From an uncultured Robiginitomaculum sp. (GTDB taxonomy: Bacteria; Pseudomonadota; Alphaproteobacteria; Caulobacterales; Maricaulaceae): DNA of 64,000 bases. Below are positions 1 through 64,000 of this stretch, in pieces. Numbering within the stretch: position 1 is the first letter of the stretch; each line of letters opens with the position of its first letter. A program made the position numbers and the translations under genes. The notes under the pieces are model-generated. The model ran no database searches. It worked only from the letters and a program-made list of their open reading frames with translations, and was not told the DNA's origin. Location: assembly GCA_938010385.1 (NCBI GenBank), contig CALLVD010000024.1, positions 23,132 through 87,131 of the forward strand. Direction: 5' to 3'.

Positions 1-666
1 GATAAGGGGGCGAAACCCGCCAAGGCGGCGAGCCTCTGTTGTAAACTTTTTGGCCAGACGGCCGGGCTTTAAAACCGCGTGTGTCACGGCTTCGCGGCCC
101 AAAGCTTTGCCCAGGCTCTCAGGCCCGAAACAGGCCAGAAGCGGGCTCACTTCCCACGCTGCCTTGGAGGCAACCCGGATTTTGTTGCGCCCGTCGCGCG
201 CGGCGGTGTTGGCGCAAATCCGCCATGCCGGCGGATCGACCTGAATATATGCGCGGACTTTATCAAATCCGCTCTCAATCTGTCCGGCCCGGTTGGCCAT
301 GCCCAAAAGCCCGAGCACAGACCGCGCCAAGAGCGCGTCGCATTGATCGGCCAAATCTGCCGGCGCAATCGCGCCTGTTTTGGCAGAGCGTGAAAACGCG
401 CCCTTCTTGGCCGCCGTCTCGACGCTGACCCGGTCTGCTGCGACCCAAATGCCGCGGCCGGGCAATTTGGCCGCGATATCCGGCACTACAATATTGCCGG
501 GACCGATGACAAAGCGAATAAGCCCGGCTTCATCCATGACCTTGCCTGTGACGGCGTCGCGCCGCTGTCGAAACTTCGCGCCCTTGCTGCCGTCTTCAAG
601 GCTGCCGTCTTCAAGCGTTTCAGCTTGGCCGGCACTGCCGTCATCAGATAAGGGCAAATCAGTCAT
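1..666 (-). CDS. YlxR/DUF448 family nucleic-acid-binding protein with L7Ae-like C-terminal part (partial, runs off left edge)
   Basis: Minus-strand frame open from ATG at 666 to the window edge, so absent from the ORF track. Reads MTDLPLSDD...RQRRDAVTGKVMDEAGLIRFVIGPGNIVVPDIAAKLPGRGIWVAADR...GLLGMANRAGQIESGFDKV. Position directly after nusA is typical. Confidence 0.85.
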   Translation of the reverse strand, partial: MTDLPLSDDGSAGQAETLEDGSLEDGSKGAKFRQRRDAVTGKVMDEAGLIRFVIGPGNIVVPDIAAKLPGRGIWVAADRVSVETAAKKGAFSRSAKTGAIAPADLADQCDALLARSVLGLLGMANRAGQIESGFDKVRAYIQVDPPAWRICANTAARDGRNKIRVASKAAWEVSPLLACFGPESLGKALGREAVTHAVLKPGRLAKKFTTEARRLGGFRPLI

Positions 667-668
667 TA

Positions 669-2315
669 TCAAGCTTGGAACACCTCATCAGCCAGCGCCG
701 CGCCGGACGTTTCTTCTTCGCCCTCTTCAAGCGCTTCTTCTTCGGGCTCCTCCAAGGCAGAGGCATCAATCCAGCCGGCTTTAACGCGGGCTTGCATGAT
801 GAGCATTTGCGCATCTTCCGGCGCCATACCCATATGCTCAATCATGCCTTGCTCATGCACGGTTTCGCCGTCTTTGGTTTCGTCCCAGCCCAAAAGATCA
901 TCCGGGACAAGGCCGGCGACATCTTCGACAGTCTTAATGTCGTTTTCACCGAAGATAACGGCCATAGCCAAAGTGACGCCTTCAATCTCAAGAACGCCGT
1001 CTTCAACGCCGGCTTTCTTACGGGCCGCGTCTTGCTCTTTGGCTTGCTTTTCAAGAAATTCGCGGGCGCGGGCTTGCAGCTCTTCGGCGGTTTCATCATC
1101 GAAACCTTCAATAGAGGCCAGCTCGTCTTGGGCCACATAGCCGACTTCTGTCAGGGTCTCAAACCCTTCGGAGACCAGAAGTTGGGCAATCATTTCATCA
1201 ACGTCCAGCGCTTCCATGAACAGCTCTGACTTGACGCGGAATTCGGCCTGACGGCGCTCTGATTCCTGCTCTTCGGTCATAATGTCGATGGCCCATCCGG
1301 ACAGCTGTGACGCCAAGCGGACATTTTGGCCGCGGCGACCGATCGCCAGAGACAGTTGATCATCCGGCACAACCACTTCGATACGGGCATTTTGCTCGTC
1401 CATAACAACCTTGGCGACTTCGGCCGGCTGCAAGGCGTTGACGATAAAGGTCGCGGCGTCGTCGTTATAAGGAATAATGTCGATGCGCTCGCCCTGAAGC
1501 TCGTTAACAACGGCCTGAACGCGGCTGCCGCGCATACCGACACAGGCGCCGACCGGATCAATAGAGCCGTCATTGGAGCGCACGCCGATTTTCGCGCGAG
1601 AGCCCGGATCACGGGCAACGGCGACAATTTCAATAATCCCGTCGTAGACTTCCGGCACTTCTTGGGCAAAGAGCTGCGCCATGAACTGCGGATGGGCGCG
1701 CGACAGGAAGATTTGGCTGCCGCGAATTTCCTGGCGCACGTCATAAATATAGGCGCGGATGCGGTCGCCGTTTTTCACATTTTCGCGCGGCAAAGCCTGC
1801 TCGCGGCGAATAACGCCTTCGGCGCGGCCCAAATCAACAATGATATGGCCGTATTCAACGCGCTTGACTATGCCGTTAATGATCTCGCCGACGCGGTCCT
1901 TATATTCCAGATATTGACGCTCGCGCTCCGCGTCGCGGACTTTTTGCATGATAACTTGCTTGGCGGTCTGAGAGGCCACGCGCCCGAACTCAATCGGCGG
2001 CAGCGGCTCTTCGATTGTATCGCCGATTTGTGCGTCCGGATTATCCAGTTGCGCGGTCATCAGGCCGATTTCAGTCACATCGTTTTCAACGTCGGCAACG
2101 ACGGTGATGACTTTCTTAAGGTCCATCTCGCCGGTGACGGGGTCGAGAGTCGCGCGAATATCGTGCTCCGAGCCATAGCGGGACTTGGCCGCTTTTTGAA
2201 TCGCTTCTTCAATCGCTTCCAAAACGATTGTCTTATCGATAGATTTTTCCTGCGCGACGGCGTTTGCGATTTGCAAAAGCTCCAGCCGGTTTGCACTGAT
2301 ACCTGTTGCTGCCAT
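669..2315 (-). CDS. nusA: transcription termination/antitermination factor NusA
   Basis: 548 aa with NusA N-domain, S1/KH regions (VGACVGMRGSRVQAVVNELQGERIDI, SLAIGRRGQNVRLASQLSGW); synteny rimP-nusA-ylxR. Confidence 0.97.
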   Translation of the reverse strand: MAATGISANRLELLQIANAVAQEKSIDKTIVLEAIEEAIQKAAKSRYGSEHDIRATLDPVTGEMDLKKVITVVADVENDVTEIGLMTAQLDNPDAQIGDTIEEPLPPIEFGRVASQTAKQVIMQKVRDAERERQYLEYKDRVGEIINGIVKRVEYGHIIVDLGRAEGVIRREQALPRENVKNGDRIRAYIYDVRQEIRGSQIFLSRAHPQFMAQLFAQEVPEVYDGIIEIVAVARDPGSRAKIGVRSNDGSIDPVGACVGMRGSRVQAVVNELQGERIDIIPYNDDAATFIVNALQPAEVAKVVMDEQNARIEVVVPDDQLSLAIGRRGQNVRLASQLSGWAIDIMTEEQESERRQAEFRVKSELFMEALDVDEMIAQLLVSEGFETLTEVGYVAQDELASIEGFDDETAEELQARAREFLEKQAKEQDAARKKAGVEDGVLEIEGVTLAMAVIFGENDIKTVEDVAGLVPDDLLGWDETKDGETVHEQGMIEHMGMAPEDAQMLIMQARVKAGWIDASALEEPEEEALEEGEEETSGAALADEVFQA

Positions 2316-2334
2316 GAGGGTCTCCTAAAGGCTC

Positions 2335-2892
2335 TTAAACTTCAAAGTTTTGTTGGTTTAAATTTTGCGGGTCTTCGGATTTTTCCAAAGCGCGTTGTTT
2401 TTGCACCGCGTCAATCATTTCATCGGTGATGACCAGCTTGGCTTCGGCCATCCAGTCAAACGGGATAAAGGCGGTTTCATCCTCGCCGTCCAAATCAATC
2501 CCGACCATCTCGCCGTCATTGCCGGCCAGCGTGCCGCGAAAGCGTTTGCGCCCTTCGACCAGGCGGTCCAGCTCCAGCTTGACCAAATAGCCTTCATGGC
2601 GGGCAAATTGGGACAAAGTGGTCAGCGGTCGGTCAATCCCGGGTGATGAGACTTCCAGCGCGTACGGATCGCGCAGCGGGTCTTCGACTTCTAAAACGGA
2701 TGACAGCTCGCGCGAGAGCTTGGCGCAATCCTCAACCTTCATTGTGCCGTCTGATTTACGCTCAGCCATAATCTGCACGGTTGTGCGCTTATTGGCCATG
2801 ACGCGCACGCGCACAATGTCATAGCCCATGTCGTCAGCGACCGGCTCTGCAATGGCGAGGATGCGGGCATCCATGTCAGTTTTTGTTTTCAA
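2335..2892 (-). CDS. rimP: ribosome maturation factor RimP
   Basis: Protein pattern (DCAKLSRELSSVLEVEDPLRDPYALEVSSPGIDRPL) and synteny with nusA. Confidence 0.95.
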   Translation of the reverse strand: MKTKTDMDARILAIAEPVADDMGYDIVRVRVMANKRTTVQIMAERKSDGTMKVEDCAKLSRELSSVLEVEDPLRDPYALEVSSPGIDRPLTTLSQFARHEGYLVKLELDRLVEGRKRFRGTLAGNDGEMVGIDLDGEDETAFIPFDWMAEAKLVITDEMIDAVQKQRALEKSEDPQNLNQQNFEV

Positions 2893-2941
2893 CGCAGCAC
2901 TCTTAAGGTTCGTCTTTGTTTTAAGCCTGAAAAAAGCGACT

Positions 2942-2970
2942 AAAAAAACGGCCCCTTGTGTAAGGAGCCG
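2942..2970 (-). terminator. intrinsic terminator-like hairpin located between the hrcA/rimP divergent region and the rimP start (candidate attenuator)
   Basis: Minus strand CGGCTCCTT-ACAC-AAGGGGCCG followed by TTTTTTT; 9-bp stem with one G-U. Confidence 0.75.
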
Positions 2971-3038
2971 CCGTCAGCACTTTGCTTCGGACTTCGTATT
3001 GGCCTGCCTTATAAGCCCGCGCGCGGCGCGGCGCAAGG

Positions 3039-3067
3039 CTTTTAATCACGGCCTCCCCGCCCTATAT
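3039..3067 (+). promoter_or_regulatory. candidate sigma-32-like promoter of hrcA
   Basis: CTTT-N18-CCTATAT; -10 fits alphaproteobacterial RpoH consensus (CTTG-N17/18-CYTATNT), -35 has one mismatch. Confidence 0.4.
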
Positions 3068-3075
3068 AAAGAGCT

Positions 3076-4158
3076 ATGGCGCTGCTACCGATTACATCCT
3101 CATTGCCCCTGACCGAGCTGGACGCCCGCGCGCGCACGGTTTTTCGCGGCATTGTGGAATCCTATCTGGACACCGGCGACCCGGTCGGCTCGCGCACCTT
3201 ATCTAAGGCGGGCGGGCTGAACCTGTCGCCGGCCTCTATTCGCAACACGATGGCGGACCTTGCAGCCATGGGCTTGCTGGACAGTGATCATATCAGCGCG
3301 GGCCGAAAACCAACTCATATGGGTCTGCGCCTGTTTGTCGACGGACTTTTGGAAATCGGCGATTTGTCTAAGGCTGAGCGCAAACGTATTGAAGCGCAGA
3401 TTGCCGCCGATGAAGGCGATCCGGAAACAGTGTTGAATCTGGCCTCTGACGCTCTGTCCGGTCTGGCCGGCGGGGCGGGTTTGGTGCTGGCGCCCGGCTA
3501 TCAAAGCGCCCTGCGGCATGTGGAGTTTATCAGTCTTGATGCCGGTCAGGCCTTGGCAGTGATTGTATTTGAGGACGGTCATGTGGAAAACCGCCTCATG
3601 CCCCTGCCGGCCGGAACCTTGCCGAGCAGCCTTGAGCGCGCCGGCAATTATTTGTCCGCGCGCCTGAAAGGCCGAACGCTGGATGATGCCCGCGCGGAGA
3701 TTTTGGCCGAGATAAAAGCCGGCAAGGCGGCCTTGGATAAGGCGGCGCAATCGCTGATTTCCTCGGGCATGGCCGATTGGTCGGGCCGCCCGGGGCAAAA
3801 ACGCAGTTTAATTGTGCGCGGACGCTCAAGGCTCCTTGACAATCTGACGGCGCAAACCGATTTAGAGCGCGTTCAAAGCCTGTTTGAAGATTTAGAGCGC
3901 AAGGAAGAAATGATTGCCTTGCTTGACCGCGCGGAAACCGCTGACGGCGTCAAAATCTTTATCGGCGCAGAAAACCCGCTGTTCAGCCTGTCCGGCAGCA
4001 GCGTGGTCGTCGCGCCTTACAGGGACGGACAACAAAATATTATCGGAGCGGTCGGGGTGATCGGTCCGACGCGATTAAATTATGCGCGGGTCATACCGAT
4101 GGTGGATTACACCGCGCAATTAGTGGGACGGCTTTTGGGCCGCCCTTCGGACTTTTAA
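3076..4158 (+). CDS. hrcA: heat-inducible transcription repressor HrcA
   Basis: GDPVGSRTLSKAGGLNLSPASIRNTMADLAAMGLL...SGRKPT; followed by grpE. Confidence 0.96.
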   Translation: MALLPITSSLPLTELDARARTVFRGIVESYLDTGDPVGSRTLSKAGGLNLSPASIRNTMADLAAMGLLDSDHISAGRKPTHMGLRLFVDGLLEIGDLSKAERKRIEAQIAADEGDPETVLNLASDALSGLAGGAGLVLAPGYQSALRHVEFISLDAGQALAVIVFEDGHVENRLMPLPAGTLPSSLERAGNYLSARLKGRTLDDARAEILAEIKAGKAALDKAAQSLISSGMADWSGRPGQKRSLIVRGRSRLLDNLTAQTDLERVQSLFEDLERKEEMIALLDRAETADGVKIFIGAENPLFSLSGSSVVVAPYRDGQQNIIGAVGVIGPTRLNYARVIPMVDYTAQLVGRLLGRPSDF

Positions 4159-4194
4159 TGCCGGCCTTCGGACTTTTAATAAAGAGAAAAATTT

Positions 4195-4848
4195 ATGAGC
4201 AGTGATCCAAAGAATTCAAAACCCTTCGACGGCGAAGACGATTGGGATGCCGTGCAGGCCCAAATTGATGATGTGCTGAAAGGCAAGAGCAGCGACGCCG
4301 ATGACGAGGCGCAGGCGCAAGACGCGCCTGAAGAAGAGGCGGCTGAGCCTGACGCCGGGCCGGCGCTGATTGCCCGCATTGCCGAGCTGGAAGCTGAAAT
4401 GGCGACAATGAAAGATCAGGCTTTGCGCGCTATGGCGGACGCTGAAAATGTCAAAAAACGCGCCGAGCGCGAAATGGCCGCCGCCCGCGCTTATGCCGTG
4501 GAGCGCTTTGCCGTGGATATGCTGTCTGTGTCCGATAATCTGGGCCGCGCTCTGCTCGGTCTGGATGACAAGGCCCGCGAAGATATGGGCGACAATGCCA
4601 AAAGCTTGCTCGAAGGGATTGAGCTGACGGAAAAAGAGCTGATGGCTGTCTTTGCCCGTCACGGCATTAAGGCCGTTCCGGGGGCCGGCTCAAAATTTGA
4701 TCCCAAGCTGCATCAGGCCGTGGCGCAAATCCCGTCAGACGAGGCCAAGGGCGATGTGGCCACCGTTATGCAGACCGGCTTTACGCTGGGCGACCGCACG
4801 CTGCGCGCGGCCATGGTGGCCGTATCAACGGGGCCGGCCAAAAGCTGA
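4195..4848 (+). CDS. grpE: nucleotide exchange factor GrpE
   Basis: RAMADAENVKKRAEREMAAARAYAVERFAVDML...GSKFDPKLHQAV; follows hrcA. Confidence 0.96.
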   Translation: MSSDPKNSKPFDGEDDWDAVQAQIDDVLKGKSSDADDEAQAQDAPEEEAAEPDAGPALIARIAELEAEMATMKDQALRAMADAENVKKRAEREMAAARAYAVERFAVDMLSVSDNLGRALLGLDDKAREDMGDNAKSLLEGIELTEKELMAVFARHGIKAVPGAGSKFDPKLHQAVAQIPSDEAKGDVATVMQTGFTLGDRTLRAAMVAVSTGPAKS

Positions 4849-4859
4849 CAAAAGAGCCC

Positions 4860-5654
4860 CTAGCAGTCGCAAAACTCTTCAAGCAAATATGTACGGGTTT
4901 TCGGCAGGGCGGCTTTTGAAAACATATGATCGCGCGGGCCTTGCTCGATAACTTCGCCGTCGCATAAAAATATCGCCCGGTCGGCCACGCGCCCGGCTTG
5001 GCGCACGTCATGGGTGACCATGATGATAGTGTAGTCTTTGCTCAGCGTTTTTATCAGCGTTTCAATCTCGCGCGCGGATACCGGGTCCACAGAAGCGGTC
5101 GGCTCATCTAAAAGCAATATGTCCGGCGTGACCGCCAGCGCCCGCGCAATGCACAGCCTTTGCTGCTGCCCGACAGACAGCGTGCTTGCCGGCGCAGAAA
5201 GCCGGTGGGACACATCTTTCCACAATGCCGCCGCGCGCAGGCTTTGCTCGGTAATTTGCGCTTTTTCAATCTTAGACAGCTTGCGGCCTTTCAGGCCGAA
5301 CAGCACATTGGCCGCGATAGAGCCCGGGAAAACGCACGGGGTTTGAAACACCATGCCGGCCTTGGCGCGCAGGCGGGTGACATCGGTAAAGCCTTTATGC
5401 ACGCAGGACTCGCCGATATGAATATCGCCTTTTGTGGTAAAGCCGGCCACATCATCATTAATGCGGTTAAGGCTGCGCAGCAGGGTGGACTTCCCGCTTC
5501 CGGACGGGCCGAGCAGGCAGGTCACGCTTTTCTCAGGCACGCTTAAAGAGATGTTTTTAATCACATTGACATCGCCGTAAGCGGCGGAAAAATCTGTCAC
5601 TGTAATCGCGGCCGGCGGGGTTTGCGCGCTGACAAGTTTAAGCTCAGGTTTCAT
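4860..5654 (-). CDS. pstB: phosphate ABC transporter ATP-binding protein
   Basis: Walker A GPSGSGKSTLLRSLNRIND, signature LSVGQQQRLCIARAL, Walker B ILLLDEPTASVDP; pst gene order. Confidence 0.93.
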   Translation of the reverse strand: MKPELKLVSAQTPPAAITVTDFSAAYGDVNVIKNISLSVPEKSVTCLLGPSGSGKSTLLRSLNRINDDVAGFTTKGDIHIGESCVHKGFTDVTRLRAKAGMVFQTPCVFPGSIAANVLFGLKGRKLSKIEKAQITEQSLRAAALWKDVSHRLSAPASTLSVGQQQRLCIARALAVTPDILLLDEPTASVDPVSAREIETLIKTLSKDYTIIMVTHDVRQAGRVADRAIFLCDGEVIEQGPRDHMFSKAALPKTRTYLLEEFCDC

Positions 5655-6559
5655 TACAATCGCTCGCTGTAAGGGTTAAGGCGCGTTCTTGCGATAAACG
5701 CCGCTGTGGAAAAAAGAAAGACAAGGCCAATCAGCACAAAGCTCGCGCCCCAGGCATTGCGCAGCGCGTCCGGATTGGTGGCTTGCTGCGCCAGCGCTAA
5801 AATATGCGTCGGCAGGGTGGACACCGGGCCTTGCAGGCCGGACGGCAGGCTGACCCCGGAAAAAGCGGTGGCGATAAACATAATCGGCGCGGTTTCGCCA
5901 ATGGCGCGGGCCAAACCGATCATCAGGCCGGTGACAATGCCGTGCAGGCTTTGGGGCAGGGTGATGCGGGTTATGACGGCGCGCCGCGTCAGGCCCAGCG
6001 CATAGCCGTTCTCGCGCACGCCGGACGGCAGGCTTTGCATGGCCGACAGGGCGCAATGGGTCACCGTCGGCATCATCATCATCGCTAAAATTATCGAGCC
6101 GACAAACCAAGACAGGCCGGTGCCGAGAATATTGACAAACACAATCAGCCCGAACAGGCCGTAAGCGATGGACGGAATACCGTTCAGGCTGAACACGGAT
6201 AAATCAATGAAGCGCTTAACCCGCGCGCTGCGGGCCATATCGGCGCGGTAAACGGCCAAAGCGGTCGCAAAGGGCAGGACCAGCGCGCTTGCCGTGACGG
6301 CCATGAGCAGCGAGCCGATAATCTGCCAGCGAATGCCGCCGGCCGCGCCGAAATCTTTCGACGGCATGACCAAGAAATCAAAACTCACGGCTTTAAGGCC
6401 CGCATAAGCAATCGCAAACAGCAGCGCGCCGAGCACGCACAGGCACAGGCCCAGCGCGATATAGCCGGCCAGTCTGAACGCCCTATCGGATAGAGCGCGC
6501 CTAGACATGGAGCAGCCCGATGGTTTTGGCGCGGCGGGCAAACAGGATTTGCGCGGCAA
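5654..6559 (-). CDS. pstA: phosphate ABC transporter permease PstA (start uncertain, may be ~6507)
   Basis: Permease with SLNGIPSIAYGLFGL, GLARAIGETAPIMF motifs; pst gene order. Confidence 0.92.
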   Translation of the reverse strand: MPRKSCLPAAPKPSGCSMSRRALSDRAFRLAGYIALGLCLCVLGALLFAIAYAGLKAVSFDFLVMPSKDFGAAGGIRWQIIGSLLMAVTASALVLPFATALAVYRADMARSARVKRFIDLSVFSLNGIPSIAYGLFGLIVFVNILGTGLSWFVGSIILAMMMMPTVTHCALSAMQSLPSGVRENGYALGLTRRAVITRITLPQSLHGIVTGLMIGLARAIGETAPIMFIATAFSGVSLPSGLQGPVSTLPTHILALAQQATNPDALRNAWGASFVLIGLVFLFSTAAFIARTRLNPYSERL

Positions 6560-7421
6560 TTGTCAGTGACAGGGTAATGATTACGAGAATCAGCGCAGAG
6601 AAAATCAGCGCGCTGAAATGCACAGAGCCAAAGGCGCTCTCTCCGACTTCGCGGCCCAGCTTTGACGTAATGGTCTGGCCGGAGGACAGCACATTCCAGA
6701 GCGGGCTTGGCAGGCGGTCCAGCGAGCCGATAATCAGCATAACGGCCATGGTCTCGCCCAGCGCCCGGCCCAGCGCGAGCAGGCCTGCGCCTAAAATATG
6801 CGGCGCGGCAGAGGGCAGCACGGCAGAGCGGAATATCTCAAATCGGTAAAGTCCCAGCGCGGCGGCATTTTGCGTCAGGGCGTTTGGCACGGCCGATATG
6901 GCGTCCTCCGACAAGGTCAAAATGGTCGGCAAAATCATGACCGACAATAAAAGCCCGGCCGTAAAAATCACCCGGCCGGTTTGCAGGTCAAAAATATCAG
7001 CGACAAAGACAGACAGAAAGCTGACGCCGATGAGGCCGTAAACAATAGACGGAATCCCGGCCAACCCTTCCAGCAAAGCTTTGACAAAGCGCCGGGTTTT
7101 CAGGGACTTAATTTGAGACAGCTGCACCGCCGCCATAACGCCGACCGGCAAGGCAATCGTCATGGCGATGGCCATAACGACAAGCGAGCCGAACACCATC
7201 GGGATAATGCCATATTGTCCGGCTGACGGCAGCCATTGCACCGAAAGCATAGTGCCGCCGGCCTGTCTTATGGCCGGCGCGCTTTGCACGGCCAAGGTCA
7301 GCAGGATAAGCCCGGCCAAGCTCGCGGACAGCCAAGCGCTGCCGGTTATCCAGAGGGTAAAGCTGTCGCGGCGCGCGCGCGGGCGCGGCGGCATCACAGC
7401 GGCCGCGTCTGCAAAGCTCAC
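6501..7421 (-). CDS. pstC: phosphate ABC transporter permease PstC
   Basis: LAGIPSIVYGLIGV, ALGRALGETMAVMLIIG; pst gene order. Confidence 0.93.
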   Translation of the reverse strand: MSFADAAAVMPPRPRARRDSFTLWITGSAWLSASLAGLILLTLAVQSAPAIRQAGGTMLSVQWLPSAGQYGIIPMVFGSLVVMAIAMTIALPVGVMAAVQLSQIKSLKTRRFVKALLEGLAGIPSIVYGLIGVSFLSVFVADIFDLQTGRVIFTAGLLLSVMILPTILTLSEDAISAVPNALTQNAAALGLYRFEIFRSAVLPSAAPHILGAGLLALGRALGETMAVMLIIGSLDRLPSPLWNVLSSGQTITSKLGREVGESAFGSVHFSALIFSALILVIITLSLTIAAQILFARRAKTIGLLHV

Positions 7422-8242
7422 GGAGCAATCCTGATATAGCCGGCGTCTTGCGCAAAGGCTTGTCCGTCAGGGGAGCGCAGGAAATCAACAAAGCTTTGCG
7501 CGGCCGGCGAAATGTCATCGCGCACGACGATGTTTAAGTTTCGCGAAATCGGATATTGACCCGCGCGCACAACGTCTAAATCGGGCTTAATTTTTGCTGT
7601 GCCCATATCCAGCGTCAGCCCTTTAATATCATCATTCAGCCAGGCCACGGACAGCATGCCGATGGCGCTGTCACTTTGAACCAGCGCCGTTTGCTCTTCA
7701 TTATTGGAGCCGAGCACCAAATCTGCGCCGCCGGCTTTCGGTTCTTTTTCGCCCATAATGACTTGCATAAAGACATGGCGCGTGCCGCGCGAGGCTTCTT
7801 TATCAATAACAAGGATATCGCGGTCCGGTCCGCCCAGCGCGCTCCAGTTTTGAATTGTGCCGCGATAAATATCAGCAATTTGCGCCGGCGATAACGTCGT
7901 CACGCCCGCGTCGTAAATCTCGCTGCTGACCACCGGCACAACAGCGTCGCGGCCGATTGCGATGGCGGTGATGTTGACATCCGGATATTGCGCCCGCTCT
8001 GACGCGGTCATATCGCGCGACATCATGCCGATATCGGTCAGCCCTTGGGCCAGTTGCGAAAAGCCTGCGCCCGAGCCGCCGGCATTAACGATAACCGTTT
8101 GCCCGGATGCGGCGCTGTAGCTGTCTGCCGCTTTGGACACGACCGGCAAGACAGTCGAAGAGCCGGAGACGCGCACGCCTTCCGGCGGGCTGCAAGCGGT
8201 GAGCGTCAACGCGGCGGCGATAAAGACGGTAATTTTTTTCAT
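7418..8242 (-). CDS. pstS: phosphate-binding periplasmic (lipo)protein PstS-like
   Basis: Start placed at MKKITVFIAAALTLTACSPP (lipobox LTAC). VSGSSTVLPVVSKAADSYSAASGQTVIVNAGGSGAGFSQLAQGLTDIGMMSR is PstS/PBP-like. Confidence 0.9.
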   Translation of the reverse strand: MKKITVFIAAALTLTACSPPEGVRVSGSSTVLPVVSKAADSYSAASGQTVIVNAGGSGAGFSQLAQGLTDIGMMSRDMTASERAQYPDVNITAIAIGRDAVVPVVSSEIYDAGVTTLSPAQIADIYRGTIQNWSALGGPDRDILVIDKEASRGTRHVFMQVIMGEKEPKAGGADLVLGSNNEEQTALVQSDSAIGMLSVAWLNDDIKGLTLDMGTAKIKPDLDVVRAGQYPISRNLNIVVRDDISPAAQSFVDFLRSPDGQAFAQDAGYIRIAP

Positions 8243-8344
8243 GAAAAGCCCTGTGAGTATCTGCAAGGTTGATAAAGGGAAAATTTGCGCTTTGTCAGCA
8301 CACAATAATGTGAAGCGAAAGCCGGCCCGCCCCGAAGCCCCCGG

Positions 8345-8701
8345 TTAACGCCAGGCATCTTTAATGATGTGGGGCAGACGCGACGCGCCGGTAATGACAA
8401 TGTCATTGCGCCGCTCGCAATGATCGTTGCCGCGATATTTGGCCATAAACAAATTGGCTGCGCCGTCTATGCGCCGGCTTTGGGCGGGCGTTACGCTGTA
8501 AACCCCGGCGTCAATACTCGCGCGGTGCTTAACCTCAATAAAGACAATGACGTCTTTTCTGCGGGCAATCAGGTCAATCTCGCCGATTTTGGTCTTAAAG
8601 CGCTTTTCTAAAATGCGGTAGCCGCGCAGGCGGTAAGCCAGCGCCGCCCAACCTTCACCGCGCCGTCCGGCGGCTTCGGCTTTGCGGCGTTTCTCGCTCA
8701 C
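8345..8701 (-). CDS. YraN family (UPF0102) endonuclease-like protein
   Basis: GEGWAALAYRLRGYRILEKRFKTKIGEIDLIARRKDVIVFIEVKHR; next to rsmI. Confidence 0.92.
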   Translation of the reverse strand: MSEKRRKAEAAGRRGEGWAALAYRLRGYRILEKRFKTKIGEIDLIARRKDVIVFIEVKHRASIDAGVYSVTPAQSRRIDGAANLFMAKYRGNDHCERRNDIVITGASRLPHIIKDAWR

Positions 8702-9612
8702 GGGCGCCGGCCGTCTTTCAAGGCCTGCGCGCGGGCATAAACGTCCCGCTTGGGCCGGCCGGATAATGTGGCAATTTCGGCGGCGGCGCGCTTTACGCCG
8801 TCGCCCAGCCGCTCGCGCAGCGCGGCGTCAATGCGCGCGTCATCCCAGACTTGCGCCTGCGCGCCGCCGATAATGAGCACAATTTCGCCGCGCGGCGGAT
8901 CATCTGCGACGCCTGTCAAAAGCTCCGACAGCGTGCCGCGCCGCGTTTCTTCAAACGTCTTCGTCAGCTCCCGCGCCAAAGCCGCCGGCCGGTCACCCAG
9001 CACATCACGCATATCTGCGAGCGTTTTATCAATGCGCGTGCCGGCTTCAAAAAAGATCAGGGTGGCCGGGATATCGGACAGCTGCGTCAGCGCCGTTTTA
9101 CGCGCCGCCGATTTCGCCGGCAGGAAACCTGCAAACATAAACCGATCGGACGGAAGCGCGGAGGTCAAAAGCCCGGCCAGCGCCGCGCTCGCCCCCGGCA
9201 CCGGAATTATATCAAGGCCGGCGTCAGCGGCCGCCCGCGCCAGCTTAAACCCCGGATCAGAGACCAGCGGCGTGCCGGCGTCACTGACCAAAGCAATGGC
9301 CTCACCGCTTTCAATCTGCTCTAAAATTTGCGGAATGCGCCCTGCCACATTGTGGTCATGATAAGCGGTCATGGAGGCTTTGATATCATAAGCGGCGAGC
9401 AGCTTGCCGGTTTGGCGCGTGTCTTCGGCATAAACCCGATCCGCGCCGGCCAGAACATCCAGCGCCCGCAAAGTGATATCACGCAGATTGCCGATAGGCG
9501 TTGCGACGAGATAAAGGCCGGCCGCTAATTTTTCCCTCTGTGCGGGAAAAGATTGCGCATCTTCGCGCGCGCGATTACGGTCTGCATGATTTGATTTGAG
9601 GTCAGAAGGCAT
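8698..9612 (-). CDS. rsmI: 16S rRNA (cytidine1402-2'-O)-methyltransferase RsmI
   Basis: LYLVATPIGNLRDITLRALDVLAGADRVYAEDTRQTGKLLAAY. Confidence 0.95.
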   Translation of the reverse strand: MPSDLKSNHADRNRAREDAQSFPAQREKLAAGLYLVATPIGNLRDITLRALDVLAGADRVYAEDTRQTGKLLAAYDIKASMTAYHDHNVAGRIPQILEQIESGEAIALVSDAGTPLVSDPGFKLARAAADAGLDIIPVPGASAALAGLLTSALPSDRFMFAGFLPAKSAARKTALTQLSDIPATLIFFEAGTRIDKTLADMRDVLGDRPAALARELTKTFEETRRGTLSELLTGVADDPPRGEIVLIIGGAQAQVWDDARIDAALRERLGDGVKRAAAEIATLSGRPKRDVYARAQALKDGRRP

Positions 9613-9645
9613 AGGTCTTCATAACGACCGGAAACATTTGAGGCT

Positions 9646-11004
9646 ATGATGAAATTTGATTGGGCAAAAAGTAAGCGCGGCGCAGCGATCGGCCTGACAG
9701 CAGCCCTTTTGCTGGGCGCTTGCGCAACAACAGAGCAGCCGGGCGCCCCTATTCGCCGCGGCCCGGTCGTGCCCGCGCCCGCGCCTCAAGCGCCGGCCCC
9801 TGTTAAGGACACAAAAGCCGAGCCTAAAGAGGATCCGAAAGTCGCAGAGGCAAAGGATAAAGACGAAAAAGAGCCCAAAACCGATGAGATTAAAACTTTC
9901 GCCGCGCGCGACGGGCTGACCCCGCCCCATATGGCCGGCCGCGATATTCAGCGTTTGGCTTTGCTCTTGCCGTTTTCCTCGCCAAATCCGGTTTTGCGCG
10001 AAGAGGCGGCCTCTATGCTGAAGGCGGCAGAAATGGCTGTCTTTGACCGCGACGAAGCGGATGTCCTGCTGATTGCGATGGATACGGGCGGCAATTCAAG
10101 CGGGGCTAAATCCGCCACCCAAGCGGCGATTAAAAACGGCGCAGATGTTATTCTCGGCCCGCTGCTTGGCGGGAATGTTAAAGCGTCCGGCAGCGCGGCG
10201 CGGCGCTCGCGCACGCCGGTCATCGGCTTTTCAACGGATCAAAGCGTGGCCGGAAACGGCGTCTATCTGCTCAGCTTCCCCCCGGAAGCCGAAGTCGAGC
10301 GCATTGTCCAATATGCGGCCGATCAGGGCCTGCAAAATTTTGCTTATTTCGGCCCCAAAAGCGGCTATGGCCGCGTGGTTGAAAGCGCCTATGGCCGCGC
10401 CGTTCGCAGTGTTGGCGGCGATGTCAGGGCGCAGGAAACTTACTCCGGTTCAGATATTACGGCGATGCAGGGTCCGGCCCAAAAATTGGCGACAGACTTT
10501 AATGCCAAATTTGAACAGGACGGCAACCGGCCTTTTGACGCGATTATTCTGCCGGAAGGCGGCACGGCGCTGCGCTCTGTGGCTCCGCTTCTGACCTATT
10601 ATTCCAGCGAAATGTCGCTGGTACAAAAGCTCGGCACCGGGCGCTGGAACGATCCGGAAGCGGCATTGGAGCCGGCCCTGCGCGGCGGGATATTTGCCGG
10701 TCCGGCCCAAGACGGGCGCAATGTTTTTAACACGGATTATAATCTGACCTATAATGCGCAGCCGTCCCGTCTGGCCTCTTTGGCGTATGACGCGGTGAAT
10801 ATCGGCGCGCTGGTGTCCGACGGGGATCCGCGGCTTCGCGGCACGCGCCTGATTGATCCGGAAGGCTTTTACGGCGTTGACGGGTTTGTGCGCTTTCGTC
10901 CGGACGGCACGCCGCAGCGCGGATTGGCTGTTTATGAGGTGAAAGCCGGCCGGTTTGACGTTATCGACCCTGCGCCCAAATCGGCGCAAGATCCGGGCCT
11001 GTAA
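9646..11004 (+). CDS. penicillin-binding protein activator, LppC/LpoA-like lipoprotein
   Basis: Lipobox LLGACA, periplasmic-binding fold, divergent from rsmI as in other proteobacteria. Confidence 0.85.
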   Translation: MMKFDWAKSKRGAAIGLTAALLLGACATTEQPGAPIRRGPVVPAPAPQAPAPVKDTKAEPKEDPKVAEAKDKDEKEPKTDEIKTFAARDGLTPPHMAGRDIQRLALLLPFSSPNPVLREEAASMLKAAEMAVFDRDEADVLLIAMDTGGNSSGAKSATQAAIKNGADVILGPLLGGNVKASGSAARRSRTPVIGFSTDQSVAGNGVYLLSFPPEAEVERIVQYAADQGLQNFAYFGPKSGYGRVVESAYGRAVRSVGGDVRAQETYSGSDITAMQGPAQKLATDFNAKFEQDGNRPFDAIILPEGGTALRSVAPLLTYYSSEMSLVQKLGTGRWNDPEAALEPALRGGIFAGPAQDGRNVFNTDYNLTYNAQPSRLASLAYDAVNIGALVSDGDPRLRGTRLIDPEGFYGVDGFVRFRPDGTPQRGLAVYEVKAGRFDVIDPAPKSAQDPGL

Positions 11005-11005
11005 A

Positions 11006-12142
11006 TCAGCTGAGGAGCTCGCGCGTTATTGTATCCAGCAGCATTCGCCCCAACTCTGTCGCCGCGATGCGGCTGCCCTTGCGTGCTAACAGCCCCATGG
11101 CGCACAGATCTGCGGCGGCGCGGGCATTTAAGGCTTGCCCGCTGATTTGCCGGTAGGCCGCTTCATCAAAGCCGCCGGTCAGCCGCAATCCCATCATCAC
11201 AAATTCATTGCCGTGATCAGCCGGGCTGAGCACGTCGCGCTCTTGCAGGCTCGGCCCGTCCTGCGCGCCTTTGATATAAGCGGCCGGCGTCATATGAGCG
11301 ACGGTGGCTATGCGACCGTTTGGTGTTGTCAGCCGCCCGTGCGCGCCGGGGCCGACGCCGGCATAATCCCCGCCCAGCCAGTAAATCTTATTATGCCGGC
11401 TTTCCTGTCCGGGCCTTGCGTAATTTGACACTTCGTAATGCTCAAAGCCGGCGTCCGTCAGCCGCGTTTGGGACCGCTCATAAAGCGCGGCGCTGTCATC
11501 TCCGTCCACGGCTTTGACGTCGCCCCGCTGCGCGGCTTTGCCAAAGGCGGTCTGTGCTTCGATGGTCAGTTGATAGGCGGAGATATGCCCCGCGCCGCTC
11601 GCCAAGGCTTTATCCAAATCCGCGTCCCAATCGGCAAGGGTCTGCCCCCGGTGCCCGAAGATAAGGTCTGCCGAGACGCGGGGGAAATTCCGGGCGGCTA
11701 AGTCCAAGGCGCGCCGGGCCTGATCGGCGTCATGATCGCGGCCCAGAAATGCCAGCACCTGATTATCAAAGCTCTGCACGCCCACGGACAGGCGGTTTAT
11801 GCCCGCCCCGCCATAGAGCGCCCATTTTGCAGCATCGGCATCGGCCGGATTGGCTTCCAGCCCGATTTCGATATCGCCGGCAAAGCTCCAAAGTGCCGAC
11901 GCCGCGTCAATGATTTGCTCAATATGATCAGCGCGCATCAGGCTCGGCGTGCCGCCGCCAAAATGGATGGAGCTGACTGTGCGCGGCCCGGTCATATCGC
12001 GCCAATGCTGCAAATCTTGGATAATGGCCGCCGTCAAATCGTCGCCCGGCTGGCCTTTGTGTTTATAAATATTGAAATCGCAATAAGGGCAAATGCGGGC
12101 GCAATAGGGCCAATGCACATAAATCCCGAAGGGCGCGCCCAT
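11006..12142 (-). CDS. hemW: radical SAM heme chaperone HemW (oxygen-independent coproporphyrinogen III oxidase-like)
   Basis: IYVHWPYCARICPYCDFNIYKH (CxxxCxxC), SIHFGGGTPSLM. Confidence 0.95.
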   Translation of the reverse strand: MGAPFGIYVHWPYCARICPYCDFNIYKHKGQPGDDLTAAIIQDLQHWRDMTGPRTVSSIHFGGGTPSLMRADHIEQIIDAASALWSFAGDIEIGLEANPADADAAKWALYGGAGINRLSVGVQSFDNQVLAFLGRDHDADQARRALDLAARNFPRVSADLIFGHRGQTLADWDADLDKALASGAGHISAYQLTIEAQTAFGKAAQRGDVKAVDGDDSAALYERSQTRLTDAGFEHYEVSNYARPGQESRHNKIYWLGGDYAGVGPGAHGRLTTPNGRIATVAHMTPAAYIKGAQDGPSLQERDVLSPADHGNEFVMMGLRLTGGFDEAAYRQISGQALNARAAADLCAMGLLARKGSRIAATELGRMLLDTITRELLS

Positions 12143-12144
12143 AC

Positions 12145-12747
12145 CTATTTAAACTGCGCCGCGATTAATTGCGCAAACGCATCGGCGCGGTGGCTCATAG
12201 CGTGCTTGGCGTCCGGCTCCATTTCGCCGAATGTGATGTCATGCCCGGTCGGCTGAAATATCGGATCATAGCCGAAGCCTTTATCCCCGCGCGGCGGCCA
12301 GACAATCTTGCCCTCAACCTTGCCCAAATAGGTGTGCGCCGGCCCGTCCGGCAGGGCGAGCGTCAGCGCGCAGATAAACCGCGCCGTCTTCACCCCGTCT
12401 GCATCCTCATTCATCGCCTCGTGAACCCGCGTCATGCCGCGAAGCCAGTCGCGCTTGCCGGTCTCGTCCTCGCTCCAGCGGGCCGAATAAATGCCGGGCG
12501 CGCCGTCCAGGCTGTCAACCGCCAAGCCGCTGTCATCGGATAAGGCGGGAAGTCCGGACGCTGCGCAGGCCGCGCGGGCTTTCAGCTCCGCATTGCCTTC
12601 AAACGTCGTCTCTGTTTCCTCAACATCCGGCAAGCCCAGCTCCGCCGCGCTGACGGTTTCTATCCCGAACGGGCGCAGCAGGTCGCGGATTTCGCGCACC
12701 TTGCCTTCATTATGAGAGGCGACAATGATTTTAGAAACGTCAGGCAT
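12145..12747 (-). CDS. rdgB: non-canonical purine NTP pyrophosphatase (RdgB/HAM1)
   Basis: IIVASHNEGKVREIRDLL, SDDSGLAVDSLDGAPGIYSARWS. Confidence 0.95.
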   Translation of the reverse strand: MPDVSKIIVASHNEGKVREIRDLLRPFGIETVSAAELGLPDVEETETTFEGNAELKARAACAASGLPALSDDSGLAVDSLDGAPGIYSARWSEDETGKRDWLRGMTRVHEAMNEDADGVKTARFICALTLALPDGPAHTYLGKVEGKIVWPPRGDKGFGYDPIFQPTGHDITFGEMEPDAKHAMSHRADAFAQLIAAQFK

Positions 12748-12847
12748 AGCATATCTTTACGCAGTGAATTGACCCTTCCTTTAGCGTCCGCCGACGCAGA
12801 CGTAAACAGGGCTTGCGAAGTGAATAATTATTGTTTATCGATAAGAA

Positions 12848-13384
12848 ATGAGTGAAGCCGCCAATGATATTTTTCCGGACACGCCGCCGTCTGCACCGAT
12901 TGGCGGACCGGCGCGGGTTTTGGACGTGCTTTTATTGATTGTGCAAACTGTTCTGATGGCCTCTTTTCCGGTGCTTATCGGTATCATTATATCGCTGACG
13001 ATTTTTCCGGCCGATAATGCCGCGCTTGAGGCAGAGTTTGTTACGCCGGGCGGGCATATGGCGATTATCTTTTACGCGCTGGGCAGTCTGGCTGTGATGA
13101 TTGCGATTGTCTGGCACTTGCGCAAACTTGTGAAAACCCTGCGCGCCGGAGATCCCTTCCTGCCGGAAAATGCCGTTCGGCTTCGCTATATTTGGATTAT
13201 TCTGGCGATAGGCGAGGCGGCGCGGACCGCCTTGCAGCCGTTTTTGGCGCATGTGAACCCGGCCGTCGATGTCACCTACGACATTCGCCCGCATGTTTGG
13301 TTTTTTATTCTGATTTTACTGGTACTGGCGCAGGTCTTTAAAGAAGGAGCCCGGCTGCGCGCCGAGGCGAAGCTGACGGTCTGA
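12848..13384 (+). CDS. DUF2975-type membrane protein
   Basis: Four predicted TM helices, FPADNAALEAEF..., directly followed by a small Xre-type HTH gene, a common pair. Confidence 0.7.
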   Translation: MSEAANDIFPDTPPSAPIGGPARVLDVLLLIVQTVLMASFPVLIGIIISLTIFPADNAALEAEFVTPGGHMAIIFYALGSLAVMIAIVWHLRKLVKTLRAGDPFLPENAVRLRYIWIILAIGEAARTALQPFLAHVNPAVDVTYDIRPHVWFFILILLVLAQVFKEGARLRAEAKLTV

Positions 13385-13632
13385 TGGCGATTAAAGTTAA
13401 TCTTGATCGGGTGCTGCTCGAACGCCGCATGTCTTTGACGCAGCTGGCCGAGCGCGTGGGCATTACAATGGCCAATCTGTCGATTTTAAAAACCGGCAAG
13501 GCGAAAGCCGTGCGGTTTTCGACCTTGGAGGCTTTATGCCGGGAGCTGAATTGCCAGCCGTCGGACTTGCTCGAATATGAGCCGGACGCGCCGGACAATT
13601 TTGACGCCGGCGTCCGGGACGCCGCGGAATAG
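13384..13632 (+). CDS. small helix-turn-helix (Xre/YozG-like) transcriptional regulator
   Basis: MAIKVNLDRVLLERRMSLTQLAERVGITMANLSILKTGKAKAVRFSTLEALCRELNCQPSDLLEYEPD. Confidence 0.9.
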   Translation: MAIKVNLDRVLLERRMSLTQLAERVGITMANLSILKTGKAKAVRFSTLEALCRELNCQPSDLLEYEPDAPDNFDAGVRDAAE

Positions 13633-13633
13633 G

Positions 13634-14203
13634 CTATGTTTTGCTGTCCAGCGCCTCAATCACCGTATTTCCATTGGTAAAGACGCAAATTTTATCGGCA
13701 ATCGCCATCGCTTTTCGGGCCAAAGTTTCCGCGTCTTTTTCATACTCTGTCATGGCCAAAGCCGCTGAATAAGCGAAGTTTCCGCCGGAGCCGATGGCGA
13801 TTATGCCGTCTTGCGGCTCCACGACGTCCCCGTTTCCCGTCAGGACATACGTCTCGGATTTATCCGCGACAATTAACATGGCTTGAAGTTGGCGCAGATA
13901 TTTATCCGTGCGCCAGTCTTTGGCAAGCTCGACGCAGGCGCGGGCGAGCTGTCCGGGAAATTGCTCCAGCTTGGCTTCAAGCCGTTCCAGCAACGCAAAA
14001 GCATCTGCCGTAGCGCCGGCAAATCCGGTAATGACCTCGCCGCCCGCTATGCGGCGCACTTTCCGGGCATTGCCTTTCATGACGGTATTGCCGGCGCTGA
14101 CTTGGCCGTCACCGATAATGATGACCTTGCCGTTTTTGCGCACAGACAAAATGGTCGTGCCGCGCCACTGACTTGCGTCGGCATAATCATAAGGTGAGGT
14201 CAT
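13634..14203 (-). CDS. hslV: ATP-dependent protease subunit HslV
   Basis: Catalytic Thr region [44 protein letters not shown] upstream. Confidence 0.96.
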
Positions 14204-14233
14204 TTTTTTCGCTCCGCTGCTTCAGAGCTTTTA

Positions 14234-14262
14234 AAATGGGAGCGAAAGCGCACGCTTTCAAG
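14234..14262 (-). promoter_or_regulatory. sigma-32 heat-shock promoter of hslV
   Basis: Minus strand CTTGAAA-N14-TCCCATTT (consensus CTTGAAA-N11-16-CCCCATNT), ~30 nt upstream of the hslV ATG. Confidence 0.75.
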
Positions 14263-14267
14263 AGGGG

Positions 14268-14314
14268 TCAAAAGAGCCGCGTCGCGTTCGGCCGAGACCG
14301 GCGCAATGCGGCTC
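14268..14314 (-). terminator. intrinsic terminator upstream of the hslV promoter
   Basis: Minus strand GAGCCGC...GCGGCTC long hairpin followed by TTTT. Confidence 0.55.
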
Positions 14315-14516
14315 TTCCGAACATGCGGCCTGCATGGGCAAGCGTGTGCATGTTTGGGTCGTTACCACAATAAACCCGGGTGCAGTTTAACATTTTGCAA
14401 GCGTATGTCTATGCCGCTTTAGAGGCGCCTTCCAAAATCACATATTGGATGCAGCGGTTTTGACCTTGCCGGCAATTTCACCGGCGGGCTAAGAGGGGCT
14501 GAAAAGAAAGGGCGTT

Positions 14517-15428
14517 ATGCTGAAAATCGCAATTTTAGTCTCGGCCGACATGCTGCCGGGCGGGCCCGGTCTGCGCTCTGATTTTTTCGAGCTGGAAGAA
14601 CAGATGGGAAAGCTGACCCCGGCCTTTGCGGCGCTCGGCTTGCAGACTGAACTTGTTCTTTGGAACGCAGCCGCCGCTCGCGCCGGCGAGTTTGCCGCCA
14701 TGCTGCCATTGATTGTTTGGGACTATTTTGAGGGCGACAACCCGCAGGAGTTTGCCGGGCAAATCCGGCAGGCCGCGCAAAAAACGCGCATATTTAATCC
14801 GCCGGAAATCCTGCGCTATAACAGCGATAAATCTTACCTGGATGATTTGGCGGCGCGCGGCGCGACGGTGATAAATGCCCGCAGTGTTGATAAGGTCACT
14901 CGCGACAGTGTTAACGCGGCTTACGCGCAGTTTGATTGCGAAAAAATTGTCGCCAAACCGCAAATCGGCGCCGGCGCGTGGCGTCAGGCTTTGCTGAGCA
15001 AAGGCGCGCCGCTTCCGCCCGGTGATGACCTGCCGCCGGGCCGCGCCATTTTGCAGCCTTTCCTGCCGTCAGTTCTCACAGAAGGTGAGTATTCATTTTT
15101 ATATTTTGACGGGCAATTCTCTCATGCGGTCAATAAACGGCCGAAAGACGGCGATTACCGCATTCAGTCCATGTATGGCGGGCGCGAGCACCCCTATGAT
15201 CCTAAGCCGGAAGAGCTGGCCGTTGCAAAAGCTGTGCTGTCTTATCTGCCGCAAGTTCCGCTCTATGCGCGGGTTGATTTGCTGCGCGGTCTTGACGGGC
15301 AGTTAAAGCTGATTGAGCTGGAAATGATAGAGCCGTATTTATATCTGCCGTTTGCAAAAGGTGAGGGCGGGGATAATGCCGGCGCGAAAAAACTGGCCGC
15401 AGGCGTTTTACGCCGGCTTTCGCTTTGA
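14517..15428 (+). CDS. ATP-grasp domain protein (RimK/DcsG-like)
   Basis: IVAKPQIGAGAWRQAL, GEYSFLYFDGQFSHAVNKRPKDGDYRIQSMYGG, ARVDLLRGLDGQLKLIELEMIEPYLYL. Confidence 0.8.
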   Translation: MLKIAILVSADMLPGGPGLRSDFFELEEQMGKLTPAFAALGLQTELVLWNAAAARAGEFAAMLPLIVWDYFEGDNPQEFAGQIRQAAQKTRIFNPPEILRYNSDKSYLDDLAARGATVINARSVDKVTRDSVNAAYAQFDCEKIVAKPQIGAGAWRQALLSKGAPLPPGDDLPPGRAILQPFLPSVLTEGEYSFLYFDGQFSHAVNKRPKDGDYRIQSMYGGREHPYDPKPEELAVAKAVLSYLPQVPLYARVDLLRGLDGQLKLIELEMIEPYLYLPFAKGEGGDNAGAKKLAAGVLRRLSL

Positions 15429-15459
15429 CCCGGGGCCGGCATCGGCGTAAACAGCGCTT

Positions 15460-16275
15460 ATGACAGACCCGATACGCATAGCCCTTTTGGGCGCAGACGG
15501 CCGCATGGGCATAGAGCTCGTGCGCCAAGTGCTTGAGCATCCCGAAACGCAATTAGTGGCGGGCGTGACCGCGCCTAAATCCGAAAATATCGGGCGTGAT
15601 CTTGGCGAGCTGGCCGGCTTGAATGATTTCGGTGTTCAGGTGTCAACGGATTTGCGCGGCGCTTTAGAACGCTGTGATGTCCTGATTGATTTTTCCTCGC
15701 CCAAGGCCGCCATAGACGCGGCCCTGATGATGCACAGCGTGCGTTGCAGGGCTATGGTGTCCGGCACGACCGGATTTTCGCAAAGCGAGGACCGCGCGCT
15801 GGATGTAGCGGCTGAGTCTGTCTGCCTTGTGCAATCGTGGAATTTTTCGCCCGGCGTCAATGTGCTGACGGCCTTGGTAGAGAGAGCGTCCAAAGTGCTG
15901 CCCGAATGGGACGCAGAGATTTTGGAAATGCATCACAACCAAAAAGCCGACGCCCCGTCCGGCACGGCGCTGATGCTCGGTAAATCCGTTGCCGCCGGCC
16001 GCGATATTGATTTTTATGAAAACGCTGTGCTTGCCCGCAAAGGCATGACCGGCGCCCGTCAGCCCGGCGAGATTGGCTTTGCGGCCCTTCGCGGGGGCGG
16101 GGTCATCGGCGATCACGAAGTGCGCTTGGCTGCGGGCCGCGAAATGATTACGCTGTCGCACATGGCTTTTGACCGCAGCGTTTTTGCCGCCGGCGCGCTC
16201 GACGCCGCCATCTGGGCCAGCCGCCAAGACAAAGGCATTTACGACATGCACGACGTTCTGGGCCTAAAGTTTTAA
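15460..16275 (+). CDS. dapB: 4-hydroxy-tetrahydrodipicolinate reductase
   Basis: IALLGADGRMG, HHNQKADAPSGTALMLG, GDHEVRLAAGREMITLSH. Confidence 0.95.
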   Translation: MTDPIRIALLGADGRMGIELVRQVLEHPETQLVAGVTAPKSENIGRDLGELAGLNDFGVQVSTDLRGALERCDVLIDFSSPKAAIDAALMMHSVRCRAMVSGTTGFSQSEDRALDVAAESVCLVQSWNFSPGVNVLTALVERASKVLPEWDAEILEMHHNQKADAPSGTALMLGKSVAAGRDIDFYENAVLARKGMTGARQPGEIGFAALRGGGVIGDHEVRLAAGREMITLSHMAFDRSVFAAGALDAAIWASRQDKGIYDMHDVLGLKF

Positions 16276-16408
16276 GTCTCTGCCGTCTTTTCAAAAGAAT
16301 AAAACAAGAACGAAATAAGGCAGGATTTGTCTTGCCTCGGTCTTAGTGCTGCCTAAACTGCGTTTCATATATTACCCTCGGTTAAATAACGGGTTGGGAG
16401 CTCAGAAA

Positions 16409-17116
16409 ATGGCAACATCTATTGCACTGGTTGATGACGACGAAAACATACTGACATCGGTATCTATGTTTTTGGAAGGTGAGGGCTATGAGGTTCGCAC
16501 CTATCATGAGGGCGTCAGCGCGCTGAAGGCCCTGACAAAGAACCCGCCGGATATTGCCGTGTTTGATGTTAAGATGCCGCAAATGGACGGGCTGGAGCTT
16601 TTGCGCCGTCTGCGCCAATCGAGCAATTTGCCGGTGATCTTCCTGACGTCTAAGGACGATGAATTTGACGAAGCAATCGGCCTGAATATGGGCGCAGATG
16701 ATTACATCACAAAACCGTTTTCCCAGCGTCTTTTGGGTGAGCGGATTAAAGCGGTCTTGCGCCGCGCGCGCCTGACCAATGTCGAAATGCCCACTCCGCA
16801 AGAAGGGGATGACAAAGTTATTCGCCGGTCCAAGCTTGTGCTCGACGCCAACCGTCATGCCTGCTCTTGGGACGGCAATCCTGTGCGCCTTACGGTAACA
16901 GAGTTTTTAATTTTGCAGGCTTTGGCCTTGCGTCCCGGCTATGTGAAATCGCGCGATCAGCTGATGGACGCCGCCTATGATGATCAGGTTTATGTCGATG
17001 ATCGCACAATCGACTCGCACATAAAACGCCTGCGTAAAAAGTTCCGCAAGACGGATAAGACGTTTGATGGTATCGAAACCCTCTATGGCGTCGGATACAA
17101 ATATAAAGAAGCCTAA
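16409..17116 (+). CDS. chvI: two-component response regulator ChvI (OmpR family)
   Basis: Start placed at [35 protein letters not shown]; winged-helix DNA-binding C-terminus; followed by chvG-like kinase. Confidence 0.9.
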
Positions 17117-18878
17117 GGCCGTGAAAGCCGCTAAGCCTGCGCGCAGCTCGCGCGTGCGCTCCATTGCGTTTTCATCACTGGCGCGGGCGATCTTTATTTC
17201 CAATATGGTCGGCCTGTTAATTCTGGTCGTCGGCGCGTTAACGCTCAATGAGGTGCGCCGCGGCCTGATTGATGCCAAGCTGCAAAATCTTTACTCCCAA
17301 GCCGAACTGATTACCAATATTCTGGCCAGTGACGCGACCGGCGACGGCGTTATTCCGACTTTGGATGTTCAGGCCGCGCGCGCCACTATGCGCCGTGTGG
17401 CTCTGCCGGACGGAACGCGCGTGCGCCTGTTCGGGCCTGATGCAAGCCTGATTGCCGACAGCGCCATGGCCGATACGGTGATCGATGTAGAGCCTTTAGA
17501 TCCGCCGGCCGCGCCGGAAGAGGCCGGCCCTTATGAGGCGACGCCCCAAGGCGCGCCGGTCGTTGAACCGCAGCCAGCCCCGCGCTACCGCCCGCCGCCG
17601 GAAAGCGGTTACCCCGCCCCGCCAGCGCCGAAAAAAGCTGAGAGCCGGGCGGCCCTGTCTGTGAGTGAGCGCGTTGAAGGCGCCATTGCCCGCGCGGTGC
17701 GCGCCATACCGAGTTTTAAAAAACGCCGTGACCGGCTGCGCCGCAATTTAGACCGCGATATTCGCCGCGCCCTGCTCGGGGATCCGGTGGTCGGCGAGCA
17801 GTATAATGATGACGAATCGCTTATCGTTTCCGTCAGCCTGCCGGTGCAGCGCGTACAGGCCGTGCTCGGCGTTGTCACGATGGAAAGCAGTGATGTTGAG
17901 CGGATTTTGGCCGGCGAACGGCGCGCGCTCGGCCCAATTGCCTTGCTGGCGTTTTTTATGACGCTGCTGACCTCGCTGGCCCTGACTTTGTTTATCGCAT
18001 TGCCGATCCGGCGTCTCGCCAAGGCGGCAGAGATTGTGCAGCGCAGTTCTGAAAATCGCGACGCTATTCCGGATTTATCCGGCCGGCGCGATGAGATCGG
18101 CGATTTGTCTGTGGTGCTGCGCTCGATGACCGCCGGGCTTTATGACCGTATTGATGACATTGCCAATTTCGCGGCCGATGTCGCCCATGAGATTAAAAAC
18201 CCGCTGACCTCCCTGCGCAGCGCGACCGAGACTTTTCAGCATGCCAAGACCGAAGAGCAGCGCGAAAAACTTCTGGGCATTATTCAAAATGATGTCGGGC
18301 GCATGGACCGGCTGATTACTGATATTTCCCGCGCCTCGCGTATGGACGCCGAATTGGCGCGGGCCGAAGGCGAACCGATTGAGCTTGAAAAACTGCTGAC
18401 GGATATGGCTGATTTTTATTCTCAAACCCGCAGTCCGGGGTCGCCGGCCGTTCGCTATGTTGCCTCTGATGAACCGTCGGGAACGGCGCTGATTGTGCGC
18501 GGCTCCGGCGAAAAATTGGGACAGGTCGTGCGTAATCTGATTGACAATGCCCTGACCTTTTCGCCTGAGGGCGGCGAGGTTCGCCTGCGCGTGCGCCAAG
18601 GGCACGGCGATAATGCGCATTTAGCGGTCCTGACCGTGGATGATGACGGCAAAGGCATTCCGCCGGCCAATCTGGAATCCATCTTTGACCGGTTTTATAC
18701 AGAGCGCCCGAAAGGCACAGCGTTCGGTTCGCATTCCGGCCTCGGCTTGGCGATTTGCCGGCAAATCATTCGCGCGCATAAAGGCAGCATACGCGCCGAA
18801 AACCGCAAGGCGGCCGGCAGCGACACGGTGACAGGCGCGAAATTTACCGTTGAAATTCCGCTTTGGGACCAAGATTAA
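17064..18878 (+). CDS. chvG: sensor histidine kinase ChvG/ExoS-like (start uncertain)
   Basis: His[23 protein letters not shown], HATPase [10 protein letters not shown]; two TM segments; ChvI neighbour. Confidence 0.9.
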
Positions 18879-18951
18879 AATAATCCGCGCAGGTGCATTT
18901 TCACGGTTCACAAAGCCGTAAAATCCGGTTTAATCGCCCCTCTAATTCAGA

Positions 18952-19365
18952 ATGAGGCGTACCCCTTTGATCGGACTTGTCATCGTAACCCATGGTCAAC
19001 TGGCCACAGAGCTTAAGCGCGCGGCAGAGCATGTTGTCGGCACGCAATCGCAACTGGAAACGGTCTGTATCGGCCCGGATGACGATATGGAGCGTCGCCG
19101 TGATGAAATTCGCGCCGGGGTAAAATCCGTCGACAGCGGCAGCGGCGTTATCCTTTTAACCGACATGTTTGGCGGCACGCCCTCCAATCTGGCCATATCC
19201 ATGCTTAAAGACGGCGCAGTCGAAGTCATTGCCGGCGTGAACCTGCCTATGCTGATTAAACTGTCAGAAGCGCGCCAAGTGTCTGACTTAAAAGATGCGG
19301 CTCTAAAGGCCAAAGATGCCGGGCAGCGTTACATTGCAATCGCCTCTGAAATTCTGGCGGGATAG
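18952..19365 (+). CDS. PTS EIIA (mannose-type) protein
   Basis: IGLVIVTHGQLATEL active-site His, LLTDMFGGTPSNLA. Confidence 0.9.
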   Translation: MRRTPLIGLVIVTHGQLATELKRAAEHVVGTQSQLETVCIGPDDDMERRRDEIRAGVKSVDSGSGVILLTDMFGGTPSNLAISMLKDGAVEVIAGVNLPMLIKLSEARQVSDLKDAALKAKDAGQRYIAIASEILAG

Positions 19366-19367
19366 TC

Positions 19368-19667
19368 ATGAGCGCAAGCGTCAATGATGCCGTCATTGCG
19401 CGGGTAAAGCTGATTAATAAGCGCGGCCTGCATGCCCGCGCGTCGAACAAATTTGTTAAAATCGTCACCGCCTATGACGCCCACATAACCGTAACCTCGC
19501 ACAGCGATCACGCCGAAACGGTCGTCGCGGATTCCATCATGGAACTGCTTATGCTCGGCAGTGCCTGCGGCGAAGATATCACGATTTGCGCCACCGGCGT
19601 TGAGGCGCAGCCCGCCGTTGATGCTTTGGTGGCTTTGGTGGAAAGCCGGTTTGGGGAAGAGGATTGA
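19368..19667 (+). CDS. ptsH: phosphocarrier protein HPr
   Basis: INKRGLHARASNKFV with His15, ADSIMELLMLGSACG with Ser46 region. Confidence 0.93.
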   Translation: MSASVNDAVIARVKLINKRGLHARASNKFVKIVTAYDAHITVTSHSDHAETVVADSIMELLMLGSACGEDITICATGVEAQPAVDALVALVESRFGEED

Positions 19668-20110
19668 GCGCTCGCCCCGCAATCGCCCTTTGCGGCTTTG
19701 TTATCGCCGCCATGACGGTTTCGGGCTGCGTAAGCGCAGGCGAGCCCGCGCCGTTTATGCCGCGGTCTGACTATCCGGTTGACCCGTGGGTGAAAAGCTA
19801 CGCGCAGGAGCATGACTGCCTTGGCGGGGAAAAACTGGCCGCGCTGCAATTTGACCTGCCGGATTATCCGCGCCGCGCTTATACCGGCGGGCGGCAAGGC
19901 TGGACGATTGTGCAGCTTGACGTGGACGCCGCCGGGCAAACGCAAAATGTAAAAATTCAGCGCGCCGTGCCCTATGGCGGTCTGTTTGAAACGCCGTCGC
20001 GCAAAGCTGTTGAAAATTGGGTGTTTCGCCCGCCGGCCGGCGGGCCGCTGCAAAACTGCCGGGTGCTCATCAGCTACCGCATGGGGAAAGTTTACCTTGG
20101 CCGGCAATAG
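19664..20110 (+). CDS. TonB C-terminal-domain-like lipoprotein/energy-transducer-like protein (TTG start)
   Basis: DYPRRAYTGGRQGWTIVQLDVDAAGQTQNVKIQRAVPYGGLFETPSRKAVENWVFRPP is TonB-C-like; Sec/lipoprotein N-terminus VSGCVS. Confidence 0.7.
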   Translation: MSARPAIALCGFVIAAMTVSGCVSAGEPAPFMPRSDYPVDPWVKSYAQEHDCLGGEKLAALQFDLPDYPRRAYTGGRQGWTIVQLDVDAAGQTQNVKIQRAVPYGGLFETPSRKAVENWVFRPPAGGPLQNCRVLISYRMGKVYLGRQ

Positions 20111-20699
20111 TGAAAAGCCGCTTCAAAGTATTTTGGAAAAAGTCGATGACGCCGTTGAAGACGGCGAGACGGATTTGAAATCACTGATTGAAAGTTTCGG
20201 CAATCGCGCATTTGGGCCGATTTTGACCTTGGTCGGCCTGTTCATGATGACGCCGCTCGGCGCGATTCCGGGCGTGCCGATTGCGTTTGCTGTGATTGTT
20301 ATCACATTTGCCGGGCAGCTTTTGCTGGCCCGCAAAACGCCGTGGATGCCGGAAGTTTTGCGCAAGGTAAAAATTCAAAAATCCAAAGTAGATAAGGCGC
20401 GCCGATTTGTGCGGCCTGTATTGACGGCCGTCGACGGCATATTGCGTCCCCGCTTTCAGGTTTTGGCGACGGGGCCGGCCACAGTCGTCGCCGCGTTGAT
20501 TGCGATTGTTTTAGCGCTGACCATGTTTCCGCTTGGCGCGGTGCCGTTCGGCGTGGTCATACCCGGATTTTTAATCGGGCTGTTTGGCTTGGGAATTATG
20601 GCGCGGGACGGCTTTATCATGGCGCTGGCGTTCATTCTGTCCGGCGGGGCGGCGTTTTTAATTGTGCGCTTGGTCGGCGCAATCAGCCTGCCGTTTTAA
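20097..20699 (+). CDS. ExoD-family exopolysaccharide synthesis membrane protein
   Basis: GNRAFGPILTLVGLFMMTPLGAIPGVPIAFAVIVITFAGQLL; TTG start at 20097 overlaps previous gene. Confidence 0.85.
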   Translation: MAGNSEKPLQSILEKVDDAVEDGETDLKSLIESFGNRAFGPILTLVGLFMMTPLGAIPGVPIAFAVIVITFAGQLLLARKTPWMPEVLRKVKIQKSKVDKARRFVRPVLTAVDGILRPRFQVLATGPATVVAALIAIVLALTMFPLGAVPFGVVIPGFLIGLFGLGIMARDGFIMALAFILSGGAAFLIVRLVGAISLPF

Positions 20700-21534
20700 G
20701 CGCGTCCAGATTAGCCTTCGCCGGAGGAAAGTAAACGGGACTGATTTGCAGGGCTTGCCGGTAAAGGATTTTTGCAATTTGCGGCTTGCCGGTCTTGGCC
20801 GCGATAAAGCCGGCATCATTATAAATATGCGCCGCGCGGGATTCGGTCACGCCGCTGATGGCCCCGTCGAAGTCGCCTTGCAGCGCTAAAGCCAGCCGGC
20901 GGTTATTATCAAAAACCTCCACATCAGGCGCGATTGCATTGGCCTGCTGAAATTTCTCCAAGGCCTGCGCCTGACGGCCGGCGCGCAGCAGCGACATGCC
21001 CAGGCTGTTGACAATAACGGCGTGATCCGCGCCGAATTTTAACGCCTGCACATAGGTTGATTGGGCCTCAAGGCTGCGGTCTTCACTGTCGTAAAACCGG
21101 CCCAAGGCCAGCCAAAGCCGCGTGTCGGACAAATTAATTTCCAAGGCAGCGTTCAGATCGACTTCAACGTCCTCTGATGCGCCCAGCGCAGCCTTGCTCA
21201 ACACAATGCCGGCGAAGCTTTGCGCGCTTGCCGGCGCTGCGCGATAGTGCTTCAGCGCGCCCGCAAATTGTGACAGGCCGAGCAGGGCATCACCCATTGA
21301 TAACTGAATGTCGCCGTCCTCGGGGCGTTCAATTAACGCGCGGGTCAGGGCGTCATAGGCGGCCTCGAAGTCTTTTCTGTACAGCGCATCGCGGCCGGCT
21401 TTCACCCATTCATCCACCTGCGCCGCGTCCGCGCCCCGGGTTATAACGGGGCGGATATCAAGCGTATTGGCCCCCGCGCTTAAAGGCGTAAGCAGAGCCG
21501 CCGCAAGGGCAAGATAAGGGGGCGCGCGCCGCAT
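20683..21534 (-). CDS. tadD: TPR protein, TadD-like
   Basis: Signal peptide, TPR repeats (ALTRALIERPEDGDIQLSMGDALLGL...); last gene of Tad locus. Confidence 0.75.
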   Translation of the reverse strand: MRRAPPYLALAAALLTPLSAGANTLDIRPVITRGADAAQVDEWVKAGRDALYRKDFEAAYDALTRALIERPEDGDIQLSMGDALLGLSQFAGALKHYRAAPASAQSFAGIVLSKAALGASEDVEVDLNAALEINLSDTRLWLALGRFYDSEDRSLEAQSTYVQALKFGADHAVIVNSLGMSLLRAGRQAQALEKFQQANAIAPDVEVFDNNRRLALALQGDFDGAISGVTESRAAHIYNDAGFIAAKTGKPQIAKILYRQALQISPVYFPPAKANLDALKTAG

Positions 21535-22454
21535 TACAGGCCTTGCGCCAAACGAATGCCGGCCGGCAGCAGCAACATGACCATTATGGTCGGAAAGATG
21601 AAAACAATCAGCGGCACAGTCAGTTTGGCCGACAGGGCGAGCGCTTTTTCTTCTGCTGTCAGCATGCGCTTGCTGCGCATTTCATCGGAAAATGTACGCA
21701 AAGCTTCGCCGAGCGAGCTGCCCATTTCTTCGGATTGCTTGAGCATGATAGCGAGCGCTTTGGCCTCTTCCAGATCCAAACGCTCGGCAAAGTTTTTCAG
21801 GGCTTCATGACGCTCCCGGCCCGCGCGCAATTCCAAATTCATCAAATCAAGTCCGGTTTTCAGCGGCGGATAGCGGCGCTCTAATTCGCCGGCAACCCGG
21901 GCCAAGGCGGCGTCCAGTCCTAAGCCGGCTTCGATACAGGCGACCAATAAGTCCATCATATCCGGAAAGCCGTCCTTGCAAATTTGCGTGCGGCGCTTTT
22001 TCAAATGCTTGATGACCATTTGCGGCCCGAACACACCGGCCGCGCCGAGAAGGACCGAGGCCAGCAAAAGCGTCTTAGGCTCTGAATTGTGCGCGATCAT
22101 ACCCCATGCGGCGACCAGGATAAGCTGCGGCACGATGATGACCAATACGCGCACGGCGTAAAAAACGCGCACAGCGCTCGGGGAGAAAAATCCCGCTTGC
22201 GAGAGCAGGTAGCGCAGGCGCGAGATTTCTTTGTCATCAGGCAGGGTAATCTGCCCGGCGAATTTTGAAAATATACCGGCGGCGCTTGGCCCGTCTGCGG
22301 CCTTCGGCTGTCCGGCGGTGGTAAGCCGCCGTTTGGTCTGTTTAGCCTCGGCCAGAGCCGTCTTCACGGCGATAAAAACCAAGGCGCAAGACATGGCGAA
22401 AAAGGCAATAGCGATGGCGATTTGCAAATCAGGCATCAAAACATTTCCAAACAT
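21534..22454 (-). CDS. tadC: Tad pilus assembly inner-membrane protein TadC (T2SF family)
   Basis: PDMMDLLVACIEAGLGLDAALARVAGEL, LKQSEEMGSSLGEALRTFSDEMRSKRMLTAEEKA. Confidence 0.92.
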   Translation of the reverse strand: MFGNVLMPDLQIAIAIAFFAMSCALVFIAVKTALAEAKQTKRRLTTAGQPKAADGPSAAGIFSKFAGQITLPDDKEISRLRYLLSQAGFFSPSAVRVFYAVRVLVIIVPQLILVAAWGMIAHNSEPKTLLLASVLLGAAGVFGPQMVIKHLKKRRTQICKDGFPDMMDLLVACIEAGLGLDAALARVAGELERRYPPLKTGLDLMNLELRAGRERHEALKNFAERLDLEEAKALAIMLKQSEEMGSSLGEALRTFSDEMRSKRMLTAEEKALALSAKLTVPLIVFIFPTIMVMLLLPAGIRLAQGL

Positions 22455-22463
22455 AACCGGCCC

Positions 22464-23423
22464 CTAAATCCTGAAATTAATCATTTTGCGCATGACCAAA
22501 TTACCGATGATCATCCAGATGCCGGCAAACCAAAATCCGTAAGTCAGGGCTTTGTGACCCTTCACTTCGCCGTAGAAATCCGGCGCCGTCACTTGCACGG
22601 CGATATAAAGCAGGACCGGCGCGACGTTCAAAATCAGCGCGGACATACGGCCTTCTGATGAGGCCGCTTGTATCTTCATGCGCATGCGCTGACGGTCACG
22701 AATCGTGTGGGCATTACTGCGCAGCAGTTCGGCCAGATTGCCGCCGGTACGTTCTTGCAGGCGCACTGTGGCGGCGAACAGGTCAAAATCAACTTGGCCG
22801 ATACGGTCGGCCATGCGCTGCACGCCCTCTCCGAGCCCGGAGCCAAAGGCAATCTCATCGCTCGCCATGCCAAACTCTGATCCGATCGGATCCGGCATTT
22901 CGCGCGCCACCATATTCATGGCGACCGGCACCGGATGCCCCGCCGACAGCGAGCGCACGATAACATCCAGCGCTTCCGGTAATTGCTCCCCGATTTTATT
23001 GCGGCGACGCTTGACCAGTTTTTTCAAAACCAAAAGCGGCAGGAAAACTCCGGCGACAAAGCCCGCGGCGGAAAATACCGGCGAGCCTTTAATCAGGTAA
23101 AGCCCGCCCGCCAGAACAAATGGCAAAACGCCCATGGCGATATAAATGCCGTAGCGGCCCAGCGGCGCGCCGGACTGCAAAACCAGCTTATTAATGCGCT
23201 CAATCACGACGGACAGCTCACCGTCGGCGTTCAGGCTGCGGCTTTTACGCATTTTGGCAATCACGTCGATATCGTTCTCTTTGCCCGAAAGTTTACGCAG
23301 GCGCGCATTAGCCAGGCGCACGCGCACGGCCGTCTGCCGGCCCGCGCCGATAATCGCTTGCCCGGCCAAAAACGCGCAGGCGAAAACGGTCACATAGAAA
23401 ACGATGACGGGAAACTCTGCCAC
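22464..23423 (-). CDS. tadB: Tad pilus assembly inner-membrane protein TadB (T2SF family)
   Basis: EQLPEALDVIVRSLSAGHPVPVAMNMVAREMPDPIGSEF, LQERTGGNLAELL. Confidence 0.92.
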   Translation of the reverse strand: MAEFPVIVFYVTVFACAFLAGQAIIGAGRQTAVRVRLANARLRKLSGKENDIDVIAKMRKSRSLNADGELSVVIERINKLVLQSGAPLGRYGIYIAMGVLPFVLAGGLYLIKGSPVFSAAGFVAGVFLPLLVLKKLVKRRRNKIGEQLPEALDVIVRSLSAGHPVPVAMNMVAREMPDPIGSEFGMASDEIAFGSGLGEGVQRMADRIGQVDFDLFAATVRLQERTGGNLAELLRSNAHTIRDRQRMRMKIQAASSEGRMSALILNVAPVLLYIAVQVTAPDFYGEVKGHKALTYGFWFAGIWMIIGNLVMRKMINFRI

Positions 23424-24922
23424 TACGCGCCGTCCTCCGCCAGATCGCTTTCAGGCAGAACGGCTTTGGGGCCGAGCGTGCGCGGCTGAAATAAATCGGC
23501 CGGCACTTTAATGCCGCGCGTCAGGATGTGATCGAGGCATTTAGGGCGAATGCCGGTCGCGCGGTGCTCGCCGATGACCTTGCCGTCGCTGTCGGTCGCC
23601 AGCTTGGTGTAATTAAAGATTTCCTGCATTTGGATAATCGCGCCTTCCATGCCGGTAATTTCTGCGACGGAGATAATTTTGCGCTGACCGTCTGACATGC
23701 GGGTGGCTTGAACGATGAGGCCAATGGCGGACGCAATCTGCCCGGCCACGGCTTCCGGCGTGATTTTCATATCGCCCATGGCCACCATTTGCTCCAATCG
23801 GGTAATGGCGTCGCGGGGCGTATTGGCATGAAGCGTGGCCATAGAGCCTTCATGGCCGGTGTTCATCGCTTGCAGCATATCAAACGCTTCTTCGCCGCGA
23901 ACCTCCCCAAGAATGACCCGGTCCGGGCGCATTCTCAGCGCGTTTTTGACCAGTTCGCGCTGGCGGATTTCGCCCTTGCCTTCGACATTGGGCGGGCGGG
24001 TTTCCATGCGCGCCACATGAGGCTGTTGCAATTGAAGCTCGGCGGCGTCTTCAATGGTAATCAGGCGTTCCTTGTGGCTGATGGATTGTGACAGGGCGTT
24101 GAGCAAAGTCGTCTTACCCGAGCCTGTACCGCCGGAAATTAATATCGTCACGCGGGATTTACAAGCGGCATAAAGAAAGTCGGCGACCTCTTTGGGCATG
24201 GCGCCGAACTCTACCAATTTGTCAAAGGTGAACGGCTTTTTGGAAAATTTGCGAATAGAAACCAGCGGCCCGTCTACGGCAATCGGCGCAATGGCGACAT
24301 TGACCCGCGAGCCGTCCAAAAGCCGCGCATCACAAAGCGGCATGCTCTCATCAACCCGGCGGCCGACCTGCGAAACAATGCGGTTAATAATGCGCAGCAA
24401 GTGCGGCTCGTCACGAAATTTGACCGGCGTGATTTCAAGCTCGCCGCCGCGCTCCACATAAACCTGCTCGTGGCCGTTAATCAAAATATCGGCAATCGCG
24501 TCATCTTTCAGCAGCGGCTCCAGCGGGCCCAAACCGGTCATTTCATCAAATACCTCGGCCGCAAATTGGCGAATTTCACCGGCGTTCATCAGCAAGCGTT
24601 CCTCAGTCGCCAGCGCGGCCACCACATCGTGAACCCGCTCGCGCAATTCCGGCTCGCTCAGCGTGTCCAGAGAAGACAGATCAATTTCGTCAATCAACCG
24701 GCTGTGAATTTTCATCTTCGCGTCCATGCGCGCATCATTCGGGCGAGGGGCCGGCTTGGGTGCGGCCTCCTGTTTAGGCGTAACAAGTTGCGGCGCAATA
24801 AGCGGCGCGTCCGCGTCCGCGCGCGCGGCGGCCGCCGTAACAGCCGGCGTTTGCCTGCCTTTGATGACATCTGAAAACCGTCCCATATCCGTCTCCCTAT
24901 CCGGCCGCTTTGCGCGCCGCAT
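23423..24922 (-). CDS. cpaF: Tad pilus ATPase TadA/CpaF
   Basis: Walker [57 protein letters not shown]. Confidence 0.97.
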
Positions 24923-25700
24923 TATCGGCGGGGCTCATCAGCACTTTCATTAAAGCGGCCATGTCTTTGGCATAGCGGCTGTCGGCTTGCAGGCTGCCGG
25001 CCGGCTGTCCGCAATTCATGGCATTACGCGGCGTGGCCGGATCAACAGCGACAAAGGCGGTAACCGGGCGGCCCAAAGCCTGCTGCGCATCAGTGGCGGT
25101 AACGGTCGCGCGAAAACTGCGGCGTTCATGTTTGTTGATGACAATGTCCATCGGCCGGCCGGGCTGAGTAATGGCTTCGATCTGCGCCATGCGCTCCCGG
25201 GCGCTGTGCAGGGCGGGGATGCTCATATCTGTCATCATAACGGCGCGGTCGCTCGCCATCAAAGCCGCTTGGGTCCAAGGCTGCCAGAGACGCGGCACGT
25301 CTAAAACCAACACATCATAAAGCGTGGCGGCGGCGTCCATCAGGGCGAGCACGCAATTCGGATTTACCCCGTCATTACCGCCAAGCCGCCCCGGCGCAGC
25401 GAGCAGGCGAAGGCCGCTGTCATGCTTGGTGACAAAGGCCGATGTCAGCGCGCCGTCAATGCGCGCGGGGTCGCCGGCCATAACGCCGGTATCAATGCCG
25501 GCAGCTATATCCAAATAAGAGGCCAGCGCGCCATTCTCAAAATCTAAATCCATCAGGCAGACGCGCGGCGCAGCATTGCCTGCGGCCGGTTTGACTTTCA
25601 TGGCGGCATAGCCGGTCTCAATGACGGCGCCGGTCACGCCGGCGCCGCCGGCCGCGCCCATCAGAGCGATACAGGTTTTCCGGGTCGGGTTACGGCTCAT
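24897..25700 (-). CDS. cpaE: CpaE/TadZ-like MinD/ParA-family protein with degenerate Walker A
   Basis: ALMGAAGGAGVTGAVIETGYAAM, VCLMDLDFENGALASYLDI; position upstream of cpaF; no receiver domain. Confidence 0.85.
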   Translation of the reverse strand: MSRNPTRKTCIALMGAAGGAGVTGAVIETGYAAMKVKPAAGNAAPRVCLMDLDFENGALASYLDIAAGIDTGVMAGDPARIDGALTSAFVTKHDSGLRLLAAPGRLGGNDGVNPNCVLALMDAAATLYDVLVLDVPRLWQPWTQAALMASDRAVMMTDMSIPALHSARERMAQIEAITQPGRPMDIVINKHERRSFRATVTATDAQQALGRPVTAFVAVDPATPRNAMNCGQPAGSLQADSRYAKDMAALMKVLMSPADNAARKAAG

Positions 25701-26305
25701 GATCGGGTCCTTAAATCTTCCGCCATAACGGAGACTTCAATGTCGGGAATTTTGGTAAAGCTTTTGGGTAAAAATGCATCGACCACCATAAAGTCGAAAT
25801 TTAAATCGCTGACTTTTACAGTTATCAGCGGGGTCAGCTTGGCGGGATTGCCGGCAATGCCCAGGCCCGATCCCTCATAAGTGACCGTGACGTGCTTGCG
25901 CTCAATATCGGCATTAACATCACAAAGCCCGCGCCGCGCTTTGGCTGTTGCTGCGCATGTGCCATCATTGTCCGGGCCGAAGATCAGCGCGTTCATCGCG
26001 TTGCCGTCATAGCTGCCGCCGCTGCAGGTCTGCGCTGCTCCGCTGCATATGCGCGTATAGGCGGGCATGGGGTCGCCGGCGGACGCGCTGCCCAGACCGG
26101 TCATATTGTGCATATCGCTCGCGACCGGGTCGGACACAGCCGCCAGCCGCGCGCCGGTTCTCGCGGCCTGCTGCACCTGATTATACTGCATATAGCCATA
26201 GCCGAGCTCGAGCGCGGCCAAGGTCACTGCAATCAAAAAGCCGGACAAAAGCGCAAACTCAACCGACGCAATGCCGGCGGTATTTTTTAAAAGCGCGCGC
26301 AGCAT
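25697..26305 (-). CDS. TadE-like pseudopilin-family protein
   Basis: NTAGIASVEFALLSGFLIAVTLAALELGYGYMQYNQVQQAARTGARLAA. Confidence 0.85.
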   Translation of the reverse strand: MLRALLKNTAGIASVEFALLSGFLIAVTLAALELGYGYMQYNQVQQAARTGARLAAVSDPVASDMHNMTGLGSASAGDPMPAYTRICSGAAQTCSGGSYDGNAMNALIFGPDNDGTCAATAKARRGLCDVNADIERKHVTVTYEGSGLGIAGNPAKLTPLITVKVSDLNFDFMVVDAFLPKSFTKIPDIEVSVMAEDLRTRS

Positions 26306-26757
26306 TATGTGGAGCCTTCTATGCGGGCTTCGAAAGAATCGCGCAGGGTGACGCGGCCGGGTACAATGGCGTTCACAAACCCAAACCCCCGATATTCGAG
26401 GGCGGACGACACTTTGACAACGCGGATATTATTGCCGCGATAATTGCCGCCGCTATTTACCACAGTTTTGTAGGCGATGGTAATATCGCTCGTCGTCCAG
26501 TTCGGAAGCTTGGCTGTGCCTCCGGACATTTCCCCGGTCACGGCGAGGTTTTTGGCGCGGCTCTCAAGCGCGCTCGGCGCGCCGGCGCGGGCCAGATAGG
26601 TGCCGGCATTGGTCAGGCTTGATTGCATTTTGTGATGAGAAATCAGCAGGTTTGAATAATCCGCTGCGCCCATGCCCAAAAGGATCAGGAAAGGCAGGGC
26701 GAGCCCGGCCTCTACGCTGATGCTTGCGCGCGTGTCCTGTCGTAATCGGCGCAGCAT
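26305..26757 (-). CDS. TadE/TadG-like pseudopilin-family protein
   Basis: DTRASISVEAGLALPFLILLGMGAADYSNLLISHHKMQSSL. Confidence 0.8.
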   Translation of the reverse strand: MLRRLRQDTRASISVEAGLALPFLILLGMGAADYSNLLISHHKMQSSLTNAGTYLARAGAPSALESRAKNLAVTGEMSGGTAKLPNWTTSDITIAYKTVVNSGGNYRGNNIRVVKVSSALEYRGFGFVNAIVPGRVTLRDSFEARIEGST

Positions 26758-28298
26758 TACCGCGCCATCGCGACGGTATCGCGTGCCAGCGTGCTGTCGC
26801 CTTTAACCGTGCCGATCATTTCGCCGTAAAATCCGCCGCTGTCCTGTCCGTTGCCGCGCGTCATCGGCTCGGTGATAAAGACGTCAATAAAGGCTTCGGC
26901 CGGAACGCGCTCGCGCGAATTACCGCTGATGTCATAATTGGCGGCCAGTTCGCCGCAGTTTAAAACGGCGACGGAAATGACCCGCCTGTCCACATCCCCG
27001 GTGTAAGCGCCCAGCGTGTGACAGGTCGGCAGGCCTTCTTCCGGCGTATGCGAATTATTGCCGTAAGTCAGCGCGCCCGGAACGTAATTATTATCAATTT
27101 CCCAGCGATATAAATCATAGCGCGAGGGCGGGGTTGACGGCGTGACTGTGCGCGAGGCGTAATTAAGGTGATAGGTCGTGCCGGCAATGCGGATGGCGCG
27201 CATGCGGTTATGATTGATCTCCATATAGGTCAGGAAATCCCAATTGCCGCCGCCCATATTGCCGGCAAGACTTGTGCAGGTTCCGTTTTCAAAACAGTTA
27301 TCGCGCGGCATGGCAAATGCGTCGCTGTTTGGCTCCATATCGCAGGCGGCTGTTGTGCTGCTGCGCTTTTTATTGCGGCGTCCGGTCTGCTTCGGGCCGT
27401 ATCCTTTGACCACATTGGCGGCGGGCGCATAGTCGGGATTTGAAGAATATTCAGCCTTCTTGTAGCGGCCCTGATAAATATCAAAACGCACATTCACGGC
27501 ATCGGCCACAGAGCTGATACGGCCGGGCCGCAGCTTAACACCGTCGCTTTGAAAGCAGCTGTCGGTTTTGGCAATGGCAATTTGGTCGCGGATGATGTTC
27601 GCGCCGCTGACGCCTTTATCAGAATACGGATCTAAAAATCCGAACGCGCCGGGAGCGAAGTTGTCATTGCCCCCGCCCGGGGTCAAAAACCGGATTTGGC
27701 GGCGGCGTTCGGCCGGCGTTTCCAAGGCCTGATACAGACTCAGGCCTGTGCCTTCATAGGGGTTACAAACGAACACCGGCGCCGCGCCGCACACGCCGAA
27801 ACTGAAACCGGCCACGGCTTTGGCGTTCAGCGTGACAGAGGCAATGCCGCGCGACAGGTTTGGCGGAAAGATTGTGTCAATTTTTGTCGGGTTGACGGAC
27901 ACTTCAACATATTTGGCTTGGCGTGGATCCGTTGTGACAAGGTTTTGCCCGGCGTCTTCATACCCGTTCGCGGGCAGGTCTGTCAGAAAGCGCCGCGTGC
28001 CGATGGCCACTTGCTGCCGCGTGCCGGCATAGGATTGCTCATTACTGATCAACGAATCAATGGCCCGATTGGCGCGGGTAATGGAATCGCTGCGCCCGTC
28101 CAGCTCCGCCGCGCCCGCGCGGGCATAGGCGTCAGAGGCGCGCTGTAATTGCTGGTCCAGATTTTGAACCCGGGCCACATCCACGGACAGGGCTGCCCCG
28201 CCCACCATGACCGGCGCGGTGACCGCTGCATAAATGGCGACGCCGCCAAAGCTGTCTCGCGAAAATCTTTTTAAAAGTCTCTCTATTGTCTTTTTCAT
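26757..28298 (-). CDS. TadG-like pilus assembly protein
   Basis: FGGVAIYAAVTAPVMVGGAALSVDVARVQNLDQQLQRASDAYARAGAAEL. Confidence 0.85.
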   Translation of the reverse strand: MKKTIERLLKRFSRDSFGGVAIYAAVTAPVMVGGAALSVDVARVQNLDQQLQRASDAYARAGAAELDGRSDSITRANRAIDSLISNEQSYAGTRQQVAIGTRRFLTDLPANGYEDAGQNLVTTDPRQAKYVEVSVNPTKIDTIFPPNLSRGIASVTLNAKAVAGFSFGVCGAAPVFVCNPYEGTGLSLYQALETPAERRRQIRFLTPGGGNDNFAPGAFGFLDPYSDKGVSGANIIRDQIAIAKTDSCFQSDGVKLRPGRISSVADAVNVRFDIYQGRYKKAEYSSNPDYAPAANVVKGYGPKQTGRRNKKRSSTTAACDMEPNSDAFAMPRDNCFENGTCTSLAGNMGGGNWDFLTYMEINHNRMRAIRIAGTTYHLNYASRTVTPSTPPSRYDLYRWEIDNNYVPGALTYGNNSHTPEEGLPTCHTLGAYTGDVDRRVISVAVLNCGELAANYDISGNSRERVPAEAFIDVFITEPMTRGNGQDSGGFYGEMIGTVKGDSTLARDTVAMAR

Positions 28299-28330
28299 TT
28301 TATCCCGTTTCGGCCCCCGCCAAATTTGCC

Positions 28331-28579
28331 CTATTGCGTTCCCGTTTTTTTAGGCGGCTTAATTGTATCCGTTCGGTATCGCTTTCGCGCCGCATCGCGC
28401 AGGGCGCGGTCTTGCGGAATATTGCGGTCGGCTTTCTGCGCCTGCGGCGGCGTAATGGCTTGCGCCGCGATATTGGTTTTGACCGCCGTATGAGCGGCGC
28501 TCGGCATGGCCGCTTGCGCGCTTACGCATCCGGTGAGTGTCAGGGCCGCTGCGGCGACAGATAGGTGTAAAAATCTCAT
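28331..28579 (-). CDS. small lipoprotein in Tad locus (82 aa)
   Basis: MRFLHLSVAAAALTLTGCVSA signal/lipobox; lies between cpaC and tadG. Confidence 0.7.
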   Translation of the reverse strand: MRFLHLSVAAAALTLTGCVSAQAAMPSAAHTAVKTNIAAQAITPPQAQKADRNIPQDRALRDAARKRYRTDTIKPPKKTGTQ

Positions 28580-28588
28580 GACGCGCTC

Positions 28589-29938
28589 CTATTGAAAAAC
28601 ATGGCCGTAGCTGCCGGTCAGCCCGCCGCCGGCCGGCGCGCCTTCCAGCGCTCCCAGTAAAAACTTAGACCCTTCCGACGGAAGTGTGACGCCGTCCAGC
28701 GGCGTGGCCAGATCGGATATATCCGAGGCCGGCGCGACCAGGCGCGGCGTGATTAAAATCACCAGCTCTGTTTCATTTTTCGTATAGCGCGTGGATCGAA
28801 ACAGGCTGCCGAGAATTGGCACATCACCCAGCCACGGCACTTGCGCGGTAGAATCTGAGCTTGTGTTTTGCAGCAGTCCGGCAATAGCAAAGCTTTGATC
28901 ATTGCGCAGCTCGACCGTTGTATCGGCGCGGCGCACGGTCAGGGCCGGCACTTCTATGCCGCCAATCCGCACGCTGCGCGCCGGGTCTAACTGACTGACT
29001 TCCGGGCTGACTTTTAAATTAATGACGCCCTCATCCAGCACGGTCGGCGTAAAGGCGAGGCCGACGCCGAATTGGCGAAACTGAATGCCGATTTGGCCGT
29101 CATCGCCGGGCACCGGGACCGGAAATTCGCCGCCCGCCAGAAAGCTGGCCGTCTCACCGGACATAGCGACAAGGTTGGGCTCGGCCAGCGTGCGGACCAC
29201 ACCTTTTTGCTCCAGCGCGTCAATGGCGACGTCGATGTTATAAAGACCGGAGGCAGCATTGACCAAGGCCTGACCGAAACCGCCGCCCGCATTGGTTAAG
29301 CCGCCGCCCGCCTGAAAACTGCCTGTGCCGGACAGGGTTCCGTCAGGGCTGTTGACCAGCAGGCCGATGCCCAGACCTTTAACCGCGTCGCGGGAGGCTT
29401 CGACAAAGCGCACTTCTAAAAGAACCTGATGGCTGTCTTTGATGATCAGGCCATTGGTGACGTCATTGGGGGCGTAACGCTGCGCGATTTTCACCGCGCG
29501 CTCGGCGACCGGAGCGCCTGACACTTTGCCGGACAGATAAATCCCGCCGGCCATGGGACGCACTTCGATGCGCTCGCCGGGGAAGGTCTCAAATAAAGAT
29601 TTCTTCAGCGCGGCCACGTCATAGCCGACACTGACATCGACAATATCAATCAGGCGCTTTTGATTATCATAGAGCATGATATTGGTTTTGCCGCTTGTCT
29701 TGCCCATCAGGTGAAAAGACCGGTCGGTCAGCACGACCACATCCGCCACGCCGGCGTCAGCAACCATAATGTCGGAAAAGGATTTATCCGTGCGCATGAC
29801 GACCGGCGCGCCGGTGGTGATGTCGGCTTGTGTGCGCGCGCCGCTTGGCGCGGTTTCAATCCACGACTTTGCCATAGCGGGAGCCGCCGTCAGGCAGGCG
29901 GCTGTCAAAAGCAGGGCGGGTAAGAATTTGCGGGTCAT
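28589..29938 (-). CDS. cpaC: Tad pilus outer-membrane secretin CpaC/RcpA
   Basis: BON/secretin pattern: DRSFHLMGKTSGKTNIMLYD, VLLEVRFVEASRDAVKGLG, LRNDQSFAIAGLL, ELVILITPRLV. Confidence 0.95.
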   Translation of the reverse strand: MTRKFLPALLLTAACLTAAPAMAKSWIETAPSGARTQADITTGAPVVMRTDKSFSDIMVADAGVADVVVLTDRSFHLMGKTSGKTNIMLYDNQKRLIDIVDVSVGYDVAALKKSLFETFPGERIEVRPMAGGIYLSGKVSGAPVAERAVKIAQRYAPNDVTNGLIIKDSHQVLLEVRFVEASRDAVKGLGIGLLVNSPDGTLSGTGSFQAGGGLTNAGGGFGQALVNAASGLYNIDVAIDALEQKGVVRTLAEPNLVAMSGETASFLAGGEFPVPVPGDDGQIGIQFRQFGVGLAFTPTVLDEGVINLKVSPEVSQLDPARSVRIGGIEVPALTVRRADTTVELRNDQSFAIAGLLQNTSSDSTAQVPWLGDVPILGSLFRSTRYTKNETELVILITPRLVAPASDISDLATPLDGVTLPSEGSKFLLGALEGAPAGGGLTGSYGHVFQ

Positions 29939-29941
29939 GAT

Positions 29942-30907
29942 TTATCCTTTCGCGCCGCCGGCCATTTGGGGCGCGGCCGATTGACGTCCGATGACTTCTT
30001 TGCGAACGCTGACGCTCTCGCGCTCGCCGCTGCGGATGATATTGACTTTGGCGGTTGGCACGCCGGCGGCCGGCGCGGGCAGGGCATCGGCCTTTTTAAC
30101 CGCCGGCCGTTTGTAATAATTGCGCGTGGGCGCATGGGCCGTTTGCGCGCGCATCAGGCTTTTCTCCGTCAGGCTTGCCACCGGCGTAATGACCGTCTCG
30201 CCGCTCTGGCGCAGGGTCAAAGACAGGGAGCCGATATCCATAGCCAGCACTAATTTTTGCGCGTCAGCCGGAATCACTTCCAGCGTTACCGTGCCGACGA
30301 CCTGAACATCAGCAGCGGTTTGGTCGGCGTTTTGGTCCGCGCCCAGCACTTTGATGTTTTGCAAAATAATATCTGACGTCAGCTTGCGGGCCTGATCTCC
30401 GGTCGCTGTATCGCGGGTCAGGATGACGTCCACATGATCGCCCGGCAGGACAAATCCGGCCACGCCGGCCACGGCATTGACGCGAATAGAGGCCGCGCGG
30501 TAGCCCTCTTTAATCATGGCAGACAAAGATCCGCGTCCGCCCGGCCCGCTGATTTTATTATCCAGCACCGGCTCATTGGCGCGCACAGCGGTCAGGACAA
30601 CGGCCGGCGCTTGCGCATCGCCGAGCATAAATGAAAAGCTTGAAAAGCTTCCGGCCGGCACGGCATCTACGGGCATATCGACAATGCGCAAATTTTGCGG
30701 ATCCAGCCGGTCGCCGAAATTAAGATCAATATCGGCGACAACCACAGGCACTGTGTTTACGCTCGCCGGCGCCGTCAAAGCCGGTCCGGACGGCGCGCCG
30801 GCATAGCGGGCCGAGACAGCATCGTTAATCCATCCGCGCGCCAAAATAATTGACATAACGCCGAAGGCGGCAGACGCCCCTAAAGTGACTAATGTATTGA
30901 TTCGCAT
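29942..30907 (-). CDS. cpaB: Tad pilus assembly protein CpaB/RcpC
   Basis: SAF domain, PVVVADIDLNFGDRLDPQNLRIVDMP, AVAGVAGFVLPGDHVDVILTRD. Confidence 0.93.
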   Translation of the reverse strand: MRINTLVTLGASAAFGVMSIILARGWINDAVSARYAGAPSGPALTAPASVNTVPVVVADIDLNFGDRLDPQNLRIVDMPVDAVPAGSFSSFSFMLGDAQAPAVVLTAVRANEPVLDNKISGPGGRGSLSAMIKEGYRAASIRVNAVAGVAGFVLPGDHVDVILTRDTATGDQARKLTSDIILQNIKVLGADQNADQTAADVQVVGTVTLEVIPADAQKLVLAMDIGSLSLTLRQSGETVITPVASLTEKSLMRAQTAHAPTRNYYKRPAVKKADALPAPAAGVPTAKVNIIRSGERESVSVRKEVIGRQSAAPQMAGGAKG

Positions 30908-31053
30908 GACACCCCTATCTCATTTCAGGCAACCCTGACATGGAAGGATTAAAGGCGGCGTTTAGGAATTGTCTTAACAGAAAGTAAATTTTGCAGCCGC
31001 TTGGCTTGGCCTGTTTTTAAAATTTTAAAGATTTCAGCGTATGGCTTTCGCGT

Positions 31054-31689
31054 ATGATGACGCGATTTATTTTTGGCCCGATTGCCGGCGGCCTTCTGCT
31101 CTTTGGCGCGGCGGGGCCGCAGGCTTATGCCTCACAAGATGACGGGCCGCTGCGCGTCTTCGGCCTGTCTGTCGGACAAAGCGCGGCTGATATCGCGCCG
31201 GCCCTGTCCGAAACGCCGTTTAAGCCGGCCGAGCGCGAAGCGCGAAAAGAAAAGACGCGCAGCGCTTCGCTGAAACAATCACGGTTTGTCACCGACGCCG
31301 GCGACGCTCTGGTTTTTGATATTGCCGCGCGAAACGGCGGCTTTACCCAGGGCCGCATTATCGGACTGAATTACGCCCCGGTGCGCGCCGATGACGGCAT
31401 AGCGCTGGAGAAAAAGCTGCGCGCGAAATTCGGAAAACCGCTCGTCGGTCACGATTTGGGTAATGACAGCCATCTTTATGTGTGGGAGCAGCCCGCACCC
31501 GAACAAAGCCGCGATTTCGGCGCGCTTTTGACTGTCAGTCTTGAGACCGGAGAGACGTCTGTTCTTAAGATCAGCCAATTCAGCCGTCCGGCCGCCTTGT
31601 CCGGGACAGTCGCTGCGCCGGTTCGCCGGGCCGCAGGACGCAAGCAGGCCGGAGCCGCAAAAGGGGGTTTTGCGGGCCCTGTTGACTGA
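31054..31689 (+). CDS. secreted hypothetical protein
   Basis: Signal peptide MMTRFIFGPIAGGLLLFGAAGPQAYAS; 211-aa ORF with coherent codon usage. Confidence 0.7.
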   Translation: MMTRFIFGPIAGGLLLFGAAGPQAYASQDDGPLRVFGLSVGQSAADIAPALSETPFKPAEREARKEKTRSASLKQSRFVTDAGDALVFDIAARNGGFTQGRIIGLNYAPVRADDGIALEKKLRAKFGKPLVGHDLGNDSHLYVWEQPAPEQSRDFGALLTVSLETGETSVLKISQFSRPAALSGTVAAPVRRAAGRKQAGAAKGGFAGPVD

Positions 31690-31761
31690 CTCATTCGCAG
31701 CTCCGGTCATACAAAATTAAGACTGCTCTTTTAGCCTGACGGCATCTTAAAGGAGCCTATT

Positions 31762-32238
31762 ATGTTTCGATCACTGACATTGACGGCGGCGATTGCCGCG
31801 ATGAGCTTTGGCGCAGCTGCCTCAGCGCTGACCGCCGAGCAAAAAGTTTATAAAGAGGTCCGCACGCAGACGCCGACCGGAGAGGTTAAGCTGACGCGCG
31901 AGGCGGCCAAATTGGTCACGCCGGGCGAAAATGTTATCTACGCCTTGGAGTTTAAAAACGATAAGGCCGAGCCGGCAGGTGACATTGTCCTGACCATGCC
32001 GATTCCGAAAGATGTAGCTTATATTGAGGGCTCTGCTGAGACGCAGCTGGCCTCTCTGACCTATTCTGCTGACAATGGCGACAGTTTTTCATCACGGGAG
32101 TCTGTCATGACAATCGATAATGACGGGAGCTTGCGCCCGGCCAAGCCTGAAGAGCTGACCCATATTCGCTGGAGCGTATCCGAAGAGATCGCGCCGAATG
32201 CCGGCGGCGAGCTGTCGTTTAAGGGCCGCCTTAAATAA
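31762..32238 (+). CDS. secreted DUF11-like single-domain protein
   Basis: Signal peptide; KLVTPGENVIYALEFKNDKAEPAGDIVLTMPIPKDVAYIEGSA typical of DUF11; terminator follows. Confidence 0.8.
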   Translation: MFRSLTLTAAIAAMSFGAAASALTAEQKVYKEVRTQTPTGEVKLTREAAKLVTPGENVIYALEFKNDKAEPAGDIVLTMPIPKDVAYIEGSAETQLASLTYSADNGDSFSSRESVMTIDNDGSLRPAKPEELTHIRWSVSEEIAPNAGGELSFKGRLK

Positions 32239-32262
32239 GGTCCTTTAAAGTTTAAAATATTC

Positions 32263-32297
32263 AGCCCGGCGCCGGTTTTCCCGCGCCGGGCTTTTTT
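32263..32297 (+). terminator. intrinsic terminator after 31762..32238
   Basis: AGCCCGGCGC-loop-GCGCCGGGCT followed by TTTTT. Confidence 0.9.
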
Positions 32298-32661
32298 GTG
32301 CCCGGCCCTTGGCGCGCAGAAAGAAAGCGTGTTGAGCCGGCTAAGGCCGCAGCTTAAAACCCCGCCCTTTTATTCACGGCTGATATGCGCGATCACAGAA
32401 GCGTCGGCGCCGGCCGTTTGGAGGCCGATTAAAGGCGGAAGCTTTTCGCTGCGCCGACTTAATTGTTTTAAAACTTTGACCGATCTGAATTTCAAAGCTT
32501 GCCTGCATTCAGCGTTTTTGCGGACCTGCGCCCTTTCATTGCGCAAGCGGAGATCCGGCGGGCAAAAAGAATTTTGCGCCCTGAGAATCGCTCGGCGTAA
32601 ACAGTCTCCTTTTGGCACAGAATTGTTTATGGTAAATTGCGTCTTGCAAAGACTTAAAGGC

Positions 32662-32676
32662 TTAAGGCAGGGTTAA
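32662..32676. promoter_or_regulatory. CtrA-type motif TTAA-N7-TTAA
   Basis: TTAAGGCAGGGTTAA, perfect to consensus. Confidence 0.45.
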
Positions 32677-32785
32677 GGGTGCTGAAGATTGCGTTAACAG
32701 CCTATGCCCGCGTTAAGATTGCGGTCTTTATTAATTAAGATTTTCCGATTGAAAATCTGTAAAAAAGTGCGTCCCTGCGCGGTCT

Positions 32786-32800
32786 TTAACCGGTTTTTAA
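32786..32800. promoter_or_regulatory. CtrA-type motif TTAA-N7-TTAA
   Basis: TTAACCGGTTTTTAA, perfect to consensus. Confidence 0.45.
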
Positions 32801-33322
32801 TTAACCTTATCAAATCTTAACGCACTTATTTTTGCTATAAGTTTATTAACCGTAAAATTTGACGCGCAGCGGTAAAGGCTGCGCATTTTTTAAATTTGCG
32901 CGCTCTCACAAAGATTTTAAACGGCCGCAAATTGCAGGCTTTATTGCCACGCAAAGAGGACGCGGCGGCCTAAGCGTTTAAACGCAAAAGAGTTTTTACA
33001 AACGGCGCGCGCGGACGGCGAGTTTCAGTATGGCGCAGTTTACGTCTTGTTAGGTAATATTTAAAACGGCTTGCTAACCGCAAGTCAGAGTTTTGCGTGA
33101 CAGCGCTTTTTTTAGTCGCTAGCAAACTGCGAGAGAGACGGATCCCCCCATCCTGATACAGTCTTGTGAATTCGGCCGGTTTTAACGGGCGGTTTACATG
33201 TTTATTTTCAAACCGCCTGTTTTGCAGGGGGTTTAAACCCTCTGTTTACCACGCTTGTTTGAGCTTGCTTAAACCCTTTTTGCTACATTTTTCCTCATCA
33301 CTAATGAAGGAAAGTAAGTGTA

Positions 33323-34510
33323 ATGGGAAATTTATCTAAACTCACGAAAGTACTGCTGGGCGCGTCTGCCTTGGCCGTATTTTCTGCAGGCACGGCTCAC
33401 GCCGAAGGCACTGCAGCGGGAACAAATGTGCAAAACACATTTACCCTGGAATACACCGTCGGCACAACGCCGCAGCCGGTCATTAATACGGACCCGGCCT
33501 GTGTGGCATCAGCGACAACGAACTGTACGAACTCACCGACAAACTTTACGGTTGACCGTTTGATCGATTTGACGGTTGTCAGCAATGGCGACACGACAGT
33601 TGTTCCGGGCGCGCAAGACCAAGAGCTTGTGTTTGCTTTGACAAACGAAGGTAACGATGTTCAGGACTACACACTTGACCTGGTTAACGAAGCCGGCGAT
33701 GACTTTGATACAACAGGCCTGACAATCACATATTACTTTGATGATGGCGTTGCAGGTTTCGGCCCGGGCGATATCGCAGGCACAGCCTATACCTATACAC
33801 CGGGCTCCGGCGTTAACACGGAAACAATCTCTCCGACCGGAAGTATTGATCCTGCGGCGACGTCACCGATTGTTTGGGTTGTTGTAAGCTCTGACGTCCC
33901 GACAACAGCGGCTGATCCTGCTGTTATCGATTTGGCTGAAGCTGACATCACATTGATCGCTGATACGGCCAATGACGGCACAACAGGCGCGACGGCTGTA
34001 TTGGCTGTTGCGGATACAGGCGGTAACACGCTGACAGGCGCGGCTGAAAACGTCCTTGCCGATATCGACTCCGACGGTGCAGGCACAAATGACGGTGCAA
34101 ATGACGGTAGCTTCGCAGCCACCGGTACTTATATCGTTGCTGACCCTGATCTTGACGCTGTTAAGACAGTTTCTGTCTTTGCACAGGATGACACAAATTG
34201 CGGAACTATTCCGGGCACACCTGTTGCAGGCGCTCTGGCTATTCCGGGTGCATGTGTTGAGTATGTGATTACGGTCACAAACAACGGTTCAAATGCCGGT
34301 TCTAACGTCACTGATATCGACTTTGCCGATATCCTGCCAAGCGATCTGGAATTCGTCGCGGCTGACGTTACAACGTTTGACGCTGCTGATTTAACAGCCC
34401 CTGCGGCCAACACAGATTGTGATGCCGGCGCGTGTACAGTTGCTCTGACAGACGCTTCCCTTGACTTCGGTCAGGTCGGCACAGTCATCATCCGTGCTTT
34501 GGTGAAGTAA
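33323..34510 (+). CDS. secreted, strongly acidic DUF11-type surface protein
   Basis: Signal peptide MGNLSKLTKVLLGASALAVFSAGTAHA; C-terminal DUF11-like VEYVITVTNNGSNAGSNVTDIDFADILPSDLEFV; four K/R in the mature part by my count. Confidence 0.85.
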   Translation: MGNLSKLTKVLLGASALAVFSAGTAHAEGTAAGTNVQNTFTLEYTVGTTPQPVINTDPACVASATTNCTNSPTNFTVDRLIDLTVVSNGDTTVVPGAQDQELVFALTNEGNDVQDYTLDLVNEAGDDFDTTGLTITYYFDDGVAGFGPGDIAGTAYTYTPGSGVNTETISPTGSIDPAATSPIVWVVVSSDVPTTAADPAVIDLAEADITLIADTANDGTTGATAVLAVADTGGNTLTGAAENVLADIDSDGAGTNDGANDGSFAATGTYIVADPDLDAVKTVSVFAQDDTNCGTIPGTPVAGALAIPGACVEYVITVTNNGSNAGSNVTDIDFADILPSDLEFVAADVTTFDAADLTAPAANTDCDAGACTVALTDASLDFGQVGTVIIRALVK

Positions 34511-34637
34511 GCTTTACCTGAAAATATCTATCTGCGGCGGAGATGAATGCCGCCGCAGATACGCTCTCTCTTTTAAATTTTTTGGAAAGCCGATTCTACA
34601 AATTTCGACAGCCGGGCGCGTTGATACGAAATGAGGA

Positions 34638-37600
34638 TTGGTGGGGTTTGACGTGAATACAATTATCCAATTTTGGGTAAAGTGCTTCGCTGTGACTGTT
34701 TTGATGTTGGCGTCCCTCTCAGGAGCAGAGGCGCAAAACGCCTCAAGTCTCGGACGCACGGTTACCAATGTCGCGACAGTAAGCTATGAGACCGAGTTCG
34801 GCTCTCTGACCCTGCAAACCAATCCGGCAGTGTTTACAGTTGAGGCGCGCAGAACAGACTCGACGATTGAGTTCTTTCGTTTTGCCCCGTCCTCCGACAG
34901 TGCCGATTTGATCAAAGTTAACGGCTCTGATTACGCGCCAAGCGGAAATCTCTCCGGACCGTTCACGCAAACCGGCGCGCCTGTCACAGGCATCGGAAAC
35001 CTGATTGATTTGTCAAATGCTGTCCCGTTAACCCCGGCAGAGCTTTATGCCACCGGCGAGCTGATGTTTGTTCGGGTGATTGACCCCGGCCAGAACGGCA
35101 ATGACAATATTATAGAGACCGTGACAATTACGATTGCCACATCAGGCGCGGATGAAATCGTCCTGCGCCTTTATGAAAGCGGTCCGGCGACCGGCGAATT
35201 TTGGGCTTACGTCCCGACAAGCCGCGATCCGAGCCCGCAACATGATAACCGCCTGACAACCGAGTCAGAAACGCGCCTGACGGCAACCTATATCGATGCG
35301 TTTGACGCCACAGAAGTGTCCGTTGATACCGCCTTGGTTGATCCGTACTGCCGCGTGTTTAACGCGCTGACCGGTGATTTGGTCGACGGCGCTGTTGTAA
35401 CGCTTATGGACCGCGCCACCGGCTTGCCCGCAACTGTGCTGGGCGTTGACGGCGAGTCGATATATCCGTCCACGGTCACGACCGGCGAAAACACTGAAGA
35501 TTCCGGCGGCTATGTTTATGAAGTCCGCCAAGGGGAGTTTAAATTCCCGATTTTAATGCCGGGCGATTACTATCTCGACGTTGAAACCCCTGAAGGTTTC
35601 ACGTTCAGTTCCGTCTATCAGCCTGCGCAATTTGCCGGCATTGATAACGGCCCTTACTTAATTGAAGATCAGGGCTCTTACGGCGAGACATTTGCGCAGG
35701 CTGCATTAGGCCCGCTGCATTTTGATGTGCCGATTGATCCCAAGACTGACATTGTGCTGACCAAAACGGCGTCCCCGACAATCGCTGATGTCGGTGACTT
35801 TATTCGCTATAGTGTGAATATCCAAAACGCCGGTAATGTCGCCTCCACAATGCGCGTTCATGATATGGCGCCGCGCGGCTTTCGTTTCATCAGCGGCTCA
35901 TCGCGCGTCAACGCCTTAAAAGTCGCTGACCCTGTGGTCTCCGATAACGGCCAAGAGCTGACCTATACCCTGCCTGTTTTACAGCCGGGCGAGAGCTATC
36001 AACTGCACTACATCATGCAGGTCGGCGCGAACCTGTCCGAAGGTGAGTATGTCAACTCCGCTATGGTTATTGATAATGACGGCGTTCAAAGCTCGAATAT
36101 AGCCCGCGCGGAAGTGACCGTTCGCGAAGAGCTGCTGCGCTCAACCAATACAATTATCGGCCGCGTGGCAGAATATGCCTGTGACGCCGATGAAGACTGG
36201 GCCAAGGAAATCCTGGACGGCACCGGCGTGTCCGGCGTGCGGCTTTATATGGAAACCGGCGAGTACACCGTCACCGATGAAGACGGCCTGTATCACTTTG
36301 AAGGCGTTTCGCCCGGCACTCATGTTGTCCAGGTCGATGAAGAAACTCTGCCGCAAGGCTACGCCGCCATGATGTGCGAAGATAACAGCCAATATGCCCG
36401 CTTGAAGACGTCGAAATTTATCGACAATAAAGGCGGCGGCATCTGGCGCGCAAACTTCTATCTGGCCCGAACCGGCGAGATTGATGACAGTATCGGACCA
36501 AAGCAGTTTAACGATACAACCGAATATTTGGACTTCGGCTCTGAATGGCTTGAAACCCAAACAGACGCGATTGAATGGGTCTATCCGCAAGCGGGTAAAA
36601 CCCCGTCTGCGCCGTCCGTCAATATCGGTATTAAGCACGCCAAAGGCCAAACGGTCAGCCTGACTTTAAATGACAGCCCTGTACCGCTTTTGAACTTTCA
36701 GGCGCGCGACAGCAATAAAACCCGTTCGGTTTTAATCAGCCGCTGGCGCAGTGTTGACGTGCTCGACGGGCAAAATGTCTTTGTGGCGACGGTCAAAAAC
36801 GCTGACGGCAGTATTGCTGAAACTATCCGCCGCGAGATCTATTTCATCAAAGATATTGCGCGCGCTATTGCGGCCCCGGATCAGTCCGTGCTGGTCGCTG
36901 ACGGGCGTACCCATCCGGTGATTGCAGTGCGTATTGAAGACAATGCGGGCCGCCCGGTGCATTCCGGCCGCAAGCTGAAGGTCGATGTTCAGGAGCCTTA
37001 TCGTCTTGAGACCTCTGATCGCCTTGAGAGCGTTAATGAGCTGGTCGCGCCCAACGCCTCGCGCGCCGATGCCTCTGTGGGCGCAAACGGTATCGCCTTG
37101 ATCCGCTTGCAGCCGACGCTGCAAACCGGCCGCGCAACCGTTACAGTCACGCTGGATGACGGCCGCACGGTTGACGTCACGATGTACCTGAAACCTGAAA
37201 AACGCGACTGGATTATCATCGGTCTGGCCGAAGGCTCTGCCGGTATGGAGCAGCTTGAAGGCAATAAAATTGATCTGTCGGAAAACGGCACTGACATTAT
37301 TGACGGACGCCTGGCTTTCTTTGCCAAAGGCTTGGTCAAGGGTGACTGGCTGATGACACTGGCGGTGGATACCGCTAAGCGCCGCGGCAAGCGGGACGGC
37401 GATCTGTTTGAAGAGATTGATCCGAACGCCTATTACACGCTTTACGGTGACCGGTCTTATCAGGAGCATGAAGCGCGCTCACGCTATCCCGTTTATCTGA
37501 AACTGGAAAAGAACACGTTCTATGCCATGTTCGGCGATTACGACACCAATATGATCGACAGCGAGTTGACGCGCTATTCCCGTCGTCTGTCCGGCTTTAA

Positions 37601-39686
37601 GACGGAATATGCCGGCGAGCGTTTTGATCTGATTGCCTTTGCGGCCGAGACCAACCAAGGCTTTGCCAAAGACGAAATTCCGGCGGACGGGACAAGCGGC
37701 GTTTATCGCACAAGCTTCTCCCCCGTGCTCGGCGGAACAGAAACCATCACGATTGAAACCCGTGACCGCTTCAGAAGCGACGTTATTCTCGACAGCCGAA
37801 TTATGCGCCGTCATTTGGACTATACGATCGACTATCTGACAGGCGATATTATTTTCCGCTTGCCGGTCGACGGTACGGACGCGCAATTTAATCCGAACGT
37901 CATCGTTGTTGATTATGAAACGTCCGAGGATTCGGAGCGCAATCTGACCTATGGCGCCCGTGCGGCGGTCAAGTCTGCGGGCGGGAAACTGCGCGCCGGT
38001 GTGAACTATATCCACGAAGAAGGCCGCGCTGATCGCCCCGGCGGCGAGCAGGATGTGCTGGGCGTTGATATTGTTGCGCGCTTGTCGGAATCTACCGAAG
38101 TGCGGGCCGAATATGCCCTGTCAAAAGACAAGCAAGACAGCGGCGAGACCATCGACGCTGCGGCTTATCTGGCCGAGATTGTGCACACGTCTGATGATTT
38201 CTCTGCCCAAGCCTATATTCGCGAAGAAGAAGCCGGCTACGGCGTGGGTCAACAGGGCAGTAACACAAACGGCATTCGCCGCTACGGCGTTGACGCGAGC
38301 TACGTTATTTCTGAAAATATTCAGGAAGACACCGGCCGCCGCCTTCTGCGCAATGTTGAGGGTCAGTCCTATGTTGAGCAAAGCCTGGCAACAGGCGCTA
38401 AGCGCACGCTGACAGAAATCAGCGTCACCCAAGACAGCGATGCCTTCGGCGGCGCGCTGGGCCTGCGTCATGTCAAAGAAGACCTTACCGCCGGCGAGCA
38501 GCGCGAAAGCCTGCTGGCTATCGGCTCGGCCCGGTTCTCATCGCCTAAGCATGGCTTTACAGCCTCCGTCGCCCATGAGCAGCCTTTGGGCGGCGAGGAT
38601 GAGTCAACTCTCTTCCCGCAGCGCACCACGCTGGGACTGGATAAGACCATCACAAGCAAAGCGGCTGTCAGCCTGCGCCATGAAGTTCTCGAAGGCCAAA
38701 ATGCGGCCGGCGAAAACACAACGCTCGGCGTAACCTACAGCCCATGGATCGGTACGGACGTCTCTGCACAGACTGACATGCTGACAGGGGATTCCGCCCG
38801 CCGCCTCGGCGCGACTGTCGGCGTTGACCAACAGTTTAAGCTAAGCGAAAAATGGAGCGCGTCTGCGGGCCTTGCTCAGCGTAAGATTTTAGACAATGTC
38901 GGCACAGCGATTGACGTTGTCCCCGATGACGCGATTGCGCCGATTGATATCAGCGAAGATTATATTACCGGCTATATGGGCGTCGGTTACCGCACGGCTG
39001 TCACCTCGGCATCTGCCCGTCTTGAGGCCCGCGATTCTCAAAGTTCTGAGACCTATATCGCAACGGCCGGCGTAGCGCGCGAGCTGTCAGAAGAGCTCTC
39101 CATTGCCGGCGCGGCGCGCAGCCAAGCGGTCAATTATAAGACGGACGGCACGGACGAGGCGCGCACGGATATTCGCATCGGGACCGCTTGGCGTCCGCGC
39201 GGTGAAGGCATCGTTGTCTTTGACCGGTTTGATTTTAAACATGACCGCACGGCAGATAATGTCAGCACAACAAAGCTGATCAATAATCTGACCGCAAATG
39301 TCATGGTCAATGATCGCACGCAAGTGACCGGCTATTGGGGAATCAAGCATGTTGAAACTGACATTGCCGATGACCGCTACAGTAATTGGACCAATCTTCT
39401 GGGCGGTGAGCTGCGCTATGATGTAACCCCGCGCATTGATGTGGGTGTGCACGGCCAAATGATCAGCACGGGCGAAACAACCTCTTATGCTTATGGCCCG
39501 TCAATCGGCGTGTCCCCGGCAGAGAATATGTGGATCAGCGTCGGTTATAATGTCGAAGGCTATAATGATGATGATTTTGAAGCTGCCGAATACAGCCGCG
39601 ACGGCCTTTATATCAAGCTGCGCCTGAAATTTGACCAAGAGAGTGCGGGTAAGCTCTTAAGAAAGATTTCACCGACCGGGCGTTAA
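34638..39686 (+). CDS. large (~1680 aa) DUF11/SdrD-like repeat protein with predicted C-terminal outer-membrane beta-barrel (non-ATG start, position uncertain)
   Basis: DUF11 segments (DIVLTKTASPTIADVGDFIRYSVNIQNAGNVASTMRVHDMAPRGFRF), SdrD/prealbumin-like GVSGVRLYMETGEYTVTDEDGLYHFEGVSPGTHVVQVD, long alternating amphipathic C-terminal half ending IKLRLKF.. Confidence 0.85.
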   Translation: MVGFDVNTIIQFWVKCFAVTVLMLASLSGAEAQNASSLGRTVTNVATVSYETEFGSLTLQTNPAVFTVEARRTDSTIEFFRFAPSSDSADLIKVNGSDYAPSGNLSGPFTQTGAPVTGIGNLIDLSNAVPLTPAELYATGELMFVRVIDPGQNGNDNIIETVTITIATSGADEIVLRLYESGPATGEFWAYVPTSRDPSPQHDNRLTTESETRLTATYIDAFDATEVSVDTALVDPYCRVFNALTGDLVDGAVVTLMDRATGLPATVLGVDGESIYPSTVTTGENTEDSGGYVYEVRQGEFKFPILMPGDYYLDVETPEGFTFSSVYQPAQFAGIDNGPYLIEDQGSYGETFAQAALGPLHFDVPIDPKTDIVLTKTASPTIADVGDFIRYSVNIQNAGNVASTMRVHDMAPRGFRFISGSSRVNALKVADPVVSDNGQELTYTLPVLQPGESYQLHYIMQVGANLSEGEYVNSAMVIDNDGVQSSNIARAEVTVREELLRSTNTIIGRVAEYACDADEDWAKEILDGTGVSGVRLYMETGEYTVTDEDGLYHFEGVSPGTHVVQVDEETLPQGYAAMMCEDNSQYARLKTSKFIDNKGGGIWRANFYLARTGEIDDSIGPKQFNDTTEYLDFGSEWLETQTDAIEWVYPQAGKTPSAPSVNIGIKHAKGQTVSLTLNDSPVPLLNFQARDSNKTRSVLISRWRSVDVLDGQNVFVATVKNADGSIAETIRREIYFIKDIARAIAAPDQSVLVADGRTHPVIAVRIEDNAGRPVHSGRKLKVDVQEPYRLETSDRLESVNELVAPNASRADASVGANGIALIRLQPTLQTGRATVTVTLDDGRTVDVTMYLKPEKRDWIIIGLAEGSAGMEQLEGNKIDLSENGTDIIDGRLAFFAKGLVKGDWLMTLAVDTAKRRGKRDGDLFEEIDPNAYYTLYGDRSYQEHEARSRYPVYLKLEKNTFYAMFGDYDTNMIDSELTRYSRRLSGFKTEYAGERFDLIAFAAETNQGFAKDEIPADGTSGVYRTSFSPVLGGTETITIETRDRFRSDVILDSRIMRRHLDYTIDYLTGDIIFRLPVDGTDAQFNPNVIVVDYETSEDSERNLTYGARAAVKSAGGKLRAGVNYIHEEGRADRPGGEQDVLGVDIVARLSESTEVRAEYALSKDKQDSGETIDAAAYLAEIVHTSDDFSAQAYIREEEAGYGVGQQGSNTNGIRRYGVDASYVISENIQEDTGRRLLRNVEGQSYVEQSLATGAKRTLTEISVTQDSDAFGGALGLRHVKEDLTAGEQRESLLAIGSARFSSPKHGFTASVAHEQPLGGEDESTLFPQRTTLGLDKTITSKAAVSLRHEVLEGQNAAGENTTLGVTYSPWIGTDVSAQTDMLTGDSARRLGATVGVDQQFKLSEKWSASAGLAQRKILDNVGTAIDVVPDDAIAPIDISEDYITGYMGVGYRTAVTSASARLEARDSQSSETYIATAGVARELSEELSIAGAARSQAVNYKTDGTDEARTDIRIGTAWRPRGEGIVVFDRFDFKHDRTADNVSTTKLINNLTANVMVNDRTQVTGYWGIKHVETDIADDRYSNWTNLLGGELRYDVTPRIDVGVHGQMISTGETTSYAYGPSIGVSPAENMWISVGYNVEGYNDDDFEAAEYSRDGLYIKLRLKFDQESAGKLLRKISPTGR

Positions 39687-39715
39687 TCTCGGATATAACA
39701 GACAAGGTAGGGATA

Positions 39716-41740
39716 ATGCCTTTGGGATTGAAAACATTCAGATGCGCTGCGGCGATGGGAGTCGCTGCGGCCGCTGCCATACTTGCCCCTGCCGTGTCCG
39801 CGCAAACCGGCACGTATACGACAACGACCGGCGGCGCCATCGGCGACGCGGTGACGTGCGGAGTCGCAAATTTGACCCGCACGATTAATGTCCCGGACAG
39901 TTTTATTGTGCAAGATTTGGACTTCGGCTTTCTGGCAGAACATGAATATCGCGGCGATATCCGCGTCGAGCTTTCTCATGGGGGCATCACCCGCCGCATT
40001 ATCGAATCGGACTTTAACGGCCCCGGATCTTTGACGAATTATAATGTTCGCTTAAACGACGGCGCCGCCGATTTTATTTTAGGCTCAACCCATACAACGG
40101 GGGACGGCTTGGTCGCGCCGCCTTATGAAAATGATGTCAGGCCTGATGCAAGCCTGAACGCTTTTGCCGGACAAAACGCCGCCGGCCTTTGGACCTTTAC
40201 AATTTGCGATAATTATAACGGTCTGGATTTCGGTAACTTTTTGCGCGCCGATCTGATTTTTACAGGCTCTACGGAAGCGGATTTGTCTCTGGATTTAACC
40301 CACACACCGGCAAGCCCGTCGCAAGGCACGAATGTGACCTTTACCGCGCAAATCACAAATAGCGGGCCGCTGGCCTCAACCGGCCGCAGCGCGCAGATTA
40401 ACCTGCCGAGCGGATTTACATTTGTCTCTGCGACCGGCGGCGCAACCCATAGCGGCGGGGTCGTTACTTGGACGCCGGGAACAAGCTTGGCATCAGGCAG
40501 TTCCGAGAGCATTGCAATTACGGCGACAATGAACTTTACGGGCGACTATACTGCAACGGCGCAGATTACAGCCCAAGATCAGGACGATCCCGACAGTACG
40601 CCGGCAAACGGTATTAACGGCGAAGATGATGACGCGACGCGCCCGGTGACGCCGGCCGTGACGCCGCCTCCCGCGCTCAGCTGCGGCGCCGCCGCAACCG
40701 TGCATGATTGGGACGTGAATGCATGGGCGGCCGGAGATTTAAGCAATTCTTACACAACGGACGGGGAAACGATAAGCTGGGCTCTGACCGGGGCTACCGC
40801 GTCGCTTCAGCCTAATCCGGACGGCTCCGGAACGGCTTTGCCGGCGTTGTCGGATTATGACAGCGGCGGGCTTATCCCGACTGAAAATGCGCTTTTAATG
40901 CTTGTTGATTTTCCAAGCCGGGCTTCAGAAATTCTGACAACCGTTGATGTCGGCGTCGCCGGCACAGGCGTTGATGAATTGCAATTTGCCCTGTTTGATG
41001 TTGATTACGCCTCCGGGCAATTTGAAGATAAAATTGCGCTGACGGGGTCCCTGAACGGAAATCCTGTCTTGCCGACTTTAACGCGGGGGCCGTCAAATAC
41101 GGTGTCTGCCGGCGTGGCCTTTGGAACGGCCGGCGCGGCGAATAACACAAATTTAGGTACGGTCTATGTCACGTTTCAAAGCCCGGTCGATCAATTTGTC
41201 ATCAGCTATGGCAGCGGCACGGACAGCACAACGCCGGTAAATCCGGGCTTACAGGCTATATCCATTCATGATGTGTCGACCTGTGAAAGATTGCTGCCGG
41301 ATATTGCGGCTGTGAAAACAAATGCCGTTTACGACCCGCTGAGCCAAGGGCTCTATGCGGTGCCGGGCAATGATGTGATTTATACATTCACGGTAACGAA
41401 TTCCGGCAACGGTCCGACCGACCCCGATTCTATGTTATTGATTGATGTCATGCCGGATGAAATTGAGTTTTATAACGGCGATATTGATGACGCCGGCCCG
41501 CAAACGGATCCGGTGACCTTTACCCAAACCGGAACGCCGGCTTTGACTTTCAATTATCCGGGCGATGTCGGGTTTTCTGACGGGGCCGTAAAGCCGGCAG
41601 ATTTTTCCGCGTGCGGCTACGCGCCAAGTCCGGGCTATGATGCGGCTGTTAACTTTATCTGCTTTAATCCCAAAGGAACGTTTGAGGCAGGCTCGCCTCC
41701 GCCGGAGTTTTCAATCAGCTTTCGCGCGCGAATTAAATAG
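39716..41740 (+). CDS. secreted protein with N-terminal proprotein-convertase P-like domain and DUF11 domains
   Basis: NLTRTINVPDSFIVQDLDFGFLAEHEYRGDIRVELSHGGITRRIIESDFNGPGSLTNYNVRLND...GLWTFTICDNYNGLDFGNFLRADLIF (P/Homo B-like) followed by DUF11. Confidence 0.85.
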   Translation: MPLGLKTFRCAAAMGVAAAAAILAPAVSAQTGTYTTTTGGAIGDAVTCGVANLTRTINVPDSFIVQDLDFGFLAEHEYRGDIRVELSHGGITRRIIESDFNGPGSLTNYNVRLNDGAADFILGSTHTTGDGLVAPPYENDVRPDASLNAFAGQNAAGLWTFTICDNYNGLDFGNFLRADLIFTGSTEADLSLDLTHTPASPSQGTNVTFTAQITNSGPLASTGRSAQINLPSGFTFVSATGGATHSGGVVTWTPGTSLASGSSESIAITATMNFTGDYTATAQITAQDQDDPDSTPANGINGEDDDATRPVTPAVTPPPALSCGAAATVHDWDVNAWAAGDLSNSYTTDGETISWALTGATASLQPNPDGSGTALPALSDYDSGGLIPTENALLMLVDFPSRASEILTTVDVGVAGTGVDELQFALFDVDYASGQFEDKIALTGSLNGNPVLPTLTRGPSNTVSAGVAFGTAGAANNTNLGTVYVTFQSPVDQFVISYGSGTDSTTPVNPGLQAISIHDVSTCERLLPDIAAVKTNAVYDPLSQGLYAVPGNDVIYTFTVTNSGNGPTDPDSMLLIDVMPDEIEFYNGDIDDAGPQTDPVTFTQTGTPALTFNYPGDVGFSDGAVKPADFSACGYAPSPGYDAAVNFICFNPKGTFEAGSPPPEFSISFRARIK

Positions 41741-42554
41741 CCGCAGGCAGTCTGATTTCTGATTGCATGACGGTGACGGCGGGTCCGGCAATGTCGATAT
41801 AATCCCCGGTGATTGTCAGGTGCAGCGCGCCGCCGCGTGCAGAGGCTTGATAGGCAAGGATATTCTCTTTTCCCAATCTGCGTGCCCAGTAAGGGCCGAT
41901 GGCGGCGTGGGCAGAGCCGGTCACCGGATCCTCATTAATGCCTTCGGCCGGCACAAAGAAGCGCGACACGCAATCATAGTCTGAAAAGCCCGGGGCCGTG
42001 ATGCCGACGCCATGATCTGACAACGCGATGATGGCGGTAAAATCAGGGGTCAGGGTTCGCACATTTGCGGCGCTGCCAAAAACCAAATACAAATTCGCGC
42101 CGGCGTGAAAGGCGGCCGTAATTGTGGCCCCCCGAAAGGCGGCGCGCATGGCCGCAGTGACCGGCGTTGGGGTTGCCTTGGCTGCCGGCGCGCGCAGCAC
42201 ATAGTTGTTTTCGGGCCGCGTGACGCGAAGTGCGCCGATGCGCGTGTGAAAAACATAGGCGCCGTCATCATCCGTTTGCGCTCTGTGCTCGGCGGCCAAG
42301 GCATGCGCGCTTGCAATCGTGGCATGACCGCAAAACTCTATTTCTGTTGTCGGGGTAAACCAGCGTAAGTCATAATGTCCGGGCGCGCTTCGCGGTACAA
42401 GGTAAGCCGTTTCAGACAGGTTGTTTTCCTCTGCCAAGGCTTGCATCAAATCTTCCGAAAGCGGGGCGCCGGTTAAAATAACAGCGGCGGGATTGCCCCG
42501 GAAGGGGCGGTCGGTAAAGGCGTCGATTTGATATTGTAAAAGCCTGCAGGTCAT
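41733..42554 (-). CDS. PhzF-family epimerase/isomerase
   Basis: YQIDAFTDRPFRGNPAAVIL, ALAEENNLSETAYLVP, DPVTGSAHAAIGPYWA. Confidence 0.93.
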   Translation of the reverse strand: MTCRLLQYQIDAFTDRPFRGNPAAVILTGAPLSEDLMQALAEENNLSETAYLVPRSAPGHYDLRWFTPTTEIEFCGHATIASAHALAAEHRAQTDDDGAYVFHTRIGALRVTRPENNYVLRAPAAKATPTPVTAAMRAAFRGATITAAFHAGANLYLVFGSAANVRTLTPDFTAIIALSDHGVGITAPGFSDYDCVSRFFVPAEGINEDPVTGSAHAAIGPYWARRLGKENILAYQASARGGALHLTITGDYIDIAGPAVTVMQSEIRLPAAI

Positions 42555-42566
42555 TCCCGGGCTTTA

Positions 42567-45356
42567 TCACGCAACGGCGTTTGTGTCACCGTGATGTGGC
42601 CGCAGCTTTTGCCGTCCCGCGGTGGTTTTTAATATGGCCATTGCGCTGAAAAGCTCTGCGGCGACAACGGGTTTGGTTAAAAACATATCTGCGCCGGCGT
42701 TCATGCAGCGGGCATTGCTTTCGGGCGAGGTATCGGCGGTCAGCGCAATAATCGGCACAGCTGCGCTCGGCCCGTTCATCCCGCGTATGGCCTGCATGGC
42801 CTGAACACCGTCCATGACCGGCATATGCACATCCATTAAAACAACATCGAATTGTTGCGCCGACAGGGCGTCCAAAGCCTGCTGTCCGTTCTCGGCTGTT
42901 GCCAAAATACATCCGGCCGGTTTTAAGAAGATTTTTAAAACGTCCCGATTGCTTTGCAAATCCTCGGCAATTAAAACCCGCATGCCCTTTAAGGCGGTTA
43001 AGCGATTACCTTGCGGCGCAGGCCGGGGGTTTTGCAAGGGAGCGGGCGGCGGTCCGGGCAGAACTTCGGGCGCGGCCGGCTGATTATCGGGGCTAAACCT
43101 GGCGTCCGCATGAAGGAACTGTTCTTTAATGCTTGGCCGCAAAGTGACAGGGCTTGCATCCGTTTTTGCGCTGTCTTGCGCTTGCGTCATATCGGCAGCG
43201 CGCAGGGTCAGCGTAAATTCCGAACCGCGACCCGGGGCTGTGATGACCGTAGTATCTCCGTCCATCAAATGCGCAATGCTGCGCGTAATGGCCAGTCCGA
43301 GCCCGGAGCCGCCAAATTTACGGCGAATAGAGACATCGGCTTGCATAAACGGTTCAAAGATTTGCTGCGCTTTTTCCTGCGTCATGCCCTGACCCGTATC
43401 AGCAACAATGACCGTCAACAGGCCCCGCTTTTCACTCCGCTTTGCCGGGGCAAAGGTGATATGGACATGCACTCGGCCTTCATCTGTGAACTTTAAAGCG
43501 TTGGAAATCAGGTTTTCGAGACACTGGCGCGTGCGCATCGGATCAACATCAAGCAATTGCGGAACGTCATCGGCCACATAGACGGTCAGGGCAATGCCTT
43601 TCTTTTGCGCCTCCGGCTCCCATAGCGCTTTTAAATTTTGCGTAATTTCGCGCAGGGCAGTCGGCATGCGATCCACCTGCATATCGCCGCCATCCATTTT
43701 TGACATATCCAAAACATTGGTCAAAAGCTCAAGCAAGGTCAGGCCGGACTTATATATGACGCCGGTTTTAAACTTAACATCTTGATCGGGGCCTTCGCGC
43801 GACAAAATTTCCGCAAGGCCGATAATGCCGTTGAGCGGCGTGCGCAGTTCATGAGACATGACAGCCAGGAAATCCCGCTTGGCTTTTTCGCCGGCTCTGG
43901 CGCGTTTTTTCAACACGGCTTCGCTTTTCGCAAATGCGTTTTGGCGCATGGCCCATGCAATCAGGCCAATGCCTATGGCGATCAGCAGGAAGATAACGAT
44001 GCGCATGAAAACACTCTGTCTGTCCTGAGCCGCAATACGTTCGCGTTGCAGATTGTTTTTAGTGGTCAGTTCCGCCTCTCGGGCGCGTTGCACTTCTTTG
44101 TCATTGGCAAGCGTGCCCATCAATTCTTGGGTGTCTTCCGACGCATTCTCCAGCAGGCGCAGATTGGCATGGCGCGCATTTTTTTGCATCAAATCAAAGA
44201 CAGCCTGCGGCCGGTTTTCGCTGACCGCAAGTAAGGCTTCGGCTTGCAGGATATCCTCGTCATATCGGCCTGCGAATTTTTTATCCGCATTGGCGGCCCG
44301 CACATATCTCAGCGCCGCCTTGGCCTCGGCGCGTTTCCCTTGCCCGGCCAGAGCCACAGCCAGCTCGGCTTTCAGGTTAAGCCGCCAGATATCATCGTTT
44401 GAAATAGCAATCGACGCTTTGGAAACGGTTTCTGCCGTCTCAAAACTGCCCAGCGCGTTAAGCGCTTCGGCGTAACGATAACCGGCCTTGGCCCGCTTAC
44501 CGGCGCCTTCATTGCCTGACATGCGGTAAGAGGTTTCCGCTGTCGTCAACGCCGCCGGATACTCGCCCCATTTTAAAAGGATAAATGTGAAATTATTCAG
44601 AATAGCCAAACCGTCAATTGCCCGGCCGGCTTGCGCCGTTTGGTTAATGTAAAGATCAATACTTTCTGTCGCTAATTCAATGTTTCCCAGATAGAAATAA
44701 ATTGAGCTGATTAATCCGTTGACCGCAATGGACAGTTCTGCTGCTTCTGCGTCGACAGTGTCAGGCACAAATTCAAGGGCCTTTCCGGCAGAGGCCAAAG
44801 ATGTATTAAAATCAGGAACCAGCATGTAGGTCAGCGAGTCAAAATACCAGGCATAGGCTTGGACAAACCGGTCTGCGTCAGTCTTATAGGTCTGAAGTGT
44901 GCCGGAAAAGCGTTGCGCGTCAAATGATCCGTCATCGACGGAATAGCCGTCTATTATTTCAGCGATTTTAAGATCCCGTGCGCTTCCCAGCGCTTTTGCG
45001 GCCTGCTTATATTGCGCCAAGGCTTCGCGGCCGGCCTCGGCATCCATGGCGTCCATGGCTTCAAGCAGCCAAACTCGCATATTCGCTAATTCGTCCATTG
45101 AAGGTCCGGTCGCGTCTGCGGATCCAAATACGTCACTTTTATGTTTAAGCGTAAATGATTGCTGCTCAATTTTTTTGGCGATAGATTGAATCTTCACTAC
45201 AGCGTTCTTGCGCGCGGTCCGGCGTCGCTCGTAATCAGTCTCTTGCGCAAAAGCGGGTTGTCCAAGCGACAGGACCGCCAGACCTGCAATCAACAGGCTT
45301 CGTAAAAAATTAATAAAATCTGCGCCGAGATTTGTCATTGCCCGCCTGTGTGTCAT
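42567..45356 (-). CDS. hybrid sensor histidine kinase with periplasmic TPR-like sensor region, HisKA, HATPase and C-terminal receiver (start may be 45335)
   Basis: FLAVMSHELRTPLNGIIGLAEIL, GSGLGLAITRSIAHLM, receiver VLMDVHMPVMDGVQAM; TM IVIFLLIAIGIGLIAWAM. Confidence 0.92.
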   Translation of the reverse strand: MTHRRAMTNLGADFINFLRSLLIAGLAVLSLGQPAFAQETDYERRRTARKNAVVKIQSIAKKIEQQSFTLKHKSDVFGSADATGPSMDELANMRVWLLEAMDAMDAEAGREALAQYKQAAKALGSARDLKIAEIIDGYSVDDGSFDAQRFSGTLQTYKTDADRFVQAYAWYFDSLTYMLVPDFNTSLASAGKALEFVPDTVDAEAAELSIAVNGLISSIYFYLGNIELATESIDLYINQTAQAGRAIDGLAILNNFTFILLKWGEYPAALTTAETSYRMSGNEGAGKRAKAGYRYAEALNALGSFETAETVSKASIAISNDDIWRLNLKAELAVALAGQGKRAEAKAALRYVRAANADKKFAGRYDEDILQAEALLAVSENRPQAVFDLMQKNARHANLRLLENASEDTQELMGTLANDKEVQRAREAELTTKNNLQRERIAAQDRQSVFMRIVIFLLIAIGIGLIAWAMRQNAFAKSEAVLKKRARAGEKAKRDFLAVMSHELRTPLNGIIGLAEILSREGPDQDVKFKTGVIYKSGLTLLELLTNVLDMSKMDGGDMQVDRMPTALREITQNLKALWEPEAQKKGIALTVYVADDVPQLLDVDPMRTRQCLENLISNALKFTDEGRVHVHITFAPAKRSEKRGLLTVIVADTGQGMTQEKAQQIFEPFMQADVSIRRKFGGSGLGLAITRSIAHLMDGDTTVITAPGRGSEFTLTLRAADMTQAQDSAKTDASPVTLRPSIKEQFLHADARFSPDNQPAAPEVLPGPPPAPLQNPRPAPQGNRLTALKGMRVLIAEDLQSNRDVLKIFLKPAGCILATAENGQQALDALSAQQFDVVLMDVHMPVMDGVQAMQAIRGMNGPSAAVPIIALTADTSPESNARCMNAGADMFLTKPVVAAELFSAMAILKTTAGRQKLRPHHGDTNAVA

Positions 45357-45404
45357 AACGGGAAAACAATGCAGCAAACGTGTTAATTAATTATGGCTTT
45401 TCGA

Positions 45405-45437
45405 CCATAAAAAAAGCTCTCTAAAGAGAGCTTTTCC
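45405..45437 (-). terminator. strong intrinsic terminator of the small peptide gene
   Basis: Minus strand AAAAGCTCTC-TTTA-GAGAGCTTTT(TTT), perfect 10-bp stem and T-run. Confidence 0.9.
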
Positions 45438-45480
45438 ACACATTGCGATTTTATATCAGCACAAAGGCTGACCAATCAAT

Positions 45481-45621
45481 TTACGCGCCGCAGGCTCTGC
45501 GACGACGGTTCAGGCAATCAATTTCCGGAATAGCGGATTCTGTGGCCTGTTTTTCTGTCTTTTCAGCGGACTTTGTGCCGCCTGTAACAGTTTTCAGTTC
45601 ATTTAAAGAGAGTTCACGCAT
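45481..45621 (-). CDS. 46-aa double-glycine-leader peptide (candidate bacteriocin or signalling peptide precursor)
   Basis: ATG 45621, TAA 45481: MRELSLNELKTVTGGTKSAEKTEKQATESAIPEIDCLNRRRRACGA; SD AAAGGAG 7 nt upstream; adjacent C39 ABC exporter; terminator downstream; absent from ORF track because <60 aa. Confidence 0.88.
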   Translation of the reverse strand: MRELSLNELKTVTGGTKSAEKTEKQATESAIPEIDCLNRRRRACGA

Positions 45622-45672
45622 ATTGAATCTCCTTTCCATGTCTGTTCCCGGCACAATTACCGAAGAACATAC

Positions 45673-45687
45673 TTAAACGCTAATTAA
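45673..45687. promoter_or_regulatory. CtrA-type motif upstream of the double-glycine peptide gene
   Basis: TTAAACGCTAATTAA = TTAA-N7-TTAA, ~52 bp upstream of the ATG. Confidence 0.55.
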
Positions 45688-45801
45688 TGAAAAAGGTCTG
45701 TACAAGTAAAATTTATGGTAAATCAAAGACTTAGCCAATTTTAATACTTTAAGGTGAAATTTTAGCCTAAAATTGCACTCTAAGGGTGCAGCCATGCCGT
45801 C

Positions 45802-47841
45802 TTACAGCGTAATAACCCGGTCTGCGCGCCGCAAGAATTCGGGGCGATGGGCAATAATGATGCGCGTAATCGGCATGCCGGCAATGACATCCGCGATTTC
45901 CTGTTCGGTTTGCACGTCCAAATTGGCCGTCCCTTCATCCAGAAACAAAATTTGCGGTGATTTATACAGCGCTCTGGCCAAAAGCACTCTTTGTTTTTGC
46001 CCGCCCGACAAAACGCTGCCCATATCACCGACCCGCGAATCATAGCCCATGGGCAGGGCGTCAATGTCGTCATGAATGCGCGCCGCTCTCGCCGCCTGCT
46101 CGACTTTGGCCATATCAAGCTGCGGGTCAAAAAAGGCTATGTTCTCGGCCAGACTTCCGGACAAAAGCGTGTCGTCCTGCATCACCACGCCAATATTACG
46201 GCGCCAAGCGTCAAGCCCTATATCGTCAAGACTGACAGACCCGATTTTGATATGGCCTGACGCCGGCCGATAAAGCCCGGTCATCAGCTTCATCAGAGTC
46301 GTCTTCCCGCCGCCGGATTTGCCGGTAATCGCAATCATTTCGCCGGATTTCACGCTCAGATTAAACCCGTCTAAAATCCAAGGGTCACCTTCGCTGTAAC
46401 GGAAATCCAAATCCTTTATGTCAATATCACCGCTGCCGAGCGTCTGCGCGCTGTCCGGGCTGCTTAGCTCCAGCGTGCCCAAAACAATATCGGACAAGCG
46501 GTCCAAGTGCAGGCCCAGCAATCGAAACTCAATCAGTTTTTCCAATAGCTGATCGGCGCTGATTGCAAAGCCGCCGGCAAAGGCCAGAAAGGCAAACAGC
46601 AGCCCCAGGCTGATTTCGCCGTCCATTACTGAATGCGCGCCGACATAAATGACGGCAATCGCCTGCAGGCCCGCGGCTAAATCTTTCACGCCGTTATTGC
46701 CGATGCGCCAAAGCCCGAAGCGCGTGTTGGCATTAACAAAATCAGCAAACAGGTTTCGCCACGCGCCCTCGCGCGCCGCTTGCCGTCCGAATAGCTTTAT
46801 GGTGGTGCCGGCGCGAATGCTCTCGATAATATGAGAGCGTTCCTGCGCGCCGGTCAGAATAGACGCTTCTTGCGCCGCGCGCAGTCTTGGATAAATCATC
46901 AGCGTTACGGCCAGCATAACCACGGTTCCGGCCAGAACGATAGCGGCCAGTTTCGGGCTGATGATAAACATCACGATGACGGTCGTAATTGCCATGACCC
47001 CGTCAATCAGCGCCGCAACCAAGGATTGGGTCAGCGCCGTTTGAATGGGCCCGGTACTGCCGACCCGCGAAATAATATCGCCGATATGGCGCTTTTCATA
47101 CCACCCGGCGGGCAGCCGTATCAGATGCGAAAACACATTGCCCGTCATCTGATAACTCATTTGCTGACCGTAAATCAGAATGGCCCAATTGCGTGTTGCC
47201 TCGGCGGCGATGCGCAAAATAACAAGCCCGCCAAACCCGATGGCGAGCGCTTTTAAAAGCCCTGTATCGCCGGACAGTAAGACGCCGTCTACGGTGAGTT
47301 GCAGGAAAAACGGCGAGAGCAAAATTGTTATTTGCAGCAGAACAGACAAAATCAGTGTTTGCCCCAGAGCCCGCTTCAGCCCGGTCAGCCGGCCCCATAA
47401 ATCGGACAGTTTCACATCTGTACGGTCTTTGATTGCGGTGAAATCAGTCCCGCGCGACAGCTCCATGGCGACGCCGGTAAAATGCTCGGACACTTCGCGC
47501 AGAGGTAAAGATTGTGCCCCGCTTGCCGGATCATGAATAAGGACGCGCCCGTTTTTAACGGCCTTAAGCACAACAAAATGATTGAGGTCCCAATGCAAAA
47601 TTGCCGGCAATTGAAGCTTGTCCAAATCCTCTAAGTCCAGCCGCAAAGCGCGGGGAGACAGGTGCAGCCGGCCTGCCATTTCAACAATATCGGCCAAGCT
47701 GGCGCCGCGCAATGACACGGCATAGCGTTCGCGCAGCGCGGCCAAATTGACGTCATGGCCGTGATATTGCGCAATCATGGCCAGACAGGCGAGGGCGCAT
47801 TCCGTGTCTTCTGTTTGGTACACGACGGGCAGCTTAGACAT
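45802..47841 (-). CDS. bacteriocin-type ABC exporter with N-terminal C39 peptidase (PCAT)
   Basis: Start placed at MSKLPVVYQTEDTECALACLAMIAQYHG; C39 Gln/Cys/His(HFVVLK)/Asp(IHDPASG) present; TM domain; Walker A GKSGGGKTTLMKL, LSGGQKQRVLLARAL. Confidence 0.95.
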   Translation of the reverse strand: MSKLPVVYQTEDTECALACLAMIAQYHGHDVNLAALRERYAVSLRGASLADIVEMAGRLHLSPRALRLDLEDLDKLQLPAILHWDLNHFVVLKAVKNGRVLIHDPASGAQSLPLREVSEHFTGVAMELSRGTDFTAIKDRTDVKLSDLWGRLTGLKRALGQTLILSVLLQITILLSPFFLQLTVDGVLLSGDTGLLKALAIGFGGLVILRIAAEATRNWAILIYGQQMSYQMTGNVFSHLIRLPAGWYEKRHIGDIISRVGSTGPIQTALTQSLVAALIDGVMAITTVIVMFIISPKLAAIVLAGTVVMLAVTLMIYPRLRAAQEASILTGAQERSHIIESIRAGTTIKLFGRQAAREGAWRNLFADFVNANTRFGLWRIGNNGVKDLAAGLQAIAVIYVGAHSVMDGEISLGLLFAFLAFAGGFAISADQLLEKLIEFRLLGLHLDRLSDIVLGTLELSSPDSAQTLGSGDIDIKDLDFRYSEGDPWILDGFNLSVKSGEMIAITGKSGGGKTTLMKLMTGLYRPASGHIKIGSVSLDDIGLDAWRRNIGVVMQDDTLLSGSLAENIAFFDPQLDMAKVEQAARAARIHDDIDALPMGYDSRVGDMGSVLSGGQKQRVLLARALYKSPQILFLDEGTANLDVQTEQEIADVIAGMPITRIIIAHRPEFLRRADRVITL

Positions 47842-48056
47842 TAACCTGTCCGTCCCATCAGCCAATATAACAGGCGCACAGGCCCGTCCGGCATTTGAAC
47901 GCTTCCAAACCATAAAACGCCCGCCGCAAGACTTGCGCCGCCCAGCAGCAAGGCCGTAATTATCAGGCTCGGCACATGGCGATGCAAAATGACATCACCG
48001 GACAGGCTTCGGCCGCGCGATTGCATCACTTCTTTTCGGTATAAAGGCGTCGTCAT
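47841..48056 (-). CDS. 71-aa HlyD/CvaA-family N-terminal stub (cytoplasmic tail and single TM only)
   Basis: MTTPLYRKEVMQSRGRSLSGDVILHRHVPSLIITALLLGGASLAAGVLWFGSVQMPDGPVRLLYWLMGRTG resembles the N-terminus of CvaA/HlyD-type membrane fusion proteins; stop overlaps the exporter ATG (TAATG). Confidence 0.7.
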   Translation of the reverse strand: MTTPLYRKEVMQSRGRSLSGDVILHRHVPSLIITALLLGGASLAAGVLWFGSVQMPDGPVRLLYWLMGRTG

Positions 48057-48103
48057 AGCCCGACGCTAAGACGATTTGCGCGGCAGGGGAAGAGGCGCGG
48101 CGT

Positions 48104-48571
48104 TTACAAAATAAACCGCGATTTTTGATCCGGGCTTGGCACGAAACAAACGTCGCTGCGCCCGAACCAATCATAACGATTGCGCGCAATCACAGTGTAA
48201 AATCCGTCGCGCAGCGATTTCGGCACAATTTTCAACCCGGTAAGCAGCGGCCAAGGACGCCGCAGCCTGCGTAAAACTTCAAGCGCAGCATCCGAGCGGG
48301 TAAAGGCCTTGCCGGCTTTAATCACCAAATAGGTTTCATCTAAATCTGCCGCGCTCAGCCCGTGACGGGCGGCGAGGGCCAAGCCGGTTTCTGACCACGC
48401 ATTGACAAAGATAATATCCGGCGCAGTTTCGCGGTCTAAAATAAAGCGCACAAACCGGCTGCATAAAAGGCAGTGCCCGTCAAAAATCATGTAAGGGCCG
48501 GCGTCCGGCAGGGCAGAGCGACCGGTTAAGCTTGGCTCAGACCCGCTCATGCAGGGTTCCGTTCGGCTCAT
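48104..48571 (-). CDS. DCC/DUF393-family thioredoxin-like protein (start uncertain; 48550 possible)
   Basis: MIFDGHCLLCSRFVRFILDRETAPDIIFVNAWSETGLALAARHGL; YuxK-like CxxC. Confidence 0.88.
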   Translation of the reverse strand: MSRTEPCMSGSEPSLTGRSALPDAGPYMIFDGHCLLCSRFVRFILDRETAPDIIFVNAWSETGLALAARHGLSAADLDETYLVIKAGKAFTRSDAALEVLRRLRRPWPLLTGLKIVPKSLRDGFYTVIARNRYDWFGRSDVCFVPSPDQKSRFIL

Positions 48572-50426
48572 AATCCGGCAGCAGCTTTGACAGGGCCGTA
48601 ATCATGGCCGGCTTGTCTCTGCTCTCAGCGGCGCGCAGTAAGGCTTCAATGCGGCGGGTTACGGATTTCGGGTCCACCAGACGGCCTGTAAACCGGTTAA
48701 CGCCTTCAACATAGGTCGGGGCTAAATCTTCACGGATGCCGGTCAGGACTTCGGTCAGTTTTTCGCCGGGGCGCAGACCGGTATAGATGATATCAATATC
48801 GCGATCCGGCACATAGCCGCGCAGACGGATCAGCTGACGCGCAAGCTGCGTAATACTGACGGGGTCACCCATATCCAAAACATAGATGGCGGCCATTTCT
48901 TTGCGCTGCATGGCTGACAGGGCGGACGCCTGCAAGACTAAAGCAGCGGCTTCTTCCGTGGTCATAAAAAATCGTGTGGCGTCTTTATGGGTCACCGTGA
49001 CCGGACCGCCGCGCCTTATCTGCTCTTCAAACAATGGCACAACGGATCCGGTTGAGCCGAGCACATTGCCAAACCGCACAGCGCAAGCCGACAGTCCCGG
49101 GCTCTGGGTGGCGGCGGCGAGGGTCGCCATTTCCGCAATGCGCTTAGTCGCGCCCATAATATTGGACGGTTTGACCGCCTTATCGGTCGAGACAAGGGTG
49201 AAGCTGTCAGTCTTAAACTCTGTGGCCAGATTAATGATGTTATACGTGCCGCCGACATTGGAATTAATGGTCTCAACGGGATTAAGTTCTGACAATGGAA
49301 CATGTTTAAGCGCGGCGGCATGGAGCACAATATCCGGCCGCTCAAAATCAAAGATTTCGCGCATGCGGGTTTCGTCTTGTACGTCCCCTAAATAGCTGTG
49401 CCATTTACACAGCTTATGCTCATCCAGCGCCCCGTTAATTTTATAAAGATTAAACTCCCCGTTATCGATGAGAACAATCTTGGCCGGCCGCAAGCGGCTG
49501 ATTTGCAGGGTCAGCTCGGAGCCGATTGTGCCGCCCGCGCCGGTGATTAAAACTTTTTTGCCTTCGACAAATTGCCGGACCGGAGTCACGTCCAAGTCTT
49601 TGGCGTTACGGCCGATTAAGTCATTGGCCTCAAATTTCATCAGCCCTCTGTCACCGGAGCTGCCAAAGCGCACAAGCGTGGCTTGCGCTTCGGCGGCCTG
49701 CTTGACCAGAATATTCAACTGCTCCCGGTCAATGGTTCTGTCCACAAGTATCAGCGTCGGGGCCGGCTCCCCGCGACGCTCCAAATTACGCAGCACAGCC
49801 GGAATATCATCCATCGCGCCCATCACCGGAACGCCGCGAATGGAGCGCCCCAAAAAGCCCGCCCCGGTATCAATCAGGCCGGCAATATTGTAACCGCCGT
49901 TTGCGCTGTAGGCGAAATCACGCAAATGATCGTGCAGGGAGTTACTGCGCCCGATAAGAAGCGCGCGTTTTGCGCCCGCGTCGCGGCGGCGAAAAAGGAC
50001 TTTCAAATCGCGTTGATAAAACAGCAAAACAGCCGTCCGGCTTATAATCAGCAGCAGCATGAAAAACGGAACGACTAAAAACGGGGCCGAGCGGGGAAAA
50101 TCTGCGGCGCGGTCAAAAATAAGGAATAAGACCAGCGGCGTTAATATGGCCGCCAAGACAACGGCGCGCAGCAGCGGCACGATATCGTCAAGGGATGTGT
50201 AGCGCCAAACCGCTCTGTGAATACGCAAGCCAAGCCAGAGTCCAAAACAGATAACGCCGAAGACAATGGCGGCTTTAATGTCAATATTATTGGGCGCCAT
50301 TTTGCCTTCGTAAATATAACGAAGGCGCATGATGCCGTACATGGACAGGCCGCCAAGCAGGCTGTCGAATAATGTGACCAAGCCTGTGGCGATAGTCGTG
50401 CGGGGCCTTTTAAAACCGAGAGGCAT
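48537..50426 (-). CDS. nucleoside-diphosphate sugar epimerase/dehydratase (CapD/WbpM/FlaA1-like polysaccharide biosynthesis protein)
   Basis: KVLITGAGGTIGSELTLQI, DIVLHAAALKHVPLSELNPVETINSNVGGTYNIINLA, N-terminal TM helices. Confidence 0.93.
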   Translation of the reverse strand: MPLGFKRPRTTIATGLVTLFDSLLGGLSMYGIMRLRYIYEGKMAPNNIDIKAAIVFGVICFGLWLGLRIHRAVWRYTSLDDIVPLLRAVVLAAILTPLVLFLIFDRAADFPRSAPFLVVPFFMLLLIISRTAVLLFYQRDLKVLFRRRDAGAKRALLIGRSNSLHDHLRDFAYSANGGYNIAGLIDTGAGFLGRSIRGVPVMGAMDDIPAVLRNLERRGEPAPTLILVDRTIDREQLNILVKQAAEAQATLVRFGSSGDRGLMKFEANDLIGRNAKDLDVTPVRQFVEGKKVLITGAGGTIGSELTLQISRLRPAKIVLIDNGEFNLYKINGALDEHKLCKWHSYLGDVQDETRMREIFDFERPDIVLHAAALKHVPLSELNPVETINSNVGGTYNIINLATEFKTDSFTLVSTDKAVKPSNIMGATKRIAEMATLAAATQSPGLSACAVRFGNVLGSTGSVVPLFEEQIRRGGPVTVTHKDATRFFMTTEEAAALVLQASALSAMQRKEMAAIYVLDMGDPVSITQLARQLIRLRGYVPDRDIDIIYTGLRPGEKLTEVLTGIREDLAPTYVEGVNRFTGRLVDPKSVTRRIEALLRAAESRDKPAMITALSKLLPDYEPNGTLHERV

Positions 50427-52171
50427 TATGATCCCGTCTCACCGCTGACGCGCTTAAAGCTCCAGCGCACGCGATTGGATTTATCTTCGCCGTTATTATC
50501 AGACAGGGCTTCGCCGGATATAACGAGTTGCTCGCACCGCTCCGGCGCGCGGCCCCGGCCCAGATAAACGGAGGGCTCTAAGGCCAGCTTTAATCCGTCC
50601 GTGCGAAAGCGCCAGCCGTCCTTGCCGGGTAATATCAACAAGGCACTGCGCATATCCCGCGACAGGGTCGCGCGCACATCCGGATGAAGATGAAAGCGGA
50701 TTTGAAACGCAAACCGGCTTTGTTTAAATTGCGGGGTCTCGCCGATGGGAACATAAAGGCAGTCTTCACCGCGCACATCATTACCGTCACCGGTCATAAA
50801 AATGCGGCGGCGATGATCCAGTCCGGTGGCGGCGCGATAGCCTTCATGAGCTGCGTCCAGCCAGACGTCCTCGCCTTCTTCAAGGCGCGCAGATGTAACG
50901 GGGCCGGCGTTTTTGGAAATGGCCGTGCCGAAGGCTTTTTTTGCAGCGCGGCCAAAGACAATCTCTCCGGCCGAGCAGTCATCAATAACCAATGTAGAGT
51001 GGGCCGCTGTTTCACGCACAGAGCTGCGCCAACCGGCCGGCTGGCTGTCATTAAAGCCGCAATTTACCACCATGCGCTTACCCCGCGCGCTCAGCTCAAA
51101 AGCCAGCGGGGCCAAATGGGCGCGCGTGTCAAATCCGACCGGCGGACTGTCGCCGGCGTCCGCAATGATAATTGTACGCCCCCGCTCCAGACGTTGATAG
51201 CCGGTATGCGGCATGTAGCTGAATGTTTTTGCCGGCCGAACGCCCGTCTTTTTCAGCAAGGCTTTAAGCGCTCCGGCGGGAATCTCTCCGCTGCCGTTAA
51301 AATTCGCAAGGGAGCCGTCACCCGGGTTAAAAAAGCTGAGCGCCGGAGCGATGCGGTCAATCGCACGCCGTGTTTGCTTGCTGCCGGCAATGCCGGAGAT
51401 TTTAAGCGCTTCTTCCACAGTCAATAAGGCCTGCAAAATATGCGCCGCTGCGGCCGGCCGGCGGCTGATATGGCCGCCATCCCCGTGGACTTGCCGCTCC
51501 AGCGCATCATCAAGCCGGTCTAAGTTTTTATCCAGTAAAACGCTGTCCGGCAGCATTGCGCCTGCCAAGGCCAGACTCGCGCTTGCCAAGAGCCGGTCTT
51601 GCCCTTCAGGCACGGCCATATAGTCTTTTTTCAGCCGCGCAATCTGGCGCGCGAGCAGGCCGCGCCGCTTGGCGGCAATTATGGGCGCCGTATCGCGGTC
51701 CCCGTCCAGCAGCGCGCCCCAACAGGCCAGCATGGCAAAACAGCGGCGGGCCAATATATCCGGGCGATAGGCAAAAATATTCCAGTCGGAATATACCGCG
51801 CCCCAATCATCCGTTAATTGCCGGGCCAGCGCGCCGGCCGCCGGGTCCTTGGATGCTGCCAGTTCGCGCAGCCAGTCAAAACCGTGCAGCGAGGCCGCAA
51901 AGGCCTCCGAGGGCAGGGATCGCTCCCAAGGGTGCGTGCCTTGGGGCAGGTCTATGGTTTGGCCGGCCGCGCTCAGCGTGCCGGACAGCAGGGCTTTGGC
52001 GGCCTGTCCGTCTGTCAGGGGCAAAAAGGCCGGGCGGGCCATAAAAGGCGGCGGAGGGGTGCGGCGGCGCGGCATTTTTCGCACAGGACTGCCCAAATCG
52101 CGGCGCACGGCGCGAACGGCTTGCCCGGCCCTGCGGGCGCGAACGCTCAAAAATGAGATGCGGCGCGCCAT
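50426..52171 (-). CDS. heparinase II/III family protein
   Basis: GDGSLANFNGSGEIPAGALKALLKKTGV, MPHTGYQRLERGRTIIIADAGDSPP, HLAPLAFELSARGKRMVVNCGFND. Confidence 0.88.
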   Translation of the reverse strand: MARRISFLSVRARRAGQAVRAVRRDLGSPVRKMPRRRTPPPPFMARPAFLPLTDGQAAKALLSGTLSAAGQTIDLPQGTHPWERSLPSEAFAASLHGFDWLRELAASKDPAAGALARQLTDDWGAVYSDWNIFAYRPDILARRCFAMLACWGALLDGDRDTAPIIAAKRRGLLARQIARLKKDYMAVPEGQDRLLASASLALAGAMLPDSVLLDKNLDRLDDALERQVHGDGGHISRRPAAAAHILQALLTVEEALKISGIAGSKQTRRAIDRIAPALSFFNPGDGSLANFNGSGEIPAGALKALLKKTGVRPAKTFSYMPHTGYQRLERGRTIIIADAGDSPPVGFDTRAHLAPLAFELSARGKRMVVNCGFNDSQPAGWRSSVRETAAHSTLVIDDCSAGEIVFGRAAKKAFGTAISKNAGPVTSARLEEGEDVWLDAAHEGYRAATGLDHRRRIFMTGDGNDVRGEDCLYVPIGETPQFKQSRFAFQIRFHLHPDVRATLSRDMRSALLILPGKDGWRFRTDGLKLALEPSVYLGRGRAPERCEQLVISGEALSDNNGEDKSNRVRWSFKRVSGETGS

Positions 52172-52178
52172 GGCGGTC

Positions 52179-52880
52179 TTATCCGTTTACGGCTTTCAGG
52201 GTCGCCCCGGACCCGCCGCGCAAGGCGGCAATATTCTGTGCATAGCTTCCGGCCTTACCGTGAAAGACAGCGGAGCCGGCCACCAAAGCGCTTGCGCCGG
52301 CGTCAATACAGAGCTGCGCCGTTTGCGGGTTCACGCCGCCGTCAACCTCAAGCTCTATGTCGCGGCCCGATGCGTCAATCAGGGCGCGTAATTGCTCGAT
52401 TTTTTTCAGCTGAGAATGAATGAATTTCTGTCCGCCGAAACCGGGATTGACGCTCATGACTAAAATCATGTCGAGCTGATCAATGACATATTCAACATCA
52501 TTAATCGGCGCGCCGGGGTTGAGCGCAATGCCGGCCTTTGCGCCGTAGTTGCGTATGGCCTGAAGGCTGCGGTGCAAATGCGGCCCGGCATCAGGATGAA
52601 TGGTGACGATATCCGCGCCGGCCTGCACGAAGGCTTCGAGCATGGGGTCAGCCGGCGTAATCATTAAATGCACGTCAAACGGCTTGTCACTGTGGGGGCG
52701 CAGGGCTTTGACGACAGCGGGACCGATGGTGATATTCGGGACATAATGCCCGTCCATCACATCCACATGGATCATGTCTGCACCGGCGGCGTCAATGGCG
52801 GCCACTTCCGCGCCTAATTTAGCAAAGTCAGCAGACAGAATGGACGGCGATATTTTTACGGCTTGGGTCATACGTCTCAT
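52179..52880 (-). CDS. rpe: ribulose-phosphate 3-epimerase
   Basis: [56 protein letters not shown]. Confidence 0.97.
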
Positions 52881-52975
52881 TATCAGCCGGGCGGAAGCCG
52901 TGCAAGCGGCGCGGCAGACGCGCGCGGCGTTTCATACAGCTTACGTTAATGTTATCGCGCGGCTGTTTGCGTGCA

Positions 52976-53010
52976 TAAAAAAAGCCCCGCACATCGGCGT
53001 GCGGGGCTTC
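52976..53010 (-). terminator. intrinsic terminator after the repeat lipoprotein gene
   Basis: Minus strand AAGCCCCGCAC-GCCGAT-GTGCGGGGCTT followed by TTTTT. Confidence 0.9.
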
Positions 53011-53031
53011 ATGTTTTTTATGCGCAAACGC

Positions 53032-53925
53032 TTACTTGCGGATCGGCATATAATCATTGGTCGTATAGGCGCCTGTGTTTGTGTAGCCGCCATATGTCGT
53101 GCCGGTCGAGATGGCTGTGCCTTCATTCATGGCGCAAGAGCCGTCGCTTTGCTTGGACGATCCGGCCGGGCATGGCGCGGACTCGCCGCCATATGAGCTT
53201 GAGCCGTAAGACGTTGAGGAATTATAAGATCCTGAGCCGTAAGAGGTGTCGGAGCCGTAAGATGTTGAGCCATAGCTTGACTGCATACATGTGCCGTCGG
53301 CTGCTTTGGTTGTTCCGGCCGGACAGGCCGCTGTTTCAGCCGATGAGCTGTAAGATGACGAGCCATAGCTTGTGGTCGGCGCGCTGTAGCTTGACTGCAT
53401 ACAGGTTCCGTCACCGGCAGGCGTTGTGCCGGCCGGGCAATCGGCTGTGCCGGCGCTTGTGCTGTAAGATGAGGAGCTGCTGTAAGTCGGCGCGGTGTAT
53501 GTTGTTGCCGGCGCGCTGTAGCTTTGCTCTGCACATGTACCGTCACCGCTTGCCACTGTTCCGACCGGGCAAGGGGCTGTTTCGCCGCCATAGCTGATGG
53601 CCGGGGCCGGGGTGTAGGTCGGGTAAGTCTGAACCGGCGCAGGCGCCTGATAGACAGGAGCCGGGGCCTGATAAACAGGCGCGGCGCCGCAATTCATATT
53701 CTGAACAACAGAGCAATCTGCGTAAACTACTTGCTCAGGCTGGCTGTAACGGACCGGTTGGGCCGGCGCACAGGCATTTGGCAGGCAGCTGCCGCCTGAC
53801 TCATAGTCATAGACGTTGCCGTAGCGATTTGAAGATGAATGACCGGCGCAAGCAGTCAGAAAAAGCGCAGCTGCTCCTGTACCGACAAAGGCCGAAGAGC
53901 GAAGAATAGTGTTAAGTTTGCTCAT
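53032..53925 (-). CDS. lipoprotein with Ser/Tyr-rich low-complexity and four CPxG(T/S)x4DG(T/S)C repeats
   Basis: Start placed at MSKLNTILRSSAFVGTGAAALFLTACAGHSS (lipobox); repeats CPVGTVASGDGTC, CPAGTTPAGDGTC, CPAGTTKAADGTC, CPAGSSKQSDGSC. Confidence 0.85.
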   Translation of the reverse strand: MSKLNTILRSSAFVGTGAAALFLTACAGHSSSNRYGNVYDYESGGSCLPNACAPAQPVRYSQPEQVVYADCSVVQNMNCGAAPVYQAPAPVYQAPAPVQTYPTYTPAPAISYGGETAPCPVGTVASGDGTCAEQSYSAPATTYTAPTYSSSSSYSTSAGTADCPAGTTPAGDGTCMQSSYSAPTTSYGSSSYSSSAETAACPAGTTKAADGTCMQSSYGSTSYGSDTSYGSGSYNSSTSYGSSSYGGESAPCPAGSSKQSDGSCAMNEGTAISTGTTYGGYTNTGAYTTNDYMPIRK

Positions 53926-53995
53926 GTGAGCCTCCCAATTTGGTACAATCCGTACACATCTTTGCAACTCTTAGACCAAAAAGATTAAAAATAGT

Positions 53996-55360
53996 CTAAA
54001 CGTCGCGTATCAATTGCGCAGTAAAGAAGCCATCCATGCCCCCTTTATCGCTCAGCATATGAGGCAGAGCGCGCAACCAGCCTTGCGGGGTCACGCCCAT
54101 GGCCTCACCGGCCTTACCGAGTGTTAAGATTGGATTAAGGCGAAAATCGGGCCGCATCTTCAAAAATGACAGTATGCGCTGCTCTCCCTCGGCCGGTTGC
54201 AGGCTGCATGTGCAGTAAACCAGCGTCCCGCCGGGCTTGACCTGACGCGCGGCGGCCAGCAGCAAGCGGTCCTGAACCGCCGTTAAGCTCTCAACGTCTT
54301 TGGGCGCTTTGGTATAGGCCACATCAGGACGCCGGCGCAGGGTTCCGGTCGCGCTGCACGGCGCGTCGAGCAAAACAATATCAAAATCATGATCGCGCAC
54401 GCCGCGCCATTTTCCGGCGTCAACGGCAATGCATTTTGCGCTAAGCCCTGTGCGCTCCAAATTGTCTTTGACCTTTAAAAGGCGATGTTCAGACCGGTCG
54501 AGCGCAGTCACCTGCGCGCCGGCGGCGGCCAGTTGCAAGGTCTTGCCGCCGGGGGCCGCGCACATGTCCAGCGCCGTCTTGCCGGTCAAATCGCCCAATA
54601 TATTCACGGGTAGGGCGGCGGCGATGTCTTGGACCCACCACGCGCCGTCATGAAATCCGGGCAGGCCGACAATATTGCCGATATCAGCTTTGCGCACCGT
54701 TCGGGTCGGCAGCACTTGCGCGCCAATCTCTTCAGCCCATTTTTCTGCCTCGTCTTTATTCCGCAGGCTCAGATCCAGCGGCGGGGATTGGGTAATCTGC
54801 TCGGCAATCTTTGTGACCGCCTCCTCGCCATAAGCCCGCGTCCAGCTTTTACGCAGCCATTCCGGCAGGTTTTTCGCGACAGGGATTTTGGCGGCGTCGG
54901 CTTTGCCGGTATCGGCGACTTTGCGCAAAATGGCGTTGACCATGCCGGCGGCGTTGACGTCATTACGGTCTTTGGACGATTTCAGCGCTGCCACAGACTC
55001 GCCCACGGCGGCATGGACCGGCGTATCAAGATAGATCAGCTGCGCCGCTCCGGTCAGCAAAACCGCCATGGCAAAGGGCGCGGGTTGGCGCGATAAATGC
55101 TGCCCCACTGCGGCGTCCAGCTGCGCCAGCCGGCGCAGGGTTGTCGCCGCTATCAGCCGGGCAAAGGCGCGGTCGCGGGCGGTCAAATCGTCATAAGTAT
55201 GCGCTTTGGACAGGGCGACATCCAGAGCAAGCTTCTGCCCGATAACCCCCATAACGCCCCGCGCCGCCGCAATCCGCGCGCCGCGCCCGTCACTGCTCTT
55301 TTTCGGTTTTGTGCCCTGATAGCCGGCCGGCTTTGCGCCGCTGCGTGTCTCGTCGCTCAT
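53996..55360 (-). CDS. rsmB: 16S rRNA (cytosine967-C5)-methyltransferase-like (RsmB/Fmu)
   Basis: NusB-like N-terminus, DMCAAPGGKTLQLAAAG, DIVLLDAPCSATGTLRRRPDV. Confidence 0.93.
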   Translation of the reverse strand: MSDETRSGAKPAGYQGTKPKKSSDGRGARIAAARGVMGVIGQKLALDVALSKAHTYDDLTARDRAFARLIAATTLRRLAQLDAAVGQHLSRQPAPFAMAVLLTGAAQLIYLDTPVHAAVGESVAALKSSKDRNDVNAAGMVNAILRKVADTGKADAAKIPVAKNLPEWLRKSWTRAYGEEAVTKIAEQITQSPPLDLSLRNKDEAEKWAEEIGAQVLPTRTVRKADIGNIVGLPGFHDGAWWVQDIAAALPVNILGDLTGKTALDMCAAPGGKTLQLAAAGAQVTALDRSEHRLLKVKDNLERTGLSAKCIAVDAGKWRGVRDHDFDIVLLDAPCSATGTLRRRPDVAYTKAPKDVESLTAVQDRLLLAAARQVKPGGTLVYCTCSLQPAEGEQRILSFLKMRPDFRLNPILTLGKAGEAMGVTPQGWLRALPHMLSDKGGMDGFFTAQLIRDV

Positions 55361-55669
55361 AATGTGCTCTTATAATATGGGTTTGTTTGGGCGCTTTTAG
55401 GGGTAAGGGAGGCATTGGTCTACGCCTTTAAATCTTCACCCAATCTTTACCATGCCTTTTAACGCGGTCTTAGCCTCGCCGGGCTAGATGTGTCTCTGCA
55501 TTAACGCGGCGGCCGGGATTGGCCCGCATGAAAATGACGTGATCGTGACGATGCAAAAGATTCAAGGCCGGAAGGCATTTGCGCCGTATGTAAATTATAT
55601 AGCGCGGTGACGTCTTGGTTTTGATACCTTGGACTTAAACGCGAGCGTTTGGGATTTAAGGAGAGTGAT

Positions 55670-55939
55670 ATGGCGGATGACACAATGCCGGAAGACAGCG
55701 CGCAAGCGCAAGATCCGGTCCCTGTCGTTAAAAAGCCCGGCGCGGTCGAAATTGGCGCGGCGCCCGGCAAGCTGCTCAGCCCTGCTGCAAAGCGGGCGCT
55801 GCGCGAAGCTGCGGAGCGCCGAAAGGCGGCCGAAGCCTCGCCCTCTCCCAAAGCCCCGGATGAACGCGCCGGTCCGAAAGGTGTGGAGCCCACGCGCTAC
55901 GGCGATTGGGAGCGCGGCGGGATTGCCTACGATTTTTAA
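55670..55939 (+). CDS. DUF1674 / SDHAF4-like protein
   Basis: C-terminus GPKGVEPTRYGDWERGGIAYDF is the DUF1674 signature. Confidence 0.88.
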   Translation: MADDTMPEDSAQAQDPVPVVKKPGAVEIGAAPGKLLSPAAKRALREAAERRKAAEASPSPKAPDERAGPKGVEPTRYGDWERGGIAYDF

Positions 55940-56057
55940 ATCGGGGCGCAAAATGCCCTTCATACCTGTTTGAGCGGTTTTGCCTGTCCGGTGAGCGGAC
56001 AGGCGCAGCCATTAACAGTTACGCCCGATGTTCGGGTCAAATTATGGAGCATGCATT

Positions 56058-56837
56058 ATGCCTGCACTTCGTCCCTTAACCGCTTTAATCGGCGGTCTGG
56101 CCTTCACGGCTTTTTCTCCTGCCGCATTTGCCGGCTGCGGCGGTTATGCCGGTCAGCCTGCCAATGCCTGTAATCCGGGTGCTGTCTATTCCGCATCCCC
56201 GTACCAAACAGCGCCTGTGCAAGTCGCTTACGGTCAGCCTTATGATTATCTGAATTCAGTCAATTTCAAGCAGACGCCGAATGTGAACGTGCTGCGCGTT
56301 CAATCCGGCGCGGCTTTGGCGCCATTGTCCGGTCATCCGACAGCGTTTTGGGGCGGCTGCTCTAACTCTGCCGGCGCGCCGAGCCCGTATTGCGGCGCTC
56401 CTGCTGCGCGTCCCGCCCCGGCGGCGCGCCCTGTCTACGCGCCGAGCCCTGCGCCTGTGTCGTCTGTACGATACGGTGATGCCGGCCTGACGCCCGGTCA
56501 CGCTTATGTCAGCCACAACACAATTGTGCACCGCATGCCGCCGGTAGCCGCAACGCCGTCCGAGACGGCCATGCTGCGCAGCCGCCAAACGACATCGTAT
56601 TCCGGCGGCACGACTGCCGGCGGCGGCTGGAAGCAAGTCTCCGGCCCGACCGTTGTTGACGGCATGCTCGCCACGCAGGTTCTGTGTAAACAGCCTGAGC
56701 CTGCGCCGGCGCAAGTGAGCCAAAGCTACCAGGTTGTGCGCCCGGTGATCGAGGTCGGTTATCCGGTCCCCGTTGCCGTTCGCGGTCCTGTCTGCGAAGC
56801 CCCGCAAGCGGGCAGAGGGTATCGCTACGGCCGTTAA
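56058..56837 (+). CDS. secreted hypothetical protein
   Basis: MPALRPLTALIGGLAFTAFSPAAFAGCGGY signal peptide; C-terminal YQVVRPVIEVGYPVPVAV motif shared with 56988..57431. Confidence 0.8.
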   Translation: MPALRPLTALIGGLAFTAFSPAAFAGCGGYAGQPANACNPGAVYSASPYQTAPVQVAYGQPYDYLNSVNFKQTPNVNVLRVQSGAALAPLSGHPTAFWGGCSNSAGAPSPYCGAPAARPAPAARPVYAPSPAPVSSVRYGDAGLTPGHAYVSHNTIVHRMPPVAATPSETAMLRSRQTTSYSGGTTAGGGWKQVSGPTVVDGMLATQVLCKQPEPAPAQVSQSYQVVRPVIEVGYPVPVAVRGPVCEAPQAGRGYRYGR

Positions 56838-56932
56838 GCCTGAAGCGCCTTAAACAGAAAAGGCGCTCGCGAAAGCGGGGGCCTTTTTTGATTCAGCCGC
56901 GCAAATTCCCCTGTCACGAGACTCGACTCGAC

Positions 56933-56950
56933 CCGGCACGGGCTTTGCAT
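56933..56950 (+). promoter_or_regulatory. sigma-54 (-24/-12) promoter
   Basis: CCGGCACGGGCTTTGCAT; GG-N10-GC spacing; 37 nt upstream of ATG 56988. Confidence 0.7.
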
Positions 56951-56987
56951 TTGTATGTCTTAAAATTGTAAGGCCAAAGGAAACGCC

Positions 56988-57431
56988 ATGAAACTGTATC
57001 GTATTGCCCCACTCCTCGCATTTGCTGCTGCAACAGCTTTGCCTGCCGCCGCCCAGTGCGCCGGAACCACATGTTCTTGGACCCAAGCGGCGCCAAGTGC
57101 GTCTTATTCGTCCTACAGCAGCGCGTCGTCCTACGGCATTCCGGCGTCACAGCGCATGCCGGGCTTGGCCGCGGATGAGTATCTGTGCCCGACCGATTGC
57201 GCGACATCTGTCAATGTCCCGGCCGGCGGCCGCGTGCTTGACTGCTTTAAAGTTTGCAAAAAAGCCCCGCCTGCGCCGGTCTACCAGAGCTATACCCAAG
57301 CTTACCAAGTTGTGCGCCCGGTGGTTTATGTGAATTATCCGGTGCCGGTCGCTCTGCCGAGCTGCCCGATTTATGACGCGCCAAGCCGTTATGGCAGCCG
57401 TTATAATTATCAGGCGCGCTCTTGCCGCTAA
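56988..57431 (+). CDS. secreted Cys/Tyr-rich hypothetical protein
   Basis: MKLYRIAPLLAFAAATALPAAAQC signal peptide; AYQVVRPVVYVNYPVPVAL motif. Confidence 0.82.
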   Translation: MKLYRIAPLLAFAAATALPAAAQCAGTTCSWTQAAPSASYSSYSSASSYGIPASQRMPGLAADEYLCPTDCATSVNVPAGGRVLDCFKVCKKAPPAPVYQSYTQAYQVVRPVVYVNYPVPVALPSCPIYDAPSRYGSRYNYQARSCR

Positions 57432-57453
57432 GGCTTTAAAAATTTCTGATATG

Positions 57454-57495
57454 AAAACCGCGTCTTGATTAATCAGGGCGCGGTTTTTATTTTTT
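57454..57495. terminator. terminator between convergent genes
   Basis: AAAACCGCG...CGCGGTTTTTATTTTTT. Confidence 0.75.
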
Positions 57496-58497
57496 CAGGC
57501 CGTGCTTTCGTAAAAGACCGCGAAAGCTGTGATAGGTCAGGCCGAGATAATCCGCCGCCTTGCCCTGATGATTGCCGCTGCGCGCCAGCGCGTCCGTCAC
57601 AAGTGACAGCTCATAAGCATTGACGCGCTTATAAAAATCCGTGCCCTCTGCGGCCGGCGTTTTTGCCGCCTGCGGCACATCTTGCGCCGGCGTTTCTCCC
57701 CCGGGCCGCCACGGCGCGGCAAACGGGTCCAGCGTAATATCACTGATAGGCCCGTCAAATGTGTTATCGTCCAGTATCGCCATGCCGGTCGCGCGCTCGG
57801 CCACGTTTTTCAGCTCGCGCACATTGCCCGGCCAATCGTGCCCGGTCATGAAGGCAAGAATATCCGGCGAGAAGCCGGGAAAGCTGTCCGCGCCAATCTC
57901 CGCCGCCATGCGCCGCCCGAAGCTCTCTGCCAACGGGATGATGTCGGCCTTGCGCGCGCGCAGCGGCGGCAGGGTAATCACGTCGAAAGCGAGGCGGTCA
58001 AGCAGGTCCGCGCGAAACTCACCGGCCTTCACGGCGGCCGGCAGGTCCACATTCGTCGCGCCGATAACGCGCACATCCACTGTCAGAGTCTGATCCCCGC
58101 CCAGCCGTTCAAATTGGCCGTATTCAATGACCCGCAAAAGCTTTTCCTGCACCCGGGGCGAGGCGGTGGCAATCTCATCCAAGAATAACGTCCCGCTGTC
58201 CGCGCGTTCAAACCGTCCTGCCCGTCGCTTGCTCGCGCCTGTAAACGCGCCGGCCTCATGGCCAAACAGCTCGCTGTCGAGCAGATCATCATTAAGCGCC
58301 GCGCAGTTCACCGCCAAATAGGTCTTATCCCAGCGCGGGGAGAGGAAATGCAGCCGCGCCGCAATCAGCTCTTTACCCGTGCCGCGCTCCCCGACCACCA
58401 GCATAGAGCGGTCCAGCGCGGCGCTGTGGGAGACCCGGTCCAGCGTGGCCAAAAACGCGGGCGATGAGCCGATTAATTGCGGGGGTATAGCCGTCAT
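57487..58497 (-). CDS. pspF: psp operon sigma-54 activator PspF
   Basis: AAA+ bEBP without receiver domain, GEAGAFTGA-type loop (GHEAGAFTGASKR), FLDEIATASPRVQEKLLRVIEYGQFERLGG; divergent from pspA. Confidence 0.93.
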   Translation of the reverse strand: MTAIPPQLIGSSPAFLATLDRVSHSAALDRSMLVVGERGTGKELIAARLHFLSPRWDKTYLAVNCAALNDDLLDSELFGHEAGAFTGASKRRAGRFERADSGTLFLDEIATASPRVQEKLLRVIEYGQFERLGGDQTLTVDVRVIGATNVDLPAAVKAGEFRADLLDRLAFDVITLPPLRARKADIIPLAESFGRRMAAEIGADSFPGFSPDILAFMTGHDWPGNVRELKNVAERATGMAILDDNTFDGPISDITLDPFAAPWRPGGETPAQDVPQAAKTPAAEGTDFYKRVNAYELSLVTDALARSGNHQGKAADYLGLTYHSFRGLLRKHGLKK

Positions 58498-58498
58498 A

Positions 58499-58545
58499 TT
58501 AGTAAATTATACTAAATATAGCCGGTTTTCAATGCTAATCATTAG
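58499..58545. promoter_or_regulatory. two palindromes, candidate PspF upstream activating sequences
   Basis: TTAGTA-AATTA-TACTAA (58499-58515) and CTAAT-C-ATTAG (58535-58545). Confidence 0.6.
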
Positions 58546-58632
58546 TATTATTGACTATAAATATATATCGCCAAGATATAATTTTTGGAAAAATATTGTT
58601 ATAAAACAACGCTTTATAAGATTAATACGGAC

Positions 58633-58650
58633 TTGGCACGGACCCTGCAA
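58633..58650 (+). promoter_or_regulatory. sigma-54 promoter of pspA
   Basis: TTGGCACGGACCCTGCAA; GG-N10-GC. Confidence 0.88.
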
Positions 58651-58746
58651 TTCACTTGGCATAGCCGGCACGGATGATTGGCGGACACTTCTTTTAACCC
58701 CTGACTACCCCACCCAAAAACACACCGAATATCTAAGGAGATTGAA

Positions 58747-59430
58747 ATGGGAATTTTTTCACGCATGGGCGACATCATTAATTCAAACTTGAATGCGATG
58801 GTCGACAAAGCCGAAAACCCTGAAAAAATCGCGCGTCTGATTATTTCTGAAATGGAAGACACGCTGATTGAAGTGCGCACAAACGCCGCCCGCTCGATTG
58901 CCGAGCGCAAAGAGCTGACGCGCAAAGCTGCCGCTTTTGATGCGCGCGCTGCGGAATGGGGCGCTAAGGCTGAGCTGGCGCTGACCAAAGACCGCGAAGA
59001 TTTGGCCCGGGGCGCGGTGCAGGCCAAGCAGCAAGCGGCGCAAATGGCCGCCGTTGTGCGCAGCGAAATTGAGGTCTTGGACGAAACTGTTTCCAAAGCC
59101 GATGATGACTTGAAAAAGCTGCAATCAAAGCTGGACGAGGCCAAGGCCAAGCATAAATCCCTCATCATGCGCGGACAAACGGCGCAGAGCCGCATTAAGG
59201 TGCGCAGCCAAATCACCGATACGAAAGTCGATGACGCGCTGGCCCGCTATGAGCGGATGGAACGCAAAGTCGACGAGCTCGAAGCCCATGTTGAAGCGTT
59301 CGATCTGGGCCAAGGGCAAACCCTTGAATCTCAGTTCGCTGAAATCGAAGCCGATGAGGCGGTCGAATCCGAGCTTGAAGCGCTTAAGGCCAAGCTGAAA
59401 AAGCCGGCGCGCAAGGCCGCAAATAAGTAA
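58747..59430 (+). CDS. pspA: phage shock protein A
   Basis: MGIFSRMGDIINSNLNAMVDKAENPEKIARLIISEMEDTLIEVRTNAARSIAERKEL. Confidence 0.97.
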   Translation: MGIFSRMGDIINSNLNAMVDKAENPEKIARLIISEMEDTLIEVRTNAARSIAERKELTRKAAAFDARAAEWGAKAELALTKDREDLARGAVQAKQQAAQMAAVVRSEIEVLDETVSKADDDLKKLQSKLDEAKAKHKSLIMRGQTAQSRIKVRSQITDTKVDDALARYERMERKVDELEAHVEAFDLGQGQTLESQFAEIEADEAVESELEALKAKLKKPARKAANK

Positions 59431-59443
59431 GCGTAACAGAATA

Positions 59444-59478
59444 GGGCCCGCGCCGCACCCTTCAAAAGGCGCGGGCCC
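59444..59478 (+). other. intercistronic perfect 11-bp GC hairpin between pspA and pspB
   Basis: GGGCCCGCGCC-13 nt-GGCGCGGGCCC, no T-run. Confidence 0.85.
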
Positions 59479-59507
59479 AACCCGACAACACGGAGAGAGA
59501 TTTAAGA

Positions 59508-59753
59508 ATGGAAGCAATACTCGGATTGATGATCCCCATTATCGCCATCGTTATGGGAATCGGCCTGGCCATGCTTGGCATGTATTTCAAACATAAAGAA
59601 AAAATGATGGACCATATGAGCGGCGATCAAATCGCAGAGCTTGAGCGCATGTCCCGCGTGGCCGATATTTTAGACCGCCGCGTCAATGTGCTGGAGCGCA
59701 TTTTGGATGATGAAATTCCTGACTGGAGAGAAAAAAATGACAAAACACTTTAA
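59508..59753 (+). CDS. pspB: phage shock protein B-like
   Basis: N-terminal TM, MSGDQIAELERMSRVADILDRRVNVLERILDDEIPDWRE. Confidence 0.88.
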   Translation: MEAILGLMIPIIAIVMGIGLAMLGMYFKHKEKMMDHMSGDQIAELERMSRVADILDRRVNVLERILDDEIPDWREKNDKTL

Positions 59754-60171
59754 TGACAGTGACGACGCTTACGCCCCAAGACGGTTTCGCCGCAATAAAA
59801 TTGACGGCCGGCTGGGCGGCGTCTGCGCCGGCATTGCGGACTATACCGGCATTGATACGGTTCTCATCAGAATCTTGGCTGTCATCGGCTTGTTCATGTC
59901 CGGCGGAGCGATTATCTGGCTTTATATGGCGCTTTGGATCTTTGTCCCCAAAGATCACCGCGCCCCGTATCACCGCGAAGAACGTGAAGCCGGCCGCGCC
60001 GAACGCGAAGCGCGCCGCGCGGCGCAATCATCAGACGATCGCCGGACCACAAATTTCCGCGATGTGAAATCAAAGTTTCGCTCCCTTGAGGCCCGTTTGG
60101 CCGGCCTGGAGCGCGCCATCACATCAAGTGAATGGCAGCTGCGCCGCGACTTTAAAGATCTCGAGTCCTAA
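59737..60171 (+). CDS. pspC: phage shock protein C (PspC domain)
   Basis: Start at MTKHFNDSD; RFRRNKIDGRLGGVCAGIADYTGIDTVLIRILAVIGLFMSGGAIIWLYMALWIFVPKD. Confidence 0.95.
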   Translation: MTKHFNDSDDAYAPRRFRRNKIDGRLGGVCAGIADYTGIDTVLIRILAVIGLFMSGGAIIWLYMALWIFVPKDHRAPYHREEREAGRAEREARRAAQSSDDRRTTNFRDVKSKFRSLEARLAGLERAITSSEWQLRRDFKDLES

Positions 60172-60203
60172 ACTCTGCGGCCGGATAACAGGAGAGAGAG
60201 ACC

Positions 60204-60449
60204 ATGTTTATCCCGAAATTGAAATCCGTGAAGGCGGCCGGGCTGACGATAATCGGCTTGGCCGGCCTGACCGCAATCACGGCGACGGCTGCTGTGCAAA
60301 ATGACGGCGGCATAGAAATCGCCGCCGGGCCTGTTTACCTGACGGCCGGCGGAGACCCCGGCGGATTAAAGACGGGATTTCGCGACGCTTATGAGGTTCA
60401 CCTGATTGTGACTTTGTCAAAAACGCGGCGCATTCGCATTAAACCTTAA
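60204..60449 (+). CDS. small secreted/membrane hypothetical protein at end of psp operon
   Basis: 81 aa, KAAGLTIIGLAGLTAITATAAVQ hydrophobic segment, SD GGAGAGAG upstream. Confidence 0.65.
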   Translation: MFIPKLKSVKAAGLTIIGLAGLTAITATAAVQNDGGIEIAAGPVYLTAGGDPGGLKTGFRDAYEVHLIVTLSKTRRIRIKP

Positions 60450-60476
60450 AGCCGTAAGCGCCGGGCAGGGCTGAGG

Positions 60477-61076
60477 CTATTGGCGAAGCGCGCCGGGGTT
60501 TGCGTTTGACATTTTGTGGGCCTTGATATGGGCCATCATATCAATCGCAGTTTTTATCCCGATTAAAAGCAGCAGGGCCGGCAGCGGCGAGCCGGCCGCT
60601 TCAATTAGCATCGCGCCGCCCAAAATGACGATATGCAGGACAACGATGCGGCCATAAGGGCGAAACATTTGGTCTTGAACGGCGCGGGTTTTATATTCTC
60701 CGCCCATCCAATAATTGACAATGAAAGAAACAGTATGGCTGCCTGACAAGATCAGCAGCGTTAAAAACAGCGGCCCGCCCGGCAAGAGGTCACCGGCGGA
60801 TGCGCCGTCACCGAAAAGCGAAAAGACGAACGTGCCGTGAATAAATGTAAAGAAGCCGTAGTGCAGCGCGAAGAAAACACTGAGCGGGAATGCGGCTTTG
60901 CGCGGCTCGCCCTGCGCCATCCACATGCGCGGAATATTCAGCGCGCCGATTATCCAATTTTCCGCCCAATACAGGGCGATGACGCTGCCCGTGCTCCAGC
61001 CCCAATTCAGCACGCCGTAAATCGGCACTAAATTGGCCAGAATTAAAACAATGGCTGACAGGCGAAGATTGGGCAT
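60477..61076 (-). CDS. DUF6498-like multi-pass membrane protein
   Basis: MPNLRLSAIVLILANLVPIYGVLNWGWSTGSVIALYWAENWIIGALNIPRM; ATG overlaps mnmC stop. Confidence 0.75.
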   Translation of the reverse strand: MPNLRLSAIVLILANLVPIYGVLNWGWSTGSVIALYWAENWIIGALNIPRMWMAQGEPRKAAFPLSVFFALHYGFFTFIHGTFVFSLFGDGASAGDLLPGGPLFLTLLILSGSHTVSFIVNYWMGGEYKTRAVQDQMFRPYGRIVVLHIVILGGAMLIEAAGSPLPALLLLIGIKTAIDMMAHIKAHKMSNANPGALRQ

Positions 61077-62851
61077 TACGTTTGGCTCGGCGACAGGCAG
61101 GTCATAATCTCCTGTGCCACAGGCAAAGGATCGTTGCAAACCGCGCTGACCAGACTTTCTGCAATCAGCGGCGCGTGCACAAAGCCGCGTCCGCCCAGCC
61201 CGGTCATGACGTGAAGGCCGGGGGCAATCGCGCCGGCCATCGGAAACGTGTCGGCCGTGGTGACGCGCACGGATGAGCGCGCGCCGCTCGCCGCGCCGCT
61301 CGCCCCGCCCATGGCCGCAAAGCCGGCTTTGTTTAAATCATTATCCGCGTCACGAACGCGGCCGGGGTCATCGCCCGCCCCCCGTTCATGGGTCGCGCCG
61401 AGCAGGACTGAACTCTCCATCGGCACGGCATAACCGCCATAGGTGACGGGGGCCGTCAGTGCGCCGGCCTTGTCGCAAAGCGTGACCTGTCCGCGTTGAT
61501 AGCGCACGCCGGCTTGCGGCCACAGAGACTCGATTTTCGCGCCGGCGCAGATGAAAATATCGGTCCCGCTTGCGATTGTTTTGCCGGCGTCGTCTGTGAC
61601 GTCACAGCCTCCGTCTTGGGCGGTAAGGCTCGCCGCTTCGGCTTTGATTATCTGCGCGCCGGCGGTCCAATCACGGCGCATGGCGACCGGGTCAATCACC
61701 GGCGCGCGGGCAAACCACAGCCCGCCAAACTCTGCTCTAAGTCCCGTGCGCTCTGCCATATCCCGGGCCGTCAGAAATCTCATATCCTGCGCGGGCAGGG
61801 CGGTTTGCGATGCCAGTTTTTGAAACCGATCTTCTTCTTTTTGCGTTTTGGCGATATGGGCGACGCCTGTACGGATGACATTTTTGCCTGCATAGGCCGC
61901 GCGGGCATAGAGATAGGCGGCCGCAAAAAACCGCGATTGCGGCCGGTCCTGAAGATCAAGGCGGGGCTTGACGATAGCGGCCGGATTTCCGCTCGCTTCG
62001 CTGCCGTCATCAGGGTCAATGATAATCGGGGCTATGCCGCGCCTGACAAAGCTGCGTGCCAAACCCGCGCCGGCTATGCCCGCGCCGATAATGATGGGGC
62101 AAACAGCGCGGCCGGGCTGTTCATGTGCCCCTGATTTCACCGCTTCCAGCCGGTGCCGCTTTCGCCCGAAGCCCGGCAGTTTTTGCGTCTCAAACCCGGC
62201 CGCAGTCAGCGCGCGGCGCACATCGCCCGCCACCGTGAACGTCCCGATTTTTGCGCCCGGCGCGGATAAATCGAAAACAGACTGCATCACGTCCGGCGTC
62301 CACATTTGAGGATTTTTCGCCGGGGAAAACCCGTCCAAAAACCACGCATCAGCCCGCAGAGATAAATCGGCAAGCGCCGCGCTGACATCATCATGACAGA
62401 GGGTAAGAGAAAGGCCGCCTTCAAACTCCAAGCGGTGTATGCCCTTCACGCGGCCCGGCCATTGCCGGATTAACGGCGCGGCAAATTCCGCCAGCTCCGG
62501 CCATTTTTTCAAAGCGGCCTCCAGCTGCGCGCTATCAAACGGAAAGCCTTCAATACTGACAAAATGCAGCCGGGCGCTCGCGCTCGGCCGGCTCTGTTGC
62601 CACATTTGCCAAGTGGCCAAAAAGTTCAGCCCGCTGCCAAAGCCCAGCTCGCCGATGACAAATCGCTCCCGTGCCTCCCAGCGCTGCGGCAGGCCGCAGG
62701 CTTTCAGGTAGACGTCGCGGGTTTCTTTCAGGCCGCCTTCGACAGAGAAATAGACATCGTCGAATTGCGTGCTGACCGGCATATCGCTGCGCGCGACGTC
62801 CAGCGCCGGGCCGGGCGCGGCAGTCAGCGGGCGTGGCGGGGATGAACTCAT
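61076..62851 (-). CDS. mnmC: bifunctional tRNA 5-methylaminomethyl-2-thiouridine biosynthesis protein MnmC
   Basis: Methyltransferase FGSGLNFLATWQMW, WFLDGFSPAKNPQMW, C-terminal FAD oxidoreductase IIGAGIAGAGLARSFVRRG. Confidence 0.95.
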   Translation of the reverse strand: MSSSPPRPLTAAPGPALDVARSDMPVSTQFDDVYFSVEGGLKETRDVYLKACGLPQRWEARERFVIGELGFGSGLNFLATWQMWQQSRPSASARLHFVSIEGFPFDSAQLEAALKKWPELAEFAAPLIRQWPGRVKGIHRLEFEGGLSLTLCHDDVSAALADLSLRADAWFLDGFSPAKNPQMWTPDVMQSVFDLSAPGAKIGTFTVAGDVRRALTAAGFETQKLPGFGRKRHRLEAVKSGAHEQPGRAVCPIIIGAGIAGAGLARSFVRRGIAPIIIDPDDGSEASGNPAAIVKPRLDLQDRPQSRFFAAAYLYARAAYAGKNVIRTGVAHIAKTQKEEDRFQKLASQTALPAQDMRFLTARDMAERTGLRAEFGGLWFARAPVIDPVAMRRDWTAGAQIIKAEAASLTAQDGGCDVTDDAGKTIASGTDIFICAGAKIESLWPQAGVRYQRGQVTLCDKAGALTAPVTYGGYAVPMESSVLLGATHERGAGDDPGRVRDADNDLNKAGFAAMGGASGAASGARSSVRVTTADTFPMAGAIAPGLHVMTGLGGRGFVHAPLIAESLVSAVCNDPLPVAQEIMTCLSPSQT

Positions 62852-62921
62852 AGATGTGTCTATAACGAAGCCCGGCCGGTTTTATAAACGAAATTTTAGC
62901 GCTCGCGCGCTAGAGTAAATC

Positions 62922-63704
62922 ATGAGCACTACACTAACAGCAAACGCCAAGGCCGGACCGCAAATCGGCGGCGTCATCGATTTTGTCGGCGCGCGATTTG
63001 ACCGGCTGACCCTTGAGCAAACAGCCGCGCTTTGCGCCGGCGCCGGGCGCAAACCGTTTCGCTATGTCGTGACGCCTAATGTCGATCACATCGTCATGCT
63101 GCACCGCGAGCCCGAAAAGTACAAAGCCATGTGGGACGGCGCGTGGCTGTCCGTGTGCGACAGCCGGATTTTGCAGCTGCTGGCGAAATTTTCTAAAATA
63201 GAGATGCCGGTCGTGCCGGGGTCGGATTTGACGGCGCATCTTTTCGATCGCCACATCACGCCGGACACGCGGGTGAATGTGATTGGCGGTGATGATGATG
63301 TTATCGCCAAAGTCACAGCGCGTTACGGCTTGAAAAACATCACCGTCCACAGCCCGCCTATGGGCCTGCGCACTAATCCGGCTGCCATTGCGGCCTGCGC
63401 AGATTTCGCCGCAGCCAATCCGTCCGATTACACCTTTATCTGCGTTGGCAGTCCGCAGGGCGAGATGGTCGCCGAAGCTATAGCTGAGCGCGGCGGCGCA
63501 ACCGGAGCCGGGCTTTGCGTCGGGGCGTCCCTGGACTTTCTGGCCGGCAAGCAGGTGCGCGCCCCCAAATGGATGCAAAACGCCCGGCTGGAATGGCTCT
63601 ACCGATTGCTGCAAAATCCAAAGCGCATGTATAAGCGCTATCTGGTCGAAGGCCCGAAAATATTTAAAATCTGGCTGGCTTGGCGGCGGGCTAAGACGGT
63701 TTAA
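62922..63704 (+). CDS. WecG/TagA/CpsF-family glycosyltransferase
   Basis: YVVTPNVDHIVMLHREPEKYKAMWDGAWLSVCDSRILQLL, VCVGASLDFLAGKQVRAPKWMQNARLEWLYRLLQNPKRM. Confidence 0.93.
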   Translation: MSTTLTANAKAGPQIGGVIDFVGARFDRLTLEQTAALCAGAGRKPFRYVVTPNVDHIVMLHREPEKYKAMWDGAWLSVCDSRILQLLAKFSKIEMPVVPGSDLTAHLFDRHITPDTRVNVIGGDDDVIAKVTARYGLKNITVHSPPMGLRTNPAAIAACADFAAANPSDYTFICVGSPQGEMVAEAIAERGGATGAGLCVGASLDFLAGKQVRAPKWMQNARLEWLYRLLQNPKRMYKRYLVEGPKIFKIWLAWRRAKTV

Positions 63705-64000
63705 ACGCCCTTAAAAAATTCGCGGCAATATCTTCGAACGCTTTGGCCTGAGGACTGTCTCCGGCCGCGATCGGTACGCCGCTATCCCCGCTCTCGCGTA
63801 CCGCCATATGCAGGGGCGCCTCGCCCAAGAACGGAACGCCCAGCTTTGCCGCCTCATCACGCGCCCCGCCGGAGCCGAAAATGTGGTGCGCGCTGCCGCA
63901 ATCCGGGCAGATAAAGACGCTCATATTCTCGATAATGCCGGCAATGGGAATATCGACTTTTTCAAACATCGCCACGCCCTTGCGCGCATCAGCCAAGGCC
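63691..64000 (-). CDS. Mrp/NBP35-family iron-sulfur carrier ATPase, C-terminal part (runs off right edge)
   Basis: GIIENMSVFICPDCGSAHHIFGSGGARDEAAKLGVPFLGEAPL. Confidence 0.93.
   Translation of the reverse strand, partial: ALADARKGVAMFEKVDIPIAGIIENMSVFICPDCGSAHHIFGSGGARDEAAKLGVPFLGEAPLHMAVRESGDSGVPIAAGDSPQAKAFEDIAANFLRAFKPS

Follow-up and report, generated by a model that had tools for sequence, protein, structure and literature searches.

A putative three-gene peptide-signalling cassette in marine Caulobacterales, composed of a C39 exporter, a very short double-glycine peptide and a membrane-bound TPR histidine kinase

Introduction

The stretch of DNA analysed here (the window; 64,000 nucleotides of contig CALLVD010000024.1 from an uncultured Robiginitomaculum sp.) carries on its minus strand a C39 peptidase-containing ABC exporter (PCAT), a 46-residue double-glycine precursor and a hybrid histidine kinase. 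Based on the comparison with related genomes, we consider it probable that these genes represent a peptide-signalling cassette consisting of PCAT exporter, mini-pheromone and membrane TPR kinase, for which export, binding and response are predicted. The precursors appear to constitute a family of very small peptide signals in marine Caulobacterales that has not been described before and whose export and detection are likewise predicted, and a literature search restricted to open-licence papers found no description of such an exporter-precursor-kinase system. Proteobacterial signals are typically small molecules made by enzymes, while oligopeptide signals represent the mode of the Firmicutes (PMC10075063), and peptide communication of the cassette type is usually associated with Gram-positive bacteria. 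In 2024, roles of Gram-negative PCATs beyond toxin export were considered probable, although without evidence (PMC10986499). The cassette offers named culturable strains, predicted peptides that can be synthesised directly and an adjacent predicted receptor. Thus, whether Gram-negative bacteria use ribosomal peptide pheromones, an old question, becomes testable.

Results

Translation of window positions 45621-45481 (minus strand) yields exactly MRELSLNELKTVTGG followed by TKSAEKTEKQATESAIPEIDCLNRRRRACGA and a stop codon. The precursor ORF (45481..45621, 46 aa) thus comprises a Gly-Gly leader of 15 codons (45577..45621), after which C39 cleavage is predicted, and a core of 31 residues. A Shine-Dalgarno sequence, AAAGGAG (45629..45635, minus strand), is located 7 nt 5' of the ATG, and an intrinsic terminator with the hairpin AAAAGCTCTC-TTTA-GAGAGC-T7 lies between the precursor and kinase genes (about 45409..45435, minus strand). 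A generic promoter/terminator scan of the window listed neither of these two elements and returned no promoter; the terminator was recovered by a direct hairpin search. Start codon, Shine-Dalgarno sequence, leader and terminator are hence all present as described in the first-pass annotation, made from the sequence alone. The same holds for the adjoining C39 exporter, a protein of 703 aa (45802..47913, minus strand) with Peptidase_C39, ABC membrane and ATPase domains (Pfam PF03412, PF00664 and PF00005), in which the Cys, His and Asp-Pro positions of the C39 domain do not vary among 19 orthologues. With a Gly-Gly leader next to a protease-competent exporter, the peptide qualifies as a predicted C39/GG (PCAT) substrate, which supports the earlier reading that the adjacent exporter handles a double-glycine precursor.

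Database models provided little further information on the 46-aa peptide. Neither Pfam nor NCBIfam gave a match above cut-off; the NCBIfam bacteriocin_sig model TIGR01847 was missed narrowly (15.2 bits versus a cut-off of 15.7), and the remaining GG models also scored below their cut-offs. The direct homology search with the 46 residues, proposed in the first-pass annotation, was nearly empty as well, returning from 61 genomes the leader of the homologue in G004, the closest relative (E=0.09), and noise. An exporter-neighbourhood approach was therefore needed, and it proved positive. Exporter orthologues were searched in relatives, in all 137 genomes of the family Robiginitomaculaceae and in a named collection, in which the same-genus genomes are those of Robiginitomaculum, and neighbourhoods were scanned by regular expression at exporters at least 53% identical to that of the window. 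At about 35 Robiginitomaculaceae exporter loci a small ORF lies on the same strand, 150-290 nt downstream of the exporter; homologous short ORFs beside orthologous exporters, on which the earlier reading had been made to depend, thus exist. They share the leader MREL[TS]xEExExVxGG, in which M1, R2, L4, E8 and G14 are invariant among 34 precursors. When 16 homologous 22-aa precursors were combined into a profile from which the window sequence had been left out, the window ORF was recovered as the sole match in its assembly (E=1.3e-4), a 75% complete metagenome-assembled genome (MAG) of 2.05 Mb in 119 contigs with a single C39 exporter. At E<=0.05 this profile of 22 positions recovers precursors from 52 of the 137 family genomes, where the weakest matches may be due to chance. 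A search of 386 other alphaproteobacterial genomes at E<=0.001 yielded no match. Because of this absence, the precursor family is lineage-restricted.

The homologous precursors are mostly only 20-24 residues long in total. Following the leader, the core usually consists of 5-9 mostly hydrophobic and acidic residues resembling xPIVIDF, e.g. MPIIIDF in Hellea balneolensis, NPIVIDF in Litorimonas cladophorae, APIIVDF in Algimonas arctica and LPIVIDGEW in A. ampicilliniresistens. Among 40 units collected by hand, Pro occupies position 2 in 33, and 39 are 5-9 residues long, the remaining one having 11. Eight genomes encode tandem cores of 2-4 copies, such as FPIDIEV x2 in Robiginitomaculum antarcticum, and elsewhere IPVIDF x4, TPIDIEL x3, LPADIEW x4, FPIIIG x3, GPVIIET x3, LPIDIEV x3 and RSIKT x4. 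Since the unit remains constant in these tandem copies while the spacers vary, the core is the functional unit. The leader is constrained and the core variable; between loci L064 and L068, for instance, the leader shows no amino-acid change and the 7-residue core three. Pairwise substitutions in the leader at codon positions 1/2/3 amount to 1753/690/3156, a pattern expected when purifying selection acts on a translated gene. By direct hairpin search, a terminator is found within 130 nt 3' of 29 of 34 homologous precursors, compared to 7 of 680 shuffles (~1%).

Two points lay outside the first-pass annotation, namely these repeat-core relatives and the adjacent histidine kinase as probable receptor. 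In the window, the hybrid kinase (42567..45356, minus strand) comprises a signal peptide, an extracytoplasmic TPR domain, a transmembrane (TM) segment, HisKA, HATPase and a receiver; the region taken as sensor plus TM spans 43953..45236. Such a kinase gene lies directly 3' of the precursor in all 33 exporter loci with sufficient downstream sequence and was found at none of the other PCAT loci, outside the clade of these triads, while order and orientation of exporter, precursor and kinase are fixed across the family. In the kinase ORFs (727-1176 aa), an N-terminal signal or hydrophobic segment (28 of 33) precedes a sensor of ~400 residues and one TM near residue 450 (26 of 26 complete kinases), after which come HisKA, HATPase and, in most cases, a receiver. 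Of the 137 genomes, 47 contain the sensor family, mostly as a single copy; homologues lacking a recognisable precursor nearby are confined to few genomes and mostly lie at contig ends. Moreover, precursor and kinase stay together where the exporter is located elsewhere (G006, G111, G114, G113 and G116). In G006 the pair, with three GPVIIET units, lies beside clpB and 1.3 Mb from the exporter, in G111 and G114 it follows mutL, and in G113 and G116 it occupies further sites, the G116 contig ending within the presumed kinase; clpB and mutL are what we take the translated neighbours to be, as no database match underlies these names. No other finding argues as strongly for a ligand-receptor pair, whose binding we infer, as this linkage of precursor and kinase.

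Column identity in the sensor is 0.15-0.38, compared to 0.43-0.57 in most kinase blocks, and a profile search with the sensor matched TPR domains of proteins with known structure. Modelled with AlphaFold (pLDDT 85.7), the window sensor forms an all-helical repeat whose best Foldseek match in the PDB is the Rap-CSF complex 4gyo; the first 50 matches also include NprR and several other Rap-Phr structures. For a second model, that of the Hellea balneolensis sensor, Rap structures also rank high, the first match being an IFT-A subunit. The TPR superhelix is a generic fold, and TPR proteins unrelated to pheromones (LGN, IFT-A) score almost as well or better against the sensor models. With TM-scores of about 0.5, the models therefore show a Rap-sized TPR superhelix and not homology to RRNPP receptors. 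Core similarity and sensor similarity are not correlated (Mantel test on 26 sets, with and without exporter covariate; rho 0.04, p 0.33). This result counts against the ligand-receptor model, in which the similarities of true pairs should correlate.

Beside the triads, the window included, no hlyD partner was found (0/35), compared to 50 of 60 other PCAT loci. As HlyD-family proteins are encoded elsewhere in the triad genomes, adaptor-free export is not proven hereby. In a tree of 97 exporters all triads fall into one clade (SH-aLRT 99), and its four non-triad members are contigs that end just past the exporter. We read this as one conversion, suggested by the tree, of an adaptor-linked cargo exporter into a peptide-signal exporter. 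The single-clade switch from HlyD-linked exporter to exporter-kinase cassette would represent a case of signalling arising from peptide export.

The described CtrA half-site TTAACCAT (PMC3692519, PMC6180460) occurs in exact form upstream of 14 of 33 homologous precursors, with 15 sites in total, whereas 200 shuffles gave 0.6 sites on average and never more than 3. The enrichment of this half-site before the precursors suggests cell-cycle control. Upstream of the window precursor only a one-mismatch variant, TTTACCAT, is present (45715..45722, minus strand, 101 nt 5' of the start codon). Judged by these sites, CtrA control is likely in the family as a whole, with a weak case for the window copy.

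The window peptide is an outlier of its family, and the mature form of IPEIDCLNRRRRACGA is uncertain. Its core is the only long unrepeated one among the known members and the only one with Cys and an Arg-rich tail. The two-Cys, Arg-rich segment, for which a 9-residue disulfide loop had been suggested, is confined to this genome and absent from every homologous precursor, so that such a loop is not supported as the defining feature of the peptide. A functional connection between the putative loop and a nearby gene for a DCC1-like thiol-disulfide oxidoreductase was considered and rejected, as the gene is kept in G004, whose core is free of Cys. Between window and G004 the exporters are 73% identical, the first 220 kinase residues 30% and the products of nearby genes 53-90%. 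ESAIPEID of the window core aligns with EKAIPVID of G004 (shuffle p=0.0008 for protein, 0.004 for DNA). In line with this alignment, IPEIDCL (45511..45531, minus strand), our candidate pheromone unit, is the best window of the core profile (PSSM) within the window core, at a marginal p=0.046. IPEIDCL, together with the NRRRRACGA tail and preceded by a charged spacer, is thus probably the active segment, as far as can be read from sequence. The length of the core may result from lengthening, decay or a sequence error in the MAG. That the ORF is a decaying or misassembled family copy and no longer a functional signal deserves some weight, as it alone combines a core of 31 residues with the lack of a clean terminal unit and stems from a single, incomplete MAG. 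We nevertheless consider this doubtful, since leader, Shine-Dalgarno sequence, terminator, exporter and kinase are intact and ESAIPEID is kept.

Several further neighbours were observed. A PhzF-like gene (41733..42554, minus strand) directly follows the kinase on its 3' side in the window and also in L064, L065 and L068, which belong to another genus; it could be a fourth cassette member or be there by chance. A gene for a repeat surface-type protein of ~1680 aa lies near the window kinase on the opposite strand (34638-39686), and in L057, L060 and L061 such a gene is closer to the kinase than in the window. In two Hellea-type genomes (loci L288 and L289) the precursor-kinase pair is placed between mutL-like and rsmD-like genes, with the exporter elsewhere. 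A second PCAT type with hlyD (L210, L211, L213 and L216) has GG-leader proteins of 110-140 aa nearby, three of four sharing an (L/I)NR end, e.g. PYLNR, which points to a separate, undescribed cargo family. Near related PCATs in L070, L141 and L215, glycine-rich GG-leader proteins of ~70 aa are found that are Cdz-like in appearance. L183 encodes in precursor position a 68-aa GG protein (TCDLGTSS...), with hlyD present and without the kinase, as cargo of the sister clade.

Discussion

In the mechanism that we propose, the C39 domain of the exporter would cleave the precursor behind its Gly-Gly motif, and the core would then be carried across the inner membrane by the ABC part; for precursors with 2-4 tandem copies, a second protease would be needed to separate the units. 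The core would build up in the periplasm, and its small size may permit passage through the outer membrane without a dedicated adaptor or channel. Binding of the core to the extracytoplasmic TPR domain of the adjacent hybrid kinase would then alter its phosphorylation state, with autocrine or cell-density sensing as the outcome and with precursor production probably tied to the cell cycle via CtrA. The window copy would be a diverged member of this cassette family. For the more specific reading as Gram-negative peptide quorum sensing, with GG/C39-released pheromones of mostly 5-9 residues, no outer-membrane partner, an RRNPP-like extracytoplasmic TPR kinase and CtrA control, we consider the chances evenly balanced.

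The peptide might instead stay within its own cell and report the state of exporter or envelope to the kinase as an autocrine timer. The lack of an outer-membrane export partner adjoining the triads, the predicted periplasmic location of the sensor domain and the CtrA-type sites, which suggest cell-cycle timing, all fit such a private signal. Tandem copies and core variability between close species, however, resemble diversifying pheromones, and peptides of this size may exit via porins, so that we regard retention in the cell as rather unlikely. Lower still is the probability that the core is antibacterial and the kinase merely regulates its production. A GG leader together with a PCAT is the classic route of class II bacteriocins and microcins, and sister exporters in the family carry, along with hlyD, longer cargo that is in part glycine-rich like known toxins. 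The cores of the triads, in contrast, are mostly 5-9 residues long and no hlyD lies beside the triads; no immunity candidate is found among the scanned window neighbours, and it is the kinase and not an immunity gene that accompanies the precursor when the exporter lies elsewhere. The initial proposal of either a bacteriocin or a secreted signal is thereby narrowed: the constant sensor-kinase neighbour favours the signal, while short cores and the lack of an apparent immunity gene make the bacteriocin less likely. Finally, a modified RiPP or cofactor precursor beside the kinase by chance is very improbable: enzyme-modified products also derive from short leader-core peptides, but no radical SAM, YcaO, LanM or other maturase was recognised among the scanned window neighbours, and the kinase is linked in 33/33 loci.

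Comparison with known systems

The proposed signalling cassette shares features with the RRNPP systems of Firmicutes (Rap-Phr, NprR-NprX, PlcR-PapR and Rgg-SHP), in which a small propeptide gene likewise adjoins that of a TPR receptor and the peptide is short and linear. Internal peptide repeats are also known from RRNPP propeptides (PMC10075063). A propeptide of 10-100 aa encoded next to the receptor gene is found in the cassette, as is the TPR fold of the receptor, according to profile and models, with the Rap-CSF structure as the closest match of the window sensor model. RRNPP receptors, however, are intracellular, 250-500 aa long and bind re-imported peptides, whereas the TPR domain of the cassette is predicted to lie outside the cytoplasm and belongs to a membrane-bound histidine kinase of 727-1176 aa with signal peptide and TM, in a Gram-negative alphaproteobacterial host. 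Export differs as well, proceeding via Sec or PptAB in RRNPP systems and, as predicted from the GG leader beside a PCAT, via a C39/GG transporter in the cassette. Hence, the cassette kinase would work like an RRNPP receptor, with ligand binding inferred, and yet is not filed as one.

With the GG pheromones ComC/BlpC and the kinases ComD/BlpH of streptococci the cassette shares the GG leader, the C39 ABC exporter, the membrane histidine kinase and the clustering of the genes. Those kinases sense via multi-TM domains, in contrast to the TPR domain on the hybrid kinase described here. ComC/BlpC-type pheromones have about 17 residues or more, while the cassette cores are shorter, mostly 5-9 residues, and their pairing with the kinase is predicted from linkage. 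Class II microcins and colicin V export (CvaB) likewise combine a GG leader with a PCAT in Gram-negative bacteria; these are toxins that come with an immunity gene and HlyD/TolC partners and have far longer cores. Of such features, hlyD lies beside 0 of 35 triads, and the scanned window neighbours include no immunity candidate. HetC of Nostoc is likewise a Gram-negative PCAT for which a signalling role, by export of a peptide, has been proposed (PMC10986499). In contrast to hetC, near which no GG precursor is known, the cassette encodes both the precursor and its probable receptor.
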